Positions 1-64,000 of a DNA stretch of 64,000 bases are shown one piece after another. The stretch comes from Roseburia sp. (GTDB taxonomy: Bacteria > Bacillota > Clostridia > Christensenellales > Pumilibacteraceae). Below the pieces are notes generated by a model. That model worked only from the letters and a program-made list of their open reading frames with translations. It made no database searches and was not told where the DNA came from. Location of the stretch: contig JAMPDA010000007.1 in NCBI GenBank assembly GCA_023665905.1, positions 1-64,000 on the forward strand, in the 5' to 3' direction. A program made the translations under genes and the position numbers. Numbering within the stretch: position 1 is the first letter of the stretch; every line of letters starts with the position of its first letter.

Positions 1-2
1 TT

Positions 3-146
3 ACGGTTGACCGTTCTCATAACGGGAAAAACGGCGGTTTCGGTCTTGGGCTTGCAGTAGCAAAGAAGATATGCCAAAAGTCGGGCTGGAAAATAAGCGT
101 CGAAAGCACACTCGGCGAAGGCAGCAAATTTACGGTTGAGTTTTAA
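3..146 (+). CDS. Sensor histidine kinase, C-terminal end (partial)
   Basis: Only the last 47 codons lie in the window. The translation contains GFGLGLAVAKKIC followed by GWKISVESTLGEGSKFTVEF and a TAA stop. This is the G2 box and the last beta strand of a GHKL (HATPase_c) ATP-binding domain, as in two-component sensor kinases. It would phosphorylate a partner response regulator, presumably encoded further upstream. The stop codon overlaps the stop of the convergent lipoprotein gene, so no terminator separates the two genes. The class call is firm; the signal sensed cannot be known from this fragment. Confidence 0.85.
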   Translation, partial: TVDRSHNGKNGGFGLGLAVAKKICQKSGWKISVESTLGEGSKFTVEF

Positions 147-1048
147 ATTTGTCGCATAGATAATATACATCCATAGTGTCCATAAAAATGTGTCACTGTT
201 ATCTTTTGCTTATATACGTCGCTGAATAAAGTCTTTTTAAAACTGAGATCATATTCCCGTGTTATCGGTTCGAAGTTCGCAATGACGTGCATACTTTCGC
301 AAACTTCCGTTTCCGCGCGCTCCGCCGTCTGTACGCCGTCCGACCAACCCGCAAACACATAACCTTTATCGGGCACGGCCGTCACGGTATCGCCGTCGTA
401 TTCGAATTCGACTGTCTGCTCCGTCTCCCCGTCGATACTGCCGTGCACGCCTGCCGTATATTCCAATGTGTACTCGTTTCTTTTGAATATCGCCGATATA
501 CTTGTATTTGAGGTGATATCCATATCCTGTCTTGTCGCGGTTGTTACGCCGTCACTCCACTTCACAAACGAATAACCGTTATTCGCTACAGCCGTTACCT
601 GCTCTGCGGCAGCATTGGGTGAAACAGCTTGACTTTTTTCACCTTCTATATATCCCGCCGCGGAAGCCGCCGAATATCTCACAAAATACTCGCTTCTTAC
701 AAATATTGCCTGCACGCTTATATCGGCAGTTACGCCTATATCCTGCCGCGCCGCCGTCGTTACGCCGTCGCTCCATTTTTCAAATGTATAACCGCGTTCA
801 GGCTCCGCCGTGACAACAGCCAAATCTTCGCCGTGTTTGGCTTGCAACTCCAAGGCGACTTTGATGTCGCCTGTGGTACTTTTTACTTCATATCCTCTTT
901 CGTCCGTGTAATAAACGATGCCGCCTATGCCGGCGCTGTATGTTGCAGTGATTGTACTGTCGCGCTCCGACCCGCATGCCGATAGCAGTGCGCCGGAAAG
1001 TACGGCAACCATGAGTGATACCAATGTAGCAACTATTCGTTTCCTCAT
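143..1048 (-). CDS. Lipoprotein with InlB B-type repeats
   Basis: The 301-residue protein starts with MRKR, a hydrophobic stretch and the lipobox LLSAC (Cys about 25), so it should be a lipid-anchored surface protein. Three repeats of roughly 65 residues follow, each with a GY-F--WSDGV-TA-R core and an AIF/ANF end. This is the InlB B-repeat (Listeria-Bacteroides repeat) pattern found in Gram-positive surface proteins. The last 35 residues (from about EYDLSFKK) do not fit the repeat and may be a small terminal domain. An AGGGA ribosome site lies upstream of the ATG, and a promoter lies about 110 bp upstream. The ligand is unknown. Confidence 0.75.
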   Translation of the reverse strand: MRKRIVATLVSLMVAVLSGALLSACGSERDSTITATYSAGIGGIVYYTDERGYEVKSTTGDIKVALELQAKHGEDLAVVTAEPERGYTFEKWSDGVTTAARQDIGVTADISVQAIFVRSEYFVRYSAASAAGYIEGEKSQAVSPNAAAEQVTAVANNGYSFVKWSDGVTTATRQDMDITSNTSISAIFKRNEYTLEYTAGVHGSIDGETEQTVEFEYDGDTVTAVPDKGYVFAGWSDGVQTAERAETEVCESMHVIANFEPITREYDLSFKKTLFSDVYKQKITVTHFYGHYGCILSMRQI

Positions 1049-1157
1049 GTAAAAAAATTCCCTGATGTATTATATGAGCACAGCAAAGAAGACGTCATCC
1101 CCAAATGGTATTAAGCACGCAGAACAGTTAAACCGTTTGAAAGCATGATAGGAATAT

Positions 1158-1186
1158 AGTTTATCATAAAAACAAGCACCCGTCAA
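1158..1186 (-). promoter_or_regulatory. Sigma-A promoter of the InlB-repeat lipoprotein
   Basis: On the minus strand TTGACG (1186-1181) is followed after 17 bp by TAAACT (1163-1158). The predicted transcript has a leader of about 100 nt before the ATG at 1048. Confidence 0.6.
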
Positions 1187-1239
1187 GTATAATTACCCTT
1201 TTATATGTAGAAATCCTTTCATATATAACACTACGCGCG

Positions 1240-2600
1240 TATTATTTCGCCCTACGCAAAAACAACCCAACCAACTCCTTGTAATTTCGACCATTGCGAC
1301 GAAAGCCTTTACTCCCCGATATCATTTCGACCTATGCGAGATAAGCCCAACCAACTCCGTGTCATTTCGACCGGAGCGAGCGATAGCGAGCGGAGCGGAG
1401 AAATCTAGCGGCTCTGCCGCGCATGTCTATTGTACGGCTGTAAAAACCGTTTCACCTTGCGGCGGATCGCCCGTTCCGCGGCACACCGCGGAGTGAAGAT
1501 GTAAAATGGAATAGTGAAAAAGTGACGGTGGTTTTGCCGCATCACCTTGCGGCGGTTCGCCTGTTCCGCGGCACACCGCGGAGTGAAGATGTAAAATGGA
1601 ATAGTGAAAAAGTGGCGGTGGTTTTGCCGCATCACCTTGCGGCGGATCGCCTAGATCTCTCCACGCGCATTGCTCCGCAATGCTTGGTCGAGATGACAAG
1701 ACGAGGTTGTGCTACTTCACTCAATGCCGTGAACTCCAACCACCTCAATGTCATTTCGACCGGAGCGAGCGTTAGCGAGCGGAGCGGAGAAATCCAGGCA
1801 CTTTAGCGCCGCACTTGTATATTGTGCGGCTGTATTAAAGCCGCGCAGTTCTGCGGCGGATCGCCTGGATCTCTCCGCGTGCATTGCTCCGCAATGCTTG
1901 GTCGAGATGACAAGACGGGAGTTTGGGTGCGCGGGATTGACAAAAGCATACTACACTTTAATGTAAGCTGATAAGCCCAACCAACTCCTTGTCATTTCGA
2001 CCGGAGCGAGCAACGCGAGCGGAGCGGAGAAATCCAGGCGTGTAAGCGCCGCATTGCCAAAGGAACAGCTTTCCCTTTCTGCGGCGGATCGCCCATTCCG
2101 CGGCACACCGCGGAGTGAAGATGTAAAATGGAATAGTGAAGAAGTTGCGGCGTGTACAGCTTTTTCACTTTGCGGCGGATCGCCTGGATCTCTCCGCGCG
2201 CATTGCTTCGCAATGCTTGGTCGAGATGACATGACGGTGGTTGTGGTACACATGATTGATAATAACTTGCTTCGCTTTATTATAAGCAGATAAGCCCAAC
2301 CAACTCCTTGTCATTTCGACCGTAGCGCGTCAGCGCGTAGCGGAGAAATCCAGCGGCTTTGCCGCGCATGGTTATTGCACAGATGTGGTAAAGCTACCTC
2401 ACCTTGCGGCGGATCGCCTAGACCTCTCGACTGCGCTCGAGGTGACAAAACGTTTGTTTTGCCGCTTCACCTAGTGCCGTAAACTCCAACCAACTCCCTG
2501 TCATTTCGACCGGAGCGACCGGAACGACGCAACTAAAAAGCTTATCCGCAACTATAACGAAGATAAGCCTAATCGACTGTAAGATACAAACAAGACACAA
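1240..2600. repeat. Cluster of dispersed palindromic intergenic repeats
   Basis: This 1.3-kb gap holds no credible gene. It is built from repeated modules. The left end reads TGTCATTTCGACCGGAGCG, then (A)GCGAGCGGAGCGGAGAAATC and an AGGCG/AGCGG step. The right end is its approximate inverse, CGCCTAGATCTCTC ... GGTCGAGATGACA. Left ends start near 1361, 1750, 1990, 2310 and 2499; right ends finish near 1699, 1912, 2233 and 2445. A linker, GATAAGCCCAACCAACTCC, precedes many left ends. The same modules recur at 19.9, 28.0, 29.9 and 30.8 kb. They resemble non-autonomous MITE/REP-like elements; no transposase is encoded. Confidence 0.8.
1451..1630. repeat. Two tandem 90-bp copies inside the repeat cluster
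   Basis: The stretch beginning TCACCTTGCGGCGG recurs with a period of exactly 90 bp at 1451, 1541 and (partial) 1631. Each full copy contains GTTCCGCGGCACACCGCGG, a perfect-palindrome-like segment, and GTGAAGATGTAAAATGGAAT. A further partial copy is at about 2086-2150. It looks like internal amplification of the middle part of the dispersed repeat. Confidence 0.8.
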
Positions 2601-2602
2601 TT

Positions 2603-2637
2603 AAAAAAAGACCCGAACGGTATAGAGCGTTCGGGTC
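2603..2637 (-). terminator. Intrinsic terminator after the 2661-4340 lipoprotein
   Basis: A perfect 10-bp inverted repeat, GACCCGAACG / CGTTCGGGTC (2610-2619 and 2628-2637), is followed on the minus strand by a run of seven T (2609-2603). It sits just downstream of the lipoprotein stop. Confidence 0.9.
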
Positions 2638-2660
2638 TATCGGTATTAAATTCTTATAGT

Positions 2661-4340
2661 TTACAGCGGAAGGAAGCGCATTATAATGGACATCAGGTTT
2701 TCCACAACAAACGACTGCGCTTCTTCGACATCGCCCGGCGCGACGGAAATATACACCGTGACTTCGCTATCCGTGCCCGTCAAGGCGCTCATTACGATCG
2801 CACCGCCGAAATCGTTTTTCGCCGCCGTAGTCGTAATGAGCGACGCCGGCACGTTAAACGACGTAGTATCCGCGTCGTACGTAATGCCCGAATTCGTCAA
2901 TGCCGAATAGCCGCTTCCGGTGAAATACATAGCGGTAATATTCGATACGGCGACGGTATTTCCGTACGTTTCGAAATACACCTTTACGTCGGAGCTGACG
3001 TTGTCCGCAACCACAACGGTGATCAATTCGTCATCGGAAATAGCGGCGGCAGGCACGAACGTCATGTCGAACGGCGCGGTGTTATCGGTGTATTCGGTTA
3101 TTTCGAGCTCCGCTTGGCAAGCGAAGTCGTTATCGGAAAGGAGCAGGTCGGTCGCAGTGCCGGTAAAGTCGTGCGCGGCTTTGGCGTCCACGGTTATCTT
3201 CGACACGTTGAAGTCGGCGTCGAACTTGATCTCCATTGTGAAGTCGAGCGCGGTGAATTCCACGGAATTCTTGATAACTGCGCACAGTGATGCGAGCGCG
3301 GGATTATCTATGCTCTCGAGCATCGCCAAAACTTCTTTGGCTCTGAAGCTCTGGAGTATGCCGATAAGCATGGTCTTGAGCCCTGCAACGGAATCCGCAA
3401 CATTCGTGCCGCTCACGTCAGCGGTATCGAACAGCACCGCGTTGATGACGTCCATCGGCGAAATATCGTGGATGTTGTCAAGTCCGCCGATATAGGTCGC
3501 GACGCTGACTACCATCTCGCCCACCTTGCGGTTGCGAATGAGGTTGTACATCGTGTCCGTAACGTTGATGCCGAACGACGCGCCGAGTTCCTTGATAGTG
3601 GATTTTACGTCGAGATCCGCGTCGGCAGACTCCGCCGCGTCGATAAGCGCGCCGAGCTTGATGTCTTTGTTGGTAGTTATCAAGGCGCCGAGCGTATCAA
3701 TAAGCGTAGACAGCGTCACGCCGTCGGTAGACTCCAAGCCGAGGGATGTTCCGTAAACCTTGATATACTCGTTCACGAGCGTTTCGAGCGTCGCGGTATC
3801 GGAAGCGGCAACGGTGGAAAGCGGCGCGAGAAAATCGTTTACGGTTTTCTCCGCGTCGATCTCTACCTTCAATATGCCGGTGCTGTCGTCATAGGTCATG
3901 AAGCTCGGCAGTTCCGCCGCATCGGTCGAGGTGATATCGCCGACAAGCGCGCCCGCAAGCCAGGCATAGTAATCGACGGTACCGGCGGCAAACATCTGTG
4001 CGCCGACCCATCCGCCGGTCTGCTTGGCGTACATATAGCCGGTCTTGACATCGACTATCCTTTCGGTCGAGTCGTACGCCAGCTTGACTTTGTCGCCGCG
4101 CTTTTCGAAGTCGGCGGAATATTCGGTGCCGGTGGTGTTGTTTTTGGATGTAAGCTTTACTTTTGCCGTGCCGATATACGAATCGGTGAGGAACGACTCT
4201 ACGCTCCCTATCGCCTTGTCCAAGGTGAGCGGACCGTCGGGAACGTCGGAGCCGCCGTCGTCTTTGCGGCATGCAAAGAGCGAAAAGCTCATCACAAAAG
4301 CGACGAGAAGCGATATTATCGCAAGAATTTTCTTTTTCAT
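2661..4340 (-). CDS. Large secreted lipoprotein, function unknown
   Basis: The chosen start is the ATG at 4340 (MKKKILAIISLLVAF), because GGAGAG precedes it at good spacing and a signal peptide follows directly; the open frame upstream is not protein-like. The lipobox FSLFAC predicts a lipid-anchored protein of about 559 residues. The mature part starts with a charged RKDDGGSD linker, and the rest is rich in Asp, Thr, Ala and Val with no family I recognise. The region around residues 60-120 (YIGTAKVKLTSKN, then GDKVKLAYDSTERIVDVKTGYMYAKQ) resembles the beta-sheet fold of other clostridial lipoproteins that carry LolA/LppX-like domains, but this is only an impression. It is a single-gene unit with its own promoter and terminator. 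Confidence 0.7.
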   Translation of the reverse strand: MKKKILAIISLLVAFVMSFSLFACRKDDGGSDVPDGPLTLDKAIGSVESFLTDSYIGTAKVKLTSKNNTTGTEYSADFEKRGDKVKLAYDSTERIVDVKTGYMYAKQTGGWVGAQMFAAGTVDYYAWLAGALVGDITSTDAAELPSFMTYDDSTGILKVEIDAEKTVNDFLAPLSTVAASDTATLETLVNEYIKVYGTSLGLESTDGVTLSTLIDTLGALITTNKDIKLGALIDAAESADADLDVKSTIKELGASFGINVTDTMYNLIRNRKVGEMVVSVATYIGGLDNIHDISPMDVINAVLFDTADVSGTNVADSVAGLKTMLIGILQSFRAKEVLAMLESIDNPALASLCAVIKNSVEFTALDFTMEIKFDADFNVSKITVDAKAAHDFTGTATDLLLSDNDFACQAELEITEYTDNTAPFDMTFVPAAAISDDELITVVVADNVSSDVKVYFETYGNTVAVSNITAMYFTGSGYSALTNSGITYDADTTSFNVPASLITTTAAKNDFGGAIVMSALTGTDSEVTVYISVAPGDVEEAQSFVVENLMSIIMRFLPL

Positions 4341-4409
4341 TTTTTCTCTCCTTACAAATATTTCGATGTGTCGATCGCATGTCGATGTTCCGATCCGCAC
4401 ATCGTATAT

Positions 4410-4439
4410 AGTATACACCGTATAAATATTTTTTGTCAA
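4410..4439 (-). promoter_or_regulatory. Sigma-A promoter of the 2661-4340 lipoprotein
   Basis: Minus strand TTGACA (4439-4434), 18-bp spacer, TATACT (4415-4410), about 65 nt ahead of the start codon. Confidence 0.75.
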
Positions 4440-4489
4440 CAGTTTGAAATATTTTGCCTTAAAATGTGTCGCGAACACATATTGCGTTT

Positions 4490-5662
4490 TTACAGCGTCT
4501 TAATATATTCGCGCATTCTGTCGAACGCCTTATTGAGCGTCTTTATGGACGAGGCATATGTGCAACGCACATTGTTCTTTCCGCCGCCGCCGAAAGCGCT
4601 CCCCGGCACGACCGCCACTTTTTGCGCCCTCAGCAGTTTTTCAGCAAACTCGTCGCCCGACGCGGCGTAGCGCGACACATCGGGGAACGCGTAGAACGCG
4701 CCGTATGGCGTAAAGCAGTCCAAACCCATATCGTTGAGCATAGCGACGGTAAAGCTCCGCCGCCTGTCGTACTCGGCGCGCATGTATTCCACCTGCTCAT
4801 ACTCCGTTTCCCTGCCGTCCTCGAGCGCAGCAAGCGCCGCCTGCTGGCTCGCCGTCGGCGCGCACATTATGGTGTACTGATGTATCTTGAGCGCGGCTGC
4901 GGCAACGGCTTTGGGCGCGCAAAAATACCCTATGCGCCAGCCCGTCATGGCAAACGCCTTGGAAAAGCCGTTGAGCACGACGGTGCGCTCCTTCATTCCG
5001 TCGAGCGAAGCTATGGAAACGTGCCGCCGCCCGTACGTGAGCTCGGCGTAGATCTCGTCCGATATCACGAACAAATTGTGCTTTTTTATTACGGGCACGA
5101 GCGCTTGCAGTTCGGCTTTTTCCAGAATAGCGCCCGTCGGGTTGTTGGGGTACGGCAACAGCAGGATCTTACATGTTTTGTCGATCGCGCTTTCCAGCTT
5201 TTCGGGCGTCAGCTTAAAGCCGTCAGACTTGTCGAGGCGAATGGGCTTTACCGTTCCGCCGACGATGGCGACGTTGGGCATGTAGCTGACGTAGGACGGG
5301 TCGGGCACCAAAACGCCGTCGCCGCGCGACACGAGCGTCCTCAGCGCGAGGTCTATGCCTTCCGACGCGCCCACCGTGACTATCGTTTCGTCCTCGTCGT
5401 AATTCAGTCCGAACCTGTCGCGGTTGTACAGCGTTATCTCGCGGACGAGCCGAGCGTCGCCGCGGTTGGCGGTGTACCCCGTCCTTCCGGATATTATCGA
5501 CTTTACGGCGCTGTCGCGATACAGCCAGGGCGTGACGAAATCGGGCTCGCCCACGCCGAGCGAAAGCGCGCCGTCCATGTTCGCCACAAGATCGAAAAAT
5601 TTGCGTATGCCGCTCGGCGGAATGTCCGAAACGGTACGGTTTATAAAATCGTCGTAGTTCAC
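4490..5662 (-). CDS. PLP-dependent class I aminotransferase
   Basis: The 390-residue protein has the fold-type I aminotransferase pattern: the LSLGVGEPDF start of the substrate pocket, PYPNNPTGAIL, DEIYAELTY, and the pyridoxal-phosphate lysine in NGFSKAFAMTGWRIGY. It would move an amino group between an amino acid and a 2-oxo acid in the cytoplasm. Members of this AspC/PatA-like subgroup act on aspartate, aromatic or branched amino acids, and the sequence alone does not decide which. The start is GTG and overlaps the stop of the upstream Lrp-type regulator (GTGA), so the two are translationally coupled. The regulator probably senses the same amino acid. Confidence 0.9.
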   Translation of the reverse strand: MNYDDFINRTVSDIPPSGIRKFFDLVANMDGALSLGVGEPDFVTPWLYRDSAVKSIISGRTGYTANRGDARLVREITLYNRDRFGLNYDEDETIVTVGASEGIDLALRTLVSRGDGVLVPDPSYVSYMPNVAIVGGTVKPIRLDKSDGFKLTPEKLESAIDKTCKILLLPYPNNPTGAILEKAELQALVPVIKKHNLFVISDEIYAELTYGRRHVSIASLDGMKERTVVLNGFSKAFAMTGWRIGYFCAPKAVAAAALKIHQYTIMCAPTASQQAALAALEDGRETEYEQVEYMRAEYDRRRSFTVAMLNDMGLDCFTPYGAFYAFPDVSRYAASGDEFAEKLLRAQKVAVVPGSAFGGGGKNNVRCTYASSIKTLNKAFDRMREYIKTL

Positions 5663-6150
5663 GGCGTGACCGGCTGTCTCCCGTTCCCCTCGGCGGAAGC
5701 GACGATCTCGCCGCCTATCTTGTACTTTTTGAGTATAAAGTGCGTGGCGGTCGAAAGCACTTTGTCCATGACCGACAGCTTTTCGCTTACGAACGACGCG
5801 ACTTCGCGCAGATTTTTGCCCTCCACGAACACCGCAAGGTCGTAGCCGCCGCTCATAAGATACAGGCTTTTGACCTGTTCGAAGCGATAGATGTCTTCCG
5901 CTATGGCGTCGAAGCCGCGGCCGTAAATGGGATTGACGCGCACTTCTATCAGCGCTTCCACATACGAGCGGTCGATGGCGGCGTCGTCAACGAGCGTAGT
6001 GTAGCCGAGTATGACGCCGCTCTTTTCGAGCTTATCCACCGCTTTCTCAACCGTGCGCTCATCAACGCCGAGCGTTTTTGCGATCTTTTCCGTCGATATC
6101 CTGCTGTCCTGCTTGAGCAGCGCAAGAACTTCCGATTCGAGCTTTTCCAT
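5659..6150 (-). CDS. Lrp/AsnC family transcriptional regulator
   Basis: The 163-residue protein has an N-terminal winged helix (about 1-55: LLKQDSRISTEKIAKTLGV, then ERTVEKAVDKLEKSGVILGY) and a C-terminal RAM-type ligand-binding domain (about 65-140, with VKSLYLMSGGYDLAVFVEG). These proteins bind amino acids and act as octamers on nearby amino-acid genes. It overlaps the downstream aminotransferase by 4 bp and is 19 bp from the aconitase gene upstream, so the three may be co-transcribed. A 20-residue polar tail after the RAM domain is a little unusual. Confidence 0.9.
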   Translation of the reverse strand: MEKLESEVLALLKQDSRISTEKIAKTLGVDERTVEKAVDKLEKSGVILGYTTLVDDAAIDRSYVEALIEVRVNPIYGRGFDAIAEDIYRFEQVKSLYLMSGGYDLAVFVEGKNLREVASFVSEKLSVMDKVLSTATHFILKKYKIGGEIVASAEGNGRQPVTP

Positions 6151-6169
6151 GATATCTCCTTTTTACGAC

Positions 6170-8083
6170 CTATATGCGGTCTTTGCGAATGGCGTTTATT
6201 GTTCCGCCGCATTCGAGTATCGCGCGCTGTCTTTCCGTTACGGCAAGCTCGACGCAAAACTCGCTACCCTTTGTGATATTTTTTACCGCAGCTTTGCCCT
6301 CGCGCACGGCTTTTTGCGCGTCGATCTCGAGCGCGTCGCCGCAGTCAATACCGTCGTAATCGTCGGCATTGCAAAACGTGAGCGGAAGTATTCCCGAATT
6401 TATCAGGTTATCCCTGTGCATGCGCGCGAAGCTCTTGGCTATGACCGCGCGAACGCCGAGCTGCAACGGCGCGAGCGCGGCGTGTTCCCTGCTGCTGCCC
6501 TGACCGTAGTTTTCGCCGCCGACTATAATTCCGCCGCCCGCCGCCTTTGTGCGCGCCGCGAACTGCGGATCGACTGTGGAAAGGCAGAACTCCGCAAGAT
6601 ACGGGATATTGGAGCGGAACGGCAAAAGCTTGGCGTTGGACGGCATGATGTCGTCCGTCGTGATGTTGTCGCCCGTCTTGCACGTAACGGTACGCGACAC
6701 TTTATCCTCGAGCGGCGCGCCCACGGGGAACGGCTTGATGTTAGGGCCGCGCACGACCTCGATATTTTTGAAATCGTCCGGGCGAAGCACGAGATTGTCG
6801 TTGACGTCGAAACGCGCAGGGATACGCACCGCCGCGATCTTCTCGTCCTCGGGCGGAACGGTAAACACGCCCGATACGGCGCTGTACACGGCGGTGAGCG
6901 GCGAAACGAGATATACCTTTGCGCTCGCCGTTCCGCTACGCGCGTAAAAATTGCGGTTAAAAGTGCGGAGCGACACCGCGTCGGTCTTTGGGCTTTGACC
7001 CATGCCGATACACGGACCGCAGGCGCACTCCATTACGCGCGCGCCGCTGTCGAGTATATCGCCGAGCGCACCGCAGCGGCTGAGCATGGTCAGCACCTGC
7101 CGCGAACCGGGGTTGACGGTGAGCGACACGTCGGGATGGACTTTTTTGCCCTTGAGCGCCGCGGCGACTTTGAGCATAGTCAACAGCGACGAATCGGTGC
7201 ACGAGCCTATGCACACCTGGTCTATCTTCATGCCGACGAGGCTTTGCACCTCGACGACGTTGTCGGGCATGTGCGGCGCGGCGGCAAGCGGCACGATCTT
7301 ACTAAGGTCTATCTCCACAAGCTCGTCGTACTCCGCGTCCGCGTCGGCGGAAAGCGCGACAAAAGCGTCCGCGCGGTCCTGCGCAGTCAAAAACGCGAGC
7401 GTGCACTCGTCCGACGGGAACACCGACGTCGTCGCGCCGAGCTCCGCGCCCATATTGGCTATCGTCGCGCGCTCGGGCACTGACAGCGTCTTTACGCCGT
7501 CGCCCGTGTATTCCATTATCTTGCCGACGCCGCCCTTTACGGTAAGTCGGCGCAACACTTCGAGTATGACGTCCTTTGCCGTCGCATTGGACTTTAACTT
7601 TCCGCTGAGCCGAACTTCGACGACCTTGGGCATATTCAGATTGAGCGTGCCCTTCGCCATTGCGAGCGCAACGTCAAGTCCGCCCGCGCCGATGGCGAGC
7701 ATGCCTATTCCGCCGCCCGTCGGCGTATGCGAGTCCGAGCCGACGAGCGTCTGCCCGGGCACGCCGAACCGCTCCAAATGTACCTGGTGGCATATGCCGT
7801 TGCCCGGCTTGGACACGTACACGCCGTGTTTTAGCGCGACCGACTGTATGTACGCGTGGTCGTCCGCATTCTCGAAGCCGGACTGCAACATGTTGTGATC
7901 GATATACGCCACGGAGCGCTTCGTCACGACTTTATCCACGCCGAGCGCCTCGAGCTGAAGATACGCCATAGTCCCCGTGGAGTCCTGCGTAAGCGTCTGG
8001 TCCACGGATACGACTATGGGCGAGCCGACTTTCATCTCGCCTTTAACGAGATGCGATCTTATGAGCTTTTGCGTTAAATTCAT
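6170..8083 (-). CDS. acnA: Aconitate hydratase
   Basis: The 637-residue protein is the shorter clostridial/mitochondrial-like aconitase. It isomerises citrate to isocitrate with a [4Fe-4S] cluster. Candidate cluster cysteines are in CIGSC (C291/C295) and CACGPC (C355/C358). Other family signatures are QDSTGTMA, VGSDSHTPTGGG and the swivel-domain motif GENYGQGSSREHAAL. An AAGGAG site lies before the ATG. It lies upstream of the Lrp/aminotransferase pair in the same direction, which fits a role in feeding 2-oxoglutarate/glutamate to transamination. No citrate synthase or isocitrate dehydrogenase is next to it. Confidence 0.93.
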   Translation of the reverse strand: MNLTQKLIRSHLVKGEMKVGSPIVVSVDQTLTQDSTGTMAYLQLEALGVDKVVTKRSVAYIDHNMLQSGFENADDHAYIQSVALKHGVYVSKPGNGICHQVHLERFGVPGQTLVGSDSHTPTGGGIGMLAIGAGGLDVALAMAKGTLNLNMPKVVEVRLSGKLKSNATAKDVILEVLRRLTVKGGVGKIMEYTGDGVKTLSVPERATIANMGAELGATTSVFPSDECTLAFLTAQDRADAFVALSADADAEYDELVEIDLSKIVPLAAAPHMPDNVVEVQSLVGMKIDQVCIGSCTDSSLLTMLKVAAALKGKKVHPDVSLTVNPGSRQVLTMLSRCGALGDILDSGARVMECACGPCIGMGQSPKTDAVSLRTFNRNFYARSGTASAKVYLVSPLTAVYSAVSGVFTVPPEDEKIAAVRIPARFDVNDNLVLRPDDFKNIEVVRGPNIKPFPVGAPLEDKVSRTVTCKTGDNITTDDIMPSNAKLLPFRSNIPYLAEFCLSTVDPQFAARTKAAGGGIIVGGENYGQGSSREHAALAPLQLGVRAVIAKSFARMHRDNLINSGILPLTFCNADDYDGIDCGDALEIDAQKAVREGKAAVKNITKGSEFCVELAVTERQRAILECGGTINAIRKDRI

Positions 8084-8114
8084 GTATGCTCCTTAAAAGC
8101 TACCGCGCGGACTG

Positions 8115-8447
8115 TCAGCCGTTCTCGTTGAAATATCGCGGCAACGGCTTTATCGTTCCGCCCGAATTTTCGATTATAAAATAATCGAAATCCACATCGT
8201 CTATAAACTCGCGCGGCAAAAACTTCGCGACGTTGAAATGAACGAAATTATACGTATGACTGCTGAGTATTATGGGCGTCGGGATATCCAATGCGCGCGT
8301 TATATCGCACACGTACTCGAACAGCCGCGCCTCGTCAAACGCGCCGTCGAGCGTGTACATATAATTTCGCGTGATCTTGTCGCCCTTTACGGTTTTTGCC
8401 CAGATCCGCGGAAATACCTTTGCCTTGAGTTCACGTTGTTGTGCCAT
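8115..8447 (-). CDS. Conserved-looking hypothetical protein
   Basis: The 110-residue protein has no signal peptide or membrane segment and a good GGAG ribosome site. It opens with basic LKAKVFPRIWAKTVKGDKI and has a mixed alpha/beta look, with aromatic segments (TYNFVHFNVAKFLP, DVDFDYFIIEN) and a short acidic middle. I do not recognise the family. It sits 31 bp upstream of aconitase on the same strand, so it may be the first gene of that operon. Coding bias matches its neighbours, so it is likely a real core gene. Confidence 0.6.
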   Translation of the reverse strand: MAQQRELKAKVFPRIWAKTVKGDKITRNYMYTLDGAFDEARLFEYVCDITRALDIPTPIILSSHTYNFVHFNVAKFLPREFIDDVDFDYFIIENSGGTIKPLPRYFNENG

Positions 8448-8564
8448 TGTCGCTCCGAATTGTGTCTACGAAGACATTTTAACATATTCCGTCCGACATT
8501 TCAACCGAAAACAACACGTTTTTTATAAGCGTGCAAGCGCCAACCGCGAAAAATAAAAACCGCG

Positions 8565-9404
8565 CTAAAGGACCGCGGCAAAACAAAAGTATTCCCCCAC
8601 CTCGCAAAAGCCGAGCCGCTCTGCGACCGCTCTTTCCCTTTCTTCTACAAAGTACGTCATGTGTTTAGCGCCCGACGCCTTGAAAGAATTTAACAGCTTC
8701 GTCAAAAGCGCCCTGTACACATCGGCGTCGAAGCCGGCAGAAAAATCGACGCCGAAAATTTCGGGCATATCCGCGCCGAGCGCATAGATAGCGCCGACGG
8801 GCGCGCCGCCGTCGTAATACACGAACGCTCGCCAATCTGAAAGAGCGCGCAGTATGCGCTCCGACGTCCAATACATCTGCACGCCGTCATGGAGCGTCGA
8901 AAAATCGCCGAAGTTTTCCGCCGTGACTGCGCGCACGCAGTCGCTTTCCCCTGCCGCGACGTAATTATCGAACAGCAAACAGCAGCAGTAGTCGTTTTCG
9001 ACGCATTCGAACCCGTTTTCGGCAAGGGAGCGGCGCGCCGCAACGTTTTCCGCCGTAACGCCTATATTCAGCTCATAGCCGCAAAACCGCCGCCGCATGT
9101 ATTCGATAAACTCCGAAAGCGCGACCTCGGTCTTGTCCGCGATATCCATTATCGTCGTCTGGATATATTTATCGTCAGGCAGGCAAAAATAGCCGAGCAA
9201 CCCGAGCGCCTTGCCGTCGCACTCGAAAAGCAGCAGCTCCGAATTTTCGCCGCTCGCGAGCCGCGCGAGCTCATCGGCAAAATCGCTCCCCGTCTTTATC
9301 CCGTCGTTATACGACGGAAAGCCCGACCGCGACCTGTCGAGCGCGAGCGCGTACGCAAAATCGATATATCTTTCCGCCTCGCGCGCGGACAGCTTATGCA
9401 ACAT
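8565..9404 (-). CDS. GNAT family N-acetyltransferase
   Basis: About 279 residues from the ATG at 9404; a TTG two codons upstream is possible but has worse spacing to AGGATA. The protein shows two GNAT-like halves: ELLLFECDGKALGLLGYF (beta4/beta5) with NVAARRSLAENGFECVE, and a C-terminal half with RAFVYYDGGAPVGAIYA and GAKHMTYFVEERERAVAERLGFCEVGEYF. It would transfer an acyl group from acyl-CoA to an unknown amine. It looks like a tandem-GNAT protein in which one half may be degenerate. The substrate cannot be predicted. Confidence 0.75.
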   Translation of the reverse strand: MLHKLSAREAERYIDFAYALALDRSRSGFPSYNDGIKTGSDFADELARLASGENSELLLFECDGKALGLLGYFCLPDDKYIQTTIMDIADKTEVALSEFIEYMRRRFCGYELNIGVTAENVAARRSLAENGFECVENDYCCCLLFDNYVAAGESDCVRAVTAENFGDFSTLHDGVQMYWTSERILRALSDWRAFVYYDGGAPVGAIYALGADMPEIFGVDFSAGFDADVYRALLTKLLNSFKASGAKHMTYFVEERERAVAERLGFCEVGEYFCFAAVL

Positions 9405-9483
9405 AATCAAATATCCTAAGCAGCAGCCGCTTCGAGTGCGTTTACGCTCAAAAGCGGCGCTCGCATATATTCCGAGGACCGAT

Positions 9484-11013
9484 TTACTCCCACTCGATAG
9501 TCGCGGGGGGTTTGCTCGTTATGTCGTACACGACGCGGTTGACGTGCTTGACCTCGTTGACTATTCGACCGGAAATGCTCTGCAACACGTCGAACGGTAT
9601 GCGCGCCCAGTCGGCGGTCATTCCGTCCACGCTCGTGACGGCGCGCAGTCCGACGGTGTAGTCGTACGTGCGCTCGTCGCCCATGACGCCGACGGTGCGG
9701 ACGTCCGTCAATACGGCGAAGTACTGCCATATCTCCTTATCGAGCCCGTTCTTGGCTATCTCGTCGCGGAAGATATAATCCGCCTCGCGCAGTATTTCGA
9801 GCTTGCTTTCGGTGATGTCGCCGATTACACGAATGGCGAGCCCGGGTCCCGGGAACGGCTGGCGCATAACAATGCTTTCCGGCAGTCCGAGCTCGAAGCC
9901 CAGCCGCCGCACCTCGTCCTTGAAAAGCAGTCTCAGCGGCTCAATAAGTTCTTTAAAATCGACCACGTCGGGCAGTCCGCCGACGTTGTGGTGGCTCTTT
10001 ATCTTTGCCGAGTGGTTAAGGCCGCTTTCTATCACGTCGGGATATATCGTGCCCTGAACGAGATAATCGACCTTGCCTATCTTTTTGGCTTCCTCCTCGA
10101 ACACGCGAATGAACTCCTCGCCTATTATCTTGCGCTTTTTTTCGGGCTCGCTGACGCCCTCGAGTTTTTTCAAAAACCGCGCCGACGCGTCCACCGCCTT
10201 CAAGTTCATGCCGCGCTCGTCGCGGAACACGCGCACCACTTCTTCCGCCTCGCCCTTGCGCAACAGTCCGTGATCGACGAATATACACGTAAGGTTGGGA
10301 CACGCGCGGTGCACGAGCGTTGCGGCGACGGCGGAATCGACTCCGCCCGAAAGCGCGCACAGTATTTTTTTGTCGCCGACGCGCGCTTTAAGCTCCGCCA
10401 CATTGCGCTCCACATATCCGCTCATCGTCCACTCGCCGCTCGCGCCGCAAACGCCGTAGAGGAAGTTTTTGAGCATTTTGAAGCCCTCGTCGGTATGCAT
10501 GACCTCGGGGTGGAACTGCACGCCGTATATCTTTTTATCCGCGTTTTCCATTGCGGCTACGGGACATGTTTCCGTCGTCGCGGAAACGTCAAAGCCGCCC
10601 GGCAGCTTTTCTATGTAATTGGTGTGGCTCATCCAGCAGTTCGATTTTAGGGAAACGCCGTCGAACAGTTTGGAGCTCCGCTTTTTAACGTCGAGCACGC
10701 GCCTGCCGTACTCGCGCGGACCTATGCCCACCGAGCCGCCGAGCGTGCCGGCAATGAGCTGACAGCCGTAGCAAATGCCGAGCACGGGTATGCCGAGCGA
10801 AAACACGTCGGCGTCTATCCTCGGCGCATCGGGCTGCAAAAACGACGACGGTCCGCCCGTAAACACCAACCCTATCGGGTTTGTTTCGGCGATTTTTTCC
10901 TTGATCTTTTCAAAAGAAATGAGCTCGCAGTAAACGTTAGCCTCGCGCACGCGGCGCGCTATCAACTGATTGTACTGTCCGCCGAAATCGACGACGAGAA
11001 CGGTTTGAGCCAT
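9484..11013 (-). CDS. guaA: GMP synthase, glutamine-hydrolysing
   Basis: The 509-residue protein makes GMP from XMP, ATP and glutamine. The N-terminal class I glutamine amidotransferase domain (about 1-190) has the nucleophile in LGICYGCQL (C81) and the His/Glu of GVQFHPEV. The ATP-pyrophosphatase domain follows with the P-loop [14 protein letters not shown], and the C-terminal dimerisation domain ends in KPPATIEWE, the standard GuaA tail. Full length, with AAGGAG before the ATG. A separate promoter lies about 75 bp upstream. Confidence 0.97.
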
Positions 11014-11086
11014 GCTATTCTCCTTATATCCGATGTTTTAAAAGCAAAAGTTTTGCATAACGTGTACGCAAAACTGTTACTCTTAC

Positions 11087-11115
11087 TTTATAACACGTTT
11101 TATGCCCTTTGTAAA
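11087..11115 (-). promoter_or_regulatory. Sigma-A promoter of guaA
   Basis: Minus strand TTTACA (11115-11110), 17 bp, TATAAA (11092-11087). The leader then contains a hairpin, AGTTTTGC / GCAAAACT (between 11048 and 11076), whose role is unclear. I see no purine riboswitch consensus. Confidence 0.6.
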
Positions 11116-11169
11116 GCGTTTTCGGGACGGCGCGGAACGCTTTTGCCTTGCCTATCGCGCGCGCCGCAA

Positions 11170-11766
11170 CTAACCGCGCGCCACACTGTACGCGCAAAGC
11201 CCTTCCAGCGCAAAGCTCGCGTCGATGCCGCGGAGATACGTGTCGCGGTCTATTTGCTCGGTGAGCGACGTGCTCAAAAGCGCAAAAAGTTCGCGCTTAT
11301 CGAGCGCGCTTTTTTCGACGGCGCGATTGTACTTATCCTTATCCACCCTGCGCCAATCGACTATCGCGCCGACCGCGTCGGCGAACATGACGTCCAGCCA
11401 AATGCGCATAGCCCTGCCGTTTCCGTATCTGAACGGGTGCACGGTGTTCATATGTATGAACTTGTCCACTATCTCGCCGAACTCGCGGTGCGGCAGGATG
11501 TCCGCAAACCTGACGGCGTTGTCTATCCCCTCGACGGGCGTGAACATCATTCCGCCCTTGTAGACGTTGACCGTGCGTATCTCGCCGGCGAACGGATAAA
11601 TATTTCCGAACAGAGCCGAATGTATCTCCTGAAGCCCTGCGAACTTGCCGACGGGCAGCGTGTTCAGCCGTCCCGAATCGAACAGCATTGCCGCGCCCTG
11701 CTTGGATATGCGCTCGTCGGCTTGCGTGAGCAGCTTATCGTCGGTTATTCCGAGTTTGTTTTCCAT
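11170..11766 (-). CDS. Fic-domain AMP transferase, class III layout
   Basis: The 198-residue protein is a compact Fic domain. The active-site loop reads HPFRYGNGRAMR (H110 to R121), so the catalytic His, the phosphate-binding GNGR and the final Arg are all present. The usual Asp/Glu after HPFx is Tyr, which may affect metal binding. Near the C terminus SFALEG (S184, E188) fits the inhibitory [S/T]xxxE[G/N] motif, and its placement at the very end is the class III arrangement known from NmFic. That predicts an enzyme that silences itself until the C-terminal helix moves. Fic enzymes usually AMPylate protein hydroxyls. No antitoxin gene flanks it, which fits built-in inhibition. The GAGGTG ribosome site is good. 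Confidence 0.88.
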   Translation of the reverse strand: MENKLGITDDKLLTQADERISKQGAAMLFDSGRLNTLPVGKFAGLQEIHSALFGNIYPFAGEIRTVNVYKGGMMFTPVEGIDNAVRFADILPHREFGEIVDKFIHMNTVHPFRYGNGRAMRIWLDVMFADAVGAIVDWRRVDKDKYNRAVEKSALDKRELFALLSTSLTEQIDRDTYLRGIDASFALEGLCAYSVARG

Positions 11767-11873
11767 AAATCACCTCTTAAGCGGTTTTTCTTTCGATCGG
11801 TTTTTTCGCTTTATCCGATCGACTGTTCTCATTTAGCGGCGCCGCGCTCGATACACGTGCGGCAGAAAGGCGC

Positions 11874-13718
11874 TCAATCGTTTGCGTGCTTGCCGAGCCC
11901 GAGTATCTTCGCGCGCTCGCGCATGCGCTCCGTGGCGTCCAAGAGCCGTTTTCTTATGCGCAGCGACTTGGGTGTGACTTCCAAAATCTCGTCGTCCGCC
12001 AAGAACTCTATGCAGTCCTCGAGCGTCATGCGCATGGGCGTTATCAGTTTGAGCGCGTCGTCGCTGCCCGAGCTACGCGTATTCGTCAAATGCTTGCGCT
12101 TGCACACGTTGACGACTATATCGTCGCCGCGCGGATTCATGCCGACGACCATGCCGGCGTACACGGGCACGCCCGCGCCTATAAACAGCGTGCCGCGCTC
12201 CTGCGCGTTGAACAGCCCGTAAACAATGGAATCGCCCTGCTCGTGCGCGATGAGCGAGCCGAAGTCGCGGCGGTTTATCTCGCCCTTGTACGGCTCGTAG
12301 CCGTCGAACACGCTCGACATTATGCCCTCGCCCTTGGTGTCCGTCAAGAGCTCGCTCTGATATCCGAACAGTCCGCGCGCGGGCACTTTGAAGTTCATTT
12401 TTATGCGACTGCCGTGCGGCGTCATGTCTATGAGCTCGCCCTTGCGCACGCCCATTTTGTTCATGACCGTGCCGACGCACGTTTCGGGCACGTCTATAAA
12501 CACCCTGTCCATAGGCTCATGCTTAACGCCGTTTATCGTTTTTATCAGAACTTTGGGCATGCTGACTGCAAACTCGTAGCCGTCGCGCCGCATCGTTTCT
12601 ATAAGAATGGAAAGGTGCATTTCGCCTCTGCCGCAAACGACAAAGCTGTCTGCGGTCGCGCCGTCCGACACTCTCAGCGAAAGGTCCTTTACGGCTTCTT
12701 TGTACAGTCTGTCGCGCAAGTGCCGACTGGTGACGTACTTTCCTTCCTTGCCGGCGTACGGCGAGTCGTTGACCATAAAAGTCATTTCGACGCTCGGCTC
12801 GGCTATTTTGACGAACTCTATCGGCGAAGTGTCGAGTTCCGAGCAAACGGTGTCGCCTATCATGACGCCGTCGATACCCGACACGCACACGATATCGCCC
12901 ACGCTCGCGCGATCGGTTTGGACGCGCTTTATCCCGTCGTAAGTGAATATGCTTACGGCTTTGCTCTTTATCGACTTGGACGGGTCGTGATAGTTTGTGA
13001 GCACCACTCCGTCGCCCACGGCGAGCTCGCCCGAACCGATCTTGCCGACTGCGAGCTTGCCCACATAATCGTTGTGCTCCGCCGACGACACGAGCATTTT
13101 GAACGGCGCTTTTATATCGCCCGACGGCGCGGGGATATATTCTATTATCGTCTGGAACAGCGGTTGCATGTTCCTGCCGCGGTCGAGCATACTGCGCGAA
13201 GCTACGCCGTCGCGCGCCGACGCGAAAACGAACGGGCTGTTGAGCTGTTCCTCGCTCGCGTCGAGGTCCAAAAACAGCTCGAGTATCTCGTCCGTAACTT
13301 CTTTGAGCCGCGCGTCGGGACGGTCGGTCTTGTTGACGACGACGATTATCTTCAGCCCGAGCGCGAGCGCTTTTTCGAGCACGAACCGCGTCTGCGGCAT
13401 CGGACCTTCAAACGCGTCCACCACGAGCAGCGCGCCGTCCACCATTTTGAGCACGCGCTCCACCTCGCCGCCGAAGTCGGCGTGCCCGGGCGTATCAACA
13501 ATGTTTATCTTGAACCCGTCGTACATGCACGACGCGTTTTTGGAAAGTATGGTTATGCCGCGCTCGCGTTCGAGCGCGTTGGAATCCATGACGCGATCGG
13601 CGACCGCCTGATTGTCCCTGAACACGTTGCCTTGCTTTAAAAGCTCGTTTACAAGCGACGTTTTGCCGTGGTCTACGTGGGCTATTATAGCCACATTTCT
13701 GATTTTGCTCTGTTCCAT
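11874..13718 (-). CDS. typA: Ribosome-associated GTPase TypA/BipA
   Basis: Start chosen at MEQSKIRNVAII (13718), since the family begins right before the G1 loop; about 614 residues. G1 is AHVDHGKTSL, G3 VDTPGHADFGGEVERV, G4 NKTDRPDA. EF-G-like domains follow, with the BipA-specific C-terminal region (KRKHLTNTRSSGSDDALKL). It is a translational GTPase that helps 50S assembly and growth under stress. The gene lies 31 bp downstream of leuA and probably shares its transcript. Confidence 0.95.
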   Translation of the reverse strand: MEQSKIRNVAIIAHVDHGKTSLVNELLKQGNVFRDNQAVADRVMDSNALERERGITILSKNASCMYDGFKINIVDTPGHADFGGEVERVLKMVDGALLVVDAFEGPMPQTRFVLEKALALGLKIIVVVNKTDRPDARLKEVTDEILELFLDLDASEEQLNSPFVFASARDGVASRSMLDRGRNMQPLFQTIIEYIPAPSGDIKAPFKMLVSSAEHNDYVGKLAVGKIGSGELAVGDGVVLTNYHDPSKSIKSKAVSIFTYDGIKRVQTDRASVGDIVCVSGIDGVMIGDTVCSELDTSPIEFVKIAEPSVEMTFMVNDSPYAGKEGKYVTSRHLRDRLYKEAVKDLSLRVSDGATADSFVVCGRGEMHLSILIETMRRDGYEFAVSMPKVLIKTINGVKHEPMDRVFIDVPETCVGTVMNKMGVRKGELIDMTPHGSRIKMNFKVPARGLFGYQSELLTDTKGEGIMSSVFDGYEPYKGEINRRDFGSLIAHEQGDSIVYGLFNAQERGTLFIGAGVPVYAGMVVGMNPRGDDIVVNVCKRKHLTNTRSSGSDDALKLITPMRMTLEDCIEFLADDEILEVTPKSLRIRKRLLDATERMRERAKILGLGKHAND

Positions 13719-13749
13719 AACTTCTCTTGTTGTTGTGAATTTCCGTCCG

Positions 13750-15408
13750 CTATTTTGCGGCAAGTATCTTGTTGACCGCGCCGATAAGCGCTTTTATGGA
13801 CGCCGTCATGATGTCGCTGTCCACGCCGACGGCATAGCGCGTCTTTTCGCCGCACTTCAAGCCGACATAGGCGGCGGCGAGCGACTTGGAGCCGGACTCC
13901 AGCGCGTGCTCGGTGTACAGCACGGTGGTGAAGTCTATATTGTGCGCGCGCTTTAGCGCCGACACCGCCGCATTGAACTGACCGTTGCCGCTGCCGATTA
14001 TTATTACGTCCTTGCCGTTGTTTTTGAGCTGCAACGACAGCAGCACGTCGCCGTCGTTTTTGTCGAACGAGAACGACTCGAGCGCGAGCGGCGCGCCGAG
14101 GTTTACGTACTCCTTGCGGAAGATGTCCGAAACTTCTTCGGGCTTTAGCTCTTTGTGCTTTCTGTCCGATATGCCTTTTACGAGATAGCCTATATCCTCG
14201 CGCATGGCTTTGGGCACGATGTAGCCGTACTTCTGTTCGAGCACGTACGCTATGCCGCCCTTGCCCGACTGCGAGTTTATGCGTATGACGTCCGCGTCGT
14301 AGCTCCTCCCGACGTCCGCGGGGTCCACGGGCAGATACGGCATATCCCACTGCGCGTCGGGGTGTTCGCGGCGATAGAGCGTGCCCTTGGCGATAGCGTC
14401 CTGGTGCGAGCCCGAAAACGCCGTAAACACGAGCGAGCCGGCGTACGGCTGTCTGGGCGGTACTTTCATGCCCGTAAGTTTTTCGTACACCGCCGCCGTT
14501 TCGTAAAGGTTGGAAAAATCGAGCTTGGGATCGACGCCGTGCGAATACATATTGAGCGCGAGCGTCACTATATCCACATTGCCCGTGCGCTCGCCGTTGC
14601 CGAACAGCGTGCCTTCCACCCGCTCCGCGCCTGCGAGCACGGCAAGCTCCGCATCGGCGACGCCCGTTCCCCTGTCGTTGTGCGGATGCGTGGAAATGAC
14701 GATCGAGTCGGAATACTTGAGGTTCTTCTTCATGTATTCGACCTGGCACGCGTAGACGTGCGGAAGCGACGTTTCCACCGTCACCGGCAGGTTGATTATC
14801 AGCTTTTTGTCGGGAGTAGGCTTTATTACGTCGGACACCGCGTCGCATATCTCGAGCGCGAACTCCGGCTCCGTGCCCGTAAACGACTCGGGCGAATATT
14901 CGAAGGTGTAACCGTCGGCGCGGTCTTTAATCATGCGCGCGGCGGCGACCGCTATATCGACTATCTTGGACTTTTTCGCGCCGAAAACCTGCTCGCGCTG
15001 CGGCTTGGACGTGGAGTTGTAAAAATGCACGATGGCGTTCTTTTTGTTTATGCCCTCGAGGCTTTTGAGCGTCCTGTCGATAATATGCTCGCGGCACTGC
15101 GTCAGCACCTGAATGGTGACGTCGTCGGGTATCAGCCCGTCGTCGATGAGCCGACGTGTAAACGCGTACTCGGTATCGCTCGCCGCCGGAAAACCTATCT
15201 CTATCTGTTTGAATCCGATCTTGACCAAATACTTGAAAAACTCTATCTTCTCGTCGAGCTCCATGGGCGTGACGAGCGCCTGATTGCCGTCGCGCAGATC
15301 GACACTGCACCACACGGGCGGCGCGGTTATGCGGTCGCGCTTTATCCAGTCGGTGCACCGCTCGGGCGGCAGGAAATAATTGGCTTTGTATTTGTCGCAA
15401 TTTCTCAT
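13750..15408 (-). CDS. leuA: 2-isopropylmalate synthase
   Basis: The 552-residue protein belongs to the longer LeuA type. It condenses acetyl-CoA and 2-oxoisovalerate as the first step of leucine synthesis. The TIM barrel starts with WCSVDLRDGNQAL, where the Asp binds the metal. STHPHNDRGTG supplies the two metal-binding His, and GNGERTGNVD is the family signature. The C-terminal regulatory domain (about 420-550) ends in IKALIGAVNKIL and normally binds leucine for feedback control. No other leu or ilv gene is adjacent. I saw no T-box leader; only 44 bp separate it from spoIIE upstream. Confidence 0.95.
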   Translation of the reverse strand: MRNCDKYKANYFLPPERCTDWIKRDRITAPPVWCSVDLRDGNQALVTPMELDEKIEFFKYLVKIGFKQIEIGFPAASDTEYAFTRRLIDDGLIPDDVTIQVLTQCREHIIDRTLKSLEGINKKNAIVHFYNSTSKPQREQVFGAKKSKIVDIAVAAARMIKDRADGYTFEYSPESFTGTEPEFALEICDAVSDVIKPTPDKKLIINLPVTVETSLPHVYACQVEYMKKNLKYSDSIVISTHPHNDRGTGVADAELAVLAGAERVEGTLFGNGERTGNVDIVTLALNMYSHGVDPKLDFSNLYETAAVYEKLTGMKVPPRQPYAGSLVFTAFSGSHQDAIAKGTLYRREHPDAQWDMPYLPVDPADVGRSYDADVIRINSQSGKGGIAYVLEQKYGYIVPKAMREDIGYLVKGISDRKHKELKPEEVSDIFRKEYVNLGAPLALESFSFDKNDGDVLLSLQLKNNGKDVIIIGSGNGQFNAAVSALKRAHNIDFTTVLYTEHALESGSKSLAAAYVGLKCGEKTRYAVGVDSDIMTASIKALIGAVNKILAAK

Positions 15409-15452
15409 AAGTAAATCATATTACATTCGCCGCAAAATGTCAAACGATTTGC

Positions 15453-17714
15453 TTACGCCGATACTTCGCCGCCGACCTTTTCGCGCTTTACGCGTTTGGG
15501 CGCGTCGAACAGGCGGAACGCAACAGCCGTCATGTCGTCGTGCGGTGTGCCGCCGTCGAGGAGCAGTGCGCGGCGCACGATGTCCTCCGCCGCCTTTTCG
15601 GGATTGTGCGCCGACAGCCCGTTTATGAACTCTGGAAGCTCGTCGCCCGAAAAACAGTCGGATATGCCGTCGGTCACGAGTATGAGCATTTGCCCGGGGT
15701 ACAAGCGCTTGCTCGTTACGAACGGGCGCATTTCGTCGAGCACGCCTATAGGCAGAGAACTGCCCTCGATCTTGAGCACGGTGTCCGCCGTCTTGATGTA
15801 GCACGGCGGCGCGCCGATCTTGATGATGTCCGCGACGGCGGAATCGAGGTCGCACACCACCACGTCGGCGGCGGAATAGCTCTCCGCCCTCGGCAGTTTC
15901 AAAAATCTGTTCACGCCCGACAGCGCCGACTTGGAATCGAAGCCGGCTTTGTAGAAACACTCTATGAGCTCGACCGCCGCGTCCGAGCCCACGCCCGCGC
16001 GCTCGCCCGTTCCCATGCCGTCGAGCAGCGCGACCAAAAACCTGTCGCCTATCCGCTCGAATGAATAGCTGTCGCCGCTGACGCCCGACTTTGCCACGCC
16101 CGCGCGCGCGTACACCGCTTCGTACGCAGGGCGCTTTTTGAGCGTCGCTATGCTCCAGCCCGCCGCGGCGGACTTTTCGAGCGCCGTCACCGCATACTCG
16201 CGCTTTAGGCACACCGACACCGCGCGCCGTATCTTTTCGCGCGTCGCAAACCCCGTGCGCACGATCGCAGTCACCCACTCGCGCGTTACGAACACCTGCG
16301 CGCACTCCACGCCCGAAAGACAGAGCTCGGCGGCTATCCGCTCCTCGGCGTCGCCGTCGAACCCGACGGGCACGGCTTGACTTTCGCCGAGCTCCGTCAA
16401 CACGTCCTTGACGGCGGCGAGCCGCTCAGTGACTATCGCCTTTGCTTTATCCTCGCACTCCGCGTCGCGCTTGCGGTCGCGCGCCGAGTCCGTTATTTCC
16501 GCGGACGCGGCGATAACATCCACCGTGCGCAAGCACGTAGTAGCGAAAAAATCGGGAAGGTCCGTTATGAGCGCCTTGCCGGCGTACGCGCATTCCGCCA
16601 CGGCGGCAAACGCGCTCTTTCGCGCTTCGGCGTCGCATGCGGAAATGTTTTTGCAGTACGGGCATATCCTGTCGGACAGCACCATGCCGATAGCGTCGAA
16701 ATCGGGCGGCGGCTCCGTCATGCCGTTCAATAGCCGCGCCGTTTCGTCGAACACCGTCGCGACGGCGAGCATGCGGTCCGCCGCGTCCGCCTTTATCCTG
16801 TTTATGTAGTGCCTGACGGCTATGCGCGCCGACCCGTCAAAGTCGAAATACGCACGTATGCGTTTGGGCACGCGCCGCGGCAGCAGACAGTACAGCGCTC
16901 CGCCGACGGCGAGCATGAGCGCGTCCGCGCCGACCGCCGCGATATCCGAAGAAAACAGTATGGAAAACGCGGCGTACGATCCCACGCCCACCGCGGCGCA
17001 AAACGGTCGAGGCAGTCCCCGAAACGCCGTCGCGACGGCGGCGCAAGCGATAAACGCGAGCGCGACATACCCGCCCGTCTCGAACGCCAGCCCGAGCGCC
17101 ATTGCCGCCGAACCGCCGAGCGCGGCTTTGGATCCGACCGCGCCGAGCAGCAGCGCCGAAAACATACATAGAGCAAGCCCGACATCGAACATGCCGACGC
17201 TCGCCCTGCCGAACGCCAGTCCTGCGACGAACGCCGTCACGCAACACCCCACCGCCTCGGTGACGTCCGGTCGGAACGAAAATTGCGTGCCGACCGCCTC
17301 CGCGGTCTTGTCCGCAAAATAATAAAAAGTCGCGCCGACAAACGCGGTGAGCGCCGCGTCGATTACGGACCCGAACGCGCAAAGAAGCGCCGCTTCCGCG
17401 GCGATCGCCGCAAGCGAAAACAGCGTCCTTGCAAGGCGTTTATCAAACCGCGCGAACTTAAGTCCCAAAAACCACCGCGCAGCGAGTATAAACACCGCGA
17501 CGCCCGATATGTACAGCCGCCGCACGTCGAACGTGAACAAGAACGAGCACAGTATATAAACGGGCGCGGTGAACCCTATGAACACCTGTCCGGAAAGCGC
17601 GCACAGCATGGGCGTGCCGAACGGGAATATGCCGTACAGCTTGCCGCCGCAGCACACGACGAGCAGGACCGCCGCCGACAGCAGCAACACGGGACGTTTT
17701 ATTCGTTTCCTCAT
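15453..17714 (-). CDS. spoIIE: Stage II sporulation protein E (PP2C phosphatase)
   Basis: The 753-residue protein has about ten N-terminal membrane segments (about 8-290), a central coiled region and a C-terminal PP2C phosphatase domain with LLDGMGTGERA, ILVTDGISD and GTPHDDMTAVAF, which hold the metal-binding aspartates. In Bacillus SpoIIE dephosphorylates SpoIIAA at the division septum to switch on sigma-F in the forespore. Length and order fit SpoIIE rather than a general PP2C. It is the clearest sign that the host forms endospores. No clear Shine-Dalgarno stands before the ATG, so the start is less certain than the call. Confidence 0.93.
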   Translation of the reverse strand: MRKRIKRPVLLLSAAVLLVVCCGGKLYGIFPFGTPMLCALSGQVFIGFTAPVYILCSFLFTFDVRRLYISGVAVFILAARWFLGLKFARFDKRLARTLFSLAAIAAEAALLCAFGSVIDAALTAFVGATFYYFADKTAEAVGTQFSFRPDVTEAVGCCVTAFVAGLAFGRASVGMFDVGLALCMFSALLLGAVGSKAALGGSAAMALGLAFETGGYVALAFIACAAVATAFRGLPRPFCAAVGVGSYAAFSILFSSDIAAVGADALMLAVGGALYCLLPRRVPKRIRAYFDFDGSARIAVRHYINRIKADAADRMLAVATVFDETARLLNGMTEPPPDFDAIGMVLSDRICPYCKNISACDAEARKSAFAAVAECAYAGKALITDLPDFFATTCLRTVDVIAASAEITDSARDRKRDAECEDKAKAIVTERLAAVKDVLTELGESQAVPVGFDGDAEERIAAELCLSGVECAQVFVTREWVTAIVRTGFATREKIRRAVSVCLKREYAVTALEKSAAAGWSIATLKKRPAYEAVYARAGVAKSGVSGDSYSFERIGDRFLVALLDGMGTGERAGVGSDAAVELIECFYKAGFDSKSALSGVNRFLKLPRAESYSAADVVVCDLDSAVADIIKIGAPPCYIKTADTVLKIEGSSLPIGVLDEMRPFVTSKRLYPGQMLILVTDGISDCFSGDELPEFINGLSAHNPEKAAEDIVRRALLLDGGTPHDDMTAVAFRLFDAPKRVKREKVGGEVSA

Positions 17715-17904
17715 GTCATGTTTTATATCACACGCCGGAAAGACTTTTACGTCATAATTGTGCGATAATTGGCGTTTTACGTATATAGCGCCGAGCGCGC
17801 GATTTTTCCGCGGCGGCGCTTTGCCGCGCCGCCGCGGAAGCCGCCCGATTTTTGCGCAGAGAAAAATATACTTATGTAATTATCGTTTATATTTGTTAAA
17901 ACGC

Positions 17905-17939
17905 TTGACATACCCCCCCCCCCCCCCCCGTGTTATTCT
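17905..17939 (+). promoter_or_regulatory. Promoter with a 17-C tract in the spacer (likely phase-variable)
   Basis: TTGACA (17905-17910) is followed by TA, then 17 consecutive C (17913-17929). The -10 candidates are TGTTAT (17931), TTATTC (17933) and TATTCT (17934). As read, the -35 to -10 spacing is 20-23 bp, too long for full activity; loss of 3-6 C would give 17. Poly-C spacers of this kind switch the Neisseria opc promoter. The downstream gene is a surface lipoprotein. Confidence 0.6.
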
Positions 17940-17944
17940 ACTAT

Positions 17945-18028
17945 AAATTAGGTATTATACCTCGTGGCAAGCCACGGAACGCCCTACGGGTGTTCCGCCG
18001 CAAAGCGGCGGAGTATAAAACCTAATTT
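17945..18028 (+). repeat. Cloverleaf-like 84-bp palindromic element in a 5' leader
   Basis: A 16-bp terminal inverted repeat (AAATTAGGTATTATAC at 17945, its inverse at 18013-18028 with one mismatch) encloses three hairpins: CGTGG/CCACG (17963-17976), GGAACGCCC/GGGTGTTCC (17976-17996) and GCCGC/GCGGC (17997-18009). Transcribed from the poly-C promoter it would form a four-way-junction 5' leader. A related but truncated copy begins at about 29846 and a shorter one at about 27939, so it may be a mobile repeat rather than a dedicated RNA. Confidence 0.6.
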
Positions 18029-18103
18029 GTCGACGTCGCAAATTTGCCATTGCATGCAAGCAAATTTGCTCCTCGAATAAATAATATCCGTGGAGGGATA
18101 AAC

Positions 18104-19798
18104 ATGAAAAGCATAGCCAAAAAGATACTCGCTATTGCGGTTGCGGGAACGTTCTGCCTCGGCGCAGGCGCGCTCGCCGCGTGCAACAAGAACAGCGGCG
18201 ACGGAAAGTCCGCATACGAGATCGCCGTGGATAACGGTTTCGAGGGCACCGAGCAGGAATGGCTCGATTCGCTCAAGACATCCGTAAAGGACACGGACGT
18301 CACCTACGAGGTGGACAGCGACGGCAACACCGTGGCGGTCATAACCATAACGATGAGCGACGACACTCAAAGCGAAAAGCGCGTGGTCATGTCTCGTCGC
18401 GTAGTCGGCGTTGAGCTCGATACTAACAGCGCGATTTGGACGGCGGCGCAAGCGTCTGCCAAGAGCAACCAGACGGGCATAAATTGGGAAGTCGTCTACG
18501 ACGACGGCAGCAGAGGCTTTATTCCAGCAACCAGCTCCCAAATATTGGAAGTAGAACCCTGCACCCAATCGCAAGCGGCATGGGACGGCACTTTCACTGT
18601 CGGTAAAGTTTATCGTGTAACGTACTGCTTCGGCGCGCATTGGTATCAAACAGACTCCCTTTACGTGTACATATGCGACGACCTTTCGACTATAGACGCG
18701 CAAAAAGAGGGTAGCCTGCGATTGAGCAATCCGTTTAGCGCGCTACAGATCAACGAAACGCTCGACGTCAACACCCTCAGCCTGCGTCAAGAATATGATT
18801 TGTACAACAAGATCCAAGAAGATTATACCGCCGCAGGAGATGAATATCATTACGGTTACAGTAATTTCTCCAGCTACACCCCCGTCACGGCGGCAATGCT
18901 CGGCGCTGTGGACACCTCGTCGGTCGGCTACAAGAATGTCACCGTTACCTACAACCAAAAGGAATATACCGACAGTATAGAAGTCTACGACCCGTCCGTC
19001 ACTACCGTGGAATACATGTATTTCGTCGATCCCGAAGATGAACTGCCCGACTCCATTGTCGTCACGCAGGGCAGCGGCATGACTGCGGCTTTGGCGACCG
19101 AAGTCGCGAAGTTCGCAAATAAGGAAGCCGAAGTTTACTATTACGTGTACACAAACGGCAGACGTAGCGAATACATCACCGTAACAGCTTCGATGCTCGA
19201 CTCGAGCGCCGTACAGAACACGCCCGGCGCTTACAGCGTTACTGTGACGTACAAAGGCTACGTGCGCGAGATCCCCGTTATAGTCGCGCCCGACATGTCC
19301 GCCGCGACTAAGACGCAGACCCTTACGGGTAATATAACTACGATTTACGACTTGCTGTCGGGCGGAGAAACTATCGACAAGATCGAGCTTTACGACAACG
19401 GCTACGCGGAAGCGTTTTCCGACGATTATTCGCTTGCAGGCATGCTCGGCTACCTCGGCTACACCCTCGACAACGGCACGCTCACCGTCAAGTACAACGG
19501 CAAGAATATCGCGATTGCCAAAGTGACGGGCACGACTTTCGCGCCGTACGAGTTCCAGACTTCGCAACTCGTAAAAACGTACACCGGAAGCGTGAATATG
19601 GGCGCAACCACGCCGATAACGCTCAAAACGTACGACAACGGCTTTGCCGAGTTCACGATGGGCGCCGCGCCCGCCGCGCAGACTTATGTGCTCGGCTACG
19701 CGCAAGACGGCGACACGATAACCGTAACGGCGCCGATGTATAGCATTTCCTTCACCGTCGGCGCAAACGACACGATAACGATGGACACGGGCATGTAA
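18104..19798 (+). CDS. Surface lipoprotein with bacterial Ig-like regions
   Basis: Start at ATG 18104 behind GGAGGG; 564 residues. The signal peptide ends in the lipobox GALAAC, followed by a short KSAYEIAVDNGFEGTEQEWL module that also occurs in the lipoprotein at 53802, there beside collagen-like repeats. The rest is Thr/Tyr/Val-rich. Two segments (about 285-325 and 385-410) with SVTVTYKGYVREIPVIVA and NVTVTYNQKEYTDSIEV look like bacterial Ig-like (Big_3-type) strands. The protein should be anchored outside the membrane; its target is unknown. Expression is probably switched by the poly-C promoter, and a strong terminator follows. Confidence 0.75.
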   Translation: MKSIAKKILAIAVAGTFCLGAGALAACNKNSGDGKSAYEIAVDNGFEGTEQEWLDSLKTSVKDTDVTYEVDSDGNTVAVITITMSDDTQSEKRVVMSRRVVGVELDTNSAIWTAAQASAKSNQTGINWEVVYDDGSRGFIPATSSQILEVEPCTQSQAAWDGTFTVGKVYRVTYCFGAHWYQTDSLYVYICDDLSTIDAQKEGSLRLSNPFSALQINETLDVNTLSLRQEYDLYNKIQEDYTAAGDEYHYGYSNFSSYTPVTAAMLGAVDTSSVGYKNVTVTYNQKEYTDSIEVYDPSVTTVEYMYFVDPEDELPDSIVVTQGSGMTAALATEVAKFANKEAEVYYYVYTNGRRSEYITVTASMLDSSAVQNTPGAYSVTVTYKGYVREIPVIVAPDMSAATKTQTLTGNITTIYDLLSGGETIDKIELYDNGYAEAFSDDYSLAGMLGYLGYTLDNGTLTVKYNGKNIAIAKVTGTTFAPYEFQTSQLVKTYTGSVNMGATTPITLKTYDNGFAEFTMGAAPAAQTYVLGYAQDGDTITVTAPMYSISFTVGANDTITMDTGM

Positions 19799-19831
19799 CG
19801 ACCCTAACGATATCCCGTTACACAGAATAAT

Positions 19832-19870
19832 AACCAAGCGAGCCGCGATATTTCGCGGCTCGCTTGGTTT
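19832..19870 (+). terminator. Strong intrinsic terminator
   Basis: Perfect 17-bp arms AACCAAGCGAGCCGCGA and TCGCGGCTCGCTTGGTT with a short TATT loop, placed 34 bp after the lipoprotein stop. It has a short T-rich tail and may work in both directions. Confidence 0.85.
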
Positions 19871-19879
19871 ATTGTGTAA

Positions 19880-20655
19880 TTTCGACTTATACGAGAACAG
19901 CATAACCAACGCCTTGTCATTTCGACCGGAGCGACGGAAGCCTTTTCTTCCCGATGTCATTTCGACCTATGCGAGAACAGCACAACCACCACCTTGTCAT
20001 TTCGACCGAAGCGACGGAAGCCTATATCCCCCGATGTCATTTCGACCTATGCGAGTACAGCCAAACCACCTGTTTGTCATTTCGACCGAAGTGACGGAAG
20101 CCTTTTCTTCCCGATGTCATTTCGACCGGAGCGCGTCAGCGCGGAGCGGAGAAATCCAGCGGCTTTGCCGCGCATTACCAATAGTAAAGCTTTTTCACCT
20201 TGCGGCGGATCGCCTAGACCTCTCGACTTCGCTCGAGGTGACAAAAAGGTGGTTGGGGTGTACGGGATTGATAATGGCACGCTTCGCTTTGTTGTAAACA
20301 GACAAGCACAACCAACTCCTTGCCATTTCTACCGAAGCGACGTAAGCCTTTTATTCCCGATGTCATTTCGACCGGAGCGCGTCAGCGCGAAGCGGAGAAA
20401 TCCAGCGGCTTTGCCGCGCATTACCAATAGTTCAGCTTCCCACCCTGCGGCGGTTCGCCTAGACCTCTCGACTGCGCTCGAGGTGACAAGGAGTTTGTTT
20501 TGCCGCTTCACCCAATGCCGCACACTCCAACCACCCTCATGTCATTTCGACCCATGCGAGAACAGCAAAATCACCACCTTGTCATTTCGACCGGAGCGAG
20601 CAATAGCGAGCGCAGCGGAGAAATCCAGGCGCGTTAGCGCCGCACTTGCAGGACT
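19880..20655. repeat. Second cluster of dispersed palindromic repeats
   Basis: About 780 bp without a gene. TCATTTCGACC half-elements recur at about 19918, 19957, 19998, 20037, 20078, 20117, 20361, 20540 and 20581. Full elements with GAGCGGAGAAATCCAGCGG and the inverse end CCTCTCGACT-CGCTCGAGGTGACA lie at 20117-20242 and 20361-20488. Several short copies carry only the first 20-40 bp followed by GACGGAAGCC, so truncated forms have been amplified in tandem. Confidence 0.8.
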
Positions 20656-20702
20656 CAATACAATTAAGAGCAAAGCCAAAACTTTTTTGCTATCATCGTT
20701 TC

Positions 20703-21605
20703 TCAATAGTCAAGCTTATAAAACTCATCTAACGGCAAAGACAATATTTCTAACCATTTGTGCTCAGGGAATCCCATAAGTTTAATATTTACGCAAGGGA
20801 ATTGTTCGATCAACGCTCCGACGCTGACTATGAATTTTTTCCAATGACTGTCATTAGGCAATAGATGCTTCAAACATATGAGCGTTGCGAAAACACGATA
20901 ATTGCCGATACCCCTCTCGGTATATTGCTTATACAGTTGCGGTCTTGAAGTTAAGTTGATATTATAAAGTCGCCCATAGTGAGCGCATATATTTCTGACT
21001 ATCGTCAAATGCTCTATCCAGCTTTCCAAATATGTATATTTTACGCCGTACAAATTTGCGATTTCCTGTTTATCTTCATTCTTCATGTTCTTATAAAATT
21101 TTGATAATGTACCAAAGCTGAGCAATTCTACCAATGCATAAAACGGAAGCTCTCCACCTTCGTAATTTTCGCGAAAATTTTTAACGAACGCCGACTTACG
21201 GCTACGCTCGATTTCAGCATTGATTTCAAGTAAACATTTTGCATGAAATTCCGGATTTCGAAAGTTCCGAACATCTTTATATCCCAACACACCGTATTTA
21301 CAAGAAAAATAATTTGCGACACGGCAACGCAAATTGACTTCTACCTTCTCAATCTGAGGAAACAGCAAGTACCTAAACTTTGAATTAAATATGTACAAAC
21401 CCTTGATCTGCTCAAACGTTACGTCGTTCTTAAATGTGGAATCGTCATTTTTAAGCCCAAGTCCAAAAGCTTTTATTAGGCGAAAATACGAAACATTATT
21501 TAAAAAATCATGCGCCGACCGTTCATCGTCAATTTGCAACCCGATACTCTTTAGATTTTCTATTTGTCGGTCTATGTCAAGTGGCGGCTGATGTTGTTTA
21601 GGCAT
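20703..21605 (-). CDS. Abi_2 (AbiD/AbiF-like) HEPN protein
   Basis: The 300-residue protein matches the Abi_2 abortive-infection family: N-terminal PPLDIDRQIENLKSIGLQIDD, then SYFRLIKAF, LLFPQIEKVEVNLRCRVA, and the HEPN RNase motif RNICAH (R204-H209) continued as YGRLYN. Family members are toxic RNases that act in phage defence, and AbiF-type proteins have been linked to RNA antitoxins and the origin of Cas13. Codon use is clearly more AT-rich than in the core genes, a sign of transfer. It stands alone behind a consensus promoter with an operator-like inverted repeat. No protein antitoxin is adjacent, and I see no obvious ncRNA partner in the short leader. Confidence 0.85.
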   Translation of the reverse strand: MPKQHQPPLDIDRQIENLKSIGLQIDDERSAHDFLNNVSYFRLIKAFGLGLKNDDSTFKNDVTFEQIKGLYIFNSKFRYLLFPQIEKVEVNLRCRVANYFSCKYGVLGYKDVRNFRNPEFHAKCLLEINAEIERSRKSAFVKNFRENYEGGELPFYALVELLSFGTLSKFYKNMKNEDKQEIANLYGVKYTYLESWIEHLTIVRNICAHYGRLYNINLTSRPQLYKQYTERGIGNYRVFATLICLKHLLPNDSHWKKFIVSVGALIEQFPCVNIKLMGFPEHKWLEILSLPLDEFYKLDY

Positions 21606-21633
21606 TTTTCTTTTGTCCTTTATATAAAAAATG

Positions 21634-21679
21634 ACCTCGCGTGGTACGCATTATAAAGAGGCGTGCGAGGTTCTGTCAA
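21634..21679 (-). promoter_or_regulatory. Consensus promoter with inverted repeat over the -10 box (Abi_2 gene)
   Basis: Minus strand TTGACA (21679-21674), 18 bp, TATAAT (21655-21650), both exact consensus. An inverted repeat ACCTCGC ... GCGAGGT (21671-21665 and 21640-21634), with inner ACGC/GCGT pairing, is centred on the -10 box. It could be a repressor operator or an RNA hairpin. Confidence 0.75.
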
Positions 21680-21807
21680 CACTATTATATGCCTAATAGG
21701 AATAAAAGTCAACCCAAATCAAACAATTTGTTCGATTTTTTTATAATCCACCCCCAAGAGCGCTTTAAAAGCGCCCTCGTATGTTTCTATCGCCGCTCGA
21801 AATGCAC

Positions 21808-22680
21808 TCACTTTATCGGCAAAAGCTCGATATAGCCGCGCGAGCCGACGGGCTCCAACTGGATACGCGGATTTTTGCCGTCCCATTTATAGCCGATGAC
21901 AGACGGGTCGTACTTTTTGATAGCCGCTTGCACTTCCTCTATAGCAGTGCCGAAATTCTCTTCGGCAAACGGTTCACCCTGAAACATCAGGTACTTCGCG
22001 GCAGGCAGCGTTATTATATCGAAGCCGTCGGGGATACCGCCCGAATAGCCCACGGGCACTTCCACACCCTGTACGTACTCGCTCGTGCCGGGCTTGATAT
22101 ATTTTTGCGGCAGCCACATACACACGGGTTCGCCCGAGATCGATTTTATGCTCGTGAGTATCCCCCAAACGTCGCAACCGACCTCGTTACAGTACGTCCA
22201 ATATTCGGTAGCGGTTTTTCCGCGCTTGAAGATCACGTCGCGTTGCGGCTTGTCTATCACTTGGATAAAGACATTCTTTGTGTTTTGCATTGTTTTTGCT
22301 CTCCTTGCAATGTATTTGAATTTTACGCCGTAAGGATTAAACAGAGCAAGCGGCGTGGGATCTAACGCGTATTGCTTGGGGTTGCACCCGAACTCGCGCG
22401 CAAAAGCACGGGTATAACCGTCCACACTGCCGAATCCCAAATCGAAAGCGACGTCCGAAATGTTCACCTTTTCGTCGCGCAGTCTTAACGCCGAAAACTT
22501 CAGGCGCAACCGCCTGATGTAATCGGACGGAGTAACGCCGAGTTGCGCGACGAATATGCGCCGCGCATACCAGGGCGAGTACATTGCGGCTTTCGCCAAG
22601 TCCGCAAGCGTTATGTCCTCCGACAGGTGCGCCGCAATATAGTCCTGCATTCGTTGCACCGCTTCGATTTGTTCTTGCAC
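21808..22680 (-). CDS. AraC family regulator with GyrI-like ligand domain
   Basis: The 290-residue protein has an N-terminal AraC/XylS double helix-turn-helix (about 8-105: ITLADLAKAAMYSPWYARRIF and VNISDVAFDLGFGSVDGYTRAF). A C-terminal GyrI-like/effector-binding domain follows (about 130-290: NVFIQVIDKPQRDVIFKRG, GEPFAEENFGTAIEEVQAAI). This Rob/SoxS-like layout usually binds small hydrophobic molecules and controls efflux or stress genes. The start is GTG with GAGGTG just upstream. No efflux gene is adjacent, so its regulon lies elsewhere. Confidence 0.9.
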   Translation of the reverse strand: MQEQIEAVQRMQDYIAAHLSEDITLADLAKAAMYSPWYARRIFVAQLGVTPSDYIRRLRLKFSALRLRDEKVNISDVAFDLGFGSVDGYTRAFAREFGCNPKQYALDPTPLALFNPYGVKFKYIARRAKTMQNTKNVFIQVIDKPQRDVIFKRGKTATEYWTYCNEVGCDVWGILTSIKSISGEPVCMWLPQKYIKPGTSEYVQGVEVPVGYSGGIPDGFDIITLPAAKYLMFQGEPFAEENFGTAIEEVQAAIKKYDPSVIGYKWDGKNPRIQLEPVGSRGYIELLPIK

Positions 22681-22842
22681 CGTTCACCTCACAGCACAGT
22701 CAGTGTATCATACCCGTTACGGATAAATCTCGACTTTATTTGCTCATTGTACCATTTTTGCAAAATGTACGCAACCGCATAAATTCGATATTCACGGGCG
22801 AGAGCCGAATTAATGTTGTAAGCTGTTGTCGTGGAGGTCGAT

Positions 22843-22986
22843 ATGGAAAAAATCTGTATGAAACTCGGCTTAGTTCTCGCCGAGTATGCAAACGTCAAAC
22901 CGAACAATGCCGGTATGCAAAAAGAAGCAACGGACGAGCTTTGCACCGCTCTGTTTACCCTATCGGAAGCGGAGGACAACGTATAA
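22843..22986 (+). CDS. 47-residue protein upstream of integrase
   Basis: The small frame (MEKICMKLGLVLAEYANVKP, ending LFTLSEAEDNV) starts at an ATG 6 bp after GGAGG and ends in TAATG, which overlaps the integrase start by one base. That spacing strongly suggests a real, translationally coupled gene. The protein is mostly helical with no DNA-binding motif I recognise. In this position one would expect an excisionase or transfer regulator, but it is too short and dissimilar to claim that. Confidence 0.6.
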   Translation: MEKICMKLGLVLAEYANVKPNNAGMQKEATDELCTALFTLSEAEDNV

Positions 22987-23894
22987 TGCAATACAAAGAT
23001 TGGTTAAACGAATGGCTGGAAACCACGATAAAGCCCATGGCAAAATACCGCACCTATGAAAAGTACGGCAGGATAGTAAATAAGCATCTAATACCGGCAT
23101 TGGGCGAGTATGATTTACAAGACCTGTCCGCCTTGATACTTCAGTCGTACATAGCCGAGCTGTGCGGTAAGTACGCGACGAACACCGTTACGGGAATAGT
23201 CGCGGTCATAAACAACTCGCTGGACAGAGCTTTCAAAATAGGGATAACGGATAGGAATTATGCCGCCGGTATAGTCTACCCGAAAACGCAAGATAGCGAA
23301 GTGCAGTGCTTTACCGTGCAAGAGCAAAAGAAAATAGAGAGCTACATAATAAAGTCTGACAAGGACAAGCTGTTCGGGATAATACTATGCTTATATACAG
23401 GACTGCGTATAGGCGAATTGCTTGCGCTCAAATGGTCGGACATAGACTTCGATAAAGCCTTGATAACCGTGTCCAATTCCTGCCGCGACGCTTGGGAAAA
23501 CGGCAGATACGTAAAAGTATTCGATACGCCCAAAACGGCAAATTCTCGGCGCGTTATTCCGCTTCCGAAACAGCTTATACAACCGTTAAAAGCAATAAGA
23601 AAGCGTAGCCACGACGAAATGGTCGTAAGCGGCAAGACCGATGGGCAAATTTCGATACGGTCGTATCAGCGCACGTTCGAGTTGCTGTTAAAGAAAATAC
23701 GCGTCGAGCATAAAGGCTTTCACGTCCTGCGACACACCTTTGCCACGCGCGCGATAGAGTGCGGAATGGACGTCAAAACACTGTCCGAGATAATGGGACA
23801 CAAAAACCCTAACGTAACGCTCAAAAGATATGTGCGAAGCCTACTCGAACACAAGACGGCAATGATGAACAGGCTCGGCAAATTATTCGAGTAA
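22986..23894 (+). CDS. Tyrosine site-specific integrase
   Basis: About 302 residues from the ATG at 22986; the longer upstream frame lacks a ribosome site. The N-terminal SAM-like DNA-binding domain (WLNEWLETTIKPMAKYRTYEKY) is followed by the catalytic domain with R in YTGLRIGELLALKWSD, HVLRHTFATR, GHKNPNVTLKRYVR and the Tyr nucleophile, so all catalytic residues are present. The small SAM-like + catalytic layout is typical of Tn916-like and prophage integrases. No other mobile-element gene is next to it; it is either the remnant of an element or the marker of a cargo island that includes the neighbouring accessory genes. Confidence 0.92.
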   Translation: MQYKDWLNEWLETTIKPMAKYRTYEKYGRIVNKHLIPALGEYDLQDLSALILQSYIAELCGKYATNTVTGIVAVINNSLDRAFKIGITDRNYAAGIVYPKTQDSEVQCFTVQEQKKIESYIIKSDKDKLFGIILCLYTGLRIGELLALKWSDIDFDKALITVSNSCRDAWENGRYVKVFDTPKTANSRRVIPLPKQLIQPLKAIRKRSHDEMVVSGKTDGQISIRSYQRTFELLLKKIRVEHKGFHVLRHTFATRAIECGMDVKTLSEIMGHKNPNVTLKRYVRSLLEHKTAMMNRLGKLFE

Positions 23895-23933
23895 AGTTAT
23901 AACAAAAAAGCGACCGTACCGGTCGCCCAAAAT

Positions 23934-23960
23934 GTTCATGTATTTATATAATACATGAAC
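23934..23960. repeat. Palindrome copy 1 (GTTCATGTATT...ATACATGAAC)
   Basis: A 27-nt near-perfect palindrome with arms GTTCATGTATT / AATACATGAAC lies 40 bp after the integrase stop. A second, inverted copy lies at 24072-24098. Just upstream, GCGACCG/CGGTCGC (23910-23926) forms a small hairpin. The core includes TATAAT, so the palindrome may overlap a promoter. Confidence 0.7.
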
Positions 23961-24071
23961 AAAATATACGATAATGATACTCTATCCTATGGAATTTGTC
24001 AAGGCTTTGAGCGCAAATTCAGACATAATTTGCCATTTTTACGACCATATGCGACCATAACGCCCGACACT

Positions 24072-24098
24072 GTTCATGTATTATATAAATCAATGAAC
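24072..24098. repeat. Palindrome copy 2, inverted
   Basis: This 27-nt segment matches the reverse complement of copy 1 at about 25 of 27 positions. It ends 29 bp before the first gene of the zinc-ribbon operon and overlaps its AT-rich promoter zone (TATTATATAAAT). It is a candidate operator, or an integrase arm site. The 110 bp between the copies contain no gene. Confidence 0.65.
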
Positions 24099-24127
24099 AA
24101 ATCAATTTATTCTTACAGGAGAAGTTT

Positions 24128-24949
24128 ATGGGAAATCTACTTACTTGTTATCATCACTCCAACTGTGATGACCGACCTGCGGTCGCAACGTGCAGTAATT
24201 GCGGCAAAGGGCTTTGCACGGAATGTGCGGACAAGCTCCACTCGCCCACTACGGGCAATGTACTCTGCGTTGACTGTCTAAACGCCGAACTCGACACCAC
24301 CGTTGCAAAGGCGTCGGCGGCGAGCAAAGCGATCCAAAAAGAGCTTATCACGATCGGCGTGGGCTTGGTGATAGGTATAATCATCGCCGCGATATTCGGA
24401 ACACTCGTGACGGGCACGTTCCACTTTGTGGCGTTTTTCATTCCCACGCTGTGCGCGTCTTTCGGCACGATCTGGCAAATGTGCAGATATCGCGGCGTTT
24501 TGGTCGGCATACTGTTTTTCATAGGTTTGATGCTTGTGTCGCCGGTCATATTCGTCTGGCGTATCGTAGTCCGAGTCAGGGACATTATAGCGCTTAAAAA
24601 GTTCGCCGATTGTCAGGTTGCGTATCGCAATGCAAACGACAACTTCTTCCGTCTTGCGCGGTCTATGAAGAGCGAAAAGATCGATCCCGAAGCTATCCGT
24701 CGCGAACTCGAAGTCAAGTATGCGGCGCTTCGCGAGCAAGACGCTGCCGAATATGAAAAGAAGGTCAAAGCCGGCGTTGACTCCAAGATCGCCGAACGCG
24801 AGGCGGAGATGGAAGAGATCCGCAAAACGCTCAACGAGATCAAAGAACAGCAAAACAGCATGGCAGGCGCTATGAGCGGCGTTGACAAAGCGAGCAAACA
24901 GCTCGGCGGCGAAAAGAAAACGCACGACCGCGAAGCCATCGAGGTTTAA
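24128..24949 (+). CDS. Zinc-binding membrane protein with coiled coil (operon gene 1)
   Basis: The 273-residue protein begins with a B-box-like Cys/His cluster (CYHHSNC, CSNCGKGLCTEC, CVDC; residues 7-50). A hydrophobic stretch follows with two or three membrane segments (about 72-150), then a charged cytoplasmic coiled coil (about 165-240, REAEMEEIRKTLNEIKEQQ). It looks like a membrane sensor or anchor. The next gene starts 20 bp downstream. The layout recalls zinc-ribbon membrane proteins such as YdjG beside SPFH proteins in Bacillus, but I cannot assign a family. AGGAGA precedes the ATG. Confidence 0.7.
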   Translation: MGNLLTCYHHSNCDDRPAVATCSNCGKGLCTECADKLHSPTTGNVLCVDCLNAELDTTVAKASAASKAIQKELITIGVGLVIGIIIAAIFGTLVTGTFHFVAFFIPTLCASFGTIWQMCRYRGVLVGILFFIGLMLVSPVIFVWRIVVRVRDIIALKKFADCQVAYRNANDNFFRLARSMKSEKIDPEAIRRELEVKYAALREQDAAEYEKKVKAGVDSKIAEREAEMEEIRKTLNEIKEQQNSMAGAMSGVDKASKQLGGEKKTHDREAIEV

Positions 24950-24969
24950 CACTTAATTTCGAGGAAAAT

Positions 24970-26142
24970 ATGTGCTTTAAAAAGAAAAAGAAAGAAGTTA
25001 TCGAGTTCACCGGCGATAACAGCGTGCTGTTGCAAGAAGTGAACGCGACGAGCTACGGGAAAGACACTACCGTGGTCGTACCCATGACACATACCGCGCT
25101 TATTATACAGGATGGCGGGCTCCGCGAAAAGATCACGGGCGGCAGCGCGCCGCTCTATCGCCCTAAGGGCAACGGCTTTTTCGCAAAGCGCAAAAAGGGC
25201 GACGTTAGCTCGATCAAAGTCATCTATGTATCCAAGACGGCGCGCCTTACTATCCCCTGGGGTACCAATATCAATCAGCGCATAAGCTATAAAGAACCCA
25301 CGTCGGGACTCGACGTAACGGTGGGCGGTTTCGGCGACATGGATGTGCGCATTCGCAACGCCGAAAAGTTCTATCTCGAGCTTGTCGCCGCCGACGGCGA
25401 TTACTCGCTCGACAAGCTGCGCAACCGCATTCGCGACATAACCGTCAACGAAACTTTGCGCGCGGTCAAGCGTGTGCTCATGCTGTGCTCGCCTGCCTAC
25501 AACGAATTCGCATACGCCAAGGACGATATCCAAGACAAAGTGGGTATGCAGCTCAACGAAAAATACGTGGACGAGTTGGGGTTTGAAGTGACCAACTTCA
25601 TAATCGAAAACCTCAATATCGACGAAGCGAGCGCCAAAGAGCTCAAAAACCGCAACGCGGAGGACAGCTCGTTCAGCAGAGACGAAGTCATATACCGTCG
25701 CGAAAAAGAGGCTGAAAGACGGCGCAAACGCGACAAAGTCGAGGACCTCGATATCGACGAAACGCTCTACTCCGCCGACCTCAAACGCAAACGCGAACAG
25801 GAAGAATATCTCCGCAAAAACCGCCACGAGGACGAAGACCGTGCCTGGGCGCGCGAAGACAAAAGATCCGATTCGGAAGAGCGCCGCGGCGCTATGTACC
25901 TCGAAACCGTCAAGTCGGCGGGCTGGGAAGGCGACGCCAAAAAAGACGACGACGCTAAAAGCGTACATCACTGCACGGTGTGCGGCGCGGCATACAAACC
26001 GGGCGCGAAATTCTGTCCCGACTGCGGCGCGACGCTTCCGAGCGACAGGATCCAGACGGAGTGCCCTACGTGTCGCAACAAAGTGCCTTGGGGAACGAGC
26101 TTCTGTCCTTTCTGCGGCGCGGCTATCGAGCATAAGCGATAA
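24970..26142 (+). CDS. SPFH-domain protein with two C-terminal zinc ribbons (operon gene 2)
   Basis: The 390-residue protein has no membrane helix. The N-terminal part (about 10-215: NSVLLQEVNATSYGKDTTVVV, then PWGTNINQRISYKEPTSGLDVTVGGFGDMDVRI) is the SPFH/YdjI-like fold, which oligomerises at membranes. A long charged helix follows (about 220-320, rich in KR/DE), then two zinc ribbons: CTVCGAAYKPGAKFCPDCG (about 336-354) and CPTCRNKVPWGTSFCPFCG (about 364-382). In Bacillus such SPFH proteins belong to the PspA-linked envelope-stress network. Here it probably scaffolds its operon partners through the shared zinc-ribbon theme. Confidence 0.82.
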   Translation: MCFKKKKKEVIEFTGDNSVLLQEVNATSYGKDTTVVVPMTHTALIIQDGGLREKITGGSAPLYRPKGNGFFAKRKKGDVSSIKVIYVSKTARLTIPWGTNINQRISYKEPTSGLDVTVGGFGDMDVRIRNAEKFYLELVAADGDYSLDKLRNRIRDITVNETLRAVKRVLMLCSPAYNEFAYAKDDIQDKVGMQLNEKYVDELGFEVTNFIIENLNIDEASAKELKNRNAEDSSFSRDEVIYRREKEAERRRKRDKVEDLDIDETLYSADLKRKREQEEYLRKNRHEDEDRAWAREDKRSDSEERRGAMYLETVKSAGWEGDAKKDDDAKSVHHCTVCGAAYKPGAKFCPDCGATLPSDRIQTECPTCRNKVPWGTSFCPFCGAAIEHKR

Positions 26143-26157
26143 GCTCGGGAGGGGTTT

Positions 26158-27195
26158 GTGTTAATAACCTGTTTGGGTTGCGGACGTCAATTATACACCG
26201 AAGATCTTTCCGATAACAAGTGCCCGAAGTGTGGCGATCCCCTACCCGACGAAGATATAAATTTAAGCGAGGACTTTAAACAGCGGCTCGGATTTGCTCA
26301 TTCTTTGCGCCGCATAGGACAGTTTTCCAACGCGAAAAAAGAATTCAACAACCTACTCGCTATGAATTCCAAGGCGGGAGAAAGTTCCGATGCAAATGCG
26401 ATCAACGATGCCGAGTACAAAGCCGCGGCGCTCGGGTATTTTCTCAGTCTGTACGAAGTGACCGACTATAAATACGATAAAACGACGAGTTCTATGGAGT
26501 ATTGCGACTGCACTTCCACAAGTCTTTCGCCTGTCGAAAATTCCAATTTTTGGCGCAGTGCGGCGAGAGCCAATCGTAAATATGAGATCCTTTGCAACGC
26601 TATAGAAAAAAGCCGCCTGCGCAACATTTCGATAAAACAGGGCATTCCAAAATATCACGCCGCCATTGTCTGCGATCAGCAGATCGCGCAAGACCGTATC
26701 ATGTCGCGCAGTCTTTATGATATTCTGTCGGAGCAAGCCGATATATTTTACGCGCCCGTAACTTTGCGCGACATCGCGGCGGAAGATCGCGAATTTTATA
26801 TGTATCAGGCATTGCGCAATCCCGATATCGTTCAGCTTCTGTTCGTCGTGTATACGCAGCCGTTTGATTTTCAATACATGAACAGGGTGTATCAAGCGGA
26901 CCTCGTGCGACAGTGCGAGGACTTTGCTAAAACTCATCAAAAAGACGAGCTATACTCGGTGATCCTCGGCAACGGCGCGCCGACCGACGATATGAACGAG
27001 CTCAGCATCAAAAAGCTCAACTGCCGCGTGGTGGACGAAGGCGCGAGCAAACGCATAGCGGGCGCGCTCATAAAGATCATCGCAGGCCACATAAGCGACG
27101 AAAAACAGGAAGCGATGTGGAAGTCCGAGGGGAGGCTCGCTCCCCTTAACGCAAGCGGGTACAGTCCCGTAATATCCCCCGATCAAGGAGAGTAA
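26158..27195 (+). CDS. Zinc-ribbon protein with degenerate TIR-like domain (operon gene 3)
   Basis: The 345-residue protein starts at GTG after GGGAGGGG. It has a zinc ribbon (C5, C8, C22, C25), a TPR-like helical middle (about 40-155) and a TIR-like domain (about 165-316: YHAAIVCDQ..., SRSLYDILSEQADIFYAPVTL, FYMYQALRNPDIVQLLFVVYT, and an AGALIKIIAG end). The order zinc ribbon-helical-TIR matches a known clostridial family whose typical TIR reads PYDVFICYKE ... WVKNEW. Here the phenol-like start is changed and the acidic residue of the WxxxE-like motif appears as Asp (VYQADL), so NADase activity is doubtful. It may bind a nucleotide or act as an assembly domain. The next gene starts 3 bp downstream. 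Confidence 0.7.
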   Translation: MLITCLGCGRQLYTEDLSDNKCPKCGDPLPDEDINLSEDFKQRLGFAHSLRRIGQFSNAKKEFNNLLAMNSKAGESSDANAINDAEYKAAALGYFLSLYEVTDYKYDKTTSSMEYCDCTSTSLSPVENSNFWRSAARANRKYEILCNAIEKSRLRNISIKQGIPKYHAAIVCDQQIAQDRIMSRSLYDILSEQADIFYAPVTLRDIAAEDREFYMYQALRNPDIVQLLFVVYTQPFDFQYMNRVYQADLVRQCEDFAKTHQKDELYSVILGNGAPTDDMNELSIKKLNCRVVDEGASKRIAGALIKIIAGHISDEKQEAMWKSEGRLAPLNASGYSPVISPDQGE

Positions 27196-27198
27196 ACT

Positions 27199-27939
27199 AT
27201 GAAATGCAGCGGTTGCGGAATGGAAGTTCAAGGCGGGCTCGACGAATGTCCTTATTGCGGCAACGTGTTGTCCGGCTACTCGGGCTCGACGGGCAATGCC
27301 GTGACCGCATCCATGCAGTCGGTCAGGGCGGCGGCAAACGGCGCCGATGTTTTTGAAAAATGCATCAACGGTGTGCTCGAAATACAAACGGAATGTGCCA
27401 GCGGCTCGGGCTTTTTGATTTCCAAAAACGGCTACGCCGTGACCAATACGCACGTAGTCGTTGACGCCGAATGTAAGCCGTGCAAGAACGTGATCGCTCG
27501 CATAAGAGGTACCGAAGTCAAAGCGGAGATCGTCGAACTCGGAAACGATAAACACGGCTCGGGCATAGACTTGGCTGTCATCAAACTGAGCCGAGTGCCC
27601 GCCGGCGCGACCCCGTTGCAGCTCGACGATTCTTCAAAAGTGCGCAACGGCGAAACCGTTTTCGCCATCGGCAATTCACACGGCGAAGGGACTTGTATAA
27701 CGAGCGGTATCGTAAGCGACTGCGCGCGCCGTTTGGACAAACAGCTATACATTATGACCGACTGCGCCATCAATCCCGGAAACTCGGGCGGCCCGCTCGT
27801 AAACGCCAAAGGCAAGGTCATCGGCGTAAACACTTGCGTAGACGGCAAATGGGTCATGGGCGTGCTCGTTATGCCGGCCGGCATGAAATATTCCATAACA
27901 AGCAACGATGTGATCAAGTTCGCAAGAGCATATTTGTAA
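27199..27939 (+). CDS. Cytoplasmic zinc-ribbon trypsin-like serine protease (operon gene 4)
   Basis: The 246-residue protein has an N-terminal zinc ribbon (CSGCGMEVQGGLDECPYCG, 3-21) and an HtrA/trypsin-like protease domain with a complete triad: H85 in TNTHVV, D124 in GIDLAVIKL and S196 in NPGNSGGPL. No signal peptide, membrane segment or PDZ domain is present, which is unusual for the HtrA family; it should act in the cytosol. AAGGAG precedes the ATG and only 3 bp separate it from the TIR-like gene. It is the most likely effector of the operon, with the zinc ribbon as a docking module. Confidence 0.88.
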   Translation: MKCSGCGMEVQGGLDECPYCGNVLSGYSGSTGNAVTASMQSVRAAANGADVFEKCINGVLEIQTECASGSGFLISKNGYAVTNTHVVVDAECKPCKNVIARIRGTEVKAEIVELGNDKHGSGIDLAVIKLSRVPAGATPLQLDDSSKVRNGETVFAIGNSHGEGTCITSGIVSDCARRLDKQLYIMTDCAINPGNSGGPLVNAKGKVIGVNTCVDGKWVMGVLVMPAGMKYSITSNDVIKFARAYL

Positions 27940-28330
27940 ATTAGGTTTATACCTCCCTACCCCCCTACCTCCCTACCACCTTTTCACTTTTCCTTTTTAC
28001 ATCTTCACTTAATCATGCGGCGCTTGCGCGCCTGGATTTCTCCGCTCCGCTCGCTATCGCTCGCTCCGGTCGAAATGACAAGGAGTTGGTTTTGCTTATC
28101 CGCTTATAATAAAGCGAAGCATGCTATTATCAATCATACCCCGCACACACCCATGTCATTTCGAGCGTAGTCGAGAAATCTAGGCGAACCGCCGCAATGT
28201 TGTGCGGCAAAACCACAATTCACCTTTTCACTTTTCCCTATTACATCTTCACTCCGCGACGCACCGCGTCGCGGAACGGGCGATCCGCCGCAAAGTTGCA
28301 AAGCCCAACCACCGTCACCTTTTCCCTATT
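27940..28330. repeat. Intergenic repeats after the zinc-ribbon operon
   Basis: The gap holds a short AAATTAGGT repeat end (27939), a pyrimidine-rich CCCTACCTCCCTACC tract, and TCATTTCGACC-family elements in inverted orientation (about 28015-28110, ending in GGTCGAAATGACAAGGAG, and 28154-28190). CACTTTTCCCTATTACATCTTCACT segments match the inverse of the 90-bp unit at 1451. No gene is supported here. Confidence 0.75.
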
Positions 28331-28384
28331 ACTTCTTCACTTAAATTCTCTCGCGTGCTTTTTCCTTGACGCACTCATATATGC

Positions 28385-28413
28385 TTGAAAAAACGTATCG
28401 TTTGTGATATAAT
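28385..28413 (+). promoter_or_regulatory. Promoter cassette copy 1 (HIT gene)
   Basis: TTGAAA (28385), 17 bp, TATAAT (28408). The spacer holds the palindrome AAACG-TAT-CGTTT. The flanks CTCATATATGC and AGTAATT(C)-G-CGGAG are shared with the promoters at 30098 and 31304. Confidence 0.85.
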
Positions 28414-28461
28414 GCACTTGGCTTTAAAGAAGCGAAAATACAGTAATTCGACGGAGAAAAT

Positions 28462-28938
28462 ATGTGCCTTATTTGCGATAGGATCCAAATGATAAAGAAC
28501 GGGACCAACCCGCATTTCGTCAAGGAACTCGAAACGGGATACGTCGTTATCGCCGACAATCAACACTTTAAGGGCTATACGCTTTTTCTGTGCAAGAGGC
28601 ACGAAACGGAGTTGTTTCACCTCGACAGCGAATTTGCGACGAAGTTCATGAATGAAATGATACTCGTTGCAAATGCCGTCAAAAACGCTTTCCATGCCGA
28701 AAAAATGAATTACGAATGTCTTGGTATGGGTGATGCGCATTTGCATTGGCATCTTCCGCCGCGTGTGACGGGCGATATAGAAAACTACGGCAACAACGGC
28801 AAAGGACCCGTGTGGTGGTATCCTATGGATAAGATGTATAGCGACGACAACCGTCCGAGCGACGCGGAGTTGAACGAAATGAAAGCTGTATTATCTGACG
28901 AAATAGACAAGCTGTTAAACCGTTCTATTAAAAATTAA
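28462..28938 (+). CDS. HIT family protein
   Basis: The 158-residue protein has the histidine triad HLHWHLPPR (near residue 94) and an N-terminal CLICDRI segment typical of HIT hydrolases, which cleave nucleotide-phosphate conjugates such as ApnA or adenylylated intermediates. A Trp-rich loop (PVWWYPMDKMY) follows the triad, as in several clostridial HIT proteins. It is the first gene of a three-gene run (HIT, flavin oxidase-like, WapI-like) behind promoter cassette copy 1. The natural substrate is unknown. Confidence 0.9.
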   Translation: MCLICDRIQMIKNGTNPHFVKELETGYVVIADNQHFKGYTLFLCKRHETELFHLDSEFATKFMNEMILVANAVKNAFHAEKMNYECLGMGDAHLHWHLPPRVTGDIENYGNNGKGPVWWYPMDKMYSDDNRPSDAELNEMKAVLSDEIDKLLNRSIKN

Positions 28939-28952
28939 CCGGGATAACTCTT

Positions 28953-29366
28953 ATGACAAAAGAACAGGTTTTTGAATTTATAAGCAAGCAGAAAACCGCT
29001 ATGATCTCGTCGGTTGACGAAAACGGTTTCCCCAACACCAAAGCGATGCTCGCGCCGAGAAAGATCGACGGCAGCGATCTTTACTTTTCCACAAACACTT
29101 CTTCTATGCGGGTTTCACAGTACAATGCCAATGAAAAAGCGTGCGTCTATTTTTATAAACGCGGACGGTTCAGTTACACGGGCGTTATGCTTGTGGGAAC
29201 AATGCAGGTGCTGACAGACCAAGGCATTAAGGACGAGATTTGGCATATCGGCGATACTATGTTTTATAAAAAAGGCAAGACCGACCCCGATTATTGCGTT
29301 TTGAAATTCTCGGCGCAAAAATGCAGAGTTTACAAGGACTTAAAAACGTCTTGGATCGAATTATGA
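28953..29366 (+). CDS. Pyridoxamine-phosphate-oxidase-like flavin protein
   Basis: The 137-residue protein has the split-barrel PNPOx fold pattern: KTAMISSVDENGFPNTKAM at the N terminus, LYFSTNTSSMRVSQYNANEKACVYF, and a final VLKFSAQKCRVY strand. Such small proteins bind FMN or F420/heme and reduce unknown substrates; vitamin B6 synthesis is not implied. It lies 14 bp after the HIT gene, and its stop overlaps the next start (ATGA). Confidence 0.85.
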   Translation: MTKEQVFEFISKQKTAMISSVDENGFPNTKAMLAPRKIDGSDLYFSTNTSSMRVSQYNANEKACVYFYKRGRFSYTGVMLVGTMQVLTDQGIKDEIWHIGDTMFYKKGKTDPDYCVLKFSAQKCRVYKDLKTSWIEL

Positions 29367-29845
29367 CTTACGTTTTAACGGATCAGCCTATTAAAGTTTT
29401 TGAAATTATCGGCTTTTCGAACGAACACATTAAATTGGAAATTACGGAAGTGTTCGGCTTCCCCGATGCAACTTCGCTAAGCGGCGGCTATGATGTTAAA
29501 TGCAATCTGGAAATCTGTTCCGGACTGTATCGAATTTTCACCGACTGCTATTATTCCTGTACCGGCGCTTTGTATAATTTTTACAATGACCTGCTTAAGT
29601 GCTATAACAACTTAAAGGGTACGGCGCAATACAAGCATAATTACTCCGAAAACGATTTCGACTTAAACATAGAATTTACCGGATCGGGCGGCGTAACGAT
29701 AAGCGGAAAGTATCAAGACGACCCCGTCGTGAAGAATATCCTCTATTTCGAGTTCGATTCCGACCAATCGTACTTTAAAGACGTGCTCCGCGATTTAAAA
29801 AAGATCGTTCTGCAGTTCGGTGATAATCAAGGTGTAAAGAGATAA
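29363..29845 (+). CDS. WapI-like immunity-type protein
   Basis: From the ATG at 29363 (overlapping the previous stop) the protein has 160 residues. The pattern FPDATSLSGGYDVKCNLEI, YYSCTGALYNFYNDLLKCYNNLKGTA and YFEFDSDQSYFKDVLRDLKKI recalls the WapI family of immunity proteins, which neutralise wall-associated polymorphic toxins. That family call rests on memory of the pattern. No toxin gene is adjacent, so it would be an orphan immunity gene or a protein of another role with the same fold. Base composition is lower in G+C than in the core genes. Confidence 0.55.
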   Translation: MTYVLTDQPIKVFEIIGFSNEHIKLEITEVFGFPDATSLSGGYDVKCNLEICSGLYRIFTDCYYSCTGALYNFYNDLLKCYNNLKGTAQYKHNYSENDFDLNIEFTGSGGVTISGKYQDDPVVKNILYFEFDSDQSYFKDVLRDLKKIVLQFGDNQGVKR

Positions 29846-30060
29846 ATTAGGCATTGCACCCTCGTTGCAAGCACGGAGCGCCCTAATACAAGTTCGCGGC
29901 ATTGGGTGAAGCGGCAAAACCACCGTCCACTTCTTCTCTTTTCCTTTTTACATCTTCACTTATTCATGCGGCGCTAAAGCGCCTGGATTTCTCCACTACG
30001 CGCTGACGCGCTCCGGTCGAAATGACAAGGAGCTGGTTGGAGTGCGCGGCATATAATAAG
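29846..30060. repeat. Truncated cloverleaf repeat plus palindromic element
   Basis: From 29846, TAAATTAGGCATTGCACC and the following CGTTGCAAGCACGGAGCGCCCTA match the first half of the 17945 cloverleaf element. A TCATTTCGACC-family element in inverted orientation follows (about 29968-30030). No gene is seen. Confidence 0.65.
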
Positions 30061-30097
30061 GCAACACGTGAATTTTCATTGATACACTCATATATAC

Positions 30098-30126
30098 TTG
30101 AAAAAACGTGCCGTTTGTGTTACAAT
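30098..30126 (+). promoter_or_regulatory. Promoter cassette copy 2 (30172 gene)
   Basis: TTGAAA (30098), 17 bp, TACAAT (30121), spacer palindrome AAACG-TGC-CGTTT. The downstream leader GCTCAAATAGAGCAGTAATT and TAGCGGGG matches copy 3. Confidence 0.85.
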
Positions 30127-30171
30127 GTATTTGCTCAAATAGAGCAGTAATTTAGCGGGGTAGAATTATAT

Positions 30172-30579
30172 ATGTTTTTATTATTTTTTCGATATAAAAA
30201 AATTACCGGATTAGAAAAAAATCCCAAAAAATATATTGAAAAACTATTTCATTTTTTAGATGACAAGGGTTTTACAAAATCCCACTATCAGGTAAATGGA
30301 GAGGAATGCCTTATTTATAAAAAAGAGGAATTTTACATTGCTATTAATTATGATTGTAATATAAAAATGCAATATGTTAATTTTGATATATATTATAAAA
30401 CATGGGATAACGACGGTGTAATAAAACACCTATATATCAAAGATGAGCAATATAAATTACGGTTTCATGAGTATGATAATATGAACTGCAAAGAAAAATT
30501 AGACTTAGTTGCAGAATATCTCTCGCAATATGTTGAAGATGTCATGCAAGCAAATATTAATAATAGTAATAAGTACTAG
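30172..30579 (+). CDS. AT-rich hypothetical protein
   Basis: The 135-residue protein (MFLLFFRYKK ... YVEDVMQANI) has a short hydrophobic start but no clear signal peptide. The middle is rich in Tyr, Lys and Asp (ECLIYKKEEFYIAINYD). Codon use is strongly AT-biased compared with everything nearby, which points to recent transfer. It resembles in size and style the small immunity-like proteins of polymorphic toxin loci, but I do not recognise a family. It lies behind a local promoter cassette, so the promoter may have been there first or moved with it. Confidence 0.6.
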   Translation: MFLLFFRYKKITGLEKNPKKYIEKLFHFLDDKGFTKSHYQVNGEECLIYKKEEFYIAINYDCNIKMQYVNFDIYYKTWDNDGVIKHLYIKDEQYKLRFHEYDNMNCKEKLDLVAEYLSQYVEDVMQANINNSNKY

Positions 30580-30589
30580 AATTATAAAT

Positions 30590-31260
30590 TACAATTCATC
30601 GTGCAACGAGATAATTATAATATAAACCCCTATTGACTCTTAAATGTGCGCTTGTCTTGACAAGTGCACGCCGGAACGGATTAACGAACGAAAGAACGAC
30701 GAGCCAAACCGCAACGCGCAATGCCAGACGACGCAAAGGCGGTAGCTGCTGATCTGCTTGGGCGATCCGCCGCAGAATGTTTAAGCTGTTCCGGTTATAA
30801 TGCGGCGCTTGCGCGCCTGGATTTCTCCGCTCCACTCGCTGCCGCTCGCTCCGGTCGAAATGACAAAGCGTTGGTTTGACTTATCTGTTTATAATAAAGC
30901 GAAGCATGCTATTATCAATCATGCATCGCCCACACCCATGTCATTTCGAGCTTGTCGAGAAATCCAGGCGAACCGCCGCAGAACCGCACGGCACAACAAA
31001 CGTTTTGTCATCTCGACCAAGCATTGCGTAGCAATGCGCGTGGAGAGATCCAGGCGATCTGCCGCAAAACTGCACGGCAAAACCACCGTCCACCTTTTCA
31101 CTATTACTTTTTACATCTTCTCTCCGCGACGCGTGCGTCGCGGTGCGCGGCAAAGCCGCTGGATTTCTCCGCTCCGCTCGCTATGCTCGCTTCGGTCGAA
31201 ATGACATCGGGAAGTAAAAGCTTTCGTCGCAAGAGGAGTTGATTGTAGTGCGCGACATAT
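30590..31260. repeat. Intergenic repeat cluster
   Basis: After an AT-rich stretch, TCATTTCGACC-family elements occur in both orientations at about 30800-30875, 30935-31060 and 31130-31210, with the CACTATTACTTTTTACATCTTC linker and AGCGAAGCATGCTATTATCAATCAT segments seen at 28.1 kb. Small open frames here are only repeat sequence. Confidence 0.75.
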
Positions 31261-31303
31261 AATAAGGCGACGCGGGCTTCCCCACTGACACGCGCATATA
31301 TAC

Positions 31304-31332
31304 TTGAAAAACCGTGTCGGTTGTGCTATAAT
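31304..31332 (+). promoter_or_regulatory. Promoter cassette copy 3 (31376 gene)
   Basis: TTGAAA (31304), 17 bp, TATAAT (31327). The spacer palindrome is AACCG-TGT-CGGTT: both arms changed together relative to copies 1 and 2. The leader GCTCACATGAAGCAGTAATT and GCGGAGG follows. Confidence 0.85.
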
Positions 31333-31375
31333 GTACTTGCTCACATGAAGCAGTAATTTAGCGGAGGAATATCAA

Positions 31376-31813
31376 ATGCCCAAAAAAATGAGCATACAAT
31401 CGACGAAAGAGCTTTTGGTATCGGTGTCGTTATTAGTGCTTGGAATTGGGCTTACTGCGGCTTCGTTACTTATATATTACTTAGTACAACCGCATAATTG
31501 GATAGTGCTATCGATTTTATTCGTTTTGGATTTTGCATACGCTACACTCAATGTCTATATATACTTCGCTTCTTGTATAAGTCGTTGGGCGTTGATAACA
31601 TTTTTGACGCCCGTAGTATATATCGTACTCTTTATTGGCGTACCCACTCTCGCGCTGACAGTATACGGCTCGTTTGAAATACTAAAAAACAGCATTATCG
31701 CTTTTGTCGTATACGCCTTTTCCACCGCACCGTGCATACCTATAATTACGCTTATTGTCTATCTTATCGCATACATATACAGTCTTGCAACCGAAACTCA
31801 CGGCGGAGTTTAA
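31376..31813 (+). CDS. Small four-helix membrane protein
   Basis: The 145-residue protein is almost entirely hydrophobic, with four predicted membrane segments (about 13-32, 42-62, 68-92 and 108-135) and a short basic N terminus (MPKKMS). No transport or enzyme motif is visible. GCGGAGGA precedes the ATG. It shares its promoter cassette with the HIT and 30172 genes, so the three units may be co-regulated. Confidence 0.6.
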   Translation: MPKKMSIQSTKELLVSVSLLVLGIGLTAASLLIYYLVQPHNWIVLSILFVLDFAYATLNVYIYFASCISRWALITFLTPVVYIVLFIGVPTLALTVYGSFEILKNSIIAFVVYAFSTAPCIPIITLIVYLIAYIYSLATETHGGV

Positions 31814-31901
31814 TAAGTTTATTCACCCGTTTTCAACATGCAAAATCAGCCTGATAGTTTCATAGCAAAGCTATTTCATTCGCCGACAAGCGAATTTCAT
31901 T

Positions 31902-31933
31902 GCAAAACGGAACGCATAAGCGTTCCGTTTTGC
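31902..31933 (-). terminator. Terminator abutting the tmRNA 3' end
   Basis: Perfect 14-bp arms GCAAAACGGAACGC / GCGTTCCGTTTTGC with an ATAA loop, directly next to the encoded CCA end of tmRNA. Confidence 0.8.
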
Positions 31934-32322
31934 TGGTGGAGATGAGCGGAATCGAACCGCTTTCCGACACGGTTATACGAGGACTTCTACAAGTTTAGCC
32001 CGTTGCTCGAAGTCCGAGCGTGGATCGCAAAGGGCAAAGGTCCATGCTCGCAAGGTCTTGATCTTCGCGCGGATCGACCGCTCCGCACGCAGTTGCCTAC
32101 CGTTAAATTAAGCCCGCGATCTCGCCGATAGGAAGCGAGTGCGAACTCTGCGCCTTAACTAAGCCGCAAGCGCCATTGCGGGAGCCGCGACGGGAGCCGC
32201 GAACTTCAACACTTTGGCATTTTCCTTTTTGTTGGCAATTAAAGCCTTTTGCGTTTTTAGGTAGCCGACCCTACCACTTGCTTTCCTTCGCTTCGCCGCG
32301 CCGTCGAAGCCTGTACATCCCC
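31934..32322 (-). ncRNA. ssrA: tmRNA (transfer-messenger RNA)
   Basis: On the minus strand the 5' end GGGGATGTACAGGCTTCGACGG and the 3' end GGTTCGATTCCGCTCATCTCCACCA-type sequence form the tRNA-Ala-like domain, with CCA encoded. The resume frame begins at a GCC codon after TTTAATT. It encodes a tag that starts ANKKENAK, contains AAPV and AAPA, and ends MALAA before TAG. At 25 residues the tag is much longer than the usual 8-15. The RNA is about 389 nt. It rescues stalled ribosomes and marks the products for proteolysis. A consensus promoter and an adjacent terminator bound the gene. Confidence 0.95.
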
Positions 32323-32332
32323 AAGTACGATA

Positions 32333-32361
32333 ATTATACACGAAACACGTCGGCTTTGCAA
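32333..32361 (-). promoter_or_regulatory. Sigma-A promoter of tmRNA
   Basis: Minus strand TTGCAA (32361-32356), 17 bp, TATAAT (32338-32333), placing the start about 10 nt before the GGGG 5' end. Confidence 0.85.
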
Positions 32362-32393
32362 GCGTTTTATCAAATTCGACGTTTTCTCTCTTT

Positions 32394-32957
32394 TTACGCG
32401 ATAACGCCCGACAATAGCCGGTCGGTCAGCGCCGCCATCGTCTTTACGGGCGTTTTGCACCCGTTTTTTATCCACAGGCTCATGGTGGACGCTATGCCCA
32501 GCCCGAGGAACCTCAGGTAATATTCGGCGAGCGCCGGCTCGAACGACGCGAGGCTGTGCAACGTGTCCTCCATAACTATCTCCGCATAGCCCACGACCTT
32601 ATTGACTATAAGCTCGAAAAGTCCGCGGTCGGTAAAGATCGAAGCGAACGGCTTGTCCGCAAGCAGATATTCGTACCAATACACGTACATGCTTCGGGCG
32701 TCAACGTTTGTAAAGTCGTACTTGCCCGAAAAGTCCATGAATATCCTGTCCATCTTCAGCACGACTACGGCGTCCTTGGACTCGAAATTGCGATAGAACG
32801 TCTTTCGCGCGACGCGCGCCTGCGCGCATATCTCGCTGACGGTTATCTGCGCGTACGGCTTGCTCTTTATCAGCTCGAAAAGCGCGGTCACGATCTTGTC
32901 CATCGACCGCGCGCGTCCGGCGTTGATCTTCAACAGATCGCTGTATTCTTTTATCAT
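32394..32957 (-). CDS. TetR family transcriptional regulator
   Basis: The 187-residue protein has an N-terminal TetR helix-turn-helix (about 18-65: ALFELIKSKPYAQITVSEI and ARVARKTFYRNFESKDAVV). A helical ligand domain follows whose end (YYLRFLGLGIASTMSLWIKNG) resembles TetR_C_14-like proteins of Gram-positive bacteria. GGAGGGGAAC precedes the ATG. It lies in line with the sirtuin and HAD genes and may be the last gene of that unit. Its target is not evident. Confidence 0.88.
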   Translation of the reverse strand: MIKEYSDLLKINAGRARSMDKIVTALFELIKSKPYAQITVSEICAQARVARKTFYRNFESKDAVVVLKMDRIFMDFSGKYDFTNVDARSMYVYWYEYLLADKPFASIFTDRGLFELIVNKVVGYAEIVMEDTLHSLASFEPALAEYYLRFLGLGIASTMSLWIKNGCKTPVKTMAALTDRLLSGVIA

Positions 32958-32992
32958 GTTCCCCTCCGTGCGCGAACGCGCGAGCCGCCGTG

Positions 32993-33694
32993 CTACAGCA
33001 ACTCCCCTATTTTTCCGTTAAGCTGATTTTCAAACCCCGAAATGCGCGTCAGATTGATGAGCACGAGGTTTTCCGCCGCGCCGCGATAATACCGCACAAG
33101 CCCTGCCGCCGGATACACGCCGAGCGACGTGCCGCCGACTATAAGCATGTCCGCGCGCGATATCGCGTCTATCGCGCCGTCGACCTCCGCTTCGGGCAGT
33201 ATCTCGCCGTACAGCACCACGTCGGGCTTGATGACGCCGCCGCATCCGCACCGCGGCACGTTCGGCTTTTGCGCGAGCACGTCCGCGAGCGAAAAATATC
33301 TGCCGCACCGCGTGCAGTGGTTGTCGAGCGTGGTGCCGTGCAGCTCGAACACACGTTTACTGCCTGCGGCCCGGTGCAGCCCGTCTATGTTCTGCGTGAC
33401 GACCGCGGAAAGCTTGCCGTCGCGCTCCCACTGCGCGAGCTTTTTGTGCGCGGCGTTGGGCGCGGCGGACGTGCATATCATTTTGTCGAAATAGAACCGA
33501 TAAAACCTGTCCGTGTGCGCATAGAAATAATCGGCGGATAATATTTCTTCGGGCGAAACGTCGTACTTTTGATTATACAACCCGTCAACGCCGCGGAAAT
33601 CGGGTATGCCGCTTTCCGTGGAAACGCCCGCGCCGCCGAAAAACACTATGTTCTTCGCGTTCTCGACGCGCTCGCAATACTCCTTATGCGTCAC
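32993..33694 (-). CDS. cobB: NAD-dependent protein deacylase (sirtuin)
   Basis: The 233-residue protein has the sirtuin core: GAGVSTESGIPDFRG for NAD binding, TQNIDGLH, the catalytic His in ELHGTT, a zinc site from CTRC and CGC-type cysteines, and GTSLGVYPAAGL. It removes acyl groups from lysines in cytosolic proteins using NAD+. The compact size fits bacterial CobB/NpdA. Its start overlaps the end of the upstream HAD gene by 11 bp. Confidence 0.94.
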   Translation of the reverse strand: MTHKEYCERVENAKNIVFFGGAGVSTESGIPDFRGVDGLYNQKYDVSPEEILSADYFYAHTDRFYRFYFDKMICTSAAPNAAHKKLAQWERDGKLSAVVTQNIDGLHRAAGSKRVFELHGTTLDNHCTRCGRYFSLADVLAQKPNVPRCGCGGVIKPDVVLYGEILPEAEVDGAIDAISRADMLIVGGTSLGVYPAAGLVRYYRGAAENLVLINLTRISGFENQLNGKIGELL

Positions 33695-34385
33695 GGCGCA
33701 CCGCCTTTATGTCGATAAGCCCTGCCGCCGCGAGCGTGGGAACGAGCTCGTTCGGCGCGTCTATCATAAAATCGGGCTTGAGCGCCTCGAGCTCCGCCCT
33801 GTCGCGAAATCCCCAAGTGACCGCGACCGCCATAAGTCCGCTGTTGCGCGCCGTCGCGATATCCGTTTCGCCGTCGCCGACGTATATCGCGTCCGCCGCC
33901 GACACGCCGAGCATGCGCAACGCTTTGAGCGCGCCGTCCGGCGAGGGCTTCGGCCTTACGTCGGGCGAAGCGCCGACCACGGCGTCCGCGTCGCCGAAAA
34001 ACCTGTCCTTGAGTGCGCGCGCCGCGCCGTCGTACTTATTGGTGTTTATCGCCGTCTTGACGCCGAGCGCCTTAAGCGAGCGCAGCATATCCGCCGCGCC
34101 GACGTACGGCTTTGTCTTATCTGCGTTGTGAACGTCGTAATATTCCTTGAACCGCTCCAGACACTCGTCGAAGCATCGTTGCGCGTCCGCTCCGCCGCCG
34201 CCCGTAAAGTCGAGCGCGCGCTCGATAAGTTTAGGAACGCCGTTACCCACGAACCGCCTAACTCTATCGAGCGCGAGCGGCGATCTTTCCGCCGACTTCA
34301 GCGCATAGTTCAATGCGTCCGCTATGTCGTCGAGCGAATTTAAAAGCGTGCCGTCGAGATCGAAAATAACAGCCTTTATGCTCAT
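33684..34385 (-). CDS. HAD phosphatase, phosphoglycolate-phosphatase-like
   Basis: Start at the ATG of MSIKAVIFDLDGTLLNS (34385); the longer frame has no protein-like extension. The 233-residue protein has HAD motif I DLDGT, motif II TNTN-like (AINTNKYDG), the motif III Lys in DVRPKPSPDG and motif IV VGDGETDIATARN. The cap (about 20-90) is helical, as in Gph. It probably hydrolyses small phosphate esters such as 2-phosphoglycolate. It is 2 bp from the upstream HAD gene and overlaps the sirtuin gene. Confidence 0.88.
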   Translation of the reverse strand: MSIKAVIFDLDGTLLNSLDDIADALNYALKSAERSPLALDRVRRFVGNGVPKLIERALDFTGGGGADAQRCFDECLERFKEYYDVHNADKTKPYVGAADMLRSLKALGVKTAINTNKYDGAARALKDRFFGDADAVVGASPDVRPKPSPDGALKALRMLGVSAADAIYVGDGETDIATARNSGLMAVAVTWGFRDRAELEALKPDFMIDAPNELVPTLAAAGLIDIKAVRRDA

Positions 34386-34387
34386 AT

Positions 34388-35062
34388 TTACCCCACGAGC
34401 GCGTACAGCTCGTCGGCATATTTTGCCGCACCGCCGGGGACCCAAACACCTTTTATGCCGAATTTTTTCGCGCCGCCGACATCGTTCTCTTTGTCGTCAC
34501 CCACCATTACGGCGTCGTACTTTTTTATGCCGTACTTGTCGAACAGCATGCCGAAAAACGCTTTATCCGGTTTTCTGACGCCGCAGTCCGAACTGAGTAG
34601 CACGCCGTCGAACTTGCCGTCCAACCCGACCTCTTTTATCTCGTCGAGCGTAAACGCCGCCTGCGCATTGCTGAGCAGATACGTCTTGGCGCCGCGCGCG
34701 TGCAGTCCGTCGAGGAGCTCGATCGTGCCGTCAAAAAGCCGTAGCCACTCTATCGAGCTTTTACGCATACGGCATAGCATTGTTGCCGCATCGCTTCGCG
34801 GCAAATCGCAGCCGAACTGCCGCGCTATGTACTTGAACTGCTCCACGCAGTCGCACTCCGGATATTCGTACTCGCTCTCCGACACGGCCTCCGCGCCGAA
34901 TATCTTCCAATACAGGTCGAACTCCGCGCAAAGCTTACGCCAATCGACGCTTATTCCGCGCTCGGCTAAAAACGATACGACGGGCGCCCAGGCTCTTTCG
35001 CAGTGCTCGTCCGTCCTGACGTCTATCAATGTGTTGTACAAATCGAATATAAAGCTTTTCAT
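34388..35062 (-). CDS. HAD family hydrolase (DLYNT type)
   Basis: The 224-residue protein has motif I FDLYNTLID, motif II LLSNAQ, motif III Lys in GVRKPDKAFF and motif IV MVGDDKENDVGGA. The Tyr-Asn after the nucleophile Asp places it in the HAD-IA group with unknown substrate. The helical cap contains an acidic, Cys-containing loop (EYEYPECDCVEQF). It is the first gene of a HAD-HAD-sirtuin run. Confidence 0.85.
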   Translation of the reverse strand: MKSFIFDLYNTLIDVRTDEHCERAWAPVVSFLAERGISVDWRKLCAEFDLYWKIFGAEAVSESEYEYPECDCVEQFKYIARQFGCDLPRSDAATMLCRMRKSSIEWLRLFDGTIELLDGLHARGAKTYLLSNAQAAFTLDEIKEVGLDGKFDGVLLSSDCGVRKPDKAFFGMLFDKYGIKKYDAVMVGDDKENDVGGAKKFGIKGVWVPGGAAKYADELYALVG

Positions 35063-35102
35063 GACACTATTATATACCGCCTGTGGCGTTTTTGCAATAG
35101 TT

Positions 35103-35813
35103 TTACCTGTTTTTCGGAGCGCGCACTTTGAGCGAATTGAGATACTCTTTCGTAGCGGCGTCGATCCTGTACGACTCGCGCGCCTTTTGCAGCGCCTTGT
35201 TGTGCACGAACGCGGGGAATGTCCTCTCTTTAAACAGCGGCAACGTCATTTCGTAATACTTTACAAGACACTCCGCCAAAAGCCACGCCGCCGCCATATC
35301 CACATAATACTGACCGTATGACACACTGCCGCGCAGGGTTTCGAGTATTTTATCGACATACCCGTCGCAAAGACAACACGAAAACATTATCATTATGTAA
35401 AATCGCTTTTCATATTCGCCGTCACAGTCCAAAAGATAGCGGAAATCATCCCACAGCGCACTCCTATCCGCCCAGCGCAAAAGCGGCGTAACGCAGTCCA
35501 CGTGCGCCCACGACCCGAAAAGCGGAACGAGCCGCGTAAGATACTCGCGCGTTTGCGCATACTCGCCCTTCCTCGCGGCGAGCGCACCGGCGAACAGTAC
35601 CGTGTCGTAACTGCGCTCGGTGTCGGCGAAAAATCCATTAAGCACATTATCGCGCGCAGAAATAGGCACAGATCGCACGAGCTTTTTTATTACCGGCGTG
35701 CGCACTCCCCAAGTGGGATATATGCTATTGACTATCGGGTTGTTAAAACCGTCGTAGCTCGCGTCGATATGCTTTTTAAGCTCGCTCACACATTCTTCGT
35801 ATGTTTCGTACAT
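35103..35813 (-). CDS. AlkD-like DNA alkylation repair protein
   Basis: The 236-residue all-helical protein has the HEAT-like repeat pattern of the AlkD family: GVRTPVIKKLVRSV, the conserved WAHVDCVTPLLRWADRSALWDDF and RFYIMIMF. The family flips out and removes positively charged alkylated bases, although some members lack glycosylase activity. It lies directly downstream of mfd (3 bp gap), so DNA repair functions are grouped here. Confidence 0.85.
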   Translation of the reverse strand: MYETYEECVSELKKHIDASYDGFNNPIVNSIYPTWGVRTPVIKKLVRSVPISARDNVLNGFFADTERSYDTVLFAGALAARKGEYAQTREYLTRLVPLFGSWAHVDCVTPLLRWADRSALWDDFRYLLDCDGEYEKRFYIMIMFSCCLCDGYVDKILETLRGSVSYGQYYVDMAAAWLLAECLVKYYEMTLPLFKERTFPAFVHNKALQKARESYRIDAATKEYLNSLKVRAPKNR

Positions 35814-35816
35814 TCT

Positions 35817-38800
35817 CTACTCCTTTGTCTGTCGCGCCGCCGTCAGCCAATTAGAAAGCGACTTGACGCTGTCGAACACAATAACGGGCATTTTTACGGC
35901 GTTGAGGACGCCGCCGCACCGCTCGAAGCCGCTCGGGATATCCTTGACGTCCGTGAACTCTATCTTTGCGCCCGACCGCAAAAGCGTGACTGCGCTTGCG
36001 CCGTGCGCCGCGGCGAGGTTTTTGATAAGCCCGACCGTCGTCAGGTTCTTTATCTCCGTCGGCACGTCGTCGTAGGAATCTTTGAGGTCGCGCAACAGCT
36101 CGCTGCGCTCGTCCTCGGTCTTGAGCTGTGAAATACGGCGATACAGCTCGACGCGCACTGCGCCGTCGCAGTAGTCCTTTGGTATCACTGCGGTAAAATC
36201 GACCTTCATCACGGGGTCTTTGCGCGCTTTGAGCGTCGCGCCCTTGAGCTCCGCAACGGCTTCCTGAAGGAGCTTGCAGTACATGTTGTAACCGACGCTG
36301 ACGATATGCCCGTGCTGTTCCGCGCCGAAGACGTTGCCCACGCCGCGTATGCGCATATCCTGTTCGGCTATCTTGACGCCGCTGCCGAGATCGGTGTAGC
36401 GCGAAACCGCCTCCAGCCGCTCGAGCGACGCCGCGGAAAGCAGCGTTTCGTTGCGATACGTAAAATACACCTGCGCGACCCTATCCGATCTGCCCACTCT
36501 GCCCTTGAGCTGATACATCTGGCTGAGTCCCATATTTTCGGCGCCGTAGACTATCATCGTGTTGGCGTTGGGTATGTCTATGCCGTTTTCGATTATCGTC
36601 GTCGCGACGAGCACGTCCGCCTTGTGCTCGGCAAACGCTTCCACCGCGGCAGTCAGCCGCGTTTTTTCCATCTGCCCGTGCGCGTATGTAAATCTGATAT
36701 CGGGCATGAGCGCCGAAAGCCTGCCCGTGTACTCGGCGATCCCCTCGCTCGCTCCGCCGCCGTGCACGTAATTATACACGATAAAAACCTGACCGCCGCG
36801 CGCCACTTCGCGCGTCACCGCGTCCACGCACAGCGCGTCCGAATACTCGGTCACGTACACCTGCGCAGGCAGTCTGCCCGTCGGCGGCGTTTCGAGCATG
36901 GACACGTCGCGTATGCCGCTGAGCGCCATGTGCAACGTCCGCGGAATAGGCGTTGCGGACAGAGTGAGCACGTTCACGTCCGTCTTGAGATTTTTTATCT
37001 TTTCCTTGTCCGACACGCCGAACTTCTGCTCCTCGTCGAGTATCAAAAGCTCGAGGTTTTTGAACTTGACGTCCTTGCCGAGCAGTTTATGCGTGCCGCA
37101 AACTATGTCCACAGAGCCGTCGGCAATGCCTTTAAGCGTCGCCGCCGCGTTGGGCTCGGTGCGCGAGTACGCCGCGACGCGCACTCCGAACCGTTCCATG
37201 CGCGCTCTTGTGGTGTTGTAGTGCTGACGGCACAGCACCGTCGTCGGCGACAGGAACGCGACCTGACCGCCTTCGGATATCACCTTGAACGCTACGCGCA
37301 ACGCAACTTCCGTCTTGCCGAAGCCGACGTCGCCGCATATAAGCCTATCCATGACCTTGCCGCTCGCGAGGTCGGAAGAACACGCGTCCACCGCCGCGAG
37401 CTGATCGGGCGTTTCCGAATACGGAAAATCGTCGGCGAACTCGCGCTCCAATTCGTCACTGCCGCCGTACACCTTGCCCTTTGCCGCTTCGCGCTTTGCG
37501 TACAGTTGCAAAAGATCGAACGCCATCGCTTTCAGCTTGGTCTTTACGCGTTGTTTGGTGCGCTCGAATTCCGCGCCGCCGAGCTTGTTGAGCTTGGGCG
37601 GCTCGTCGGTAAAATCGTACTTGCTCAGCCTGCCCATGTTCTCCACGGGCACGTACAGCATATCGCCGCCGGCGTATCTGACGGTTATGTAGTCGCGCTC
37701 GTAATCGCCGAAATCGACCGCGCCGACCGCCTCGCATATGCCTATGCCGTGCGTTTCGTGAACGACGTAGTCGCCGGGCTTGGGCAGTTCTTTCATGCCC
37801 ATGCGCCGCACCGACCCGAACGGGTCGCGCTTCATGCCGACGTTGCGCATGCCTATGACGATCGTATTGCCGTCGAAAAAGACGCCGCCGTCCGCCGCAG
37901 GGTCGATGTATTCGACGTCGAAGCAGTCCACGGCTTCCAGACCTTTGCGTATATCCGCCGCTATGAACACTTCTACGCCGCGCGATCTCCACACGTCGAT
38001 ATCGTTCTTGAGCGCGCGGAAGTTCCTGCCGTACAGCGGAAGATCGAGGCTTTTGAACTTGTACACCCTATCGGGCGCGAAAAATCTGTTGTTGCTGTCT
38101 ATGGCGTGGAAGCACAGCACCGCGCTCTGCGTCGGCGGCTCTTTTACGAGATTGTCCGCCGCACAGAACGGCGCCTCGCCTGCCTCGATGAGGCGCTTTG
38201 CGCGCGCCGTATGCTCGCGATACGCAAACACACAGCCGTCGTACACGCTTTTTGCGTCCTCTATGACTATGGGCATGCCGCAGAACCTGTCGAGCGTCGT
38301 GTGCTCGAAAAGCGGCAAAACCGTCTGCTCCCCGTCGGTGTCGCCGCTTCTCAATCGCTCCGCCAATCGGTGCTCTACGGGCACGCCCGTGCCGCGCCGC
38401 TTTTCGCCCGCCTCGATAAGCTTTGCTATCGCGCCGTCCTTTTCGGCAAACACCGCTTCGGACACGGGATAGGCGTCGAACTCCTCCATATGCGCGCCGG
38501 CGGTCTGCGCCGCAATGTCGAGCGCGCGTACAGACTCGCAGTCGTAGCCGAAAAACTCCATTCTCGCCGCTTCGCCGTTAGGCGCGCAGATATCCACAAT
38601 GTCGCCGCGCACGGCGAACTGCGCAGGCTCGTCCACATGACCGCACCTTCTGTATCCTGCGGCGGCAAGGCGCTTTAGCATTTCGTCCGTGCGCATGCGC
38701 TTGCCGACGGCAAAATTCACCGCCGCGGCTTTGACACGCTCCGGCGGCGGCAATATCTGCATCAGCGCTTCGGCGGTTGTCACGACCACTCGACACTTGC

Positions 38801-39107
38801 CCGTCGCTATGTTGTAGAGCGTGCGAGCGCGGCTGCCCGATTCAGGCGCGCCGGCGGCGAGCAGTACGTTGTTCTTGGGCAGTAACAGCTCGGCGGACGG
38901 GAAATGCAAGGACAGCTCGACAAACGCCGTGCGCGCCGATATCACGTCGGCGCACACGTACAAAAAAGAATCGAGCGCACAGCAAAAAAGCCGCGCGTCC
39001 GACTTTGTAAAACCGAAAACGGACGTCTTTACGCCCGCGCGAACGGCGGCTGCCGCCTGCCCGACGTCGCCCGACATCGAGTTTATCAGTTCGCCGACGT
39101 TGCGCAT
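35817..39107 (-). CDS. mfd: Transcription-repair coupling factor Mfd
   Basis: Start taken at MRNVGELINS (39107), which overlaps the pth stop by one base (TAATG); 1096 residues. The UvrB-like N-terminal region is followed by the RNA-polymerase-interacting domain (PGDYVVHETHGIGIC). The translocase motor has GDVGFGKTEVALR (Walker A), LDEEQKFGV (DEEQ box), TLSATPIPRTLHMAL, and the TRCF C-terminal domain (KGATLKARKD onward). It pushes stalled RNA polymerase off lesions and recruits UvrA. Operon: pth-mfd-alkD-like. Confidence 0.97.
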   Translation of the reverse strand: MRNVGELINSMSGDVGQAAAAVRAGVKTSVFGFTKSDARLFCCALDSFLYVCADVISARTAFVELSLHFPSAELLLPKNNVLLAAGAPESGSRARTLYNIATGKCRVVVTTAEALMQILPPPERVKAAAVNFAVGKRMRTDEMLKRLAAAGYRRCGHVDEPAQFAVRGDIVDICAPNGEAARMEFFGYDCESVRALDIAAQTAGAHMEEFDAYPVSEAVFAEKDGAIAKLIEAGEKRRGTGVPVEHRLAERLRSGDTDGEQTVLPLFEHTTLDRFCGMPIVIEDAKSVYDGCVFAYREHTARAKRLIEAGEAPFCAADNLVKEPPTQSAVLCFHAIDSNNRFFAPDRVYKFKSLDLPLYGRNFRALKNDIDVWRSRGVEVFIAADIRKGLEAVDCFDVEYIDPAADGGVFFDGNTIVIGMRNVGMKRDPFGSVRRMGMKELPKPGDYVVHETHGIGICEAVGAVDFGDYERDYITVRYAGGDMLYVPVENMGRLSKYDFTDEPPKLNKLGGAEFERTKQRVKTKLKAMAFDLLQLYAKREAAKGKVYGGSDELEREFADDFPYSETPDQLAAVDACSSDLASGKVMDRLICGDVGFGKTEVALRVAFKVISEGGQVAFLSPTTVLCRQHYNTTRARMERFGVRVAAYSRTEPNAAATLKGIADGSVDIVCGTHKLLGKDVKFKNLELLILDEEQKFGVSDKEKIKNLKTDVNVLTLSATPIPRTLHMALSGIRDVSMLETPPTGRLPAQVYVTEYSDALCVDAVTREVARGGQVFIVYNYVHGGGASEGIAEYTGRLSALMPDIRFTYAHGQMEKTRLTAAVEAFAEHKADVLVATTIIENGIDIPNANTMIVYGAENMGLSQMYQLKGRVGRSDRVAQVYFTYRNETLLSAASLERLEAVSRYTDLGSGVKIAEQDMRIRGVGNVFGAEQHGHIVSVGYNMYCKLLQEAVAELKGATLKARKDPVMKVDFTAVIPKDYCDGAVRVELYRRISQLKTEDERSELLRDLKDSYDDVPTEIKNLTTVGLIKNLAAAHGASAVTLLRSGAKIEFTDVKDIPSGFERCGGVLNAVKMPVIVFDSVKSLSNWLTAARQTKE

Positions 39108-39673
39108 TATAATACCGAAACGGTAAGCGAGCGCCACTCCTCGCCCTTTATAAAGCTTTCCGCAAAATCGCACGCCGCGGCGCACGCCCTGTCGAGCAAC
39201 GGTTTTTCCGCGCTCGGTATGTGCGAGAGCACGTAGCTATCCAGCCGCATGTATTCCGGCTTGAAGCCCGTGCCCACGCGCACGCGCGCAAAATCGACGG
39301 AGCCGAGCTTTTGCACGATGTCGCGCATGCCGTTGTGCGTTCCGGCGGAACCGCTCGCGCGCGCCCTGACCGTGCCCTTTGCTATATCTATATCGTCGTA
39401 TATCACGAGAATATCCCGAGGCGCTATTTTATAGTACTCGGAAACAGCCGACACGGCGTTGCCCGAAAGATTCATGTATGTAGTCGGCTTGCACAGTATC
39501 ACCTTTTCGCCGCCGACGTGCACGGAGCACAGATCGGCATTGCTCTTTTTGTCAAAGCAAAACGCAGGCGCGTCGAAACGCGCCGCAAGCATGTCGAGCG
39601 ACATAAAACCCATATTGTGATATGTGTCGCGATAATCGCCGCCGGGATTGCCCAAGCCGACTACAAGTTTCAT
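39107..39673 (-). CDS. pth: Peptidyl-tRNA hydrolase
   Basis: The 188-residue protein has the Pth signatures GLGNPGGDYRDTYHNMGFM (Asn and catalytic His), KPTTYMNLSGNAV and ILVIYDDIDIAKG, plus SAGTHNGMRDI. It frees tRNA from peptidyl-tRNA that drops off ribosomes. The pth-mfd order is a common Firmicute arrangement. Confidence 0.96.
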   Translation of the reverse strand: MKLVVGLGNPGGDYRDTYHNMGFMSLDMLAARFDAPAFCFDKKSNADLCSVHVGGEKVILCKPTTYMNLSGNAVSAVSEYYKIAPRDILVIYDDIDIAKGTVRARASGSAGTHNGMRDIVQKLGSVDFARVRVGTGFKPEYMRLDSYVLSHIPSAEKPLLDRACAAACDFAESFIKGEEWRSLTVSVL

Positions 39674-39680
39674 TTACGCG

Positions 39681-39890
39681 TCAGTCTATAACGGCGTTGA
39701 GCTTTGCCACGAGATCGTCCACATCGTTCCCGTGCGCCGCGGCGGCTTCCGCCACCGTTTCGCCGCGCGAAATGGGACAGCCCAAGCAGTGCATGCCCAT
39801 GTCGAAAAACACCTGCGCCACCTTTTCGTTATCGGGCGCCAAGCACAAAACGTCGTAGATAGTCATATCCGCATTAACTTTGTTTGCCAT
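39681..39890 (-). CDS. DUF1858 small redox-disulfide protein
   Basis: The 69-residue protein has the short DUF1858 fold (MTIYDVLCLAPDNEKVAQVFFDMGMHCLGCPISRGETVAEAA). The CLGCP pair of cysteines is typical of the domain found with hybrid-cluster proteins. GGAGAA precedes the ATG and pth starts 7 bp downstream. Its redox partner is not in the window. Confidence 0.85.
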   Translation of the reverse strand: MANKVNADMTIYDVLCLAPDNEKVAQVFFDMGMHCLGCPISRGETVAEAAAAHGNDVDDLVAKLNAVID

Positions 39891-39948
39891 GTTATGTTCT
39901 CCTTACGTAAGTATACACACAACAATATTTTTTGTCAAGCGGTTATTT

Positions 39949-41202
39949 TTATTCGGTTTTAGGCTCGCCTAAAGAATTATCCGAAAGCGCACCGGCGCCT
40001 ACTTCGTCCTGCTCCGACGGCTGCTCCGCAACACTGTCCGCGGCGATTGCGCCGACGCGTTCACCGCGTCCCGAATACATCTCCACCTGCCGAACAAAGC
40101 TCTTTGACGCGAACACTATCATCGACACGGCGAGCACGATGGCGAGCTCGGGCAGCAGATACAGGCTTTGATACACGAGCGAATACACATACGCGTTGGA
40201 TATCGCCGGCATATTGTACTCGGCGGAATAGAACTCGCCGTAAGACCCGAAGGCGAACACTCCGGCAAAGTAGTGGCACAGAAAGCGGAACAGCAACGCT
40301 ATCGCCGCGCCCGAAATAAACCGAACGCGCACCTTGCCCTTCAAAAGTCCCAGGTCCTTTATGCAGCCCGTGAGTCCTATCGACATGAACGCGAGCAGAT
40401 AGTCCAAAAAGAACTGCGCCGGATGCACTATCCACGGGTCCTGCACCGCTTGCAGCACGCCGTAGACCGCGCCGACGAGTATTCCGCGCCGACAGCCGAA
40501 GATAAACGCGTACAGCATGAGCGGGAGCATGGACGCGAGCGTAATACTGCCGCCCATAGGCATTTTGAAAATGCGCACGTACGAGAGCGCAAAGCTGAGC
40601 GCCACGCACACCGCCGCAAACGTGATCGTGCGCGTGTCGAAAGCGCCGCCGCGCCGATCCGCGAAAAACGCGAACAGTATCACCGCCGCGGTAAGCACGA
40701 TCGCGCTTATGTACAGCCCGACGGAGCCGTACACCTCGCCCGCGTCGCCGCGCGCGTAATGCACGCTCATACACACTATCACCGCTATCGCCGCCGCGGC
40801 GCAGACAGCCGCGCAAATTATTTTCGTCGTCTTTACGGGCTTAAAGTACAGCGCCGCCGCGCTCGCTACGGCGGATACGCCGAGCGTCAGCAACGGATAG
40901 AACAGTATGGGCACCAAGTCGTCATCGCCTTTGGACACGTCCACGAAATAGCACGTCGAAAACGCTATTATAAAGGCGGCGGCAAATACGAGCGCCGCGG
41001 CTATCATAGCGCGCGTGGTTATTCGATTTGCGGCGGCGAGCGTGTCCGCGTCGTACTTCCGTCTTTTGCCGACGGCGAATATGTACAGCTTGATAGCCGC
41101 AAAGCACACTATGAGCGCCACGGCTATCCACAGCGCCATAGTGCGGCACGTATTAACCGTGCCGTCGAAGTTGGCAAAATAGTTTTTAACGTCTTCCCAC
41201 AT
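39949..41202 (-). CDS. thiT: ThiT-like thiamine ECF S-component with long N-terminal membrane extension
   Basis: Start at MWEDVKNYF (41202), behind AGGAGG. The protein has 417 residues, about twice the normal ThiT. The C-terminal half (about 205-385) carries the S-component pattern TFAAVCVALSFALSYVRIF, LYAFIFGCRRGILVGAVYG and DPWIVHPAQFFLDYLLAF, which matches the thiamine-binding region of ThiT. The N-terminal 200 residues hold about six further membrane helices of unknown role. The tail is acidic. A TPP riboswitch and terminator control it, so the thiamine role is well supported. ECF A/T subunits are not in the window. Confidence 0.85.
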   Translation of the reverse strand: MWEDVKNYFANFDGTVNTCRTMALWIAVALIVCFAAIKLYIFAVGKRRKYDADTLAAANRITTRAMIAAALVFAAAFIIAFSTCYFVDVSKGDDDLVPILFYPLLTLGVSAVASAAALYFKPVKTTKIICAAVCAAAAIAVIVCMSVHYARGDAGEVYGSVGLYISAIVLTAAVILFAFFADRRGGAFDTRTITFAAVCVALSFALSYVRIFKMPMGGSITLASMLPLMLYAFIFGCRRGILVGAVYGVLQAVQDPWIVHPAQFFLDYLLAFMSIGLTGCIKDLGLLKGKVRVRFISGAAIALLFRFLCHYFAGVFAFGSYGEFYSAEYNMPAISNAYVYSLVYQSLYLLPELAIVLAVSMIVFASKSFVRQVEMYSGRGERVGAIAADSVAEQPSEQDEVGAGALSDNSLGEPKTE

Positions 41203-41250
41203 TTTGTTCCTCCTGCGGTTTACGGGCTTTTTTCGAAGCCCGATTAGTGC

Positions 41251-41285
41251 AACAAAAAATGCGTTCGTTCCCGTGAACAAACGCA
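41251..41285 (-). terminator. Riboswitch-controlled terminator of thiT
   Basis: On the minus strand ATGCGTTTGTTC / GAACGAACGCAT form a stem (41285-41257 region) followed by six T. It lies between the TPP aptamer and the gene, as expected for transcription attenuation. Confidence 0.85.
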
Positions 41286-41304
41286 TAAAGAAAATCGATT
41301 TTAC

Positions 41305-41393
41305 GACGGCTCCCTACGCGAGTGCTAACTCACAGGTTCAAGGGTGCTGTCGCGAAAAGCGACATCTCAGCAACTTAAGGTTGCGCCCCTGCA
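41305..41393 (-). promoter_or_regulatory. TPP riboswitch (THI element)
   Basis: Minus-strand motifs in order: CAGGGG near 41388, CTGAGA (41369-41364), CACCC with GAACCTG (41345-41331) and GCGTAGGGA (41318-41310). They fit the TPP aptamer. Binding of thiamine pyrophosphate should favour the downstream terminator and stop thiT expression. Confidence 0.95.
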
Positions 41394-41508
41394 TCTTTTC
41401 CATATTGTAACACGTATATTACCCGATGTCAAACGATTAGCCGCAAAAAACATAAAACGCCCGTACGCATTGCACACGGGCGCAATTATATTCGGGTTTT
41501 CAGGCGCA

Positions 41509-43026
41509 TTACTTCTTTTCGAGTATGCTCTCGCCCGTCATTTCGGCCGGCTTTTTTACGCCCATTATATCGAGGAGCGTCGGCGCAACGTCGCAAAGCG
41601 CCTTGCCGCTTTTGAGCTTTCTGCCTATATACTTATCGCCTGCGACGACGAGAGGAACAAGGTTGGTGGTGTGCGAAGTGCAAGGCGAGCCGCCCTCGAA
41701 CTGCATCACTTCGGCATTGCCATGGTCTGCGGTGACTATAGCCGTGCCGCCGCTCGCCCAGATCGCCTCGACGACCTTTTTAAGGCAGATATCAACCGCT
41801 TCGACGGCTTTGACCGCGGCGCTCATCACGCCCGTGTGCCCTACCATGTCGCAGTTGGCGAAATTGAGTATCAAAACGTCCTTGCCGCTTTCTATCTGCT
41901 CGACCGCCTTGTCGGCGACCTCGTACGCGCTCATCTCCGGCTGAAGGTCGTACGTCGCGACCTTGGGACTTGCCACCAAAACGCGCGTTTCGTCCTTATT
42001 GGGCGCTTCCACGCCGCCGTTGAAGAAGAACGTGACGTGCGCGTACTTTTCCGTTTCGGCGACGCGCGCCTGCGTATAGCCGAGATCGCTCAAATATTCG
42101 CCGAGCGTGTTTTTGAGCTTGCGCGGCGGGAACGCCGTTTCGATATTCTTGAGCGTCACGTCGTACTGCGTCATGCCGACGTAGTACACCTTTTTGTATC
42201 CGCCCGATCTTTCAAAGCAGTCGAACTGCGGCTCCGTTATCGCGCGCGAGATCTGGCGCGCGCGGTCGGCGCGGAAGTTATAGAATATAATGGCGTCGCC
42301 GTCGTTCACGCCCTGATAGTCGCTTATGACGACGGGCTCGACGAACTCGTCCATCGTGCCGGCGGCATAGCTCGCCGCTATTGCGGAGTCGGGCGAAGAA
42401 TAGCGCTTGCCCACGCCTGCGAACACGGCGTTGTAGCCGCGCGCGACGCGCTCCCAGCGGTTATCCCTGTCCATGTAGTAATATCTGCCCACGACGGTCG
42501 CTATCCTACCCACGCCGAGCTTTTCGGTCACGTCGGTCAGTTCGCGGATAAAGCCCCTGCCCGAATCGGGCGGAACATCTCTGCCGTCCGTTATGCAGTG
42601 AATACACACGTCCTTTACGCCGCGCTTTTTCGCGAGCTCCAAGAGCGCATACAAATGCGTGTTCATGCTGTGCACGCCGCCGTTGGACAAAAGTCCGACG
42701 AGGTGGAGCGTGGACTCGTTTTTAAGCACCGCGTCCATTGCGCCGTTAAACGCTTCGTTTTTGTCGAACGAGCCGTCTTTTATCGCGTCGTCGATAGTGG
42801 TTATGTCCTGATACACCACTCGACCTGCGCCGAGATTGAGATGTCCGACCTCGCTGTTGCCCATTTGTCCTTCGGGCAAGCCCACGGCATAGCCGGAGGC
42901 GTTTATCAGCGTGTGCGGATACTTTTCGACGATCGAGTCGAAAAACGGCTTGTTCGCCTTTTTTATCGCGTTGCCGAAATCGTCGTCGCTGTTTCCGAAT
43001 CCGTCGAGAATTATCAATGCGTCCAT
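41509..43026 (-). CDS. gpmI: 2,3-bisphosphoglycerate-independent phosphoglycerate mutase
   Basis: The 505-residue protein has the alkaline-phosphatase-like mutase signatures: ILDGFG, the serine nucleophile in QMGNSEVGHLNLGAGR, HCITDGRDVPP, NFRADRARQ, FANCDMVGHTG and TADHGNAE, which supply the two-metal site. It interconverts 3- and 2-phosphoglycerate in glycolysis. It is the last gene of mrnC-thyX-trmH-tpiA-gpmI. Confidence 0.97.
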   Translation of the reverse strand: MDALIILDGFGNSDDDFGNAIKKANKPFFDSIVEKYPHTLINASGYAVGLPEGQMGNSEVGHLNLGAGRVVYQDITTIDDAIKDGSFDKNEAFNGAMDAVLKNESTLHLVGLLSNGGVHSMNTHLYALLELAKKRGVKDVCIHCITDGRDVPPDSGRGFIRELTDVTEKLGVGRIATVVGRYYYMDRDNRWERVARGYNAVFAGVGKRYSSPDSAIAASYAAGTMDEFVEPVVISDYQGVNDGDAIIFYNFRADRARQISRAITEPQFDCFERSGGYKKVYYVGMTQYDVTLKNIETAFPPRKLKNTLGEYLSDLGYTQARVAETEKYAHVTFFFNGGVEAPNKDETRVLVASPKVATYDLQPEMSAYEVADKAVEQIESGKDVLILNFANCDMVGHTGVMSAAVKAVEAVDICLKKVVEAIWASGGTAIVTADHGNAEVMQFEGGSPCTSHTTNLVPLVVAGDKYIGRKLKSGKALCDVAPTLLDIMGVKKPAEMTGESILEKK

Positions 43027-43082
43027 AAATATATCTCCGAAAAAAATCTTTAGTTAGTGGTTACGATACGCTAAGCCGCAAA

Positions 43083-43835
43083 CTACTTCGCCGCGTTGAC
43101 TATATACGCAAAGTCGTCCGCCTTGAGGCTCGCGCCGCCTATAAGTCCGCCGTCGATCTCCGGCATAGCCATAAGCCCGTCTACGTTCTTGGCGTTCATG
43201 CTTCCGCCATACTGTATGCGCATGCCGTCCGCGACCTTGACGCCGTACAGCTCGCGCACGACCGAGCGGATAAAGCCTATCGTTTCGTTTGCCTGCTCGT
43301 CCGTAGCCGTCTTGCCCGTTCCGATAGCCCATACAGGCTCGTACGCTATTACGACCTTGGCGGCGTCCTCCGCCGAAACCCCGTCGAACGCGCCCGCGAC
43401 CTGCGTTTTGCACACCGCTTCCGTCTTTCCGCCCTCGCGCTCGGCGAGCGTTTCACCCACGCAAACGATGGGGAGCAGTCCGTTTTTGAGCGCCTGCACG
43501 AGCCGAGCGTTGACCGTCTTGTCAGTTTCGCCGAAATACTGACGGCGCTCGCTGTGCCCTATGATAACATATGCCGCGCCGGCTTCCTTTAACATCGCCG
43601 CAGAAATTTCCCCCGTAAACGCGCCGTTATCCGCCCAAGCGACATTTTGCGCGCCGACGGCTACATTCGTATTTTTGCAAAGCTCCGCGGCGAGCGCGAT
43701 GTCGGTAAACGGCACGCAGACAACGACGTCGCAAGCCGCGCCTTTCACTTTGGGAACGAGCGCGGAAATAAGCTCGCGCGCTTCCGCGGCGGTCTTGTTC
43801 ATCTTCCAGTTGCCTGCAATAATAGGTTTTCTCAT
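43083..43835 (-). CDS. tpiA: Triose-phosphate isomerase
   Basis: The 250-residue TIM barrel has all active-site parts: NWKMN (Lys), IGHSERR (His), AYEPVWAIGTG (Glu) and the phosphate loops GGSM and GGASL. It interconverts dihydroxyacetone phosphate and glyceraldehyde 3-phosphate. AAGGAG precedes the ATG; 11 bp separate it from trmH. Confidence 0.97.
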   Translation of the reverse strand: MRKPIIAGNWKMNKTAAEARELISALVPKVKGAACDVVVCVPFTDIALAAELCKNTNVAVGAQNVAWADNGAFTGEISAAMLKEAGAAYVIIGHSERRQYFGETDKTVNARLVQALKNGLLPIVCVGETLAEREGGKTEAVCKTQVAGAFDGVSAEDAAKVVIAYEPVWAIGTGKTATDEQANETIGFIRSVVRELYGVKVADGMRIQYGGSMNAKNVDGLMAMPEIDGGLIGGASLKADDFAYIVNAAK

Positions 43836-43846
43836 GGTTTGCTCCT

Positions 43847-44584
43847 TTATTCCTTCGGTGTGATGTCACACTCGAGTTTGCGATATATGGCGAGCGCCGC
43901 GGCTACACTCGCATTGAGCGAGTTTATTTTGCCGCGCATGGGTATGGACAACACTCCGTCGGCGAGCTCTTTGGTGAGCCGCGATACGCCCTTGCCCTCC
44001 GCGCCGACTATCAATGCCGTCGCGCCGCGTAGGTTCGACTTGTACATATCCTCGCCGCTCGCGTCGAGCGCGTACACCCACACACCGCGCTCCTTTAAGC
44101 GTCGCACCGCGTCGTTGACGTTGGTCACGCGCGCGACCTTTACGTATTCCGCCGCGCCCTCCGCGACCTTTATCACGGTGTCGTTGACGGGGACCTGCCT
44201 GTTTTTGCCGATGATAACGCCGTGGACGCCGCCGCACTCGCACGAGCGCAGTATGCTCCCGAAGTTGTGCGGATCTTCCACGCCGTCCAAAATGACTATA
44301 AACGGCGAAGTACCGCTCCTTTCGGCAAATTCGAGAATGTCGTCGATATCCGAATATTCAAAGTCCGTGCAGTAGCCGATACAGCCCTGATGCGCCGCGC
44401 CTTCCGCCGCTCTTTCGAGCGCCGCGCGGTCGCAGAACCGCACCGGGACGCCGACGCGCCGCGCGCCGTCGAGTATGGCGTCTATGCGCGCGTCGTGCGC
44501 ACCGCCGCCGAGTATCTCTATGCGGTTAAACGCGCCGCCGCTTTTAAGCCGTTCCAGAACGGCGTTTTTGCCGAAGATCTTTAT
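43847..44584 (-). CDS. rlmB: SpoU/TrmH family rRNA 2'-O-methyltransferase without a standard start codon
   Basis: The family N terminus (KIFGKNAVLERLKSGG) begins right after the thyX TAG, in the same frame, but no ATG, GTG or TTG occurs before the family core; the first is a GTG at 44443, 47 codons in. The codon at the expected Met position is ATA (44584-44582). From there the protein has about 245 residues, the normal RlmB length. Methyltransferase motifs include ILDGVEDPHNFGSILRS, ALIVGAEGKGVSRL and IPMRGKINSLNASVAAALAIY, which form the SPOUT knot. It methylates a ribose in 23S rRNA. The start is inferred from family length and could be ATA, a re-initiation event or a sequence error. Confidence 0.85.
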   Translation of the reverse strand: MKIFGKNAVLERLKSGGAFNRIEILGGGAHDARIDAILDGARRVGVPVRFCDRAALERAAEGAAHQGCIGYCTDFEYSDIDDILEFAERSGTSPFIVILDGVEDPHNFGSILRSCECGGVHGVIIGKNRQVPVNDTVIKVAEGAAEYVKVARVTNVNDAVRRLKERGVWVYALDASGEDMYKSNLRGATALIVGAEGKGVSRLTKELADGVLSIPMRGKINSLNASVAAALAIYRKLECDITPKE

Positions 44585-44590
44585 ATTGCT

Positions 44591-45319
44591 CTACTCTTTG
44601 GCGCTCAGCAGCTCGTCGCGCTGCTGTTTTACTTCCGCCGCTTTGCCGCACGACTTTTTGCCCTCGGGACACGCGCCGCGCAGGCATGCCGGTCCGCAGT
44701 CGCGGAACAGATTGGGCGCGACCTTGGCGACTTCGGCAAACATCTTCCAGGCGACGCTTCGTATCTCCCACTGCGCGCGATTGCAGCAGCGAAGCTCGAA
44801 AAAGTGCATGAGCTCGCGCGCGTTCATGGTGATGACCATTTTCGTTTCGCACGCGTTGGGCAGAATGAACCGCGCGTCCTCGTTGGACTTTTCGCCGCGG
44901 CCGAGCGCGCCCTGCCAATCCTTGTACCAATCCATTATGGTGTCCATCTGCCCGACGAACCGCGCGACGGCGGCTGCGCCGAGCGCTTCTATCGCGGGCG
45001 GCACGACGTAATTGAACGCGTCCTCCGAAACATATCGCTGCGAGCGCACCGAAAAAGACGCTATGCGATGCCGCGTTATCTGCGCCAAAAACGCGCGGGA
45101 AACGCCCTCTATCGAAAATGTGAACGACGCGTGCTCTATGGGCGAATGATGTCCCATTTCGGTCAAACGCGAAATGAATTTGGAGTTGTCCGCTTCCATG
45201 ATGTTGGCGGTAAGGTCGTCCAGCTCGCGGTCGGAATAGCAAAGCTTGGCGGCGAGCGCCACCGTCGCTTCGGGGTCCTCCGTGTATCTTATAAGTTTGA
45301 CTTGGGGTGTTACCTGCAT
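44591..45319 (-). CDS. thyX: Flavin-dependent thymidylate synthase
   Basis: The 242-residue protein has the ThyX motif RHRIASFSVRSQRY and the FAD/dUMP-binding segments GHHSPIEHASFTF and NARELMHFFELRCC. It makes dTMP from dUMP with methylene-tetrahydrofolate and FAD. The C-terminal 20 residues are Lys/Glu-rich. Its TAG stop is directly followed in frame by trmH. Confidence 0.96.
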   Translation of the reverse strand: MQVTPQVKLIRYTEDPEATVALAAKLCYSDRELDDLTANIMEADNSKFISRLTEMGHHSPIEHASFTFSIEGVSRAFLAQITRHRIASFSVRSQRYVSEDAFNYVVPPAIEALGAAAVARFVGQMDTIMDWYKDWQGALGRGEKSNEDARFILPNACETKMVITMNARELMHFFELRCCNRAQWEIRSVAWKMFAEVAKVAPNLFRDCGPACLRGACPEGKKSCGKAAEVKQQRDELLSAKE

Positions 45320-45341
45320 ATATTCTTCCTTTGGTTGGATT

Positions 45342-45776
45342 TTAAACGTTCCCGTCCGCGCCGCGCTCGCCTATGCCGGATATCTCGGCGCAAAGCTCGA
45401 GCAGTTCGCGCTTGCGCGCGCCGTCATCCGTTAGCTCGACGTAACCTATGACCGCCTCGAGCTCCGTCGCCTTACGGTAGTCCGCCGACGACGCGGCTTT
45501 GGTACGCATGTGCAAGTGGCAGTTCCGCGCTCTGTGCGCTACTTCCGCTTCCGCCGCGGTCAGCGCGCCGCGCCGCACGAGCTCGTCGTAAACGCGCGCC
45601 TGCGCTTTGGCATTGACGTGCGCCGCGCACGCAGTGTGCAGCGTGCCCGCTACGATATCGCAGCTTTCCGCTATGCGCCGCCTTATAAATAAGGTGTACG
45701 CCGCGTCGCCTATAAACGCCAAACCGACGGGCGTCAGCATGTCCGCGCGACTTTTGACCACGTTTATATTATACAT
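45342..45776 (-). CDS. mrnC: Mini-ribonuclease III
   Basis: The 144-residue protein is an RNase III catalytic domain without the dsRNA-binding domain: GLAFIGDAAYTLFIRR, NAKAQARVYDEL, RARNCHLHMRTKAASSADYRKATELEAVIGYVEL. It matures 23S rRNA ends in Firmicutes. The ATG at 45776 lies inside the promoter; a GTG at 45761 coincides with the predicted transcription start, so the mRNA may be leaderless and the protein five residues shorter. First gene of the mrnC-gpmI run. Confidence 0.93.
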   Translation of the reverse strand: MYNINVVKSRADMLTPVGLAFIGDAAYTLFIRRRIAESCDIVAGTLHTACAAHVNAKAQARVYDELVRRGALTAAEAEVAHRARNCHLHMRTKAASSADYRKATELEAVIGYVELTDDGARKRELLELCAEISGIGERGADGNV

Positions 45777-45796
45777 ACGGCTAAAAAATAAGTCAA
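45768..45796 (-). promoter_or_regulatory. Promoter overlapping the mrnC start
   Basis: Minus strand TTGACT (45796-45791), 17 bp, TATAAT (45773-45768). The -10 box begins one base after the ATG at 45776-45774. The expected start point, 7 nt downstream, is the GTG at 45761. Confidence 0.7.
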
Positions 45797-45876
45797 CAAA
45801 ATAAGCCCACTATTGCGCAGGTTTAATCTAACTGCCTGTGCCGTCCGCCCGCGCCTCGCTCATTCGTTTTACGACA

Positions 45877-45910
45877 AAAGCGCGCAAACGCATATGCGTC
45901 CGCGCGCTTT
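45877..45910 (-). terminator. Terminator after the DJ-1 gene
   Basis: Minus-strand stem AAGCGCGC-GG-ACGCATATGCGT with partner GCGCGCTT, followed by TTTTGTC. It ends the tldD-tldE-DJ-1 transcript. Confidence 0.75.
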
Positions 45911-45930
45911 GTTCTTGCCGTAAATCGATT

Positions 45931-46473
45931 TTACGCTATTATCTTTTTTCCGAGTTCCGCCGCCTCGCGCTCGCCCTTGAGCAGCCGCACGAGCTCCAGC
46001 CCGAGTTCCACCGAGCAGCCCATGCCGCGCGCGGTCGTTATCTGCCCGTCTGTTACGACGCGTTCTTCGGAATAAATACAGCCCGTCATGCGCGCTTCGT
46101 GCCCGGGATAGCACGTCGCCTTTACGCCGTGCAAAAAACCGCCTGCGCCGAGCGCCGCGGCAGGCGCCGCGCATATAGCCGCAACGCGCTTGCCGCCGTC
46201 GAGGACGCGCCTAATGCCGGCTTTCAGCGGCGCGCACGCGCCGAGCCGCTCCGACCCCTGAAGTCCGCCCGGGATAAACAGCAGGTCCGCGTCGCCGAAA
46301 TAGACGTCGCCGACGAGCATATCCGCAATTATCTTTATGCCGTGCGAGCCGTTGACGGTCAGCCCGTCCGCGGAAACGAGAACGGTGTCTATATCCGCGC
46401 GACGGAGTATATCCACCACGGCGAGGCACTCCACTTCCTCGGTGCCGTCGGCTATCATTGCGTAGGCTTTCAC
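45931..46473 (-). CDS. DJ-1/PfpI family protein
   Basis: The 180-residue protein has the DJ-1 fold with ADGTEEVECLAVVDILRRA at the start and the nucleophile elbow Cys in VAAICAAPAALG-like sequence (AAICAAP). Such proteins act as glyoxalases or protect against reactive carbonyls and oxidants; the exact role is open. GTG start 2 bp after the tldE stop, so it is translationally coupled. Confidence 0.88.
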   Translation of the reverse strand: MKAYAMIADGTEEVECLAVVDILRRADIDTVLVSADGLTVNGSHGIKIIADMLVGDVYFGDADLLFIPGGLQGSERLGACAPLKAGIRRVLDGGKRVAAICAAPAAALGAGGFLHGVKATCYPGHEARMTGCIYSEERVVTDGQITTARGMGCSVELGLELVRLLKGEREAAELGKKIIA

Positions 46474-46475
46474 GG

Positions 46476-47798
46476 TTATTTACCCGAGATCGAAAGCTCG
46501 TTGATGACGAGCGACGGCGCTTTTACGCCGTAGTACGTCAGTTTGGAATCGCTGCCGACCGCCGCGATATCCGCAAAATCGGTAATGATATTGCCTGCGA
46601 CGGTAATGAGCGAAACGGGTCTGCCCTGCTTGCCGTTTTCTATAACATATCCGCTCGCCTGCAGGGAGTAGTTGCCCGACTGCTCGTTTATCCCCGTGGA
46701 AACGCCGCCGAGATCGGTTATATATATGCCGTCGCCGACGAGCTTGAACAGCTCGGCTAAGGATTTGTCGCTCGGCTTGACCGTTACGTAAGACACCGAC
46801 GGGCGAACATTGCCCGCGCGCAGTCTGCCGTTGCCTGTGGACTTTACGCCGGCGCGCTTTGCCGTGTCGAGGTCGTAAACGTAGCCCGTGGGCACGCCTT
46901 TATCTATGAGCACCTTGTTTTTGCAAGGCACGCCCTCGTCGTCGAACGCCGAGCAAAACGGGTCGTTGCCTATAGGCGTTTCCTCGAGCGTCAAGAGCTC
47001 CGAAAACGCCTTAGTGCCTATCTTACCCTCGAGCAGAGATATATGCTGCTCAACATTGAACGCCGAAAATCCGTCCTTGAGCGTGGATATGAGCACCGCG
47101 ACACAGTCGGGCGAATACACCACTTTATACTTGCCGCTCTCGACCGAACTGCCGCCGAACTGCTTTACGGTGGTATCGACGAGCTCGGCGACGAATTTAT
47201 CCACGTCTATCTCGTCCAAGCTCTTGGCTATCTGATAATGCATGTTGCTCTGTATCTCGCCGCCGTCTACGGCTTTGACCTGCGCGAGCACCATAACGTT
47301 GTTGGCTTTTGCCTCGACGTCGAGCCCGTTGTTGTTGACAAGGCGGAGCGTGCCCGTCTGATATTCCAGACTGACTGTTGCGAGCTCTATTCGCTTATCG
47401 GCCGCGAGCGTCTTTTCCGCTATGCTCTTGGAGATGTTTATAAACTGCGTCGCGGAAACCTTTTCGAGCTCCGCATTATAGACGTCCACCTTTTCGTACT
47501 TGTTATCGCCGCCGATAAAGAAGTCGGGGTCAAGCGGATTGCCGTACTTAGCCGACTCCTTGAGCGCGGCAATAGCGGTGTCTATAACCTCGTCGTCCAC
47601 GCGGTCGGACGCGAAAACGCCGCGCTTGCCGTCAACGAGCCCGCGTATCTTCATCGACCCGTTGTCGGCGACGGTGAAGTTTTCGAGCTCGGTGTTGAAT
47701 ACCGATACGGACAGCTTGCTTTCCGTTTCTATGCGCGCCTCGAACTGCGCTATGCCTGCGGCTTTTGCCGCCTTGAATAACTTTTCGACGTTTATCAT
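46476..47798 (-). CDS. pmbA: TldE/PmbA metalloprotease partner
   Basis: Start at MINVEKLFKAAKA (47798), overlapping the tldD stop by 4 bp; 440 residues. It is the non-metal half of the TldD/TldE heterodimer: PIGNDPFCSAFDDEGVP, RRAGVKSTGNGRL and GGVSTGINEQSGNYSLQASGYVIENGK are TldE signatures. The pair forms a closed chamber that degrades unfolded peptides, for example during microcin and RiPP maturation. No RiPP precursor was seen nearby. Confidence 0.93.
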   Translation of the reverse strand: MINVEKLFKAAKAAGIAQFEARIETESKLSVSVFNTELENFTVADNGSMKIRGLVDGKRGVFASDRVDDEVIDTAIAALKESAKYGNPLDPDFFIGGDNKYEKVDVYNAELEKVSATQFINISKSIAEKTLAADKRIELATVSLEYQTGTLRLVNNNGLDVEAKANNVMVLAQVKAVDGGEIQSNMHYQIAKSLDEIDVDKFVAELVDTTVKQFGGSSVESGKYKVVYSPDCVAVLISTLKDGFSAFNVEQHISLLEGKIGTKAFSELLTLEETPIGNDPFCSAFDDEGVPCKNKVLIDKGVPTGYVYDLDTAKRAGVKSTGNGRLRAGNVRPSVSYVTVKPSDKSLAELFKLVGDGIYITDLGGVSTGINEQSGNYSLQASGYVIENGKQGRPVSLITVAGNIITDFADIAAVGSDSKLTYYGVKAPSLVINELSISGK

Positions 47799-49192
47799 AA
47801 TGTATCCCCCTTGCCGCCTACGGTCATTTCGGAAACGCGAAGCGTCGGCTGACCGACAGCCGCGCTTATCATGCCGCTCGCCGCGCCGCACGTGCCGGCG
47901 GACAGCTCGAGATCGTTGCCCACCATGTCTATCTTGGGCAGTATCTCGTACCCGAACCCGACAAGACAGGGCGACTTGACGAGCTTATCGAGCTTGCCGT
48001 CTTTTATCACGTACGTCTTGGACGAAGTGAAGTTGAACTTATCCGTCGTGGGGTCTACCGAACCGCCGTTGAACGCGACGCAGTAAATGCCCTTCTTCGT
48101 GGCCTTTATTATTTCCTCGGGCGTGGAATTGCCTGCCGCTATGTACGTATTGGTCATGCGCGTGGTGGGAAGATACTTGTAAGACTCCCTGCGGCACGCG
48201 CCCGTCGGCGCCGCGCCCATGCGTCTGCCGTCGAACGTGTCCATCATGTACGACTTGAGCACGCCGTTTTCTATGAGCACGTTCTTTGTGGACGGCTCGC
48301 CCTCGTCGTCGAAGCTCTCGCTACCCCAGCCGTGCTCGCGCGTTCCGTCGTCCACGGCGGTGACGAGCTCCGAAGCCACCTTTTGACCGAGCTTGCCGGC
48401 AAACGGCGACATGTTGTGCGAGATCGCCGTGCCTTCCAGCGGATGTCCGCACGCCTCGTGGAACAGAACTCCGCCGAAAGCGTTGCCTATGACTACGGGC
48501 ATTACGCCGGACGGACACTCGGGCGCGTCCAAAAGCGCGACCGCGTCCTCAGCCGCCTGCTTGGCGCCGGTGACGAAATCCACCTCGTCGTACAGCTCCG
48601 CGCCCTTGCTGAGCCCGGGCGAGAACGACCCAACCTCGAACGCGCCGTCGCGCGCGGCGGTCGCCATTGCGACTATACGCGTGTGCACGCGCCTGTCGCG
48701 CACCGCTCTGCACACGTCCTTTTTTACGGTGAAGATCTCCACCGTTTCGTCCGATTCGCGAGCCACGCAGCGCGCGTTGACGATTAGCGGCGACACGGCG
48801 TACATAGCCGCTTCGCCCTTTTTGAGATATTCTATCTTCGCCTCGGTGGTCATCGACGTCGGCTCTTTAGCCGGCGCGTGCTTGGACGGGTCGGCGACTT
48901 CTTTGAACTTCCCGACCTCGAGCACACGCGCGCCGTCGAACGACGCGCAAAGCTTTTCGGCGAGCGAGCAAAGCGATTTTTCCGAAATGTCCGACGTATA
49001 GCCGTAGACCTGCCGCACGCCGCTCATAAGGCGAATGCCGGCGCCGTATATAAGGTTGCACGCCACGTTGTCCACGCGCTTGTAATTGAGCTCGACCGCG
49101 CGCTCCGTCTTGTCCTGAACATAAAGCTCGGCAAAATCGGCGCCCGTCGAAAGCGCGATATCCAGCACCTTTTTGGCTGTTGTTCTTTCCAT
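47795..49192 (-). CDS. tldD: TldD metalloprotease
   Basis: The 465-residue protein carries the zinc motif HEACGHPLEG, the third ligand region further on, and the family sequences GWGSESFDDEGEPSTKNVLIENG and RMTNTYIAAGNSTPEEII. With TldE it forms the active peptidase. GGAGGGT precedes the ATG and a promoter lies 55 bp upstream. Confidence 0.95.
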   Translation of the reverse strand: MERTTAKKVLDIALSTGADFAELYVQDKTERAVELNYKRVDNVACNLIYGAGIRLMSGVRQVYGYTSDISEKSLCSLAEKLCASFDGARVLEVGKFKEVADPSKHAPAKEPTSMTTEAKIEYLKKGEAAMYAVSPLIVNARCVARESDETVEIFTVKKDVCRAVRDRRVHTRIVAMATAARDGAFEVGSFSPGLSKGAELYDEVDFVTGAKQAAEDAVALLDAPECPSGVMPVVIGNAFGGVLFHEACGHPLEGTAISHNMSPFAGKLGQKVASELVTAVDDGTREHGWGSESFDDEGEPSTKNVLIENGVLKSYMMDTFDGRRMGAAPTGACRRESYKYLPTTRMTNTYIAAGNSTPEEIIKATKKGIYCVAFNGGSVDPTTDKFNFTSSKTYVIKDGKLDKLVKSPCLVGFGYEILPKIDMVGNDLELSAGTCGAASGMISAAVGQPTLRVSEMTVGGKGDTL

Positions 49193-49247
49193 TTAAACCC
49201 TCCGTTAATATCCTGCCGCCATACACAAATGCTTAAACGACACTTAA

Positions 49248-49276
49248 ATTCTATCACATCGCTCGCGTTTTGACAA
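49248..49276 (-). promoter_or_regulatory. Promoter of tldD-tldE-DJ-1
   Basis: Minus strand TTGTCA (49276-49271), 17 bp, TAGAAT (49253-49248). It lies back-to-back with the thiN promoter. Confidence 0.65.
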
Positions 49277-49303
49277 CAATATACAGATTAGAATTTCATT
49301 AAT

Positions 49304-49332
49304 TTGACTGTCGGCGGCGAACGTTGTATAAT
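49304..49332 (+). promoter_or_regulatory. Promoter of thiN
   Basis: TTGACT (49304), 17 bp, TATAAT (49327-49332). The predicted start point, 7 nt downstream, is the A of the thiN ATG (49339). Confidence 0.75.
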
Positions 49333-49338
49333 ATTATC

Positions 49339-49959
49339 ATGAAACAACTGTGCGTTATATTCGGCGCGGGCGACACTTTTGCGCCGCGCAAAAAATTCGG
49401 CGACTGCGACATAATAATAGCGGCGGACGGCGGCTATAAGAATGCCGTAAAGTACGGTTTGGAGCCGAACGTCGTCATAGGCGACTTCGATTCGGGGGAC
49501 ATGCCCGAAAACACTTCCGCGCACGTCGTAAAGCTCAACCGCGACAAGGACGAAACCGATACGCTCGCCGCCGTCAAGCTCGGACTTCGGCGCGGCTGCG
49601 ACACCTTTGCGATATACGGCGGCGTTGGCGGCAGGCTCGACCACACCGTAGCCAATTTTTCGGCGCTGAAATACTTAAACGCTTTCGGCGCGCGCGGGTT
49701 CCTCGTAGACGAAACGAGTGTCGCCACGGTGATAACGGACGATAAATTCACACTGCCCAAAGCGGCGCGCGGCATTGTTTCCGTCTTTGCGTACGGCGGC
49801 GAGGCGCGCGGCGTAACGCTGAAGAACCTCAAGTACAAGCTCGACAACGTAGAGCTTACTCCCGACTTCCCCGTCGGCGTTTCCAACGAAACGACGGGAG
49901 CCGCCGCCGAGATATCCGTAAAGAACGGGTCGCTGCTTATTTTCTTTCCGCGCTTTTGA
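49339..49959 (+). CDS. thiN: Thiamine pyrophosphokinase
   Basis: The 206-residue protein has the TPK signatures IIAADGGYKNAVKYGLEPNVVIGDFDS and NRDKDETDTLAAVKLGL, plus GGVGGRLDHTVAN. It phosphorylates thiamine to TPP with ATP. Together with ThiT it gives salvage rather than de novo synthesis. No Shine-Dalgarno is visible and the ATG coincides with the predicted +1, so the mRNA is probably leaderless. Confidence 0.94.
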   Translation: MKQLCVIFGAGDTFAPRKKFGDCDIIIAADGGYKNAVKYGLEPNVVIGDFDSGDMPENTSAHVVKLNRDKDETDTLAAVKLGLRRGCDTFAIYGGVGGRLDHTVANFSALKYLNAFGARGFLVDETSVATVITDDKFTLPKAARGIVSVFAYGGEARGVTLKNLKYKLDNVELTPDFPVGVSNETTGAAAEISVKNGSLLIFFPRF

Positions 49960-49983
49960 CGGGCTTTCGCACTGTTAAATGTA

Positions 49984-50180
49984 TTGACAAAACAGACGCT
50001 CCTGTGGAATTATTATCTTGCCACATAACCTATATCGGAAACGCACTCCAAAGCCACAGTGCGCCATTTTGGCATATCTCCGGCTTTGAAGTGTGTTTAT
50101 CATTCATTGTAGGTTGTGTGGCAACAATTAGGAGATTGCCACTTGGGAGTGTCGTTTCCTGATTGGAACGACACTTTTTT
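49984..50180 (+). ncRNA. Structured leader RNA, candidate riboswitch/attenuator
   Basis: A promoter (TTGACA 49984, AATTAT at about 50008) starts an RNA at about 50018. Stem P1 pairs TTGCCACATAACCT (50018-50031) with AGGTTGTGTGGCAA (50111-50124). Inside, CGCACTCCAAAGCC (50042) pairs with GGCTTTGAAGTGTG (50082), and GCCA/TGGC forms a small top hairpin. GTGGCAA (50118-50124) can instead pair with TTGCCAC at 50136-50142, the same heptamer as in the P1 5' strand. A terminator follows. It fits no class I recognise. The gene below is an LRR lipoprotein. Confidence 0.65.
50148..50180 (+). terminator. Terminator in the leader of the 50198 lipoprotein
   Basis: AGTGTCGTT(T)CC pairs with GGAACGACACT, then six T (50175-50180). 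It lies 18 bp before the ATG, so it must be conditional or leaky for the gene to be expressed. Confidence 0.85.
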
Positions 50181-50197
50181 ATACGGAGCGCTGTATT

Positions 50198-52096
50198 ATG
50201 AAAAAGAAACTCATTGTTTCGCTGATTACCGTCGCGCTCGTTGTTTTAAGCGTTTTTGGTCTGTTCGCCTGCGACGAAAACAACAGCAAAAACGGCGAAG
50301 ACAACGACGCCGCCGACTGCTCGCACAGCTGGAGCGCCTGGCGATCCTTGGGTGCAAATGCGCACGAGCGCACCTGCTCGCTGTGCGGCGAGATCGAATC
50401 GGAAGCGCATACGATCGTAAACAACTCATGCGTCTGCGGATATGCAGCGCCCATAGCCATTACCGCATTGGATCTCGACGCCGCAACTATGACGTTGCGT
50501 ATAGACGAAACCGGAAATCTTGCCGTCACCGTCGAGCCGTCGAGCGAACAAAGCCAACCGCTTAATTGGTCGAGCGGCAATACGGCGGTTGCGACCGTCA
50601 ATAGAGGCGTCGTAACGGGCGTCGGCGAAGGCGCTACGCAGATAACCGTCACGGCGGAAAGCGGCGCGTCCGCAAGCTGCACCGTTACGGTCACGTCGCA
50701 GGAATACTCGGCAGGCTTTACGTTTGCCTCGCTCGGCGCCGGCTATGCCGTCGTCGGCTACGACGGGCATGCCGCCGAAGTGACCGTGCCGTCGAGCCAT
50801 AAAAGCAAGCCCGTTACCGCCGTAAGCGGATTCGACGGGAACACGGAACTCCAAAAAATAATCCTGCCCGATACGATAAACACGATCGGTCAGTCTGCGT
50901 TCGACGGTTGCATCGAACTCGACACGATCGCGATCCCAAACAGTGTGAACAGTATAGGCGCAAACGCGTTTTACGGCTGCACCGATCTCCGCGAGATCAT
51001 GATACCGAACAGCGTAACCGGTATAGGCGCCGATGCGTTCAAAAACTGTACCTTGCTTAAAAAAGTGACCGTATCCGATTCCCTGTCGAGCGCCGATATC
51101 GCCGGCGTGTTCGACGGCTGCCACATAGAGGAAGCGACCGCGCCGATAAACGCGGTAAGCGGCATTCCCCAAACCCATCTCATAAAGATAAAACTGACGA
51201 GCGGATCGAGCATTCCCGACGGTCTGTTTGAAGGGTACGACGCGCTCAGCGAAATAGAAATGCCGAGCACCGTAACGGAAATAGGCGAAAACGCGTTTAA
51301 AAACACGGCGTTGCACGATATATCGGGCATAGACAACGTGACGGAAATAGGCGCAGGCGCATTCTACGACACAAACCTTACCGACTTTACCGTGCCGAGC
51401 GGCGTAACGACCATAAACGCCGATGTTTTTCGCGACTGCACCCTATTGCGCAACTTGGTTATCCCGTCCGGCGTTACGGAGATAAGCGCCGGAGCGCTCC
51501 GCGGTTGCAACGATATTCAAAGCATTACGCTCCCGTTTGTCGGAACGTATAAGGACACGTCCCGCTACGAGCCCAATACGCCGCTCGATGTCTTCGGCGT
51601 GCTTTTCGGATACGAAGTAATACACGACAACAGCCCTGTTTCCAATGCGACCGAATCAAAAAGTTATTCCGAAAGCGGTACGGATACGCATTGCTGGTAT
51701 TACATGCCGCAGACATTGCGGAGCGTGATCTTAAACGGCGATTCCGTTTCTATTCCCGAATACGCTTTCTCGCGGTTCTATATGATAACAAGCGTCACCC
51801 TGCCAGACGGCCTTACGAGCATACCGACGAACGCATTTAGGCTTTGTAACTCATTGACCCATGTCGTGATCCCCAACACCGTAAACACGATCGAGGCTTC
51901 CGCGTTCTACTGCAATGAACTGCCCAAAGTATACTACAAAGGCACTCGTGCGGAGTTTGACCAAATATCAGTATCTCCCGATGAAAACACGGCGTTTATA
52001 AACGCGACGGTATACTGCTACTCCCCGACTACGCCGGCAACGAGCGGCAACTATTGGCATTACGACACCGACGGCACAACGCCCGTCGAGTGGTAA
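50198..52096 (+). CDS. Lipoprotein with Ig-like domain and BspA-type LRRs
   Basis: The 632-residue protein has a signal peptide with lipobox FGLFAC, a Cys/His-containing segment (about 40-85: CSHSWSAWRSLGANAHERTC, then CSLCGE and CVCG), and a BIG2 Ig-like domain (about 87-167: ALDLDAATMTLRIDETGNLAV, ATQITVTAESGAS). BspA-like LRR_5 repeats follow (about 185-590) with the N/D-V--IG--AF-GC pattern. Its final 25 residues carry YSPTTPATSGNYWHYDTDG, shared with the lipoprotein ending at 55519. Such proteins bind host or microbial surfaces. Expression is probably gated by the upstream leader RNA. Confidence 0.85.
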   Translation: MKKKLIVSLITVALVVLSVFGLFACDENNSKNGEDNDAADCSHSWSAWRSLGANAHERTCSLCGEIESEAHTIVNNSCVCGYAAPIAITALDLDAATMTLRIDETGNLAVTVEPSSEQSQPLNWSSGNTAVATVNRGVVTGVGEGATQITVTAESGASASCTVTVTSQEYSAGFTFASLGAGYAVVGYDGHAAEVTVPSSHKSKPVTAVSGFDGNTELQKIILPDTINTIGQSAFDGCIELDTIAIPNSVNSIGANAFYGCTDLREIMIPNSVTGIGADAFKNCTLLKKVTVSDSLSSADIAGVFDGCHIEEATAPINAVSGIPQTHLIKIKLTSGSSIPDGLFEGYDALSEIEMPSTVTEIGENAFKNTALHDISGIDNVTEIGAGAFYDTNLTDFTVPSGVTTINADVFRDCTLLRNLVIPSGVTEISAGALRGCNDIQSITLPFVGTYKDTSRYEPNTPLDVFGVLFGYEVIHDNSPVSNATESKSYSESGTDTHCWYYMPQTLRSVILNGDSVSIPEYAFSRFYMITSVTLPDGLTSIPTNAFRLCNSLTHVVIPNTVNTIEASAFYCNELPKVYYKGTRAEFDQISVSPDENTAFINATVYCYSPTTPATSGNYWHYDTDGTTPVEW

Positions 52097-52133
52097 ATCG
52101 ATATAGAAAATCGGCTTCTTAAGTATACTGCGC

Positions 52134-52176
52134 AAAAAGGGCTGAATGTGCGACGTCACACTTCCGCCCTTTTTTG
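52134..52176 (+). terminator. Terminator after the 50198 lipoprotein
   Basis: AAAAAGGGCTGAATGTG and CACACTTCCGCCCTTTTTT form an imperfect stem with a CGACGT loop; A- and T-runs on both sides suggest bidirectional action. Confidence 0.85.
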
Positions 52177-52193
52177 CACGCCACAACACTTCG

Positions 52194-52268
52194 TTTTGCC
52201 GATATCGGCAAAAACCCTTATATTTTACCGCTTTGATTGTTGATTTTTTGCCGATAGCGTGATATACT
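52194..52268 (+). promoter_or_regulatory. Operator palindrome, half-site and promoter of the Fic gene
   Basis: A perfect 20-nt palindrome TTTTGCCGATATCGGCAAAA (52194-52213) is followed by the half-site TTTTGCCGATA (52246-52256). The half-site sits between TTGATT (52240) and TATACT (52263), a 17-bp-spaced promoter. A repressor that binds this palindrome would block transcription; the Fic protein's own N-terminal helix-turn-helix is a candidate. Confidence 0.7.
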
Positions 52269-52288
52269 TATTTACGAGGTCTACAGCA

Positions 52289-53176
52289 ATGAAATATCTA
52301 TCGGTTGCGGAAACGGCGAAAAAATGGAATATATCCGAGCGGAGCGTTCGGAACTATTGCGCTTTGGGGAAAATCGACGGCGCGTTTTTGACGGGCAAGA
52401 CTTGGAACATTCCCGAAGACGCGCAAAAGCCCGACAGAGCGAATAAGAGTATCACTTCCACCGCGCTATCGGAAATACTTGTTGCGGAAAAACGCGCAAA
52501 ACTTTCGGGCGGCATATATCACAAGGTGCAAATCGAATTGACCTACAATTCCAACCATATAGAGGGAAGCCGCCTGACACACGACCAAACGCGCTATATT
52601 TTCGAAACGAACACGATAGGTATCAACGGCGGAGCGATAAAGGTGGACGATATTGTGGAAACCGCCAATCACTTTAAGTGTATCGACCTTATCATAGATA
52701 ACGCAAAAAAAACGATCACGGAAGAGTTCGTCAAAGAGCTGCACCGCACGCTGAAGAACGGAACGACGGACGCGCGGCAGGATTGGTTTGCCGTAGGCGA
52801 TTACAAAAGATTGCCGAACACCGTCGGCGACATGCCCACGGCTAAGCCCGAAGAAGTCGCCGGCAAGATGAAGGAATTGCTTTCGGTTTACAACGCGAAA
52901 ACGGAAAAGACATTGGACGACCTGTTGGAGTTCCATTATCGGTTTGAGTGTATACACCCTTTCCAAGACGGCAACGGGCGCATCGGGCGATTGCTTTTAT
53001 TTAAAGATTGCCTAAAGTACAACATCGTGCCGTTCATCATCGACGAGGAGCTGAAACTGTTCTATTATCGCGGATTGAAAGAATGGAAAACCGAGCGCGG
53101 ATATTTGCGCGACACTTGCCTTGCGGCGCAGGACAAGTTCAAGCTCTTTCTCGATTATTTCAGACTGCCGCATTGA
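52289..53176 (+). CDS. Fic-domain protein with N-terminal HTH, class II autoinhibited
   Basis: Start at ATG 52289 after GAGGT; 295 residues. The first 45 residues (YLSVAETAKKWNISERSVRNY) are a MerR/excisionase-like helix-turn-helix. The inhibitory motif SNHIEG (S88, E92) lies before the Fic core, the class II layout, and the active site reads HPFQDGNGRIGR (H223-R234), fully canonical. It should transfer AMP (or another moiety) to a protein after relief of inhibition. The operator-like palindrome upstream suggests self-regulation. Confidence 0.92.
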   Translation: MKYLSVAETAKKWNISERSVRNYCALGKIDGAFLTGKTWNIPEDAQKPDRANKSITSTALSEILVAEKRAKLSGGIYHKVQIELTYNSNHIEGSRLTHDQTRYIFETNTIGINGGAIKVDDIVETANHFKCIDLIIDNAKKTITEEFVKELHRTLKNGTTDARQDWFAVGDYKRLPNTVGDMPTAKPEEVAGKMKELLSVYNAKTEKTLDDLLEFHYRFECIHPFQDGNGRIGRLLLFKDCLKYNIVPFIIDEELKLFYYRGLKEWKTERGYLRDTCLAAQDKFKLFLDYFRLPH

Positions 53177-53253
53177 CCTAAAGCAAGACCGTTTTTTCGT
53201 CGCGACCGACCTCATTGCGGCGACCCGATTTTACACACGTCGATCTGTTTTCG

Positions 53254-53604
53254 CTACTCTTTTTTGACAAATTTTCTGTTTATGGTAGTAAACATTTGCA
53301 TAAGCTCGGGGTCGTAGTCAAGGACAAATTCTTTTACGTCGTCGGGCAATGATTTTATTTTGTCCGATACGGCCTTATCGTGCTCGTAAGCGGAAATATC
53401 GTGATAAAAAAATTCTTCGGGCGTACTGCCGCACACTTCGATTATACGCAACAGCACTTCAAGCGACGGCAAAAAGTCTTTTTTGCTCTCCAGCCTATTG
53501 ATATAATTGGGGTTCAACTCAAGCGCGACGGAAAGCGCTTTTTGCGTAAGCCTCGCCCGCGTTCTTATATATCCAATTCGGTTGATTATATCCGCCTTGT
53601 CCAT
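53254..53604 (-). CDS. XRE family regulator
   Basis: Start chosen at MDKADIINRIGYIRTRARLTQ (53604), about 116 residues; a GGGG site precedes it. The helix-turn-helix spans about 8-62 (LTQKALSVALELNPNYINRLE). The C-terminal helix (EFVLDYDPELMQMFTTINRKF) may dimerise. The gene is convergent with the Fic gene and divergent from the collagen-repeat lipoprotein, so either could be its target. Confidence 0.85.
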   Translation of the reverse strand: MDKADIINRIGYIRTRARLTQKALSVALELNPNYINRLESKKDFLPSLEVLLRIIEVCGSTPEEFFYHDISAYEHDKAVSDKIKSLPDDVKEFVLDYDPELMQMFTTINRKFVKKE

Positions 53605-53737
53605 ATCATGATTACCCCGCAACTTTTCTGCTTATAGTATAAATCAACCGCCGCACTTTATTGTTTGATGTAACTTGGTAAAACAGTGGTGCATGTTGTA
53701 CTTTACAAAATAAATACACATACAAATTGGTTTTTGC

Positions 53738-53766
53738 TTGACATTGCAGTGTTATATGTGTATAAT
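53738..53766 (+). promoter_or_regulatory. Consensus promoter of the 53802 lipoprotein
   Basis: TTGACA (53738), 17 bp, TATAAT (53761), both exact consensus; it lies 35 bp before the ATG. Confidence 0.85.
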
Positions 53767-53801
53767 AGGCGCATAAAACAGCAAACAGGGAGAAAATTAT
53801 C

Positions 53802-54689
53802 ATGTACAAAGCGATAAAAACCAAGTTGTATGTTGTACTCATTGCTTTGGTATGTTTAATTGCGGTGTTTCTTTGCGCTTGCTCGGGCGGCGCCGACGGA
53901 GCAAACGGGATCGACGGCACAAACGGCAAAAGCGCGTATGAGATTTGGTTAGACGCCGGTCACTCGGGCACGGAAACCGACTTTTTAGCGTGGTTAAAAG
54001 GCTCGGACGGCTCGGACGGCGATAACGGCAGTAAAGGCGATAAGGGCGATAAAGGAGATAAAGGCGAAACGGGCGCGCAAGGCGGCAACGGACAGAACGG
54101 TCAAAACGGCTTAAGCGCATACGAAATTTTTCTTACATACTACCCCTACTATACGGGCACGGAAGAACAATGGATAAACGGGCTTATAAACGGTGAATTG
54201 AAAGTTCATACGGTCACATTCAAGACGGAAGTCGCCGACGATATCGTAAAATACGTTTTTGACGGATATGCTCTTGCCGATATACCGGCAGTCCCCGAAA
54301 AAGAGGGTCAAACGAGCGCGGCATGGAGCGTTACCGATTTTTCGAGCATAACGCAAGACCTGGAAGTAAATGCCGTGTACGACATGCGAAAGTATGTTAC
54401 TTTCCATAACGAGTTCACCGACGACGAGGACACAGTCATCACAGTAAACTACGGCGACGCCATAACCGATATCCCTCAGATAACCGCAAAAGTCGGCAAC
54501 GACAGCCGCTGGTCTATAACCGATTTCAGTGAAATTAAAACGGACTTGACAGTCGAAGCGATCTACGAAACGCAAGGCTTGCAATTTACGCTCGTTTCGC
54601 GCAACGAATACAAGGTTGCCCGCGGCGACGATATGGATCGAAACACAAGCGAGCTGTTATCCCGTCTGAACACGACGGCAAAGCTGTGA
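53802..54689 (+). CDS. Collagen-repeat lipoprotein, N-terminal part of a frameshifted gene
   Basis: The 295-residue frame has the lipobox VFLCAC, a GANGIDGTNGKSAYEI module, collagen-like Gly-X-Y repeats (GDKGDKGDKGETGAQGG, about 65-100), a second AYEI/GTEEQW module and two InlB-like segments. It ends abruptly at a stop in the middle of an LRR-family linker. The same linker continues in the +2 frame as AVIPSEHDGKAVTV into the next feature, so one base is missing near 54651-54654. Together they encode a lipoprotein like the one at 50198. It may be a pseudogene, a slippage product or a sequence error. Confidence 0.75.
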   Translation: MYKAIKTKLYVVLIALVCLIAVFLCACSGGADGANGIDGTNGKSAYEIWLDAGHSGTETDFLAWLKGSDGSDGDNGSKGDKGDKGDKGETGAQGGNGQNGQNGLSAYEIFLTYYPYYTGTEEQWINGLINGELKVHTVTFKTEVADDIVKYVFDGYALADIPAVPEKEGQTSAAWSVTDFSSITQDLEVNAVYDMRKYVTFHNEFTDDEDTVITVNYGDAITDIPQITAKVGNDSRWSITDFSEIKTDLTVEAIYETQGLQFTLVSRNEYKVARGDDMDRNTSELLSRLNTTAKL

Positions 54690-55519
54690 CGGTGATAGAC
54701 AGTTACGCTTTTAATAACGTTATGAGTTCGGATTACTTGACTCCCACAAGCACCTGTATCGGCATTTATATTCCCGACAGCATAGTAGAGATACGTGAAT
54801 ACGCATTCCAACGCTGCGACGCCTTGACAGACATTAAAATACCGGACAGCGTCAAAACCATAGGCACAGGCGCCTTTAGTGGTTGCTATAGCTTGGAACA
54901 TATAGAGCTCGGAAACGGGCTTACGGACATCGGCGGCAGCACGTTCGCTCTTTGTTCTTCTTTACAGGATATAGAATTACCGAACAGCGTTGTGAATATG
55001 GCTATTTCCGCATTCAATTATTGCTATAATCTATCGACTCTGCGGATCCCGAGCAGTGTGCTGTCTATCGATAGCGACAACGTCTTCAACAATCAGTTCA
55101 GCGGGCAACGAATAGAAGTAGCCGCAGGCAACCCCAATTACTGCAGTATCGACGGGATCCTGTATAATAAATCGAAAACGGAAATTATCTGCGTGCCGGC
55201 GTACATTCAAGGCACGATCACAATACCCGAAAGCGTCACATCTATTAGCGAATACGCTTTTGGGGGGAGATCGAATATTACAGGCATAATATTACATAAA
55301 AACACAAGCATATCTCGTTACGCATTTAATGCATGCGACGAACTCAACACAATTTATTTCTACGGGAACGAAGCCGAATTCGATGCAATGAGTATCGATT
55401 ATGAGGGCAATGAGGCTATCCTCGCCGCCGACTTGTATTTCTACTCCCCGACTACGCCGGCAACAAGCGGCAATTATTGGCATTACGACACCGACGGCAA
55501 AACGCCCGTCGTGTGGTAA
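54686..55519 (+). CDS. BspA-like LRR domain, C-terminal part of the frameshifted lipoprotein
   Basis: The 277-residue frame (family sequence starts at about 54653) contains BspA-type LRR_5 repeats: ITDIKIPDSVKTIG-type units such as ALTDIKIPDSVKTIGTGAFSGC, and ends with YSPTTPATSGNYWHYDTDG, the tail also found at 52096. It lacks its own ribosome site and signal peptide, so alone it is unlikely to be exported. The frame break is described under the 53802 feature. Confidence 0.75.
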   Translation: MTVIDSYAFNNVMSSDYLTPTSTCIGIYIPDSIVEIREYAFQRCDALTDIKIPDSVKTIGTGAFSGCYSLEHIELGNGLTDIGGSTFALCSSLQDIELPNSVVNMAISAFNYCYNLSTLRIPSSVLSIDSDNVFNNQFSGQRIEVAAGNPNYCSIDGILYNKSKTEIICVPAYIQGTITIPESVTSISEYAFGGRSNITGIILHKNTSISRYAFNACDELNTIYFYGNEAEFDAMSIDYEGNEAILAADLYFYSPTTPATSGNYWHYDTDGKTPVVW

Positions 55520-55538
55520 AAAATTAAAGAGGTATCAT

Positions 55539-55784
55539 ATGGAAAAAGACAATAAACTTGAACAAGTTAAGGCTGCTTGCGCGGAATTTGTGCGAGAACA
55601 TATTAACGATACAAGAGAATTCAGTACGTGCGAAATAAGAGAAGCGATCGAAAGTAAGCTGGATTTCAAGTTAAATTATAAAGTATCCGATTTTGCGCAA
55701 GATGAATGTAATAAGCCATATAGCAAGAATAACGGCGAATATTTTGTACGAACACGGCACGGTTATTATATAGTTAAAAAATAA
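55539..55784 (+). CDS. Small hypothetical protein
   Basis: The 81-residue protein starts at ATG 55539 after AGAGGT, 19 bp after the LRR gene. It is mostly charged and helical (EQVKAACAEFVREHINDTREF) with a C-terminal strand (GEYFVRTRHGYYIVKK). The pattern looks like a small winged-helix or nuclease-associated protein, but I do not recognise it. Codon use is AT-rich. Possibly co-transcribed with the lipoprotein. Confidence 0.55.
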   Translation: MEKDNKLEQVKAACAEFVREHINDTREFSTCEIREAIESKLDFKLNYKVSDFAQDECNKPYSKNNGEYFVRTRHGYYIVKK

Positions 55785-55939
55785 TTAACCGCTATATGTG
55801 TTGCCACATGTTTTAGCCGTTATCTCGATTATATAATAACATGGCCTGTCAGACGGCGTTTTAGTGTGTCAAAATACGTGAGCGCCGCCCGCTCTCGTTA
55901 TTCTTAATATTTATTCCCCGCGAGTATCTCAGTCGTACT

Positions 55940-56337
55940 TTCGCTCGGCGCGTCGAATCCGAAACAATCTCCACGAAAAAACATATAGCCAAAAGGCAGA
56001 GAAGGGTTGCAGATTGTGCACTTTTAAGTGCGAGCGCGCAGGGAGTGTACATAGACGTACATGACCAAGCGCGAGACACGTAAAAAGGGCGCAAGATGCG
56101 CCCTTATATGCCTTTTGGAGCTGTTACCGGGATTGCCGCGAATTCGCGGCGGACTTTGCGCTTTCGCGCAAGCGTCTAGCGAACTCGCGCCGAACGTCTT
56201 ATCCCCATATTATGCGCTATATCTTTTTTCGGGCTCTATCTCAATCAGGCTTTCGCTCGGCGCGTCGAATCCGAAACAAACTCCACGAAAAGACGCACCC
56301 GTTGGGTGCGTCTTTTCGTGGAGCTGTTACCGGGATT
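55940..56337. repeat. Duplicated tRNA-Thr 3' flank
   Basis: TTCGCTCGGCGCGTCGAATC and the following CGAAACAA occur at 55940 and 56252, both followed by CTCCACGAAAA. TGGAGCTGTTACCGGGATT, the 3' end of the tRNA-Thr gene, occurs at 56116-56134 and 56319-56337. The block 3' of the tRNA is thus duplicated with different hairpins in each copy, as left by integration at a tRNA 3' end. No gene is seen from 55785 to 56318. Confidence 0.75.
56281..56323 (-). terminator. Terminator hairpin overlapping the tRNA-Thr 3' end
   Basis: Perfect 20-bp arms: CTCCACGAAAAGACGCACCC at 56281-56300 and its exact inverse at 56304-56323, with a GTT loop. The 3' arm includes the tRNA CCA end. Confidence 0.75.
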
Positions 56338-56394
56338 CGAACCCGGGACCTCGTCCTTACCAAGGACGTGCTCTACCGACTGAGCCATAACAGC
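56319..56394 (-). tRNA. tRNA-Thr (GGT)
   Basis: Minus strand GCTGTTA pairs with TAACAGC; D arm GCTC/GAGC; anticodon loop TTGGTAA (anticodon GGT); T arm CCGGGTTCGAATCCCGG; discriminator T and encoded CCA. 76 nt. Confidence 0.96.
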
Positions 56395-56519
56395 ATATCA
56401 CTCATAAAGTATACTATAGCGCGTGCTCTTTGTCAATCTTTTTTAGCGCGTTGATAAAATTTTTCGCGCACGCAAAACGGCGGCGTGTATGTGACGCGCC
56501 GCCGCCGTTTTAAGCGATC

Positions 56520-59500
56520 TTACCAAACGATTATGCTGTCGATATTAGCAGTGCCGCTCGTGCAACGTATCTGCACGGTGTGCGTTTTTTCGTCGGACAA
56601 CTCGGACGACACGTACACGACGTCCACGCCGCTGCCGTCGAGGGATACGGTATCGACTTGGCGGCCGTCGATGTATACTGTAAAGCTGCCGTAGCCGGAG
56701 CCGCGCATAGACTTTATCGCAACATGCGTGCCCGTGAACTCGAACTCGGCTGTCGCCTTGTTTTTGCCGCACAGAATGTGCCCGAACGTGCACAGCCCGG
56801 GCTCGACGCTCCAAGAACCCTTATACGTTATCGACGCGTCGTCGGGCGATATTTGCTTTCCGCCGTGCAGGCTTATGGCGTTATAGAACTCTATCTTGTC
56901 GAGCGCTATGTACTTATATGCCGCCGTCGAGTGGGTGTCGCTCACTTCCACCTTGTAATATCTGAAAGTGTGCATGCCGTCGAAGTCCACGGTGACGCGC
57001 TGATTGGAAACGACGGAAGTCGTCGCCTCGGCGACGAGCTCCCACTCGCCCGTGCCGTCGCCTATCCACACCTTGTACGCCTTGGGCAGATAAGTTTTTG
57101 CATTGTTGTTATACTTGGTGCCGAAGAACACGAGGCGGTTTGCCGTTATCTCGTTCTCCAGCTCGACCTCTACTACAAACGGCGTTTCGGTGACGTGGTA
57201 TTTGGAATTATGGATATACGTCGTTTCGTCGTCGTCGAAGATATTTTCTATCTTGTAGGTGTCCGTGCTGTCCCAGGGCGTGTACTGACTGAACAGCGGC
57301 GTTTGCTTGACGGCTATGGGCTCGGCATTGTCGTAGTCGTACGAATACTCCCTCAAGTAGAAGTATTCCGACTCGAAAGATCCCGTGGACGGCTCGTAAT
57401 CCACCCTGTACGCCGACGTGACAATGAGCGTCTTAACGGTAGCCGTCGGCGGCACGTAGTCCTCCGTATCCTCGTCTTCGTCGATAGTGCCGCCGGGCAC
57501 CTCGAACTTGCCCATACCGAGGTCGGCGTAGCTCCTGCCCTTGGACGACGCGTCGGCGTCGAGCAACGCTTTATTGTTGAGCGTCACTATTTTAAAGTAC
57601 ACCCAATCGTCCTTATTGAGCTCGTAGTCGGTGTAATACTTACAGCCGAGCGGGATATTGTCGGTGACGTTGTGGGTCGCCACATAGCTCTTTACGTTCG
57701 CCGCGAGCGCGTACGTCCTACCGTTGTCGAGCGAGATATAGAGGTTGGAGTACGTCGCGCGAAGGTCGAACCTGTACTTGGCGGTTTCCGTTATCAAGAT
57801 CTTGCCGCTGAGCTCGGTCACGGTGTTGTCCGCGGGGAACCATACCTGCGCGTTGCCGTTCATGTTTTTGGACGGGTAGTTCACATAACTGCGAGTTACG
57901 TCCGCATATCCCTCGTAGTTATCCGCATACGCCTGCTCGACGGTCGTGTATATAGTGTCGGCGGTATAGGTGTACGTCACCTGATCGATCTGATTGGGCT
58001 TGCCTATCTTCGGCTGAAATTCCAATACGAGCTCGACATCTTCGACGTCGAATGCGTTGTCCGTCTTGTTGATTTCCAGCGTCACGTAAATCTTGCCCGA
58101 CCTGTTGCTGCCGTCGGGTGTATAAGTGTAAATATTGTCCGCTTTCTTCGTGACAGCGCCGTACTCGGGCTCGAACACGCTCTTTACCCTGTACGTGAAC
58201 CCGTCTGGAACGACAAGGCTACCTGCGACCGTTTTGCCGTCTATATCGTGATTTATGCCGTACTCGAGGAAGTTGAAGTCGAAGTCTACGCCTTGCTCGA
58301 TCACGTACGGGCGCATTGTCGTTATCTCGTGCGTGTCGTCGCCGACGGCAAAGCGCCTGCCGGTCTGGTATGTGGACGCAACGGGAACGAACATGGGGTA
58401 CGCCTTTTGCTCGTCTGTCAGCGCGGTATCGGACACGGCATGCCCGAGCATGGACTGAACGTAGTATGTAAAGTTATGGCCGGTCGCTTCGGAACACGCC
58501 GCCGCCCACTTATCCACGGTCTGCGAGCGCGACGTCTGCGCCGTCTTGATAAAAAGGTCCTGACCGAAGCTGTGCAGCACCGTGGCGTACGCCGCAAGCC
58601 CTTTTGTGCCGTTCTCGAACTTGCCTGCCGTTATTTGGTCGAGCGCAAAGCTCGCGCTCGTGTATCTGTTCCAGCCGCCCATGCCGTCGCCGCTTGCGCC
58701 GACCTTGCGCGCCGAGGATATATCGGTGAACAGACTGTACTCGACAAGTGACAGCGCGTTGTTGGTGACCTCGCCGCCGTCGCCCATTCCCCAGCCCTGA
58801 AAGTTGTGGTTGTACTCGTGCATGTTCCCCCAAGAGCCTGACGTGACGAACGAGTCGTAATTGAGCGAGCCGCTCATCCAGCCCATCGGGCAGTTGACGG
58901 AGCTCCTTCCTGGGAAAGCGACCGCCGCGCCGGCTGCGACGAACGGGTCGTACAGGAACACCACGCCCTGACTGCTTATGCGCGTGGAAACGAGGGCTAT
59001 CTTATCCCACATTATCGCCGCGCTGTAGATATCGTCGTAACTGAGCTGCGCCGCGTACTGCTTGGGACCGGAATGTAAAACGCCGTATTCCCACACCTCG
59101 AGATCGAAGTACGGAGCGGAGGACTTGGAGTTTTCCGCGAACTCCTCGGGCGACGTGTAGCCCAAGATGAAATGCGAATATCTGACCGCTCCCGAGATCG
59201 TGACCGTAAATTGAACATTGGTGTTGGATATGTATATCGGACCGCCCAAGAACGAGCCGATGTACGCCGTATATACGCCGTCCTCGAGGACAGCCCTATT
59301 CGCATTCACTATCAGGGTGTTCAGTACGTGCGGCATGCGGTTCATCTGGTTCTTTGTCGCCCAAATGTTGTTCGCCTGACCGTTATACAGCGCCTGACCT
59401 ATGTAGAACTTGAGCTCGCCGACGGCGGCAAGGTCCGCTTCGCTTATCTGCACTTTTACGACCTCGCCGGCGGGCGCGTAAAGTCCCGTGACGCTGTAGC

Positions 59501-60551
59501 TTCTGTAGCCGCGCGGTTTGATAGTGAGCCGCTTGACTACGGCGGGCTCGTCGTCGGACACGTCGCCCAAATACATGCCGACCGCGCCGGTGTGCTTGTA
59601 AAGCCGCCTGCCCGTCGGCACGAGATTGTTACAAAGGTTCCCGTCGGCGTCTATGCTGTTATATCCGCCGCCGCCGGCGTTCGCCGTGTCGGAGGACGTG
59701 AGATAGCTCGACTCGCCTATTATCGCATTGCGGAGCGCCACTTTGTCGCTGTCCGTACCCATCGCCGCGTTCAAAGTATAGCCGTACGTGGGATAGCCTA
59801 CGGACGACCTGCCCTCGTTCTCCGTCGTCGCGGGGATCTTGCGCTCCACCGTGTCCAAATATTCCGCGGCGTAGCCGACCTTGGTCGTAGTGGAGTACGT
59901 ATTTTTGAATACGTCGGTCGGAAGCGCATTTTTCTTGCGCACGTGCAAAACTATCACCACCGTCACGATGATCGCGACGCACAAAAGAATCACCGCGCAC
60001 GTTATTATTACGGCTTTCTTTTTTACGTTTCCGTCCGCCTCTGCGGCTGCTCCGCCGCGCGCTTTCGTAGCACCGGACGAAGACCTCGCGTTCTTGTCTT
60101 TATTCCGAGCCGCGCGCTTTACGTCGGTATCGGCGGCGACCGCCGCACGCTCCGCACGCGCGTTAGAAGAAGACCGCGAAGAAGCCGCCCTTTGCTCCGC
60201 CGCGCTCTGCCGCGTCGTGGCAGTCCGCGTCGATGCAGGCGTCGCCGTTCTCGACGTCGCCGTCGTAGATTTTGCCGCAGGGGTTGCGGTCTGACGCGTA
60301 GCTGCTGTGCGCTGTGTAGATTGCGCGCTCTTTTGCTCCGCCGCGCTCTGCCGCGTCGTTGCAGTCCGCGTCGAAGCAGACGTCGTAGACTTTGCCGTCG
60401 GCGTTGCGCTCTGTCGCGTCGATGCAGGCGTAGCCGTCCTTGACGTCGCCGTCGTAGACTTTGCCGACGGCGTCGCGGTCTGACGCGTCGATGCAGGCGT
60501 CGCCGTCCTTGACGTCGGCGTGCGACTGTTCGAAGTCGATTTGTTGTCCAA
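56520..60551 (-). CDS. Membrane-anchored M60 (enhancin-like) metalloprotease
   Basis: TTG start behind GGAGG; 1343 residues. Residues 1-175 are low-complexity Ser/Thr/Ala/Arg with repeated TATPASTR and AKSTT units. A single membrane segment follows (about 178-203, IITCAVILLCVAIIVTVVIVL), giving a type II topology with the bulk outside. The M60 domain has HEYNHNFQGWGMGDGGEVTNN: HExxH and the third ligand Glu. The C-terminal third holds an F5/8 type C (CBM32-like) domain (about 1110-1235) and a last beta-sandwich. M60 enzymes cut mucin glycoproteins, so this is likely a host-glycan-targeted protease of a gut bacterium. Confidence 0.9.
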   Translation of the reverse strand: MDNKSTSNSRTPTSRTATPASTRQTATPSAKSTTATSRTATPASTRQSATPTAKSTTSASTRTATTRQSAAEQKSAQSTQRTAATRQTATPAAKSTTATSRTATPASTRTATTRQSAAEQRAASSRSSSNARAERAAVAADTDVKRAARNKDKNARSSSGATKARGGAAAEADGNVKKKAVIITCAVILLCVAIIVTVVIVLHVRKKNALPTDVFKNTYSTTTKVGYAAEYLDTVERKIPATTENEGRSSVGYPTYGYTLNAAMGTDSDKVALRNAIIGESSYLTSSDTANAGGGGYNSIDADGNLCNNLVPTGRRLYKHTGAVGMYLGDVSDDEPAVVKRLTIKPRGYRSYSVTGLYAPAGEVVKVQISEADLAAVGELKFYIGQALYNGQANNIWATKNQMNRMPHVLNTLIVNANRAVLEDGVYTAYIGSFLGGPIYISNTNVQFTVTISGAVRYSHFILGYTSPEEFAENSKSSAPYFDLEVWEYGVLHSGPKQYAAQLSYDDIYSAAIMWDKIALVSTRISSQGVVFLYDPFVAAGAAVAFPGRSSVNCPMGWMSGSLNYDSFVTSGSWGNMHEYNHNFQGWGMGDGGEVTNNALSLVEYSLFTDISSARKVGASGDGMGGWNRYTSASFALDQITAGKFENGTKGLAAYATVLHSFGQDLFIKTAQTSRSQTVDKWAAACSEATGHNFTYYVQSMLGHAVSDTALTDEQKAYPMFVPVASTYQTGRRFAVGDDTHEITTMRPYVIEQGVDFDFNFLEYGINHDIDGKTVAGSLVVPDGFTYRVKSVFEPEYGAVTKKADNIYTYTPDGSNRSGKIYVTLEINKTDNAFDVEDVELVLEFQPKIGKPNQIDQVTYTYTADTIYTTVEQAYADNYEGYADVTRSYVNYPSKNMNGNAQVWFPADNTVTELSGKILITETAKYRFDLRATYSNLYISLDNGRTYALAANVKSYVATHNVTDNIPLGCKYYTDYELNKDDWVYFKIVTLNNKALLDADASSKGRSYADLGMGKFEVPGGTIDEDEDTEDYVPPTATVKTLIVTSAYRVDYEPSTGSFESEYFYLREYSYDYDNAEPIAVKQTPLFSQYTPWDSTDTYKIENIFDDDETTYIHNSKYHVTETPFVVEVELENEITANRLVFFGTKYNNNAKTYLPKAYKVWIGDGTGEWELVAEATTSVVSNQRVTVDFDGMHTFRYYKVEVSDTHSTAAYKYIALDKIEFYNAISLHGGKQISPDDASITYKGSWSVEPGLCTFGHILCGKNKATAEFEFTGTHVAIKSMRGSGYGSFTVYIDGRQVDTVSLDGSGVDVVYVSSELSDEKTHTVQIRCTSGTANIDSIIVW

Positions 60552-60647
60552 TATAGCCTCCGAAAGGTGTAATACGTGTTTATCGCCGCGCTCGGCGGCG
60601 GGTCATCTGCGGCGGTGCGGCACAAGCCGTACGCACGCGCTCCGATT

Positions 60648-61463
60648 TTACTGTATTCTTTTCTTGAGCGCCGACAGATTTTTGATCGGCGTAAACGTAT
60701 CGCGATTGCGGTTGAGCATTTCCTCCGCCAAGTTCTTGTACGCTATGCCGCCGGCGGACGTCGGGTCGAACTGGCTTATCGGCATGCCGAACGACGGAGC
60801 TTCGGCGAGCCGAACGCTGCGCGGAATACGCGTCCCGAACGCTTTTTTACCGAAGTAGTGCGTAATTTCTTCCGCGACCGAGTTGACGAGATTGGTGCGC
60901 GAGTTGTACATGGTGACGACCACGCCTTCTATCTCAAGTGTGGGGTTGAGTATCTTTTTCGCGAGCTTTATGGTGTTCATGAGCTGGCTCAAGCCCTCGA
61001 GCGCAAAGTATTCGCCCTGCATGGGAACGAGTATGGAGTTCGCCGCCGTGAGCGCGTTGAGCGTCAAAAGCCCTATCGACGGCGGACAGTCGATAAATAT
61101 GTAGTCGTAGTTGTTCTTTATAGGCGCAATGGCGCGCTTGAGCGAGCTTTCGCGCCTGTCGAGGCTGACGAGCTCCACTTCCGCGCCGGCAAGGTCTATG
61201 TTGGACGGGATTATATCCAAGCCGTCCACGCCCGTCGGGAGTATCGCGTCCTTTGCTTCGCAGTCGCCCACTATCAGGCTGTACACGGAATCCTTGACCT
61301 TGTGCTTTTCTATCCCGAGACCGCTCGACGCGTTGCCCTGCGGATCGTTGTCGATAATGAGCACGCGCTTGCCGAACGCGGCAAAATACGCCGCCAGATT
61401 GACGCATGTCGTCGTCTTGCCGACGCCGCCCTTTTGATTTGCTATCGCTATGGTTTTTGCCAT
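60648..61463 (-). CDS. soj: ParA/Soj family ATPase
   Basis: The 271-residue protein has the deviant Walker A KGGVGKTTTCVNLAA, IDNDPQGNASSGLG and IDCPPSIGLLT, all typical of chromosomal Soj/ParA. It would move parS-ParB complexes and regulate replication. No parB follows it; the downstream gene is the M60 protease. ParB may be elsewhere. Confidence 0.92.
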   Translation of the reverse strand: MAKTIAIANQKGGVGKTTTCVNLAAYFAAFGKRVLIIDNDPQGNASSGLGIEKHKVKDSVYSLIVGDCEAKDAILPTGVDGLDIIPSNIDLAGAEVELVSLDRRESSLKRAIAPIKNNYDYIFIDCPPSIGLLTLNALTAANSILVPMQGEYFALEGLSQLMNTIKLAKKILNPTLEIEGVVVTMYNSRTNLVNSVAEEITHYFGKKAFGTRIPRSVRLAEAPSFGMPISQFDPTSAGGIAYKNLAEEMLNRNRDTFTPIKNLSALKKRIQ

Positions 61464-61466
61464 GAA

Positions 61467-62474
61467 CTATATTTCGTCCTTTTGTTGATTTTTTTCCGTT
61501 ATGTTTTCGCCGACCGTTTCGACGCCTACAGCTTCACCGCCGAGCGTTTCGTCGCCGAGCGGATTTTGCTCGTCGCAGAGATAGGTCAGCGGCTCGCCGT
61601 AAAACTCCTCGTACAACCGCGCCGCCGCCGCGTACGCGCGCTCGGCGAGGTCTGTCATTCGCGCACGCACACCCAAGGCCTTGTCGGGATATATCGGGTC
61701 GGCGATCCTTATCTCCGCTTTGGGAAGGTGCAACAGCTTGCGCAGACCTTTAGGCTCGCGGAAGCAGTACAGCATGGGCACTATCGGCACGCCGAGCTTT
61801 TCCGCAAAGTAGAATGCTCCGTCCTTGTACGGGCGCGGCTTGCGGTAATGCAGCCACATGCTCTTTTCGGGATAAAAATGTATCGCCGCGCCGCGATCGC
61901 GCACGTACTCGAGCATTTCGTAAAACGGCTTTGCGCCCTTAAACGTCGCAGGGAGCGGCAGCACTATCGCCGACTTGAGTATCGCGCCGCCGAGGTTCCG
62001 CTTGCAGTTGTGCGGCGCGGCGACTATGTACTGCTTCTTTACGCCGAGCGCCCGACGGGTAAGGCACGGATCGAGATATCCGACGTGGTTGGAAGTCGTT
62101 ATGCACGCGCCTATCTTTTTCAGTTTTTTTGCGTCCTTGACGCGCCATATGCCGTAGCCGACGCCGCCGACTATCCAGCCGATAAACTTGTACAGCGTCG
62201 CGGTGACGGCGTGCCCGATGTGCCAGAACGGGTTTTTCGGGCGTTTATACTTGTACGAGCCGTCCGTCTTTGCGCTGTTCTTTTCCGAAAACGGCGTGCC
62301 GTCCACGTCGAACAGCCCGCGCTTTTCGAGCCCGTTCAAGAACACAGAATACACGCGCTTTGTCATTTTGCCGTCGCGCTCTATCTCCGCCGTTATCTCG
62401 TCATACAGGTCGGGCGGGATATCGCCTTTTTGCGCGAGCTCTGCGAAAAACGCTTTGTACTTTTTTGTGTTCAT
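61467..62474 (-). CDS. 1-acyl-glycerol-3-phosphate acyltransferase (PlsC-like)
   Basis: The 335-residue protein has the acyltransferase HX4D motif in TSNHVGYLD and the glycerol-phosphate motif FYPEKSMW. It adds a second acyl chain to lysophosphatidate or a related lipid. Its ATG overlaps the TGA of the upstream glycosyltransferase (ATGA), so both act on membrane lipids together. The last 40 residues are a repetitive acidic tail (ETLGGEAVGVETVGEN). Confidence 0.88.
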   Translation of the reverse strand: MNTKKYKAFFAELAQKGDIPPDLYDEITAEIERDGKMTKRVYSVFLNGLEKRGLFDVDGTPFSEKNSAKTDGSYKYKRPKNPFWHIGHAVTATLYKFIGWIVGGVGYGIWRVKDAKKLKKIGACITTSNHVGYLDPCLTRRALGVKKQYIVAAPHNCKRNLGGAILKSAIVLPLPATFKGAKPFYEMLEYVRDRGAAIHFYPEKSMWLHYRKPRPYKDGAFYFAEKLGVPIVPMLYCFREPKGLRKLLHLPKAEIRIADPIYPDKALGVRARMTDLAERAYAAAARLYEEFYGEPLTYLCDEQNPLGDETLGGEAVGVETVGENITEKNQQKDEI

Positions 62475-63685
62475 TTATCGCCCGTATCCGCGCTCGCGGT
62501 TTCGAGCTCGGCAAGGCGTTTTTGCGCTTCCTCGTCGATAATGGCGGCGACAGCGCCTGCGCCGTTGCCGCGCGCGATAAGCTCGTTTATGTGCTCGCCG
62601 TACAGTTCGAGCGTGTCCTTATCCTCCATGAGCGCTTTTATGCGCTTGACCGCTTTGCGCTTATTAAAGGCGGTTTCGCCGCAACCGAGCTGTTTTGCAT
62701 AGATCTTTGCCGTGCACGATTCGATGAGGTGCGGACAGTAATCTATTATGACGGGTGTATGCATATATATGCTGTCCAGCACCGCATTCGGACCGCCTTT
62801 TGTGAGAAAAACGTCCGCCGCGCCGTACAGCTCGTACGCCTCTTTGACAAACTCGTACACCTTGAGCGTCATGCCGTCCGCGACTTTCAGCCGCTTCTTG
62901 CCCTCCGCGATGTCCGTGAACTCTTTGTATCGCTTTTGGTTGTGCCCTGCTATTATGCAGAGGGTTATTGGCAAGCCGCTCTTTATGAGCGCGCGCGCGA
63001 ACTTCGGACCGCGACCGAGCATATATCCGCCGTCGGCGACGACAACGGTAAAGCGGTCCTGAGGCAGCCCGTACTTTTCGCGCAGCTGCTCGCGGCTCAA
63101 AGTGTTCGTTTCCACACTGCGCCGCACACACGGCGTGACGAGTCGCGTGTTTTCGTCCTTAAAGCCGTGCTTGAGCGCATATTTCAGCGCGCTCTCGTTG
63201 TTGACTATAAACACGCCGCCGCGGCTGTCCCAAAACGAATGAAGCGTCGGGTCGGGATTGTAGTTAACGACCGCGACGTGCGGGTCTATGCGGCGCTTGT
63301 ACTCCACAGCCAAAAGATCGGTGTAGTAGTGGTTCGTTACTATCACGTCCGGGCTGCGGCGCTTCAGAGCCTCCAAGCCCTGCTTAAACGACTTCGTCGC
63401 CATCTGGCGGTGGAAAAACCGCATTACGTGATGTCCGCCGAGCAGGTGTATTATTGGGAATATCCACTTGCCGAACAGCGGTATCTTGTTGGTGTTTTGC
63501 ACTTGTTTAATAATAAATCTGTCCATTTTGACAAGATTGGGAAAACCGTCGTCCGTCATAATGAAACTCTTTTCAATATCGTACTTGTCGGAATACTCCT
63601 CGGCGAGCGCGTCGTAAATGCTCTGCATGGAGGAAATATGTCCGAAGCCCGATTCGATAAACGTGAACAGGATTTTTTGTTTCAT
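62471..63685 (-). CDS. MGDG-synthase-like glycosyltransferase
   Basis: The 404-residue GT28-type protein has the MGDG_synth N-terminal pattern (FTFIESGFGHISSMQSIYDAL) and C-terminal nucleotide-sugar loop (FLTKGGPNAVLDSIYMHTPVII). Relatives such as UgtP put glucose or galactose on diacylglycerol. Coupling with the PlsC-like gene supports a glycolipid pathway. No clear ribosome site precedes the ATG. Confidence 0.88.
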   Translation of the reverse strand: MKQKILFTFIESGFGHISSMQSIYDALAEEYSDKYDIEKSFIMTDDGFPNLVKMDRFIIKQVQNTNKIPLFGKWIFPIIHLLGGHHVMRFFHRQMATKSFKQGLEALKRRSPDVIVTNHYYTDLLAVEYKRRIDPHVAVVNYNPDPTLHSFWDSRGGVFIVNNESALKYALKHGFKDENTRLVTPCVRRSVETNTLSREQLREKYGLPQDRFTVVVADGGYMLGRGPKFARALIKSGLPITLCIIAGHNQKRYKEFTDIAEGKKRLKVADGMTLKVYEFVKEAYELYGAADVFLTKGGPNAVLDSIYMHTPVIIDYCPHLIESCTAKIYAKQLGCGETAFNKRKAVKRIKALMEDKDTLELYGEHINELIARGNGAGAVAAIIDEEAQKRLAELETASADTGDK

Positions 63686-63709
63686 GATATATTATTATCG
63701 CCCATCGGT

Positions 63710-64000
63710 TCAGATGGTAAACTTGTTTTTGCCTTTGTTGAGAATAATAGTGCGGCGTTCCACGGTGCGCCCGACGCGCTCGGGAGCGATGTCGAGCTCC
63801 ACTTTGCCCGCGGTGCGGTTGTCCACGGCGATATCTATGCGCGTCGCCGAGTATTTGTAGCGCACTTCCAACTCGCCCGTGGCGAGCGCGAGCTTGACGC
63901 GGAAATCTTTAAGCGCGTTGAAGTCGGGCGTTATGGTTATCTTGCGCGCGCCGTCCTGAACGTCTATGCCGCCGAAAAGCTGTATGATCTCGAATATGAC
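63710..64000 (-). CDS. C-terminal end of a protein cut by the window edge
   Basis: The last 96 residues of an open frame run in from the window edge (VIFEIIQLFGGIDVQDGARK ... LNKGKNKFTI, then TGA). The pattern, rich in short beta strands (GELEVRYKYSATRIDIAVDN), resembles the C-terminal beta-sandwich of glycoside hydrolases such as GH78 or GH65-like enzymes, but this is only suggestive. Confidence 0.6.
   Translation of the reverse strand, partial: VIFEIIQLFGGIDVQDGARKITITPDFNALKDFRVKLALATGELEVRYKYSATRIDIAVDNRTAGKVELDIAPERVGRTVERRTIILNKGKNKFTI

Follow-up and report, generated by a model that had tools for sequence, protein, structure and literature searches.

A probable transcription-attenuator leader RNA family in Clostridia and their phages

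Transcription-terminating riboswitches are built as a 5' leader in which an upstream hairpin domain precedes a switch strand, a terminator and the gene, the switch strand joining either the upstream domain or the antiterminator. T-box leaders of Bacillota likewise choose between terminator and antiterminator, and in BglG/LicT-type RAT antiterminators, each a single short protein-bound stem, the terminator is blocked by an overlapping stem. The leader of ribosomal protein L20, an autogenous attenuator, places long-range pairing beside a terminator. The phage put and EAR RNAs, associated with phage or envelope genes, carry a conserved stem close to the start of the RNA; they modify RNA polymerase and act over long distances on several terminators.

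The leader RNA described here resembles each of these systems in part. It lies within the window, i.e., the whole stretch of 64,000 nucleotides that was analyzed, and a first-pass annotation had proposed it to be a riboswitch or attenuator outside the recognized classes. The essentials of this proposal, namely that a cis-regulatory leader is conserved, has mutually exclusive helices and a terminator, and lacks a counterpart among known classes, held up, but the specific competition between helices that had been suggested did not. Judged from sequence comparison, the leader very probably represents a hitherto unlisted leader RNA family of transcription attenuators in Clostridia and their phages.

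Layout of the leader in the window

The sole promoter-like site in a 1-kb region (49984-50013, forward strand, as for all leader features below) consists of TTGACA (49984-49989), an 18-nt spacer and a TG-extended -10 element AATTAT (50008-50013). It sets the transcription start at ~50018-50020, which makes the 5' strand of the outer stem the start of the RNA, as the first-pass annotation had claimed. In 100 related leaders the promoter follows the consensus TTGA, usually a 17-nt spacer, and TGnTATAAT, with the -10 element located at -10 to -5 relative to the first nucleotide of this stem.

The sequence TTGCCAC occurs twice (50018-50024 and 50136-50142) with GTGGCAA between the copies (50118-50124), exactly where they had been reported, and the outer stem closed by GTGGCAA is present together with its nested helices, spanning 17 bp rather than the 14 bp noted before. 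In the folds, the 5' strand of this stem, P1 (50018-50034), pairs with 50108-50124, the latter strand carrying UGUGU-N-GCA, the sequence best conserved across the family. An asymmetric internal loop (5' NAAUA, 3' GGA-like), for which a K-turn or UAA/GAN motif is conceivable, separates P1 from the P2 helices (50039-50098; 50039-50047/50090-50098 and 50049-50055/50082-50088, likewise from folds), which exceed the length seen in most relatives. The apical region (50063-50081) comprises a hairpin, P3 (GCCA-UUU-UGGC), and a strand UGGCA-UA-UCUCC (50070-50081) complementary to GGAGA-U-UGCCA (50131-50141) in the linker, TGCCA at 50137-50141 being the complement of the apical TGGCA (50070-50074).

The linker itself, CAAUUAGGAGAUUGCCACUUGG (50125-50146), follows P1 directly and would act as the switch strand, partnered by the apical loop in one state and by the terminator's 5' arm with its loop in the other. 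In the antiterminator (50125-50165), CAAUUAGGAGA (50125-50135) is predicted to pair with UUUCCUGAUUG (50155-50165) over 11 bp. The intrinsic terminator (50148-50180), already recognized in the first-pass annotation, folds into a stem of ~50148-50159/50165-50176 followed by a U-run.

The RNA from 50010 to 50190 has a minimum free energy of -73.1 kcal/mol compared with -42.2 +/- 3.8 kcal/mol in 200 dinucleotide shuffles (z -8.2), none of which was as stable. The duplex of the apical region with 50125-50146 was calculated at -19.4 kcal/mol, the whole antiterminator duplex at -18.4 kcal/mol and the terminator alone at -16.3 kcal/mol; these close values (-16 to -19 kcal/mol) provide the balance that a switch needs.

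A cmscan of the whole window against Rfam 15 returned no family at the leader, and the leader alone gave no match even at E<=5, in agreement with the earlier assignment to no known class. When eight phage and Clostridia loci were compared with Rfam at E<=3, no leader came near a gathering threshold, the best overlap with any leader being Phe_leader with 30 bits against a gathering score of 55 (E 0.46). Our search of the open-access literature found no description of such a leader family. Elsewhere in the window, the scan detected a tmRNA, one tRNA, a TPP riboswitch barely over threshold (41293-41400, reverse strand) and an abiF RNA (RF03085; 21634-21670, reverse strand), a member of an sRNA family named for Abi-type genes.

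Covariation and the two partners of the linker

Homologues extracted from the window's own genome and from relatives share an identical layout with different stem sequences. Among 14 aligned homologous leaders, from which the covariance model R1 was built, 24 of 38 pairs had changed on both sides, giving a covariation score of 0.37 compared with 0.09-0.14 for slid partners. In an alignment of 100 distinct leaders, which was fitted to the covariance model and thus leans toward the modelled helices, this rose to 37 of 38 pairs with 91% of cells pairing and a score of 0.65 (<=0.11 when slid; reached in 0 of 500 shuffles). P1 contributed 12 of 13 pairs changed on both sides (91% of cells pairing among relatives) and the terminator 10 of 10; the P2 pairs covary in the family as well.

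Since the larger alignment is model-fitted, more weight is given to tests free of that bias. We calculated duplex energies between leader segments with their own and with swapped partners for 94 non-redundant leaders, relatedness among the leaders being only partly controlled. Apical loop and linker paired at -16.0 kcal/mol with the own partner and at -11.3 kcal/mol when swapped (z -15.3); linker and terminator 5' arm plus loop did so at -16.2 and -10.5 kcal/mol, respectively (z -17.4). Neither difference was reached in any of 10,000 permutations. The controls stayed flat (apical loop with terminator, z +1.3; P2 5' strand with linker, z -0.8), and with swaps limited to dissimilar partners the own partner was preferred in 90 of 92 leaders in both tests. 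Replication on 62 leaders not previously used gave z -11.1 for apical loop and linker and z -15.4 for linker and terminator, again with flat controls. Both pairings have a median length of 14 bp and share linker bases, and are therefore mutually exclusive. This supports the linker after P1 as a true switch strand co-evolving with the apical loop and with the terminator 5' arm and loop. An exclusive terminator and antiterminator are thus both preserved by evolution, and on these sequence data the family behaves like a transcription attenuator.

The switch originally put forward, in which the second TTGCCAC takes GTGGCAA away from P1, has to be rejected as not conserved: any of the first P1 hexamers recurs within the linker in only 3 of 94 leaders, and complementarity between linker and P1 3' strand is weak (own -5.2 compared with -4.6 kcal/mol).

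Distribution and downstream genes

In a DNA search of 60 relatives, several genomes yielded matches to the leader's 3' part, some of them in several copies; two further matches (L045 and L049) were dropped as resembling chance or coding matches. At the level of the genus, R1 detected the leader in 10 of 20 genomes; for family, order and class (Clostridia) the counts were 26 of 74 (with as many as 10 copies in one genome), 59 of 396 and 23 of 196, respectively, whereas none of ~380 sampled genomes from other classes had it. Among 398 genomes drawn across the phylum, that of the window itself was the sole match, and this draw doubles as a specificity control of the model. The leader family is real, coherent and absent from Rfam.

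A pattern scan of named contigs yielded at least 118 stretches, mostly from metagenome-assembled genomes of gut Clostridia and matched for the most part by R1 among those listed; the isolate among the listed matches is Cuneatibacter caecimuris DSM 29486. The same scan of viral sequences returned 37 IMG/VR contigs, ~35 of which score >=43 bits with R1. Named examples are few because neither INPHARED nor PLSDB gave a blastn match to a phage-type leader. Shortly downstream of one viral leader copy (L331) lies a phage gene (9916-12615) with a full-length match to PHROG 4291, a family annotated as RNA-dependent RNA polymerase, which accords with a phage origin. In another viral contig (L340, 6722-6860), a long inverted repeat of the form TTGCCACACAAG...CTTGTGTGGCAA can be read on either strand and scores weakly with the model; it is probably the end of an element and not a leader.

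As previously annotated, the gene behind the window leader (50198-52096, forward strand) encodes an LRR lipoprotein: the 632-aa product combines BspA-type LRR (PF13306) and Big_2 (PF02368) domains with a lipoprotein-like signal, its start codon lying at 50198. For 87 of 100 related leaders, a gene with a ribosome-binding site starts no more than 90 nt downstream, at a median distance of 23 nt. A lipobox is present in 44 of 85 distinct downstream products compared with 14 of 245 background ORFs (Fisher p 3e-19), and a hydrophobic signal or transmembrane segment in 66 of 85 compared with 69 of 245. The lipoprotein products include BspA-type LRR, collagen-like, Big_2 and Listeria-Bacteroides-repeat types; zinc-ribbon membrane proteins and phage genes were found as other products.

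A second leader copy on the same contig (G000:C47:72454-72619, reverse strand), ~8.5 kb past the window end, precedes a collagen-like/LRR lipoprotein (MKTRGKLRC...GACGNNGRDG). A relative of this product is encoded within the window (53802-55519, forward strand) by two overlapping ORFs in different frames (53802-54689 and 54686-55519), the split reflecting a frameshift, a sequencing error or a decaying gene; no leader of the family stands ahead of it. In a further genome (G847:C5:90007-90381, reverse strand), two complete leaders, each with promoter and terminator, are arranged in tandem ahead of one secreted-protein gene, possibly providing two-input control.

Candidate sensors and comparison with known systems

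In the mechanism we propose, a sigma-70-type promoter would start the RNA at the first base of one long hairpin composed of P1, internal loop, P2 and apical loop/P3. The subsequent linker (ACAAU...GGAG...) has two complementary partners, namely the apical loop and the terminator 5' arm plus loop. If the apical loop captured it, either in a long-range pseudoknot or through an exchange of strands with P3, the terminator would form and the gene would be off. A free linker would instead pair with the terminator 5' arm as this emerges, ahead of 3' arm synthesis, and the resulting antiterminator would let the gene be read. This gene starts a few tens of bases further on and most commonly codes for a surface lipoprotein or membrane protein. 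We infer this polarity, in which the captured linker means off, from the arrangement. Apical loop and linker pair over 10-21 bp, with ~4 nt available to bridge the length between the base of P1 and the tip of a ~24-bp helix, so that a sharp bend or partial opening of P1 would be required; the bend is possibly located at the asymmetric P1-P2 loop. At its start the linker moreover seems to repeat the P1 5' strand, and this could initiate strand exchange.

As to what is sensed, it may tentatively be proposed that a Clostridia RNA-binding protein or RNA polymerase recognizes P1 together with the following ACAAU, i.e., protein-controlled antitermination. The highest conservation resides in paired P1 and in the CAAU right after it: ACACA/UGUGU-N-GCA is 86-100% identical despite being paired, neighboring pairs are free to vary, and the UGU of the P1 3' strand is more conserved than its partners. 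A large regulon of unrelated accessory genes fits this reading as well. Against it, the P1 5' strand is also the initial transcribed region and may be conserved for that reason.

The conserved sequence being paired rather than an unpaired pocket, a protein or RNA polymerase that recognizes the hairpin is slightly favored over a small-molecule aptamer. A strict riboswitch, in which a metabolite or ion bound at P3 and the apical loop (GCCAA, GGUAAA, GGCAU) or at the P1-P2 loop would decide on linker capture, is accordingly a somewhat doubtful reading, albeit one that the layout of aptamer-like hairpin, competing linker and terminator would suit. Covariation links both halves of the apical region (z -11.9), and most leaders have a GC/GG-Y-A-like apical motif, kept only loosely. 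Unlike in known aptamers, however, hardly any unpaired position is >=85% conserved beyond the linker CA, GgAG and the T-run, and the downstream genes, mostly for lipoproteins, share no common pathway.

It is improbable that the terminated leader of ~160 nt is a trans-acting small RNA with incidental readthrough into the gene. Own promoter, own terminator and several copies per genome would be expected of such an RNA, but gene and ribosome-binding site follow closely in the 87 of 100 cases given above, with a strong functional bias, and a co-evolving antiterminator would be useless to a stand-alone sRNA. An element acting at the DNA level, as inverted-repeat operator or end of a mobile cassette, is similarly unlikely. 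A dyad AUUGU-N6-ACAAU surrounds the P1 3' strand and reads AAUGU-N6-ACAUU in one leader group; this T-A to A-T change (77 of 86 compared with 58 expected) is only suggestive because it represents covariation at one position only. Leaders are also reused ahead of different genes and in phages. In contrast, compensatory changes involving G-U pairs, the antiterminator and the U-run are meaningful only in RNA, and an unsystematic look noticed no transposase or target duplication beside leaders. Ribosome-mediated attenuation via a leader peptide is scarcely credible. AUG or UUG occupies nucleotides 1-3 in many leaders, but the frame from nucleotide 1 closes after anything from 4 to >50 codons, an ORF of >=8 codons led by a Shine-Dalgarno sequence was present in only 8 of 100 leaders (none in 92), and no conserved translated leader ORF was found.

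Returning to the linker-based attenuator, we consider it rather likely that it constitutes a new class of switch RNA in gut Clostridia and their phages, in which a large regulon, made up of surface lipoproteins and phage accessory genes, would be set by the choice of the linker between hairpin loop and terminator in response to an envelope- or infection-related signal. If so, the surface lipoproteins found in many uncultured gut Clostridia and the accessory genes of their phages would share a single RNA-level control, one for which Rfam holds no model. The up to ten copies per genome would delimit the regulon in one step, and the two co-evolving partners of the linker make the switching mechanism directly testable through compensatory mutation.

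Compared with transcription-terminating riboswitches, the leader differs in having neither an Rfam match nor a conserved unpaired pocket or shared downstream pathway, and in an upstream domain that is one long hairpin whose loop is itself the partner of the linker. T-box identity was rejected, as no T-box covariance model matched and the downstream genes encode lipoproteins and membrane proteins rather than functions related to tRNA or amino acids. From the L20 leader it is distinguished by sequence and genes; one locus (L239) has a separate weak L20-leader-like match, below gathering. Unlike RAT, its antiterminator strand has a second co-evolving partner ~50-60 nt upstream, and in contrast to put and EAR RNAs it carries a dedicated terminator and an alternative antiterminator immediately after the hairpin.
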